Shown: in pieces, positions 1 to 22,057 of the stretch
Numbering within the stretch: position 1 is the stretch's first letter
How the letters are laid out: every line of letters begins with the position of its first letter
Virus record (IMG/VR): IMGVR_UViG_3300019760_000013
Coordinates: 1 to 22,057 of that record
Length of the DNA: 22,057 nt
Reading direction: 5' to 3' (one strand)
Source of the DNA: a virus
Notes under the pieces: generated by a model
Told to the model about the DNA's origin: nothing
The model's input: only the letters and a program-made list of their open reading frames with translations
Database searches by the model: none
Program-made: the position numbers and the translations under genes

Positions 1-10
1 CCCCCCCCAA

Positions 11-53
11 CGAAAGCTCTTTCGACAGGTGAACCCACTTTCTCCTGTCGAAA
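11..53. other. Two overlapping, mutually exclusive hairpins
   Basis: CGAAAG (11-16) can pair with CTTTCG (19-24), although the two-base gap makes that hairpin strained. TTTCGACAGG (20-29) pairs perfectly over ten bases with CCTGTCGAAA (44-53) around a 14-base loop. Bases 20-24 belong to both stems, so only one can form at a time. No U-run follows the larger stem, so it is not a standard intrinsic terminator. It could be a protein-binding site, an RNA processing site or part of a genome end; the sequence alone does not decide. Confidence 0.6.
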
Positions 54-150
54 ATACCCCTAGTAGAGTACCGTAGTTCTAATGATTCGATTAACCTAAC
101 GACTTCAATAACTTATAGATTTGATGAGCTGTGTCTAACCGAAATGTCAC

Positions 151-239
151 TGTCTCTGAAATGAGCAGAAACTTGTAAGTACTTGAAATCACTCTCGACT
201 AGAGTCCGTTCGAAAAATATGTCTCTGAAATGAGCAGAA
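151..239. repeat. 20-base direct repeat, two copies 69 bases apart
   Basis: TGTCTCTGAAATGAGCAGAA occurs exactly at 151-170 and again at 220-239. Similarity continues loosely downstream of each copy, where both have TAAGTA followed by an A/T-rich stretch, so the ancestral unit may be about 40 bases. The copies lie in the only long non-coding stretch of the window, upstream of the late genes. Operators or phage-specific promoters are plausible roles. I found no further full copy in the window. Confidence 0.7.
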
Positions 240-339
240 GTGAGTTAAGTATATAGAATTATTCAATTCACTGGTTAGCACCAACTAATATTATCAAAAT
301 TGCTGAGTTTTATTAGCACCAGATTGAACAGAAACATAT

Positions 340-366
340 TTGAGAAAGTACTAAAGAAACTATAGA
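340..366 (+). promoter_or_regulatory. Weak sigma70-like promoter candidate
   Basis: TTGAGA (340-345, five of six to the -35 consensus) is followed after a short 15-base spacer by TATAGA (361-366, four of six to the -10 consensus). It lies about 60 bases upstream of the first gene and points toward it. The spacer is shorter than the usual 16-18, and A/T-rich leaders give such matches by chance, so this is only a candidate. Confidence 0.2.
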
Positions 367-423
367 CTTACGTTTGGAGGACTGATAGAATCTCAGTGAT
401 TTCAGATATGTGAGGGTTTCGGT

Positions 424-1692
424 ATGAGCTTGATAGCAAAATCACCGTTTAGAAGGATCGTTGACTCGCTGGGTCGCGTACTTCGTATCAATGAAGATGG
501 TTCGTTACCTGTCTCGGTGGAGACAAGCGCTGGACCTGTTGATGTTCAGAATCCACTACCGACAGATGGTGACAGCGTCTATTGTAAGGACGTATGGCAG
601 GACGAGAGCATAACGACAGATTGGATCGACGCTGATAGTGCTGGTGAACCTCTCGCATGTATCCCCTTCACCAACCTCCACACAGCTATTCGTAACACCA
701 CAACAGACAATCCAAAAATACTGAGGATTCACTTCAATCGCACTATATTCTCATCTCAAGTTGGACTGGGTTGTGCTGATCATGTTGGTGAGACCTTCAG
801 TAATGTACTTGTCAAATTAATAGGCAGCGGTGACACAGTCAGAACAGTTGTTGATGACAGCGGTGACTCAACGAAAGAGACAAGCAAAGATTATCCTTTC
901 GAACCTCAACGAGTCAATGCTATTGAGTTAGAGTTTCACACGGTAGACCCTATCTGCGTTTCGAACATAACTATATCTAAGGCTACAGAAACCGCAACGT
1001 TTCAAAGACTTCAAAAGCCTGATGGTACTGTTATCTTTCAACAGGGAACACAATCAGGTAATGCAAAGGTAAGTCTTGAAGAGTTGGAGAATCAGATCAG
1101 TGATGATACTAACCAACGTTTAATGGTATCACCATATTTGATTGATGAGTTTGGTGAAGTGGCAAGAATGCTCGGTGATAACTTGTTTCAAGGTTCACCT
1201 ATTGTCATCGACTCAGCACATCATGAAATTCATTGCGGTGATAGTTATGAAATGGCATTAGTCGAAACCCTTGGTAACGGTGGAGTACTGGACGTTCTTA
1301 TTGTTGTTCCTGATGAACCAGGGACAGGACAAGCACAAAAATTATATCATCTGAAAGGTATGGTTGACTCACAATCAGAAGCATTGGTTGAATTCTTCGA
1401 AGATACAATTGTGTCAGCAAATGGAACGATCCAAAGTGTGTTCAATCGTAATCGTAACAGTACCCTTGTTGATTATCTTCCCATTTATGAAGGACCAACA
1501 ATCACCAATGATGGTGCAAGATTATACCCAAAGATCATCGGTTCAGGTCGTGCAGTCGGTGGATCAGCAGGACGTGAGAATGAAATCATATTGAAGAACA
1601 ACACAACTTATCTTCTGCGAGTCACAAATCAAGTTACGACAGACAACAATATAAACGTCGAGTTGGATTATTACGTTCATCCAGGAGTATAA
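424..1692 (+). CDS. Phage virion/tail-associated structural protein
   Basis: This 422-residue protein resembles a group of conserved phage structural proteins, often annotated only as structural or hypothetical, that combine two beta-rich halves. The N-terminal half has the NPLPTDGDSVY motif (43-53) and a segment around IHFNRTI (102-108). The C-terminal half has FNRNR (340-344), EGPTITNDGARLYPK (356-370) and a closing strand set ILKNNTTYLLRVTN (389-402) followed by LDYY (414-417), a pattern I know from phage virion proteins. There is no signal peptide or membrane segment. The ATG at 424 has GAGGG at 412-416, seven bases upstream. The next gene starts one base after its stop. A fibre, baseplate or head-decoration role is possible; which one is not visible. 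The family resemblance is from memory of sequence patterns. Confidence 0.6.
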   Translation: MSLIAKSPFRRIVDSLGRVLRINEDGSLPVSVETSAGPVDVQNPLPTDGDSVYCKDVWQDESITTDWIDADSAGEPLACIPFTNLHTAIRNTTTDNPKILRIHFNRTIFSSQVGLGCADHVGETFSNVLVKLIGSGDTVRTVVDDSGDSTKETSKDYPFEPQRVNAIELEFHTVDPICVSNITISKATETATFQRLQKPDGTVIFQQGTQSGNAKVSLEELENQISDDTNQRLMVSPYLIDEFGEVARMLGDNLFQGSPIVIDSAHHEIHCGDSYEMALVETLGNGGVLDVLIVVPDEPGTGQAQKLYHLKGMVDSQSEALVEFFEDTIVSANGTIQSVFNRNRNSTLVDYLPIYEGPTITNDGARLYPKIIGSGRAVGGSAGRENEIILKNNTTYLLRVTNQVTTDNNINVELDYYVHPGV

Positions 1693-1693
1693 A

Positions 1694-2083
1694 ATGAAGA
1701 AAATATTGTTAGTTATTTTGTTGGTTGCTTCAACGTCGTTTGCAATGGATATCAAAGGATCTGTGCAACTTGATTTTACTGATGTCGAGTTGACAGATGC
1801 TGTACCGACGTACACGAATATCGTCAACACTCAATACATCAACGATGTATTTGTCCACACGATAACGGATAAAGGGTCAACGGTATCCATCACTCCTGTA
1901 TTATCTGATACTGACGATACTCTGTTAGGACCGACACCAACAGCTACAGTCATTGCGAACGGTGGAGGGACAGACACCACACCGTTCAGTCGCATCATGG
2001 CTCCACGAGCTAAGATCACAGTGACAAAGACTGAAGCAGGAACGACATCTGGGTTTGTTGTGTCGGTGAGGGGTAATCAATGA
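1694..2083 (+). CDS. Small protein with Sec signal peptide, function unknown
   Basis: This 129-residue protein starts with MKK, a hydrophobic core ILLVILLVA and a TSFA cleavage-like end near residue 17: a textbook signal peptide. The rest is Thr/Val/Asp-rich with alternating hydrophobic residues, suggesting a small beta-sandwich (strand-like runs near 20-35, 45-70 and 105-128), and it has no cysteine. AGGAG at 1683-1687 lies six bases before the ATG. The stop overlaps the next start as ATGA, implying translational coupling to the following signal-peptide protein. I recognise no family. It may be exported from the infected cell, or it may be a virion protein with a hydrophobic N-terminus. The gene call is firm; the function is not. 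Confidence 0.65.
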   Translation: MKKILLVILLVASTSFAMDIKGSVQLDFTDVELTDAVPTYTNIVNTQYINDVFVHTITDKGSTVSITPVLSDTDDTLLGPTPTATVIANGGGTDTTPFSRIMAPRAKITVTKTEAGTTSGFVVSVRGNQ

Positions 2084-3264
2084 GATATCTAATCACACTG
2101 ATATTTATCCTGTTTTCGTTTAGTCCGTGTTTCGCTGGATCTGACCAGGGGCATCCTACCATCGGTGGAATTGATGGTTTAAGCGACCAGACAATCACTG
2201 GTTCGTGGGAGTTTGGCTCAACAGTTATCGGGCCTGAAATGGCCGTTGCTGATCTTGAAGAAGATGGACAGTGGGCGTTTGATCCTGCAACTGGGCGCAT
2301 GAATTACATCAATACAACAGGCGGTAACATTTGGTATGTCCAGTTAACTGATTCTGGCGATGGACCAACGCCTCCACCAGCAACATACACCCTCACCTCA
2401 TCCGTAACTGGTGACGGGGTAATTACGATCGGCGGCATACCTTACTCAGCGACAGGATCACCCCATACTATTACAGGGGTAAGCGGCGACACTCCGATTA
2501 CAGCAAGCTACCCCGGAAGTGATGACACGTTGACTTGGAGCGGGACGGATAGCGCGGATGTGACAGGTTCGACACCTAATTATAGCATTACGATGGATGC
2601 GGCTAAGTCTCTTAGTGCCGACTTTAAGACTGCCTTTGTATCATATCAGCTTGAAGAAACATTTGACGGGCCTCTTAGTTGTGGCTCTGGCCTGAGTACC
2701 AATTGTGACACTGCTTTGATCATAACTAGTCCAACCGCTATAACGACTAATTCCACTAATGGTTTGCCTAGTGGAACATATCAAATGGAACTCGGAGCAA
2801 CGACAGCAAACGCAAGAATTGACCTCTCGTCTACTTCTGGTAATGCGACAACCTATGTCACTTTTAGGATTCGTTTTGAAGAAATTCCATCAGCTGCGGC
2901 ATACATTGTCATTGGTTACGATGTAGGACTAAATCCAATATTTAGTCTTAATCTTGATGCAGGTCAGCACTTTTGGGGCGATATAGATGGTGGTGCTAAT
3001 TTGGGAGACACAACTATAACAGCCACCGCTGATACGTTTTATTACGTTAAATTAGCATACACTGCTGACACAGGACCAGTAAACGCATCATATCAATATT
3101 GGGTATCCACGGATGGTACAACATGGACAGATACTGTAGCACCAGGCACAGTTGACACAACTGATAATCAAATTGACAACCTGCGGATAAATAATGACAA
3201 TTCTGCACCCTACTACATCGACAATATTAAAGTTGATGACGAGGACATAACTGATGCGACTTAA
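2080..3264 (+). CDS. Exported LamG-like protein with InlB B-repeat-like and fibre-like segments
   Basis: This 394-residue protein has a Sec-type signal peptide (1-19, ending SPCFA). Residues 35-50 read SDQTITGSWEFGSTVI, close to the short repeat motif seen in phage tail fibres (QTISGxWxF). Residues about 102-182 form a divergent InlB B-repeat/bacterial-repeat-like unit that ends in an SLSADF-type strand, preceded by a Pro-rich linker (95-100). Residues about 188-390 look like a concanavalin/LamG jelly-roll, with the typical closing YYIDNIKVDD (378-387). Such modules usually bind carbohydrate or surface polymers. It starts inside the preceding stop (ATGA), and its last 11 bases overlap the lyase-like gene, so the three signal-peptide genes are one translational unit. 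A matrix- or surface-binding role is inferred; a fibre subunit is the alternative. Confidence 0.65.
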   Translation: MRYLITLIFILFSFSPCFAGSDQGHPTIGGIDGLSDQTITGSWEFGSTVIGPEMAVADLEEDGQWAFDPATGRMNYINTTGGNIWYVQLTDSGDGPTPPPATYTLTSSVTGDGVITIGGIPYSATGSPHTITGVSGDTPITASYPGSDDTLTWSGTDSADVTGSTPNYSITMDAAKSLSADFKTAFVSYQLEETFDGPLSCGSGLSTNCDTALIITSPTAITTNSTNGLPSGTYQMELGATTANARIDLSSTSGNATTYVTFRIRFEEIPSAAAYIVIGYDVGLNPIFSLNLDAGQHFWGDIDGGANLGDTTITATADTFYYVKLAYTADTGPVNASYQYWVSTDGTTWTDTVAPGTVDTTDNQIDNLRINNDNSAPYYIDNIKVDDEDITDAT

Positions 3265-4963
3265 ATTAGCATTATTAGCGATTGTCCTTCTTGTCCCAGC
3301 CGTTGCTCTTAGTCTTGATGCATTCCCTGGGGCTGTTGGTGTCGGAAAGAACACGGTTGGCGGAAGAGGCGGGGCGGTTATCCATGTTACCAATCTTAAT
3401 GACTCAGGTACTGGCAGTTTGCGGGAGGCTCTTGCAACTACTGGAGCGAGAACTGTTGTTTTTGATGTGTCTGGAAATATTGATCTCACATCGATTTTAA
3501 CTGTCACTGAGCCATATGTGACAATTGCAGGGCAGACGTCCCCCGGCGGCATCGCGGTATCTGGTAAGCAGTTTAACGTTGCGACTCATGATGTGATTAT
3601 TAGGCACATGCGGTTTAGGGCTGGGGGCCACAGATACGACGGCAATGATAGTGACGGGGATAGCTTCAGCGTGTGGGGAAAGAACTGGAATGGTGGTATA
3701 GATGTTTACAACATCATGATCGACCATTGCTCTTTCACTTGGGGTGTTGATGAAACAATGTCGGTCACTGGTGGTGCTGAGAATGTCACTATCCAGAATT
3801 CAATGATTGCTGGGGGCTTGTGGTACTCAAAACTCGGAACAGGCAACCACAGTAAGGGATTAATGGTTAGCGGTAAGAATAACTACGATACGGAGGTGTC
3901 AGTATATAAAAACTACATAGCTCATAACTATGATCGTAGCCCACTCATATCAAACCCTGACGCAGACAATACAAGCATGCTGGTAGACTACGTTAATAAC
4001 GTCTCTTATAACTGGCATAGTGGACTACGTCCCTCGGGCGGCGGTGACGCACATATAAACTGGATCGCAAACTACATGAAGGAGGGTCCGGATAGCGCAA
4101 GAGCCGATTTTTTCATGCAGCAAGAATACGAACCAGCCGCAGGTACGGAGCCACTATTCTATGTTCTGGATAATATCGGCACAGGCAGAAATATAGGCGA
4201 TAGTCAATGGCTAGTGTCTGAGAATTATACGTCCGTCTTATTGACTAATGCATACCAGCAAGCTACGCGCTGGACGATGACTGAGCCTTTGCCATACGAG
4301 ACAATGACCAGCACACTAGCATCAAGTATCGTAACTGACGCGGGGGCAACTGTGCCAATTCGTGATAGCGTCGATACTGCATATATTGATTCTTTTGACG
4401 CCGGCACAAATGAGATGGAAGATGGTGCAGGAGATAAATCTTACCCCTCTGATTGGCCGACCTACTCAACAGCTAACGACAACCCAATAGACACCGATTC
4501 AGACGGTATGCCCGATACGTGGGAGACCGCAAACGGCACAAATCCAAGCATTGCAGACGATGACACCGTTATCAGTAGCGGAGACTACGCTGGATATACA
4601 AACATCGAGTGGTATCTGTCAGATCTCGCTGGTGATACAACAACCACACCAACAACAACCCGCTACTACCTAGACGCGGACGCAGACGGATACAGCCCAG
4701 GCACATATCAAGACGCAGAAACCGACCCCGGCCCAACGTGGTACACAGCAGCAGAACTCACAGCATTAACGGTAGACTGCGACGACTCGAGCGCATCTGT
4801 CCATCCAGGTGTAACAGAAATATGCGGCAACGGTATCGATGAGGATTGTAGCGGTGGTGATCAACTCTGCTCCGGTGCAAGTTTCACAGGTGCTGGAAGT
4901 GTTAATTATACAGGTGCTGGAAGTGTTAATTATACAGGTGCTGGAAGTGTTAAATTTCAATAA
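3254..4963 (+). CDS. Exported pectate-lyase-like beta-helix protein with calcium-binding repeats
   Basis: This 569-residue protein has a signal peptide (1-20). Residues about 22-380 match pectate lyase / polysaccharide lyase family 1-like right-handed beta-helices: FPGAVGVGKNTVGGRGG (24-40), SGTGSLREAL (51-60), VTIAGQTSPGGIAV (89-102), then DHCSFTWGVDE (157-167) with the Asp expected near the calcium site. HNYDRSP (224-230) places Arg228 where PL1 enzymes keep the catalytic arginine. Residues 413-437 are a thrombospondin type-3-like Asp repeat (DTDSDGMPDTWE). Residues 471-538 are a MopE-like putative metal-binding motif (DADADGY, DCDDSS, EICGNGIDEDCSG). Three TGAGSV repeats close the chain. 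GAGG at 3241-3244 precedes the ATG. It probably cleaves an acidic polysaccharide outside the cytoplasm; the substrate is unknown. Confidence 0.8.
   Translation: MRLKLALLAIVLLVPAVALSLDAFPGAVGVGKNTVGGRGGAVIHVTNLNDSGTGSLREALATTGARTVVFDVSGNIDLTSILTVTEPYVTIAGQTSPGGIAVSGKQFNVATHDVIIRHMRFRAGGHRYDGNDSDGDSFSVWGKNWNGGIDVYNIMIDHCSFTWGVDETMSVTGGAENVTIQNSMIAGGLWYSKLGTGNHSKGLMVSGKNNYDTEVSVYKNYIAHNYDRSPLISNPDADNTSMLVDYVNNVSYNWHSGLRPSGGGDAHINWIANYMKEGPDSARADFFMQQEYEPAAGTEPLFYVLDNIGTGRNIGDSQWLVSENYTSVLLTNAYQQATRWTMTEPLPYETMTSTLASSIVTDAGATVPIRDSVDTAYIDSFDAGTNEMEDGAGDKSYPSDWPTYSTANDNPIDTDSDGMPDTWETANGTNPSIADDDTVISSGDYAGYTNIEWYLSDLAGDTTTTPTTTRYYLDADADGYSPGTYQDAETDPGPTWYTAAELTALTVDCDDSSASVHPGVTEICGNGIDEDCSGGDQLCSGASFTGAGSVNYTGAGSVNYTGAGSVKFQ
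4886..4957 (+). repeat. Three tandem 24-base repeats at the end of the lyase-like gene
   Basis: Units at 4886-4909 and 4910-4933 are identical. The third, 4934-4957, differs only in its last few bases. They encode TGAGSVNY, TGAGSVNY and TGAGSVKF, directly before the final Gln and stop. Being in-frame multiples of three, they can expand or contract without breaking the gene. A short Gly/Ser beta-strand tail of this kind may act as a trimerisation, anchoring or sorting segment; that is inference. Confidence 0.95.
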
Positions 4964-4975
4964 AAGGAGAACAAA

Positions 4976-5089
4976 ATGAAAGAAGGATTTTTTGATAGAA
5001 TGATTCGCAGGATTAAAAGTCTTCCGTGGCAAGCAACACACTCTGCTGCATTTATCGCTGGTGTTATTGTGGCTGTCTGGTTGAGGTAA
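4976..5089 (+). CDS. 37-residue single-helix membrane protein, candidate holin-like peptide
   Basis: This short gene lies exactly between the lyase-like gene and the small terminase gene. AAAGGAG at 4963-4969 gives a good ribosome site before the ATG. The product has a basic, amphipathic N-terminus (MKEGFFDRMIRRIKSLPWQ) followed by one hydrophobic segment (residues about 20-36) ending in Trp-Leu-Arg. The terminase ribosome site GAGG (5083-5086) sits in its last codons, and the ATG at 5092 follows two bases after its stop. Size, topology and closeness to the muramidase suggest a small holin-like or membrane-modulating peptide. I recognise no family, and a positive N-terminus with a single helix is a loose criterion. 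Confidence 0.6.
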   Translation: MKEGFFDRMIRRIKSLPWQATHSAAFIAGVIVAVWLR

Positions 5090-5091
5090 AT

Positions 5092-5658
5092 ATGAACGAC
5101 AAGCTCAACATACTAGCACCGCAGAAACGCATGTTCGTGTTGGAATACATGAAACACAATTTCAATGTGTCTGCTGCGTCAAAGTCTATTAGGATAGGTA
5201 CTTCAACGGGATCAGGGTATCTCGGTGAGTTGGATGTTCAAGAGGCGATTGCGGAACAGATGGCTGCTCGTGTTGAGCGTACTCAGATTGATGCGGATTG
5301 GGTGTTGTTGCAACTTGATAAGATGTTTAATGCTGATGTGGCTGACATCTTTACCCCCGGTACGAATGATCTGAAACCTGTTCATGAATGGCCTGAAACA
5401 TGGCGTAAGATGACAACCAGTATTAAGATCGATGATCGTTATGACAAAGGTCAGGACAAAGCATACCAAGTTAAAGATATCAAGATTCTGGATCGACTGA
5501 AGACACTTAACATGATTGGTAAACACACTGACGTTCGAGCGTTCACTGAGCGAATCGAGATCACAACTGATCAGGATCTAACAGATCGACTTATGGCGGG
5601 ACGTAAAAGAGCAAACAAACGTAACACCAATAAACCGGAGAAGGATCAGTTCTTATGA
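5092..5658 (+). CDS. Terminase small subunit
   Basis: This 188-residue protein has the features of the Terminase_2-type small subunit: an N-terminal helix-turn-helix-like stretch (LAPQKRMFVLEYMKHNFNVS, then AASKSIRIG and the tail of a recognition helix), and a middle segment with VLLQLDKMFNADVADIF, in the position typical of these DNA-recognition subunits. The C-terminus is basic (RKRANKRNTNK) and may contact DNA or the large subunit. The frame is open upstream to 5026, but the ATG at 5092 is preceded by GAGG five bases away and avoids overlap with the membrane peptide, so I use it. It binds the packaging site and recruits the large subunit, which is unusually encoded four genes downstream rather than next door. 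It overlaps the muramidase start by ATGA. Confidence 0.85.
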   Translation: MNDKLNILAPQKRMFVLEYMKHNFNVSAASKSIRIGTSTGSGYLGELDVQEAIAEQMAARVERTQIDADWVLLQLDKMFNADVADIFTPGTNDLKPVHEWPETWRKMTTSIKIDDRYDKGQDKAYQVKDIKILDRLKTLNMIGKHTDVRAFTERIEITTDQDLTDRLMAGRKRANKRNTNKPEKDQFL

Positions 5659-6194
5659 GCAAGACCAAGGATAAGATCATCAATGATATTATTGCTGCTG
5701 AAGGTGGGTATGTTGACAATCCTTATGACTCAGGTGGTCCGACAAACTTCGGTGTAACTCGACCCGTGGCACGAGCAGCAGGATATATGGGCATGATGAA
5801 AGACATGCCGGTCGAACTTGCTTTCAGGATATACAGCACTCGTTATTGGGATTCTGTTATGGGTGACGATCTTGAGAAAGTGTCACCGGCGGTTGCGAAA
5901 GAAGTCGTTGATACTGGTGTCCTGTGTGGTCAAGGTCGAGCGTCATCATTCTTACAGGTTTGTTTGAACGCGTTCAATCGACGTGAAAAGTATTATAAGG
6001 ACATTGAGGTTGACGGAAACATAGGACCAGCAACGATTGAGGCATTGAAAGCATATTCAAAAGTTCGTGATGACGGTGCATTGGTCAAAGCGTTGAACGT
6101 GTTACAAGGTGCTTTCCTCATTGATCTAACACTACGACGTGAGAAAGATGAAGAGTTTGTTTATGGTTGGTTGAAGAACAGAGTGGAGGTTTGA
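5655..6194 (+). CDS. GH108-family endolysin (N-acetylmuramidase)
   Basis: This 179-residue protein matches glycoside hydrolase family 108 by IINDIIAAEGGYVDNPYDSGG (9-28). Glu16 in the EGGY motif is the expected catalytic residue, followed by GPTNFGVT (28-35). The C-terminal half (about 108-176) fits the small predicted peptidoglycan-binding domain that accompanies these enzymes, with VDGNIGPATIEAL. There is no signal peptide or N-terminal anchor helix, so it should gather in the cytoplasm and need a holin to reach the wall. The membrane peptide at 4976 and the coiled-coil membrane protein at 6909 are the candidates. It cuts the glycan strand of peptidoglycan at lysis. Length is normal for the family. 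Confidence 0.93.
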   Translation: MSKTKDKIINDIIAAEGGYVDNPYDSGGPTNFGVTRPVARAAGYMGMMKDMPVELAFRIYSTRYWDSVMGDDLEKVSPAVAKEVVDTGVLCGQGRASSFLQVCLNAFNRREKYYKDIEVDGNIGPATIEALKAYSKVRDDGALVKALNVLQGAFLIDLTLRREKDEEFVYGWLKNRVEV

Positions 6195-6196
6195 TC

Positions 6197-6889
6197 GTGT
6201 CATATTGCAAGGATACATCTCTGAAACTGGCAGAACTTTGTTGTGAGTCATATGATGATACCCATGGTGTCATATCAATAGGAGATACACAGGTTCTTAT
6301 CAGGCAGGAACTTGACAGGTTATATATAGCTTTCCGTGGCACAGAGTCGGACAGTATCCACGATTGGTTATCTGATTTGGATATAAGAAAAGAGAATTTC
6401 AACGATGTACCCGTACACAAAGGGTTCAAGGATGCTTATACCGATGTTCGTTGCTCTATTCTATCAAGATGTAGAAGTAACGACATCAACTATATAAGCG
6501 TTACAGGACACTCATTAGGTGCAGCATTGGCACAATTATGCGCCTTTGATCTTAAATGTTTAGAGTTCAATGTCGATGAAGTTTACACATTTGGTTGTCC
6601 TCGTTCCGGTGGGTCCAAGTTTGTAAAAAAATATGATAATCTTCTCAGCGGTGTATCTCACCGGGTTGTCAATAACAATGATATCGTGACGAGAGTACCA
6701 ACGTTGTTGAGATGGAGACACACGAAGAATCTAGTGTATTACAATCGCAATGGTACCATAGGGAAGAAACCATTTTTCTTAGGTTATATAAAAGAGATTT
6801 ACCATAACATGACCAGTTTCAATTTCGGTGATAAATTCACAGATCACTCGATCAATGATTATATAAAAGTTATCAAAGGCGCTAAATAA
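6197..6889 (+). CDS. Class 3 lipase / esterase (alpha/beta hydrolase)
   Basis: I start this gene at GTG 6197: GGAGG at 6185-6189 lies seven bases upstream, and the muramidase stop ends at 6194. An ATG at 6167 in the same frame would overlap the muramidase by 28 bases and add ten unlikely residues. The 230-residue product has the class 3 lipase signature: FRGTE (46-50, oxyanion region), VTGHSLGAALAQL (102-114) with nucleophile Ser106, a PRSGG segment (135-139), NNNDIVTRVP (159-168) with candidate Asp162, and DHSINDY (216-222) with candidate His217. The triad is complete. No signal peptide is seen. Following the muramidase directly, it could attack membrane lipids or lipid esters of the envelope during lysis; that role is inferred. 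Confidence 0.9.
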   Translation: MSYCKDTSLKLAELCCESYDDTHGVISIGDTQVLIRQELDRLYIAFRGTESDSIHDWLSDLDIRKENFNDVPVHKGFKDAYTDVRCSILSRCRSNDINYISVTGHSLGAALAQLCAFDLKCLEFNVDEVYTFGCPRSGGSKFVKKYDNLLSGVSHRVVNNNDIVTRVPTLLRWRHTKNLVYYNRNGTIGKKPFFLGYIKEIYHNMTSFNFGDKFTDHSINDYIKVIKGAK

Positions 6890-6908
6890 ACCAGGAGACA
6901 TCATCATC

Positions 6909-7346
6909 ATGGGAGAACCATGTAGCCAGGAGACAGCGATTCTTGAACAACGTTCAATCCTACTCCATCAAGAAGCGGCAATTAAGCGAATTGAGGGACA
7001 CATGGTTGACTCTAAGAAGACTGCTGAAAAGTTGGTTGATGCTATTGTTGAACTGACTAGACACCATGAACAGATTATTGCTGTGAATGAGAAGGTGGTC
7101 AAGAATGAAGATGACGTTCGCAACCTGTTCAAATTGTTTCGTGAAGAAGAGGTTCGATTGAATGCTCATATATTAACACCGAGACACTCTACAGCGGGAA
7201 AACCTGATGCGAAAGATGCGAAGTTCGGGAAGGTCCAGGTGTCGATTGTAACAGGTATCATTATTGCTGTGATTCATTCGCTGTGGGATATTCTCACAAA
7301 CATGGTGGTAGTGGTCCAACAACTCATTGAAAAGGCTCCCAGATGA
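6909..7346 (+). CDS. Coiled-coil protein with one C-terminal membrane helix, holin/XhlA-like candidate
   Basis: This 145-residue protein has an N-terminal helical, charged region (about 10-90) with heptad-like hydrophobic spacing, then a Lys/Asp-rich hinge (93-108) and a hydrophobic segment (about 110-126, VQVSIVTGIIIAVIHSL), followed by VVVVQQLI. A long coiled coil before a single membrane helix resembles the XhlA-type hemolysin/holin-accessory proteins that sit beside endolysins, but I cannot confirm homology. GGAG at 6894-6897 is 11 bases before the ATG, somewhat far. Its stop overlaps the large terminase start as ATGA. Context (muramidase, lipase) supports a lysis role; a packaging-related membrane protein is the alternative. 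Confidence 0.6.
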   Translation: MGEPCSQETAILEQRSILLHQEAAIKRIEGHMVDSKKTAEKLVDAIVELTRHHEQIIAVNEKVVKNEDDVRNLFKLFREEEVRLNAHILTPRHSTAGKPDAKDAKFGKVQVSIVTGIIIAVIHSLWDILTNMVVVVQQLIEKAPR

Positions 7347-8878
7347 GTGTAGCAGTCAAACGCATAACGAATATTGATGCAGAGATAGCATCAGACTGTG
7401 CTCATTATTATGATGATCCTTTGGGGTGGGTGTTGTGGGCGTTTCCGTGGGGTGAAGAAGGAACACAACTTGAAGATTTTAACGGTCCTGATAATTGGCA
7501 AGTAGAGTTTCTTGAAGAGTGGGGTCGTCAGATTAAGATCAGATCCTTTGACGGGTTCACTCCTTGTGCTCCTATTCAGTTCGGTATTGCATCCGGTCAT
7601 GGTATTGGTAAGTCAGCGGTATCAGCTTGGATCATACTGTTCATTATGTCAACACGAGCACATTCTAAAGGTGTTGTCACTGCGAATACATCTGACCAAC
7701 TGCGAACAAAGACATGGGGTGAGTTGGGTAAATGGCGCAAAATGTGTGTCACTGGTCATTGGTTTGAGTATAACAACGGCCGCGGTAACATGTCGATCTA
7801 TCGTCACGGTCATTCTGAGACATGGCGTGTTGACGCTCAAACGTGCCGCGAAGAGAACAGCGAGTCGTTCGCCGGTCTGCATTGTGCTAACTCTACACCC
7901 TGGTATCTGTTCGATGAAGGATCTGCTGTACCAGACAAGATATACGAGGTTGCTGAAGGTGGTAAGACTGACGGTGAACCGATGCACTTTGTATTCGGGA
8001 ACCCTACCCGTAACAGTGGTAAGTTCCATGAGATATTTCACGGACAGAAACACCGATGGATCACGAAACAGATTGACTCTCGCAGTGCGAAGATGACGAA
8101 CAAGAAACAGATTGAAACATGGCGGCAAGATTGGGGTGAAGACTCCGACTTCTTCCGTGTTCGTGTCCTTGGTCGATTCCCTAAAGCGGGAGATATGCAA
8201 TACATCCCGAACGATGTTGTGCATATTTGCCAGAAGATTGAGACTCGTTTCTACCAAGACGACCCGTTGATCTGCGGTATTGATGCTGCGCGCGGTGGCG
8301 AAGATAATGCAATGATTCAGTTCCGTCGTGGTTTTGATGCGCGGTCTGAGAAAGCATATAGAATTCCTGGTGAGAAGATCCGCGATTCAATGAAGTTCGT
8401 CAGCAAGGTTGTTGATGTACTGAATCGTCACCAACCAGACGTGATCTTCTGTGACTCAGGAGCAATGGGTGGACCTATCGCTGATCGTCTGCGTCAGCTT
8501 GGTTATAACGCCATTGACGTTGGTTTCGGTGAGTCAGCAGCAGATGATAAACAATATCGCAATAGAACGGCTGAGATGTGGTCACGAATGCGTAACTGGT
8601 TATTTGCTGGTGGAGCGATTAAAGAAAATGCTCAACTTGAGAAAGAATTGACTGACCGTGAGTACACTCACAACGATAAAGATCAACTCGTAATGGAGAA
8701 AAAGAAGGATATGAAGTCACGCGGTCTTGCTTCTCCTGATTGGGCTGATGCACTTGGATTGACATTTGCTGAGCATGTTCCAAAGAAAATACTCACTCAG
8801 AGTGATGAAATACTTACAATGAGAGGGAAAGTGAATAAAAAAGCTTTGAGAAGTCCGCTAGATAAGTTAAGCTGTTGA
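7343..8878 (+). CDS. Terminase large subunit (ATPase and nuclease)
   Basis: This 511-residue protein is the packaging motor. SGHGIGKS (84-91) is the Walker A motif. WYLFDEG (187-193) is the Walker B motif with catalytic Glu192. VFGNPTR (217-223) fits the coupling motif. The RNase H-like nuclease domain starts at CGIDAARGGED (311-321), with Asp314 as a metal ligand; IFCDSGAMGG (368-377) gives Asp371, and SPDWADALGL (464-473) gives Asp467 as the third acidic site. It hydrolyses ATP to drive DNA through the portal and cuts concatemers. The start overlaps the previous stop by ATGA. The small subunit lies about 1.7 kb upstream, with the lysis genes in between. Length is usual. Confidence 0.95.
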   Translation: MSVAVKRITNIDAEIASDCAHYYDDPLGWVLWAFPWGEEGTQLEDFNGPDNWQVEFLEEWGRQIKIRSFDGFTPCAPIQFGIASGHGIGKSAVSAWIILFIMSTRAHSKGVVTANTSDQLRTKTWGELGKWRKMCVTGHWFEYNNGRGNMSIYRHGHSETWRVDAQTCREENSESFAGLHCANSTPWYLFDEGSAVPDKIYEVAEGGKTDGEPMHFVFGNPTRNSGKFHEIFHGQKHRWITKQIDSRSAKMTNKKQIETWRQDWGEDSDFFRVRVLGRFPKAGDMQYIPNDVVHICQKIETRFYQDDPLICGIDAARGGEDNAMIQFRRGFDARSEKAYRIPGEKIRDSMKFVSKVVDVLNRHQPDVIFCDSGAMGGPIADRLRQLGYNAIDVGFGESAADDKQYRNRTAEMWSRMRNWLFAGGAIKENAQLEKELTDREYTHNDKDQLVMEKKKDMKSRGLASPDWADALGLTFAEHVPKKILTQSDEILTMRGKVNKKALRSPLDKLSC

Positions 8879-8906
8879 GTAGAAATGTACTTAGTTGGAG
8901 GTTATC

Positions 8907-9263
8907 ATGTGTACAGGCGGTAATCCATTAAAAGGAGTCGGGAAAGTGTCATCGAGTCCCGGTGTTATTCTTGGTTATGATCCTGCGGGAGTATTATCAA
9001 ATGATGAAAACACACTCGCCGGTGGAGCACTTGGACCAACAGGTCAGAAGATAGCAGATCCTTTAAATCTCGGTGGTGGTCAAACTCCTGCACCTCCCGG
9101 CGCGCCGCCGGTGACTGCTGAAGCAGCACGACCAGGACAACGCACTTCTGAGTCGTTTCGTCGTAAACAACGCGGTGCAACTGTTGGCGGTACTCTGTTG
9201 ACCGGTCCTCGTGGTTTGACAGCACAAGCAACAACTCAACGTAAGACCTTACTCGGAGGTTGA
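8907..9263 (+). CDS. Small Gly/Pro-rich phage protein between terminase and portal
   Basis: I use ATG 8907 because GGAGG at 8897-8901 lies five bases before it; a TTG at 8895 in the same frame overlaps that ribosome site. The 118-residue product begins MCTGGNP, is rich in Gly, Pro, Ala and Thr, and lacks predicted membrane segments. A flexible proline stretch (QTPAPPGAPP) sits near the middle, and a basic segment (SESFRRKQRG) comes before a Gly/Leu-rich tail. The MCxxG-type start resembles small virion proteins of T7-like phages, including the gp14-like protein at 16855 here (MCYAA). I recognise no function. Position suggests a head-tail or virion-internal component. Confidence 0.6.
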   Translation: MCTGGNPLKGVGKVSSSPGVILGYDPAGVLSNDENTLAGGALGPTGQKIADPLNLGGGQTPAPPGAPPVTAEAARPGQRTSESFRRKQRGATVGGTLLTGPRGLTAQATTQRKTLLGG

Positions 9264-9266
9264 TAG

Positions 9267-10967
9267 ATGGCTGATTCTCACAAAGCAGTTCGATCAATAA
9301 CTCGAAAGCAGAGTTATCTGAAGCGAATAGAATTGCTTCGATCAGAGCGATCATCATTTATTCCTGAATGGGAAGAGTTATCTGATTATTGTCTTGCTCA
9401 TCGAGGACGATTCCTTGTCTCAGATCGAAACAAAGGTCAACGAAGAAATACCAAACAGATTAATAATGCTTGTCGTCTAGCGGTCAGAACTCTTGCATCC
9501 GGTATGATGGCAGGAATCACATCTCCTGCACGTCCTTGGTTCAAGCTCGGAATGTCTGACACAGCACTGATGGACAACCCCGATGTTAAGCGTTGGTTGT
9601 TGATGGTTGAACGAGTTATGCGTGAGATCTTCAATCAATCAAACACATATCGATCACTTCATGCTGTGTATCAAGAGCTTGGTGTTTTCGGCACCGCATC
9701 AATGGGAGTGTTTGAAAACTTCGATAACGTGATCCGGTGTAAACCTTACACCATTGGCAGCTACTTTATTGCACTCAATGGTAAGGATGAGGTTGATACG
9801 TGGGCGCGTGAGTACCAGATGACAGTCAGTCAGTTGGTCAGTGAGTTCGATTATAACAATTGTTCGTTGACTGTTCAGAAACAATGGGACAGTGGTAACA
9901 CTGAAGCGTGGATCGATGTTTGTCATATCATTGAACCGAATGATAATCGTGATCACCAAAGTCCAATGGCGAAACATAAGAAGTTTAGAAGCATTTACTT
10001 TGAAAAAGCAGCACCGACGAACGACGATAAGTTTCTCAGAGAAAGTGGGTTCGACGAATTAGCTACTCTGAATCCTCGTTGGGAGGTTACAGGCGAAGAT
10101 ATCTATGGGACTGACTGTCCTGGTACTGAAGCAATCGGTGATACGAAAGCCCTGCAACTCTCTGAAACTCAATTGTATGAAGGTATTGAGAAGCGTAACA
10201 ATCCTCATATGGTAGCACCAACATCATTGAGAAATGTCGTAGCAAAAGGATTCTTAGCCGGTGAAGTGAGCTTCGTTGATGCGGTAAGTGCAAATAATGG
10301 ACTCAGACCTGTGTATCAGTTTGATCCTAAGATTGGTGATCATGCAACAGATATCGAGCGAGTGACTAACAGGATAGATAAAGCATTCTATGTTGATCTG
10401 TTTCTCATGCTTGCCAATTCTGATAGACGACAGATCACAGCACGAGAGATTGCAGAACGTCATGAAGAGAAGCTGCTGATGCTTGGTCCAGTGCTTGAAC
10501 GTCTTCACAACGAGTTGCTAGATCCGTTGATCGACCGTGTGTTCAATATCGGAATGAGAGCAGGAATCTTTGGTGAAACCCCTGAAGTCCTGTCAGAGAA
10601 GCAAATCAAAGTTGAATACATCTCAATATTAGCACAGGCTCAACGGATGGTTGCAACGAACGCTATTGACCAGACTGCTGGGTTCGTTGCTGAATTAACA
10701 AGTATTTGGCCTGAAGCACGTCATAAACTCAAACCGGAGAAAATGATTGATGACTATGCTGAAGCGACGGGTGTATCTCCTGATATCGTTGCAACTTCTG
10801 ATGAGTATAATCAGGCTGTTATAGCTGAACAGCAACAAGCACAGCAACAACAAGCCGTTGATTCTGCATCTCAATTAGCGGGTGATGCAAAGACATTGTC
10901 AGAGATCGATCCGAACGCTGACACCGGGTTAAGTAATATCATGCAACAGATGGGATTAAGCGGATGA
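9267..10967 (+). CDS. Portal protein (T7-type head-tail connector)
   Basis: This 566-residue protein matches the T7 gp8-like head-tail connecting protein family. The hallmark ASGMMAGITSPARPWFKL lies at 77-94, preceded by a helical, basic N-terminus, with VYQELGVFGTASMGVFEN in the wing region. A crown-like helical C-terminus follows, ending in a Gln-rich tail (EQQQAQQQQA) as in several podovirus portals. Twelve copies would form the ring through which the terminase pumps DNA and on which the tail tubular proteins assemble. GGAGG at 9255-9259 is seven bases upstream of the ATG. Its stop overlaps the next start as ATGA. Length is within the family range. Confidence 0.93.
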   Translation: MADSHKAVRSITRKQSYLKRIELLRSERSSFIPEWEELSDYCLAHRGRFLVSDRNKGQRRNTKQINNACRLAVRTLASGMMAGITSPARPWFKLGMSDTALMDNPDVKRWLLMVERVMREIFNQSNTYRSLHAVYQELGVFGTASMGVFENFDNVIRCKPYTIGSYFIALNGKDEVDTWAREYQMTVSQLVSEFDYNNCSLTVQKQWDSGNTEAWIDVCHIIEPNDNRDHQSPMAKHKKFRSIYFEKAAPTNDDKFLRESGFDELATLNPRWEVTGEDIYGTDCPGTEAIGDTKALQLSETQLYEGIEKRNNPHMVAPTSLRNVVAKGFLAGEVSFVDAVSANNGLRPVYQFDPKIGDHATDIERVTNRIDKAFYVDLFLMLANSDRRQITAREIAERHEEKLLMLGPVLERLHNELLDPLIDRVFNIGMRAGIFGETPEVLSEKQIKVEYISILAQAQRMVATNAIDQTAGFVAELTSIWPEARHKLKPEKMIDDYAEATGVSPDIVATSDEYNQAVIAEQQQAQQQQAVDSASQLAGDAKTLSEIDPNADTGLSNIMQQMGLSG

Positions 10968-11239
10968 GTGGTGGATTATCTCAAGAAGATTTGAAACGTC
11001 TTCAACTTCAAGAAGCTCAAGACGTTCGTGATGTTATGGCTACAATACAGGGTCGAAGACTCTTGTGTAAAGTGATTGAGCGATCTGGTATTTACAAATG
11101 TTCGAGTACCGGTCAAACGAATACAACATTTTTCAATGAAGGTGGGCGTAATCAAGGGTTACAACTTCTCCTTGAGATAATCAAAAATGCGCCTGAATCA
11201 TATCAACTTATGTTGAAGGAGAACAGTGATGACAGTTGA
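10964..11239 (+). CDS. Bbp19-like small phage protein
   Basis: This 91-residue protein fits the Bbp19-like domain named after Bordetella phage BPP-1: DVRDVMATIQGRRLLCKVIE, then a Cys/Ser-rich turn (YKCSSTGQ), NTTFFNEGGRNQGLQLLLEI, and a helical end. The EGxRNxG core is the recognisable part. Its place between portal and scaffold is where this family is found in BPP-1-like genomes. The biochemical role is unknown; a head-assembly accessory is the usual assumption. It overlaps the portal stop by ATGA and the scaffold gene by 11 bases, so all three are probably translationally coupled. Confidence 0.75.
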   Translation: MSGGLSQEDLKRLQLQEAQDVRDVMATIQGRRLLCKVIERSGIYKCSSTGQTNTTFFNEGGRNQGLQLLLEIIKNAPESYQLMLKENSDDS

Positions 11240-11873
11240 AGATACTAATGTACCGGACGGAACCGATACATCAGGTCAAGGGGATGATCAGAACGCAGGG
11301 AACGGCGTAGATGATCAAAATGTCAACGATCAGTCAACCTCTGATCAAGGTGGTGCTGATGCTGGTAACGGCGATCCTGCTGCTGGTTCAACTGATCCAG
11401 GAGAACAGATTGCACCTGAACAATACTCTGACTTTGAAATTCCTGAAGGAATGGAGATGAATCAGAGTCTTCTTGATATTGTGGACCCGATATTCAAAAA
11501 AGCGAATATGACACAAGCTCAAGCACAGGAGGTTATTTCCGCTTACAGTGAACTCGAAAAAGGTCGAGCGCAAGAGCAGTTTGATAACCTCACAACTCAA
11601 ATCAACGAATGGGAAACTGCCGCAAAGTACGACAAAGAGTACGGTGGTGATAAGTTTGAGGAAAGTGTGGGAATTGCAAAGAAAGGAATGGACGCTTATT
11701 TCAGTGATGAAGTTAAAACATTGCTGATTGATTCCGGTCTTGGTTCTCATCCTGAGATCATTCGTGGATTCTTAAAGATTGGTCAAACAATTAAAGAGGA
11801 CGATCCTTCCAGTTCAACAGGTAAGGTGGATTCGAATACTGATAGAATTTCAAGGTTATATCCAAACAATTAA
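11229..11873 (+). CDS. Capsid scaffolding protein
   Basis: I start at ATG 11229: AAGGAG at 11216-11221 is seven bases away, against four for the GTG at 11226. The 214-residue product has a very acidic, low-complexity N-terminus (Asp/Gly/Gln/Asn-rich to about residue 60, with repeated DDQN/NDQ-like units). A helical middle (MTQAQAQEVISAYSELEKGR, then a Trp-containing helix) and a short C-terminal part ending in RISRLYPNN follow. This acidic-then-helical layout directly before the major capsid gene is typical of podovirus scaffolds, whose C-terminus contacts the capsid protein. It guides procapsid assembly and then leaves. Assignment rests on composition and position, not on a conserved motif. 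Confidence 0.8.
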   Translation: MTVEDTNVPDGTDTSGQGDDQNAGNGVDDQNVNDQSTSDQGGADAGNGDPAAGSTDPGEQIAPEQYSDFEIPEGMEMNQSLLDIVDPIFKKANMTQAQAQEVISAYSELEKGRAQEQFDNLTTQINEWETAAKYDKEYGGDKFEESVGIAKKGMDAYFSDEVKTLLIDSGLGSHPEIIRGFLKIGQTIKEDDPSSSTGKVDSNTDRISRLYPNN

Positions 11874-11889
11874 CAGAGGAGATTAAATT

Positions 11890-12888
11890 ATGGCAACTCT
11901 CGGTGCAAAATTTGTCGATCTGATCGACGTTTACAAACAAACTGATGCCAGCGGTAACATTGTTGATGTTATTGAAATGCTGGCAGAAATGAACCCCGTT
12001 CTGGATGATGCTCTTGCGATGGAGTGTAACCAGGGAACGAAGCATCTGCACACCGTTCGAACAGGTCTACCTTCGGTCACATGGGGTAAACTGTATCAAG
12101 GTATCAATCAAAGTAAATCGACCAAAGCACAGGTCGAGGATACCACCGGTTTCGTTGAAGGTCTGAGCACCGTTGATAAACGACTGCTCGACATTTCAAA
12201 GAACCCTGGTGCTTTGCGTCTTGGTGAAGCAATGTCTTTCCTCGAAGCAATGAACCAAGAAGCTGCAACCCGTTTGTTCTATGGTAACACTGCATCAGAT
12301 CCCGAGCAGTTCATGGGTCTTGCTCCACGTTTCAACGATCTGTCTGCTTCAAATGGTAATCAGATCATCTCTGCCGGTGGAGCCGGTGCTGACAATACTT
12401 CAATTTGGTTCGTAACCTGGGGTGACAATCAGTGTCATCTTCTTTATCCTGAAGGGACTCAAGCCGGAATCAAGCGTGATGATAAAGGTGAGCAGCGTGT
12501 TCTTGATGGCAATGGTAATCCTTATTATGTCGAGGAAGAGTTGTTCACTTGGCAACTCGGTCTGGCTGTCAAAGACTGGCGTTATGTTTCCCGTATCGCT
12601 AATATCGATGTTAGCGATATGGCAGCAGGTAGCGTGGCTCTTTACGATTTCATGCGTAAAGCATATTATCAGCTTCAGAATCGTCGTGTCGCTGGTGGTA
12701 ACTTGGCTATTTACTGTAACCGTGACGTTCTTGAAGCTCTTGATGCACTCGCCACCAACGCCGGTGCGTCGGACAGCTTTGTTCGTCTGAAGCCAATGGA
12801 GATCGAAGGTAAGGAAGTAATGACTTATCGCGGTATTCCGATTCGTGAGACTGACGCTATCATCAACACTGAAGCGGTCGTTTCCTAA
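11890..12888 (+). CDS. Major capsid protein (epsilon15 gp7 / BPP-1 type, HK97 fold)
   Basis: This 332-residue protein matches the GP7-like major capsid family of epsilon15 and BPP-1. Recognisable parts are the N-terminal VIEMLAEMNPVLDDALAMEC, the LPSVTWGKLYQGI strand region with a following QVEDTTGFVEGLSTVDKRLL segment, and a C-terminal domain with GGNLAIYCNRDVLEALDAL and YRGIPIRETDAI. Such proteins adopt the HK97 fold and form the icosahedral shell. AGGAG at 11877-11881 lies eight bases before the ATG. A stem-loop follows the stop (12898-12921). Codons look more uniform than in neighbouring genes, as expected for the most abundant late product; this is a visual impression. Confidence 0.92.
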   Translation: MATLGAKFVDLIDVYKQTDASGNIVDVIEMLAEMNPVLDDALAMECNQGTKHLHTVRTGLPSVTWGKLYQGINQSKSTKAQVEDTTGFVEGLSTVDKRLLDISKNPGALRLGEAMSFLEAMNQEAATRLFYGNTASDPEQFMGLAPRFNDLSASNGNQIISAGGAGADNTSIWFVTWGDNQCHLLYPEGTQAGIKRDDKGEQRVLDGNGNPYYVEEELFTWQLGLAVKDWRYVSRIANIDVSDMAAGSVALYDFMRKAYYQLQNRRVAGGNLAIYCNRDVLEALDALATNAGASDSFVRLKPMEIEGKEVMTYRGIPIRETDAIINTEAVVS

Positions 12889-12897
12889 GTAATTTTG

Positions 12898-12922
12898 AGC
12901 CGGGGTCAAACGATCCCGGTTT
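12898..12922 (+). terminator. Stem-loop after the major capsid gene (terminator or attenuator)
   Basis: Bases 12898-12907 pair with 12912-12921 as ten base pairs, two of them G-T wobbles, around the loop AAAC. Core stem CCGGG pairs with CCCGG. Only TTT follows, then TAACCC, so termination should be partial. It would set capsid mRNA above downstream transcripts or protect the 3' end of capsid mRNA. Confidence 0.7.
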
Positions 12923-12944
12923 AACCCAAATATAGGAGAAGGTT

Positions 12945-13385
12945 ATGATTTTTTCTGCACAACAACTATTTAGCGATGATCAGGCGATCACCGTTTCTGC
13001 TGATTCCACCAACGTCATTGACCTTGGTGTCCGTGGGACTCCTTACGATGCTGCTGCTGCTCTGAACGGTGACATTGGTAAAGGTAATCCTATTTGTTTC
13101 TTGGTCCAAGTGACCACAGCAATGACAGCGGCAGGTGCTGCTACGTTGACCGTCAATATTTCAACTGGTGCAACAACTGCGCTCGGTACGACTGTTGCGA
13201 CTGTTGGTCCTATTGCTGTTGCTGATCTGGTCGCTGGTTATCAGATTCCGATTCAAGTGCTGCCGAACGGTATCACTGAGCGTTATCTCGGTATTGAGTA
13301 TGTAGTCGCCACCGGACCGATGACAGCAGGTGCTGTTACTGCCGGGATCACCAAAGGCAACCAGACCAACGTCACAGGTGCTTAA
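12945..13385 (+). CDS. Bbp16-like capsid cement/decoration protein
   Basis: This 146-residue protein matches the Bbp16-like family found directly after the major capsid gene in BPP-1-like phages. It shows FSAQQLFSDDQAITVSADST at the start, VIDLG, a strand rich in Ala/Thr/Val in the middle, and LGIEYVVATGPMTAGAVTAG near the end. The family forms jelly-roll cement proteins that bind capsid joints and stabilise the shell after maturation. GGAG at 12934-12937 lies upstream of the ATG at 12945. The gene is boxed between two stem-loops (12898-12922 and 13393-13420), which should let it be expressed at a level different from its neighbours. Confidence 0.85.
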   Translation: MIFSAQQLFSDDQAITVSADSTNVIDLGVRGTPYDAAAALNGDIGKGNPICFLVQVTTAMTAAGAATLTVNISTGATTALGTTVATVGPIAVADLVAGYQIPIQVLPNGITERYLGIEYVVATGPMTAGAVTAGITKGNQTNVTGA

Positions 13386-13392
13386 TTTCTCA

Positions 13393-13420
13393 GGAGCAGG
13401 TTAACACCTGCTCCGTCTTT
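13393..13420 (+). terminator. Intrinsic terminator-like hairpin after the cement-protein gene
   Basis: GGAGCAGGT (13393-13401) pairs perfectly with ACCTGCTCC (13406-13414) around the loop TAAC. GTCTTT follows, a short imperfect U-run. The nine-base GC-rich stem makes termination or pausing plausible. Genes for the tail continue downstream on the same strand, so read-through or a further promoter is needed. Confidence 0.75.
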
Positions 13421-13434
13421 CAAAGAGGTGTGCG

Positions 13435-13680
13435 ATGCCTAAATATAAGGTTAAAGAAACTGGTTTCTTCGGTGGAGTGCTTCGTGTTCCAGGTGGTCGT
13501 CATGATCCTGTGGTTACTGCGAAACCGATTCCAACTAAAGAGATTCCGTCATGGTTGGAATTAATGAAAGTTGAAACAAAAACCAAGAAACAGAAAGGAG
13601 AAGCAGCGAGTTCAGTAACAGAACCAAACGCTGATTCTTCTGATTTTCTTGGTGGAGAAGACGGGGTTGAAACCTTTTAG
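13435..13680 (+). CDS. Small conserved-looking phage protein, function unknown
   Basis: This 81-residue protein begins MPKYKVKETGFFGGVLRVPGG, a short beta-rich motif that recurs in small phage proteins near capsid genes. It continues with PIPTKEIPSWLELMKVE and a charged, disordered tail (KTKKQKGE, then an acidic end). GAGG at 13425-13428 lies six bases before the ATG. It stands between the cement protein and tail tubular protein A, where a head-completion or decoration role would be expected. No motif allows a firmer call. A short gap of 16 bases leads to the next gene. Confidence 0.6.
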   Translation: MPKYKVKETGFFGGVLRVPGGRHDPVVTAKPIPTKEIPSWLELMKVETKTKKQKGEAASSVTEPNADSSDFLGGEDGVETF

Positions 13681-13696
13681 GAATTGAGAGGTCTTT

Positions 13697-14347
13697 ATGT
13701 CCAGTAAAGTTGAAATCTGTAACATGGCTCTTGCTGCAATTCGTGGTAAAAGTATCAACTCTCTCACGGAACCAAGTAGAGAAGCACAGCAATGTAATCT
13801 TCACTATGACATTGCTCGTAGATTCGTGCTCCGTGATTCACCGTGGCAATTTGCAAAGAAAGTTGTAGCCCTTCAACTTAGGACAGAAGAACCTCTTCAT
13901 TGGATTTATGCGTATCAATACCCCGGCGATTGTCTGAACCTTCGGACAGTCACGGGGGATTATGCGTTCAAAACTCCTGTGGACACGTTCGACCGACCAC
14001 GAGTTCACTACAATGACTATATTGAACCGGAACTCAGCCAACCATATGAGATCCACAACGACGGTGACAATAAGATCATCGTCACAGATGTTCCTGAAGC
14101 ATATGCAATCTACACGAAGAACGTCGAACTAACCACTCTGTTTGACGCACAATTCATCACAGCTTTTTCGTTTTATCTTGGTTCACTCATCGCTGTTCCG
14201 ATTTCAGGTGTTGAGATTGGTAGCAAAATGAGATCGGACAGTCTGAGTATGTATACCTCAACAATGTCTGCTGCTGTGTCTGCTGAGATGAACGAACAAC
14301 GACAACCTGCACGAAGAGAACCAGCACTCGTAAGAGCGAGGCGATAA
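13697..14347 (+). CDS. Tail tubular protein A-like (T7 gp11-like adaptor)
   Basis: This 216-residue protein has the T7 gp11/tail tubular protein A pattern: an N-terminal EICNMALAAIRGKSI helix region, a conserved RRFVLRDSPWQFAKK segment, then YAYQYPGDCLNLRTV as the following strand, and a YTKNVELTTLFDAQF segment before a C-terminal helical bundle with an Arg-rich tail. It forms the adaptor ring under the portal and joins head to nozzle. AGAGG at 13687-13691 precedes the ATG by five bases. Its stop codon shares one base with the next start, so the two tail proteins are coupled. Confidence 0.85.
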   Translation: MSSKVEICNMALAAIRGKSINSLTEPSREAQQCNLHYDIARRFVLRDSPWQFAKKVVALQLRTEEPLHWIYAYQYPGDCLNLRTVTGDYAFKTPVDTFDRPRVHYNDYIEPELSQPYEIHNDGDNKIIVTDVPEAYAIYTKNVELTTLFDAQFITAFSFYLGSLIAVPISGVEIGSKMRSDSLSMYTSTMSAAVSAEMNEQRQPARREPALVRARR

Positions 14348-16398
14348 TGAAAGAAACGATCAGAAGTTTCTCATCCGGTGAGTTGCAACCAAGTCTTCAC
14401 CAACGTGCAGACCTGCAACGTTATGCAACAGGTTTAACGACTTGTTCTAACTTCATCGTTCAAGCTCAAGGCGGCGTAGATAACAGACCGGGGTTGCGTT
14501 TCATCGGTGAAGTGAAAGACTCAACGAAACGAACAAGATCTATTCCTTTTGAATTTAACACTGAACAGACGTATGTGTTGGAGTTCGGTGATCAGATAAT
14601 GCGTGTTATCAAAGATGGAGGTTATGTTCTTGCAGGCGGTGGTCCAGCAATTTATGAGATCGTCACACCATATCTTGAAGCTGATCTGTTCGATCTGAAC
14701 TTCACTCAATCAGCAGACACCATGACAATTTGTCACAGGAATTACGCTGCTCGTGACTTAACACGAACAGATCATGATGCTTGGACTCTGACTATTATTG
14801 ACTTTACATCTCAAGTATCACCCCCGGGTGCATTAACTCTAACCGCCGTTGGAACTGGCGCGGGAACTTATAACAAAACTTATGATTATGTCGTCACAGC
14901 AGTTGACGCTGACGGTCGTGAATCTCTTGCATCTCCAACCAACTCGATCACAACTCCATCATTGTCATTGACAGCAGGAGTGCAGGTCGATTGGGCTGAT
15001 GTAGTCGGTGCAGATCATTATAACATATACAAAGATACGACCACAGGGACTGGATTTTTCGGATTCATTGGTCAATCCAAATTTTCCGTTTTCGAAGATT
15101 ATAATATCCTTCCGGATACAACGTTCTCTCCACCTGATGAAAGTACACCGATAAGTTCTGTGAACAATTACCCTGGTGCTGTTGGTTATTATCAGCAACG
15201 TAGATTGTTTGCAAACACTGACAACAATCCTCAGATCGTCCTCGCTAGTCAGATCGGTGTCTTTGACTCATTAAGATCATCCACACCGGCGCGAGATGAT
15301 GACGCAATTGAGTATGTCGTGAGTAGTCGTCAGGTCAATGAGATTCGTCATATCATCGGTCTTGAAGACTTGATGTTGCTGACTTCAGGTAGACCATTCC
15401 GAGTCACAGAAGGACAGGATTTTGTTCTGACTCCAAGTACTATTGGTGCAAAACCTCAAGGCAAGTATGGTGTAAGTAAAGTCAGACCGGCGATTGTTGA
15501 TGATTCAGTTCTGTTTGTTCAGGATAAAGGGACCAGAATCAGAGATCTAAATTACTCAATTGAAGGTGCTCGGTACAAAGGAACCGATTTATCCATAATG
15601 GCTGAACACCTCTTCAGGGGTCGTGAAGTCGTTGATATGGCATATGCTCAAGAACCTTATGGTGTGCTCTGGTGTGTCATGAGTGACGGTGCTCTGTTGG
15701 GTTTAACCTATCAGAAAGAGCATCAAGTTTGGGCGTGGCATAGACACGAGACTAACGGTCAGTTTGAATCTGTTGCTGTGATATCTGAGGGTGAAGAAGA
15801 TGCTGCTTACTTTGTTGTCAAGAGAAACATCAACGGTTCAGATGTTAGATACATTGAGCGAATGGAAAAACGATACTCAGATCTAGCTGAAAATGCGTTC
15901 TTCATTGACTCTGGTTTGAGTTATGACGGTGTACCAGTGACTGTGGTGTCAGGTATTGATCACCTCGAAGGTGAAGAAGTCGTTGCATTGGCTGATGGAA
16001 ATGTTGTTAGAGGTCTGACAGTTAATCTTGGTTCAATTACAATACCAAGAGAGGCAAGTGTTATTCACGTTGGTCTTGGGTATATCTCTGATGTTGAAAC
16101 ACTTGGTATTGATAGCAGCGAACAGACAATGCAAGGACGAAAGAAGAACGTATCAGAGGTATCAATCAGAGTGCTCAACAGTCGCGGCGGTTGGGTTGGT
16201 CCTGATGCTGACAATTTGATTGAGATTAAACCACGGTTCGACTCAGACGGATATGACACCATTGCTCTCAAGACATTCGAGGAACGTGTGAACATCCAAC
16301 CTGATTGGAACGACGACGGTAAGGTTCTAGTTCGTCAACTCGATCCACTACCAATGACCATACTTGCTATTACACCGGAGTTTGACATTGGCGGCTGA
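14347..16398 (+). CDS. Tail tubular protein B-like nozzle protein with an FN3-like insertion
   Basis: This 683-residue protein fits the stabilising/nozzle proteins of BPP-1- and T7-like phages. The N-terminal part has FSSGELQPSLHQRADLQRY (8-26) and FIVQAQGGVDNRPGLRFIG (36-54), the latter diagnostic for this group. Residues about 158-263 look like a fibronectin type III module: PPGALTLTAVG, YDYVVTAVDADGRESLAS, then the VDWADVVGADHYNIYKD pattern. The C-terminal two thirds return to the beta-propeller-like part, with YYQQRRLFANT (281-291), LMLLTSGRPFRVT and VLFVQDKGTRIRDL. It forms the distal tube through which DNA leaves and may carry fibre contacts. It overlaps the next gene by 11 bases. Confidence 0.87.
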   Translation: MKETIRSFSSGELQPSLHQRADLQRYATGLTTCSNFIVQAQGGVDNRPGLRFIGEVKDSTKRTRSIPFEFNTEQTYVLEFGDQIMRVIKDGGYVLAGGGPAIYEIVTPYLEADLFDLNFTQSADTMTICHRNYAARDLTRTDHDAWTLTIIDFTSQVSPPGALTLTAVGTGAGTYNKTYDYVVTAVDADGRESLASPTNSITTPSLSLTAGVQVDWADVVGADHYNIYKDTTTGTGFFGFIGQSKFSVFEDYNILPDTTFSPPDESTPISSVNNYPGAVGYYQQRRLFANTDNNPQIVLASQIGVFDSLRSSTPARDDDAIEYVVSSRQVNEIRHIIGLEDLMLLTSGRPFRVTEGQDFVLTPSTIGAKPQGKYGVSKVRPAIVDDSVLFVQDKGTRIRDLNYSIEGARYKGTDLSIMAEHLFRGREVVDMAYAQEPYGVLWCVMSDGALLGLTYQKEHQVWAWHRHETNGQFESVAVISEGEEDAAYFVVKRNINGSDVRYIERMEKRYSDLAENAFFIDSGLSYDGVPVTVVSGIDHLEGEEVVALADGNVVRGLTVNLGSITIPREASVIHVGLGYISDVETLGIDSSEQTMQGRKKNVSEVSIRVLNSRGGWVGPDADNLIEIKPRFDSDGYDTIALKTFEERVNIQPDWNDDGKVLVRQLDPLPMTILAITPEFDIGG

Positions 16399-16852
16399 TG
16401 TTTGGTGGAAAGAGACTATTGATTCTGATGTTGTGTTCGTTGCTGAGAACATGCGACAAGCTGACAGAGATGAAATAAAAGCGTTCGGTCATGACAGTCC
16501 ACTTGAAGCGTTGACTCTCTCGGTTAACAAGACGAGTCAGTGTTTTACATTGGACTCACAAGATGGACCATTGTTGATTTGTGGTGCTTGTCCTAAATTT
16601 CTGATGTCAGATACTGGTCTTCCTTGGTTACTTGGATCAGACGAAGCATTGAAACACCGAAAAGTATTTATGACAGATGCTAGTAAATTGTTGGAAATAT
16701 GGTTAGAACAGTATAAAATACTTGAGAACTACGTTCATGTAAAGAATCATGTCAGTGTTCGTTGGCTCAAAAGGATAGGATTCAAGATGGACGAACCAAT
16801 CAGATTTCCAAATACAGGTGAGTATTTCATGCGTTTCCACATGGAGAGATAA
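16388..16852 (+). CDS. T7 gp13-like (DUF2833) GNAT-fold virion assembly protein
   Basis: I start at TTG 16388, giving 154 residues: GGAG at 16377-16380 lies seven bases upstream, while earlier in-frame TTG codons at 16364 and 16382 have no usable site. The protein matches the T7 gp13/DUF2833 group: ENMRQADRDEIKAFGHDSPLEAL-like first half, then LLICGACP and LPWLLGSDEALKH. The late segment YVHVKNHVSVRWLKRIGFKM reads like the last part of a GNAT acetyltransferase fold. T7 gp13 is needed for assembly but its enzymatic role is unproven. The start lies within the nozzle gene, so the two are probably translationally coupled. Confidence 0.8.
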   Translation: MAADVWWKETIDSDVVFVAENMRQADRDEIKAFGHDSPLEALTLSVNKTSQCFTLDSQDGPLLICGACPKFLMSDTGLPWLLGSDEALKHRKVFMTDASKLLEIWLEQYKILENYVHVKNHVSVRWLKRIGFKMDEPIRFPNTGEYFMRFHMER

Positions 16853-16854
16853 CT

Positions 16855-17361
16855 ATGTGTTATGCCGCAATTCCTTATATTGTCAGTGCTGTTGGAGCAG
16901 TTGGTTCAGCAAAAGCGCAGATGGACCAAGCCAGTTACGACCGTGGTGTTGCTGAGTATAATGCCGGTGTTGAAGAGAACCGAGCGACATCAATTGAGAA
17001 CAAAGCGATTGTTGCTGAAACTGAAGAACGTACAAAGGCTCAACAGCTCGTCTCATCCCAACGTGCAGCAGCAGCAGCAAGAGGAGCACAAGTTGACTTT
17101 GGAACTGCTCTTGATCTAACTGAGGACACTGAACTGATCGGTGAAATTAACGCACTCAGGATCAGAGAGACAGCGGAAGATGAAGCGGCTGCTTTACGTG
17201 AGTCTGCTAAACTTCGTCGCGCGGCGGGTGCGGCGGGTGAGACTCAAGCGACAACGGGCGCACTCTCCACCGTGTTCAGTACCGCTGGACGACTCGGAAC
17301 ACAGAGCAATATTGGATCAGTTGACTCGAAATGGTATTCACTCGGTCAAGGTAACGGGTAA
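16855..17361 (+). CDS. Internal virion protein B-like (T7 gp14-like ejection protein)
   Basis: This 168-residue protein starts MCYAAIPYIVSAVGAVGSAKAQ, the Cys-then-hydrophobic-small-residue start typical of T7 gp14-like internal proteins. A long Ala/Glu/Arg-rich helix follows (about 35-125), with AAAARGAQVDFGTALDL in its middle, and then a Gly/Thr-rich tail. The N-terminal segment could insert in the outer membrane during ejection, as gp14 does in T7. GGAG at 16843-16846 lies eight bases before the ATG. The gene order gp13-like, gp14-like, gp15-like, gp16-like is the same as in T7, which supports the call. Confidence 0.8.
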   Translation: MCYAAIPYIVSAVGAVGSAKAQMDQASYDRGVAEYNAGVEENRATSIENKAIVAETEERTKAQQLVSSQRAAAAARGAQVDFGTALDLTEDTELIGEINALRIRETAEDEAAALRESAKLRRAAGAAGETQATTGALSTVFSTAGRLGTQSNIGSVDSKWYSLGQGNG

Positions 17362-17366
17362 TCATT

Positions 17367-18950
17367 ATGCCTCAAATCCCAGCAGTCTCAGGACCAACAG
17401 TCCAACAACAGGTCGTCAGTCAACCGTTAGCACGTTCTGTTGATATCAGTTCAGGAACGAGAGCACTTGGTCAAGCCGTTGAAGGTGTCGGTCAAGATCT
17501 GTTTAAAATGCGTGATAAGCAAGAAAAAGCTGAAGCTAATTCAGCGTTACAATCATTTGAACAAGAGAAGAACGAGATCCTGTTCAACCCTGATAATGGT
17601 TACTACAACACTCAAGGTCGTAATGCTGTTGATGGTTTGGAACCTGCTCAGAAGAAACTTGATGAAACTCTGAAGCGTTATCGTGATTCTTTTGAAAACC
17701 CTCGTATTGCTGGAATCTTTGATGCTGCTGCGAATGCTCGTATTGTTCGAGATCAACAAGGGATGCTCACACATTCAAACAAAGGTCAACGTGTTTGGGA
17801 TCTGGGAAATGCTAAAGCGGAACTTGACACCAGCGTCAACAATGCAAACCTTTATTACAATGATCCTGAAAGACTGAAGATTCAGATTACATCTGCTGAA
17901 CTTGCTGTTCACGATGCTGCTAATATCACAGGTACTGATCCAAAGATCGCGCTGGTGAACGCTCGGTCTGCGGTGGTGAAATCGGCCATCGATGGGGCAT
18001 TGTCTCGCAAAGACTACGACACTGCTGAGTCATTGCGCGAACAGTATGACAAGTTGTTAGCGAATGACACCGATAGAGTTGCGGCTGACAAATCGATCAC
18101 AGCAGCACGAGATAAACAGGCTGTTGCTGGTCATGTAGCTGACATTTATAATCCGGTGAAACCGTTGAACGAGATGCTTAAAGAAGCACGTCAGATTGAG
18201 GATAAAGATCAACGTAAGTCAGTTGAAACTCAACTCGGTAATATGTTCACTCGTGATGAGAAAGCCAGGAACCAAGTTACTGAAGAGATGTTTAATGACG
18301 CTGCATTGAAGATTGAACAAGGTCAGAGTTATGCTGATCTTGAAATTCAGAATCCAGCGTTGATGGAGTCACTATCACCATCTGAACGTGAGAGCTTGAG
18401 ATCCGTTGAGTCACGTAGAATGAAGCGTGAACTCGTGGTAACTGATGAATCAACGAAGAATAACCTTCTTGGTATGACATCTGAACAATTGATCACAACT
18501 AAACCTTCTGATTATGTCAACCTTCTCAACACAAAAGATTATTCGTCATACATCGAACGCAGACGCAGAGCTGTTGAAGGTCAGGAGAACGAAGAAGATA
18601 AGTTCGGACGGACTAAATCAACAGCACTCAATTCAACGATCAAACAGATATATGGTAAGAAGCCTGATCCAGAACAGATCAATGCGTTCTCAAAGTTCGT
18701 CGGTGATCAAGCGGCGGTCGAGAACGTTCAGTCGATGCAGCAATATGAAGAGTTGTTAGCTCGTGCTGCAAGTAAGTTCGTCATTGAAAAACCATTGTGG
18801 TTCGACGATAATGACGCAACTATCAAGAAGATACCTGCTGAACATCTTCCTGCAATTGCTGATGAACTCAGAAGAACGAGTAAACCGGTAACACCTGAGA
18901 ACATGTTTTTCATCTACAAATCTGCGAAGGATAGAGGGTTGATCGAATGA
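17367..18950 (+). CDS. Internal virion protein C-like (gp15-position ejection protein)
   Basis: This 527-residue protein is largely helical. The N-terminal part has Pro/Gln-rich PQIPAVSGPTVQQQVV, then SSGTRALGQAVEGVGQDLF, and long heptad-like helices follow with many Glu/Lys/Arg residues. The stretch GYYNTQGRNAVDGL (about 73-86) is a motif I associate with phage internal proteins of this position. There is no membrane helix or enzyme motif. In T7 the equivalent protein lines the periplasmic ejection tunnel with gp16. The ribosome site is weak, so translation probably depends on the preceding gene, which ends five bases upstream. Its stop overlaps the next start by ATGA. Function is assigned from order and composition. 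Confidence 0.75.
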   Translation: MPQIPAVSGPTVQQQVVSQPLARSVDISSGTRALGQAVEGVGQDLFKMRDKQEKAEANSALQSFEQEKNEILFNPDNGYYNTQGRNAVDGLEPAQKKLDETLKRYRDSFENPRIAGIFDAAANARIVRDQQGMLTHSNKGQRVWDLGNAKAELDTSVNNANLYYNDPERLKIQITSAELAVHDAANITGTDPKIALVNARSAVVKSAIDGALSRKDYDTAESLREQYDKLLANDTDRVAADKSITAARDKQAVAGHVADIYNPVKPLNEMLKEARQIEDKDQRKSVETQLGNMFTRDEKARNQVTEEMFNDAALKIEQGQSYADLEIQNPALMESLSPSERESLRSVESRRMKRELVVTDESTKNNLLGMTSEQLITTKPSDYVNLLNTKDYSSYIERRRRAVEGQENEEDKFGRTKSTALNSTIKQIYGKKPDPEQINAFSKFVGDQAAVENVQSMQQYEELLARAASKFVIEKPLWFDDNDATIKKIPAEHLPAIADELRRTSKPVTPENMFFIYKSAKDRGLIE

Positions 18951-21900
18951 GTATATTTACTGGTCTTGGTGATGAAGTTAAAGATGAGTTGATCGATACA
19001 ACTGTTGATCAACCTTTGCAAGCACTCTCAACTGAGAAACCTGAGACAAGTATATTCAACGGTCTGAGTGATAGTCTCCCTGGTAATGAGATTGAACCTG
19101 TGATGCGTGAAGCGACGAAAGAAGATCCAGATGCTTATGCAAACACATCTAAGGTTGCTAAACAATTTAACACCACACCTCAAATTGTCCAACCATCTCA
19201 AAAAGACTTTGAGAATCAACTGAAGTTCGATCAGATGCGTCTTGATGAAGTGTCTCGTGACTTTGGTGTTACAAGTGCTTTCCTGAACAACTATGATAAT
19301 GCTGCTCAGTTTCATGATGACGTTGATACGTTCACCGGGTTGGAGCAATGGTTCACCGATAAAAAGCAATATCTTGGTGATCGGTTCGAGCGCAGTCAGA
19401 TCAATGTTGAGCTTGGAAAACTTCAGTCACGTCAAGTCTACAACACGCTTGGTATTCCAGGCGGCGTTGATCTGACTGAAGAAGACTTCGCACGTATTGA
19501 CCATTTGAACAACCTTCAACAATCTCTCGCATATGAAGACCAGCAAAACGAGTTCTTCAAGATTCTTGGAGCCGGTGCTGAACAGATACCAAATCTTGCT
19601 CAAATGATGGGTGCTGCGTCTGAACGACTTAGTGAAGGTTTGGTCACAGGTGCTGCGGCTGGCGCAACTGCTGCACTCGTAGGTGGTCAACTCGGTCCAC
19701 AGATTGCAACACCTGAAGAGTTGGTCACTGTACCCGCAGGAGCCGTATCTGGTGGTCTGTTGGGACTCAGAACAATGATGCCGGTTGCAAGAGCGTCAGC
19801 AGTTAAAGAGATCCTTGATCTTGAAACAGGGAGTTCATACAACGAGTTCCTTCAAATGACTGACGATGAGGGAAATACTCTAGATCCTCAAATTGCAGCA
19901 ACTGCGTCTATTCTTTACGGTGCAACTGCTGCATCACTTGAAGCGTTCTCACTTGGTAAACTCGGTAAGACATTCAAAGGTGGAACTGACCTGATTCGTA
20001 CTGCACTGAAGCAGAGAATCAAAGGTATCTTGAAAAACAAGACTACTCGCAACCAGATCATGGAACTCGGTAAGAGATACGTTGAGAGTGTTACGACTGA
20101 AGGTATCACCGAAGGTCTACAGGAGTTATCACAGATAGGTTTCGGTGAACTGGCTAAACTTGCTGATCAAGAGTCTTTCACCGAACAAGATATCAACGCT
20201 GTGTTAGACAACATCTTCAGTGTTGAGACAGGCGCACGAATCCTTGAGTCATCTGCTGAAGGTGCTCGTGCTGCTACCCTGTTCGCTGGTGTAGGTACTG
20301 CATCGACTGTCATGATCGAAGGTATCAAGACAGAGACTAAGTCACAAGGAGAGCAACGTAAGATCGATGAACTGTCATCACTCAGTCAGAACAGTAAAGG
20401 TGTTGAACGTAACGCTGAGTCGGTGAATGAATTCATCAAAGGGATGGAGACAGAAGGAGACAACGTTCATATTCCTTCAGAAGAGTTGATCAAGTATTTT
20501 GAACAGTCAGGTATCGATCCAACTGAAGACCCGGTGTTTAGTGATATCGTTGACCAGTTGACTCAACCTGGTGCTGAGACTGCTGATGTTCTGATCCCTG
20601 TATCTGATTTTGTCACCAAGCTTGCACCGAGCGAACACTTTGAACCGTTACGCGATCATATGCGCATGAGTCCAGACACGTTCACAACTGTTGAAGCTCA
20701 GACCGCTATACAGGAACAAGAGACATTCGTCCAGAAGCTCAGAGAAGAGGCTGAAAAGAATGCTGATCTGCACCAAGAGTCTCAAGCGATCTATGAGAAT
20801 GTCAAGGATCAGTTGACCGCGACAGGTCGAGTCAGTGATCAAGTCGCTGCAATTCAAGCACAGATTATCCCTGCTCAAATTGCTGTGTTATCTGCCAAAA
20901 CGGGAATCCCCGTTTCGGAGATCTACGCTCAGTCAGGTCTGACAATCAAAGGTGTGTTGACAGATAAACAAGCTGAGTTGGTTGATCGTGCTGCTGCATT
21001 GACTCAGAGTCAGATCGGAGTATCAAAGTCAGACATTGAGTCTCAACTTAAATCAAACAACGAAGGTTTAAAACTGAACTTGTCTGAACGCGGTGACATT
21101 GTCACTTTGGATAAGATAATCGTTCCAGAAGATCAACGTGGTCAGGGTGTCGGAACACGGGTCATGCAAGAGTTGACACAGTGGGCTGACGCGAATGGTA
21201 AAACTATTGCAGCATCACCGTCTTCTGACTTCGGTGGTAGTAAGAAACGAGTTAGAGATTTAAACAAACGTTTCGGATTTGTAGACAACAAAGGTAGAAA
21301 CAAGAACTTTGAAATCTCTGAGACAATGCTCAGAGAACCACAGTCTCCGGTGTTCAAACAACCAGATCAATCAGGAGTCAGAGGAACCTTCGATCCAACA
21401 CAGAACTTAATTCGTCTAACCGAAGCGTCTGACGTGTCAACGTTCCTTCATGAGTCGGGTCATTACTTCCTCGAAATGGAGCGTCGTTTCAATCCAGATG
21501 GAATGGATGCGGTGAATAGTTGGTTCTTGGATAACTCGGTCAGTATTGCAAATGAAGCAGGAACATCAAAAGAACAGGTCGAACAGTTCATCAATGACGG
21601 TGGTACAGGTAACGCTGACATCGATCAGGCTATCAACAGAGCTGTTCATGAACACTTTGTTCGTGGGTTCGAGATCTACTTGCAAGAAGGTAAGTCACCA
21701 TCCGTCGAACTGCGTGATGCGTTCAGAGCGTTCTCACGTTGGTTGACTGAACTGTGGCGTAACTTGCGTCAATCTCCATACACCAACTTGACAGACGACG
21801 CTCGTCAGATGTTCGACCGTATGTTAGCAACGAACGATCAGATTGAAGCTGCTGAAGCGTTGACCAGGATGGAACCATTATTCACCGATGCGGCGATGGC

Positions 21901-22057
21901 TGGCATGACTGAAGAAGAGTTTGCTGAGTACCAGAAGAAAGAAGAGGGTGCTGGAAGTAAAGCGAAAGAAACTCTTTACGAGAAGATGTTCAAAGAGTTG
22001 ACAGATAGAACGTCGAAGTGGTGGAACGAAGAACGTAAGGAACGAGCACAAGCGATC
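18947..22057 (+). CDS. Giant multi-domain ejection/polyvalent protein (partial, runs off the window)
   Basis: The frame is open for at least 1037 codons and leaves the window without a stop. The start overlaps the previous stop by ATGA. The N-terminal 220 residues are helical and charged. Residues about 225-275 and 440-455 hold small-residue hydrophobic stretches (GAAAGATAALVGG) that could insert in a membrane. Residues about 700-790 contain a GNAT-like core: VTLDKIIVPEDQRGQGVG with the acetyl-CoA loop R731-G-Q-G-V-G736, and RFGF near the end. Residues about 815-960 form a metallopeptidase-like domain, with HESGH at 835-839 and candidate third ligands Glu902 or Glu909 in a VHEHFVRGFEIYLQEGK segment. 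Position matches T7 gp16, but I see no lytic transglycosylase domain in the visible part. It is probably injected with the DNA. Confidence 0.85.
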   Translation, partial: MSIFTGLGDEVKDELIDTTVDQPLQALSTEKPETSIFNGLSDSLPGNEIEPVMREATKEDPDAYANTSKVAKQFNTTPQIVQPSQKDFENQLKFDQMRLDEVSRDFGVTSAFLNNYDNAAQFHDDVDTFTGLEQWFTDKKQYLGDRFERSQINVELGKLQSRQVYNTLGIPGGVDLTEEDFARIDHLNNLQQSLAYEDQQNEFFKILGAGAEQIPNLAQMMGAASERLSEGLVTGAAAGATAALVGGQLGPQIATPEELVTVPAGAVSGGLLGLRTMMPVARASAVKEILDLETGSSYNEFLQMTDDEGNTLDPQIAATASILYGATAASLEAFSLGKLGKTFKGGTDLIRTALKQRIKGILKNKTTRNQIMELGKRYVESVTTEGITEGLQELSQIGFGELAKLADQESFTEQDINAVLDNIFSVETGARILESSAEGARAATLFAGVGTASTVMIEGIKTETKSQGEQRKIDELSSLSQNSKGVERNAESVNEFIKGMETEGDNVHIPSEELIKYFEQSGIDPTEDPVFSDIVDQLTQPGAETADVLIPVSDFVTKLAPSEHFEPLRDHMRMSPDTFTTVEAQTAIQEQETFVQKLREEAEKNADLHQESQAIYENVKDQLTATGRVSDQVAAIQAQIIPAQIAVLSAKTGIPVSEIYAQSGLTIKGVLTDKQAELVDRAAALTQSQIGVSKSDIESQLKSNNEGLKLNLSERGDIVTLDKIIVPEDQRGQGVGTRVMQELTQWADANGKTIAASPSSDFGGSKKRVRDLNKRFGFVDNKGRNKNFEISETMLREPQSPVFKQPDQSGVRGTFDPTQNLIRLTEASDVSTFLHESGHYFLEMERRFNPDGMDAVNSWFLDNSVSIANEAGTSKEQVEQFINDGGTGNADIDQAINRAVHEHFVRGFEIYLQEGKSPSVELRDAFRAFSRWLTELWRNLRQSPYTNLTDDARQMFDRMLATNDQIEAAEALTRMEPLFTDAAMAGMTEEEFAEYQKKEEGAGSKAKETLYEKMFKELTDRTSKWWNEERKERAQAI

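Follow-up and report, generated by a model that had tools for sequence, protein, structure and literature searches.

A virus record from IMG/VR (IMGVR_UViG_3300019760_000013), of which the 22,057 nt from position 1 to 22,057 were analysed (the window; the record may be a fragment), carries three consecutive, overlapping plus-strand genes, SP1, SP2 and SP3, whose export signals are well supported by sequence and the last of which encodes a predicted polysaccharide lyase. On balance, we regard the trio as a late-expressed, Sec-exported adsorption/depolymerase cassette, at least part of which probably attaches to virions once it has been exported or the cell has lysed. Virion association of these three proteins is extrapolated by analogy. 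In the textbook view, tailed phages assemble wholly in the cytoplasm, and phage depolymerases are virion tailspikes without signal peptides.

The trio occupies the tail-fibre slot of the podovirus-type late operon of a tailed phage (Table 1), with a tail-type gene before it and lysis and packaging genes after it, a position for which gp19-20 of Vibrio phage 1.021.A serve as comparison. SP1 starts 1 nt past the stop of the preceding gene, whose product is, to judge from its sequence, probably a tail or virion protein. SP1 and SP2 are joined by an ATGA overlap and SP2 and SP3 by an 11-nt overlap, which fits the coupling proposed in an earlier note made from the letters alone. The short ORF behind SP3 is possibly a lysis gene. 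The same note had taken a G/C-richer composition of this region as fitting acquisition. This argument is weak, because the other measured genes span 38.5-47.1% GC and SP3 alone, with 48.1%, lies slightly above them (SP1 44.1%, SP2 45.2%); per-gene GC is not decisive for a foreign base composition of the trio.

Table 1. Features of the window around the exported trio.
Feature	Position	Strand	Description and evidence
Upstream gene, same operon	424..1692	+	422 aa; phrog_5335 E 2.5e-11 (weak); no signal peptide
SP1	1694..2083	+	129 aa; Sec signal peptide MKKILLVILLVASTSFA followed by MDIK; no homologue found
SP1 signal peptide	1694..1744	+	17 residues; heuristic cleavage
SP2	2080..3264	+	394 aa; Sec signal peptide MRYLITLIFILFSFSPCFA followed by GSDQ; beta-rich body
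SP2 signal peptide	2080..2136	+	19 residues; best heuristic site two residues further on
SP3	3254..4963	+	569 aa; signal peptide, PL1 lyase, TSP3-like, MopE, GAGSV repeats
SP3 signal peptide	3254..3319	+	20-22 residues; kept in L109 orthologue
PL1-type lyase region	3320..4633	+	about residues 23-460; phmmer, Foldseek, motifs
MopE putative metal-binding motif	4775..4861	+	PF11617, residues 508-536; E 2.3e-11
Three repeats	4875..4953	+	24-nt spacing; encode (Y/F)TGAGSVN
37-aa ORF	4976..5089	+	one membrane-like segment (MKEGFFDRMIRRIKSLPWQATHSAAFIAGVIVAVWLR)
Terminase small subunit	5092..5658	+	PF03592
Endolysin	5655..6194	+	GH108 plus PG_binding_3
Class 3 lipase, lysis region	6167..6889	+	domain match; no signal peptide (signal peptide test)
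Terminase large subunit	7343..8878	+	61% to Vibrio phage 1.021.A

All signal peptide calls in this study rest on a home-made heuristic that looks for a positive n-region, a hydrophobic h-region and small residues at -3/-1. Applied to the 21 plus-strand ORFs of the window, it called exactly SP1, SP2 and SP3, so that the three adjacent signal peptides of the earlier note were recovered at the exact coordinates. Since the heuristic accepted only 0.34% of internal Met pseudo-starts (17/4981) and 0.7% of shuffled N-termini (9/1268), three adjacent calls would arise by chance with a probability in the order of 1e-5 or less. All three N-termini have the full n/h/c architecture by this heuristic, and no second membrane-like segment was found beyond the signal peptide in SP1, SP2 or SP3. 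Cleavage is likely at TSFA/MDIK in SP1, at PCFA/GSDQ in SP2 and at AVALS/LDAF or LDA/FPGA in SP3. Gln at +1, the mark of the Bacteroidetes Q-rule, is absent from these sites (A/M, A/G, S/L or A/F), which fits a non-Bacteroidetes host; the terminases nearest to those of this phage belong to Vibrio and Pseudomonas phages.

That SP3 is a PL1-type polysaccharide lyase of the pectate-lyase type is well supported by sequence and model, its activity being predicted. Residues 23-312 align with PfPL1 (PDB 9buj; phmmer E 3.1e-36), and the AlphaFold model (mean pLDDT 62, pTM 0.70) matches 9buj (Foldseek E 2.9e-16) and several pectate lyases, in agreement with the PL1-like right-handed parallel beta-helix that had been anticipated for the third protein. 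R228 and P230 of the RxP motif are invariant across 7 sequences, a DHCSF motif lies at residues 157-161, and D157-H158 and D166-E167 are mostly conserved; by analogy, R228 may be the catalytic Arg, and the acidic residues may bind Ca. To judge from the model, SP3 is unlike a trimeric tailspike: the lyase domain follows the signal peptide directly with no head- or tail-binding domain between them, no head-binding or trimerisation domain was found in SP3 with Pfam and PHROG, and the best tailspike fold match reached only E 0.08 in Foldseek. Signal peptides are also present in 71 of 80 bacterial relatives of the lyase. These features speak for the strongest alternative, the main idea of the earlier note, in which the trio would consist of soluble secreted enzymes only: once outside, they would remove exopolysaccharide around the cell or release progeny from debris, without ever becoming part of the virion.

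The body of SP2 is possibly fibre-like. The carbohydrate-binding-type folds once ascribed to this protein could not be substantiated, as SP2 gave no significant Pfam or PHROG match and its AlphaFold model (mean pLDDT 39.9) was too poor for use. Relatives of SP1 or SP2 were found neither in viral contigs and phage records nor, with phmmer, in any fetched viral or phage locus.

Recurrence in other phages was found for exported lyase clusters and not for the exact trio, which is absent from all 80 loci with related terminases. Runs of at least two signal-peptide genes occur at 10 of 35 loci of phages with a related lyase, compared with 1 of the 80 terminase-clade loci. Of the tree, which was calculated with a quick method and has long branches, the gross pattern alone was used. 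Matches in human-gut 'Bacteriophage sp.' records were disregarded, since the genes next to the lyase resemble bacterial SusC/SusD gene clusters. An orthologue of SP3 on IMG/VR contig 3300037751_000150 (L109) is 56% identical over residues 3-553, signal peptide and MopE included, and its start overlaps the upstream stop as that of SP3 does. The amino acid identity of 0.62 in the signal peptide is similar to that of 0.60 in the catalytic part (pS 0.73 and 0.82, synonymous sites being near saturation), and conservation of the signal peptide in this orthologue is well supported by the alignment. The L109 phage is only distantly related to that of the window (terminase 28% identical) and differs in having a single signal-peptide gene, with neighbours on both sides that lack signal peptides and homology. 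Three approaches found no signal-peptide-bearing runs in cultivated non-Bacteroidetes phages; in this search, marine phage fibre-like proteins gave short matches only. Mycobacteriophage minor tail proteins without a signal peptide (Halley gp45) are homologous to a signal-peptide-bearing protein of L009.

The Cellulophaga phages link export signals with virions. Seven of their signal-peptide-bearing proteins carry a virion annotation based on MS/MS (phi10:1 gp091-094; phi39:1 gp25 and gp26; phiSM gp08), including one SP3 homologue, the lyase phi39:1 gp26, which belongs to PHROG 27797 like SP3; these notes are GenBank annotations, and virion preparations could contain exported proteins through co-purification. 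All seven have A, G or S followed by Q at the cleavage site, and signal-peptide-like N-termini are found in 11/23 with this motif compared with 11/255 others; the Q-rule marks signal peptidase I substrates in Bacteroidetes (PMC5837995). The virion protein phi13:1 gp24 (by MS/MS) has Mtd_N plus collagen and no signal peptide, and phi3:1 gp9 has a signal peptide in place of Mtd_N. Starting at residue 169 of gp24 and residue 23 of gp9, the two can be aligned at 63% over 1081 aa; going by this alignment, the signal peptide stands in the position of the tail-attachment domain. The otherwise unrelated phi10:1 gp94 (PHROG 'tail fiber protein') and lyase phi13:2 gp87 have a signal peptide plus about 22 aa in common, a module that suggests docking.

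The virion annotation of gp26 and its signal-peptide-bearing neighbours, the common module and the tail-fibre slot of the trio all speak against soluble enzymes only. Two signal-peptide-bearing Cellulophaga lyases, phi10:1 gp95 and phiSM gp09, have no MS/MS note and favour that alternative, which we consider rather unlikely, though a serious contender. The earlier note had contrasted an exported, matrix-acting set with a virion role. Its export signals and lyase were found, and exported lyase clusters recur in other phages. The opposition of export to a virion role did not survive the Cellulophaga annotations: by analogy with them, secretion and a place in the virion are not mutually exclusive. 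The note had named intact virion components with uncleaved N-termini as its refutation; presence in virions would not refute export, because signal-peptide-bearing Cellulophaga proteins are annotated as virion.

It is improbable that the trio proteins are conventional parts of the virion, added to it in the cytoplasm, whose uncleaved hydrophobic N-terminus is a tail anchor and not an export signal. The tail-fibre slot would suit such appendages, as would homologous lyases without a signal peptide that adjoin tail-type genes in other phages, and a signal peptide can occupy the Mtd_N position. However, the segments have the full n/h/c architecture and resemble the signal peptides of secreted bacterial relatives, and the Bacteroidetes phage versions follow the Q-rule of the host in 7/7 cases, for which an internal anchor offers no reason. 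Even less credible is a lysogenic-conversion cargo, or the host-surface cargo that the earlier note had also suggested, expressed separately from the lytic genes: PHROG places the lyase family in 'moron, auxiliary metabolic gene and host takeover' and the terminase clade lacks the trio, but the overlapping genes directly follow a tail-type gene in a single plus-strand late operon, in the tail-fibre slot immediately 5' of lysis and packaging genes, no promoter or terminator of their own stands out (promoter-like sites 22 vs 17.7 expected, terminator-like sites 5 vs 6.0 expected, both near chance), and no integration or repressor gene was found in the 22 kb of this possibly fragmentary record.

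If the trio is an exported adsorption/depolymerase cassette, the three preproteins would cross the inner membrane late in infection, be processed by signal peptidase I and accumulate in the periplasm, perhaps outside the cell as well, and would meet the released virions upon lysis by endolysin and holin. SP3 would cut an acidic polysaccharide in the matrix or capsule of the host. Part of the trio, at least, would attach to the virion and serve there as accessory receptor-binding/depolymerase proteins, in line with the Cellulophaga MS/MS annotation. More tentatively, we speculate that unrelated tailed phages send their outermost adhesins and depolymerases through the Sec pathway, with a signal peptide replacing the tail-attachment domain, maturation in the periplasm and joining to virions during or after lysis, so that the particle is completed outside the cytoplasm.

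Tail-slot proteins and polysaccharide lyases bear export signals in this phage and, recurrently, in others; these signals are host-adapted where the host is known. The exported proteins annotated in Cellulophaga particles are unexplained by the usual picture of cytoplasmic tail assembly. Either tailed virions can acquire components after export, or some entries of published virion proteomes are secreted phage enzymes; both alternatives would alter the annotation of phage structural proteins and depolymerases.

Among known systems, PfPL1, bacterial secreted PL1 lyases and the periplasmic depolymerase VexL (6fi2) have the PL1 beta-helix and the D-H-C and R-x-P motifs of SP3; they are, however, cellular enzymes, whereas SP3 belongs to a phage late operon. 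The P22 and phi297 tailspikes are beta-helical polysaccharide cutters from the tail-fibre slot like SP3, but they lack a signal peptide, are trimeric and have a head-binding domain (fold match E 0.08-0.15). Porphyromonas gingivalis phages encode Q-rule proteins with host-adapted Sec signal peptides outside the lysis set, for which the authors considered a possible role in modifying the outer membrane (PMC10367356), and signal peptides on Nekkels and Ingeline lyase proteins were mentioned in passing (PMC8776804). Most similar are the runs phi10:1 gp091-095, phi39:1 gp25-26, Nekkels_1 genes 53-55, phi13:2 gp084-087 and phiSM/phi3:1 gp08-09, in which (nearly) consecutive Sec signal-peptide genes lie in the tail-fibre slot with a homologous lyase last; like the window, phi10:1 and phi13:2 have membrane-type ORFs and a GH108 endolysin downstream of the run. 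They differ in their Bacteroidetes hosts, Q-rule cleavage and long N-terminal extensions on most lyases, which are about 31-37% identical to SP3, while the bodies of the other signal-peptide proteins are not homologous to SP1 or SP2. Virion membership is given by MS/MS annotation in the Cellulophaga phages and is predicted by analogy for the trio.

The window, an IMG/VR record of 22,057 bases, comes from a podovirus-type phage (portal PF12236, E 1e-149) whose terminase is 61% identical to that of Vibrio phage 1.021.A and whose head and tail genes are ordered as in that phage. The main genes are all encoded on the plus strand. In this late operon a tail-type gene, preceded by 423 bases without a clear gene, is followed by the trio of overlapping genes SP1, SP2 and SP3 (SP, signal peptide), a 37-aa membrane-type ORF, the terminase small subunit, a GH108 endolysin, a class 3 lipase, a holin-like gene, the terminase large subunit, the portal and the rest. 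A 237-aa protein and a parallel beta-helix protein are encoded in the matching tail slot of Vibrio phage 1.021.A, directly 5' of the lysis genes; the trio thus occupies the tail-fibre/tailspike slot. Here the tail-slot and lysis genes immediately surround the terminase genes, whereas in the Vibrio relative MG592403.1 the beta-helix gene and lysozyme come after the giant internal protein. The endolysin, lipase and holin-like genes of the window stand between the terminase subunits. Only 5 of 50,697 phage records contain weak relatives of the class 3 lipase, which might help to break the outer membrane at lysis, replacing spanins. Small membrane-type ORFs like the one 3' of the lyase also come after SP runs in other phages.

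Features of the window and of compared loci
Feature	Position	Strand	Remarks
Gene-free left end	1-423		C run
Hairpin	20-53		14-nt arms
Two identical 20-nt repeats	at 151, 220		5' of first late gene
First late gene	424-1692	+	tail-type
Tail-slot and lysis genes	424-8878		immediately around terminase genes
SP1	1694-2083	+	129 aa
SP2	2080-3264	+	394 aa
SP3	3254-4963	+	569 aa
Three 24-nt repeats	4875-4953		code (F/Y)TGAGSVN, lyase C-terminus
37-aa ORF	4976-5089		good ribosome-binding site (AAAGGAG), one membrane-like segment
Class 3 lipase	6167-6889		PF01764, E 1.6e-25; no SP
Terminase large subunit	7343-8878		phrog_5902
L109, terminase large subunit	6426-7844		phrog_5902
L138, phage-like contig	4970-6130		SP-bearing, K1-lyase C-terminal domain (PF24146, E 5.7e-6)
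L114, phage-like contig	4488-6371		SP-bearing, full GH9 cellulase (PF00759, E 1e-52)

The earlier note had described three consecutive genes with Sec signal peptides, and our heuristic agrees, calling the trio alone among the 21 plus-strand ORFs (false positives: 0.34% of internal Met pseudo-starts, 0.7% of shuffled N-termini). None of the three proteins has a further membrane-like segment. The PL1-like nature proposed for the third protein is borne out by its match to the solved PL1 lyase PfPL1 (9buj), both in sequence (E 3.1e-36) and in a Foldseek search with the AlphaFold model (E 2.9e-16), which also found VexL (4.9e-7) and further pectate lyases; phage tailspikes reached E 0.08 or worse. 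The catalytic arginine of PL1 enzymes sits in an RxP motif, and the residues of this motif in SP3, R228 and P230, are invariant across seven sequences. C-terminal to the lyase part follow a MopE motif (E 2.3e-11) and three GAGSV repeats; a similar GAGSV motif closes the lyase protein of loci L005 and L126. The carbohydrate binding suggested for SP2 found no support: neither SP1 nor SP2 has detectable relatives among domain and family profiles, viral contigs, phage records or fetched loci, and the SP2 model (mean pLDDT 39.9) is of no use.

As to recurrence, the trio is absent from all 80 loci with related terminases, and runs of at least two SP genes occur in 10 of 35 distinct phage loci with related lyases versus one terminase-clade locus of 80, which resembles lysis genes. 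The lyase of the IMG/VR contig L109 is 56% identical to SP3 over residues 3-553, a span including the SP, and its start overlaps the upstream stop in the same way, while the terminases share just 28% identity. phrog_5902, listed as of unknown function, matches both terminase large subunits and is therefore probably a terminase family. Between SP3 and the L109 lyase the SP is conserved like the catalytic part (identity 0.62 and 0.60) although synonymous differences are close to saturation (pS 0.73 and 0.82), as would be expected of a signal still in use and not of one in decay. Judging by the SP in 71 of 80 cellular relatives, the lyase belongs to a family of secreted enzymes. About half of the phage members carry an SP and half do not; both kinds interleave on a quick tree, whose supported branches force at least five to six changes. 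Two human-gut "Bacteriophage sp." records (L101, MT835976; L102, MT835778) have SusC/SusD-like N-termini beside the lyase and resemble bacterial polysaccharide-utilisation gene clusters; they are unlikely to be phage.

The nearest annotated parallels come from Cellulophaga phages. Phage phi10:1 encodes consecutive SP-bearing proteins, gp091-094, that are annotated "structural protein, experimental MS/MS proteomics" and are followed by an SP-bearing lyase (gp095), membrane-type ORFs and a GH108 endolysin. MS/MS annotation also places phi39:1 gp25 and its SP-bearing lyase gp26, and SP-bearing phiSM gp08, in the virion. In each of the seven SP proteins with an MS/MS note, Gln follows [AGS] where cleavage is expected, a motif found in 11 of 23 SP-like N-termini versus 11 of 255 others in six Cellulophaga phages. 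Since this matches the Q-rule of Bacteroidetes signal peptidase I (Gln after the cleavage point; PMC5837995, PMC10653852), the export signals look real and host-adapted, even though the proteins bearing them have a virion annotation. SPs of Nekkels and Ingeline lyase proteins were noted in passing (PMC8776804), and Porphyromonas phages have Q-rule genes of unknown function (PMC10367356); our literature search found no paper treating exported tail proteins as a phenomenon.

In one pair of relatives an SP replaces a tail-attachment domain. Virion protein gp24 of phi13:1 (MS/MS annotation) lacks an SP. Its N-terminus is formed by the tail-fibre domain Mtd_N (E 1.3e-10), after which come a collagen repeat, a GDSL lipase, a region weakly matching a CBM, and the lyase. 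From residue 169 gp24 is 63% identical over 1081 residues to phi3:1 gp9 (from residue 23), which has a Sec SP instead; one protein body therefore exists with either an attachment domain or an SP. Phage adhesins combine a conserved N-terminus with an exchangeable C-terminus. The otherwise unrelated phi10:1 gp94 (PHROG "tail fiber protein") and lyase phi13:2 gp87 share, at 93% identity, an N-terminal module of 42 residues made up of the SP and ~22 more, and the 132-residue N-termini of Nekkels 54 and phi10:1 gp93 are ~95% identical, the remainder differing. In these proteins the conserved unit opens with a signal for export. Locus L009 encodes an SP-bearing protein whose body is 28% identical over 421 aa to SP-less mycobacteriophage minor tail proteins.

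The observation of the earlier note is confirmed, and its interpretation is supported in part. We propose that the trio are phage adsorption/depolymerase proteins using the Sec route: they would be exported in the host, the lyase would cut polysaccharide, and docking on virions would follow export or lysis. The chief alternative, that they are soluble secreted enzymes, differs solely in whether the mature proteins bind virions. The MS/MS virion proteins of the Cellulophaga phages may include exported proteins co-purifying with virions; several other SP-like proteins of these phages (small ones and two lyases) lack the MS/MS note, which counts against indiscriminate carry-over, although small size may account for some.
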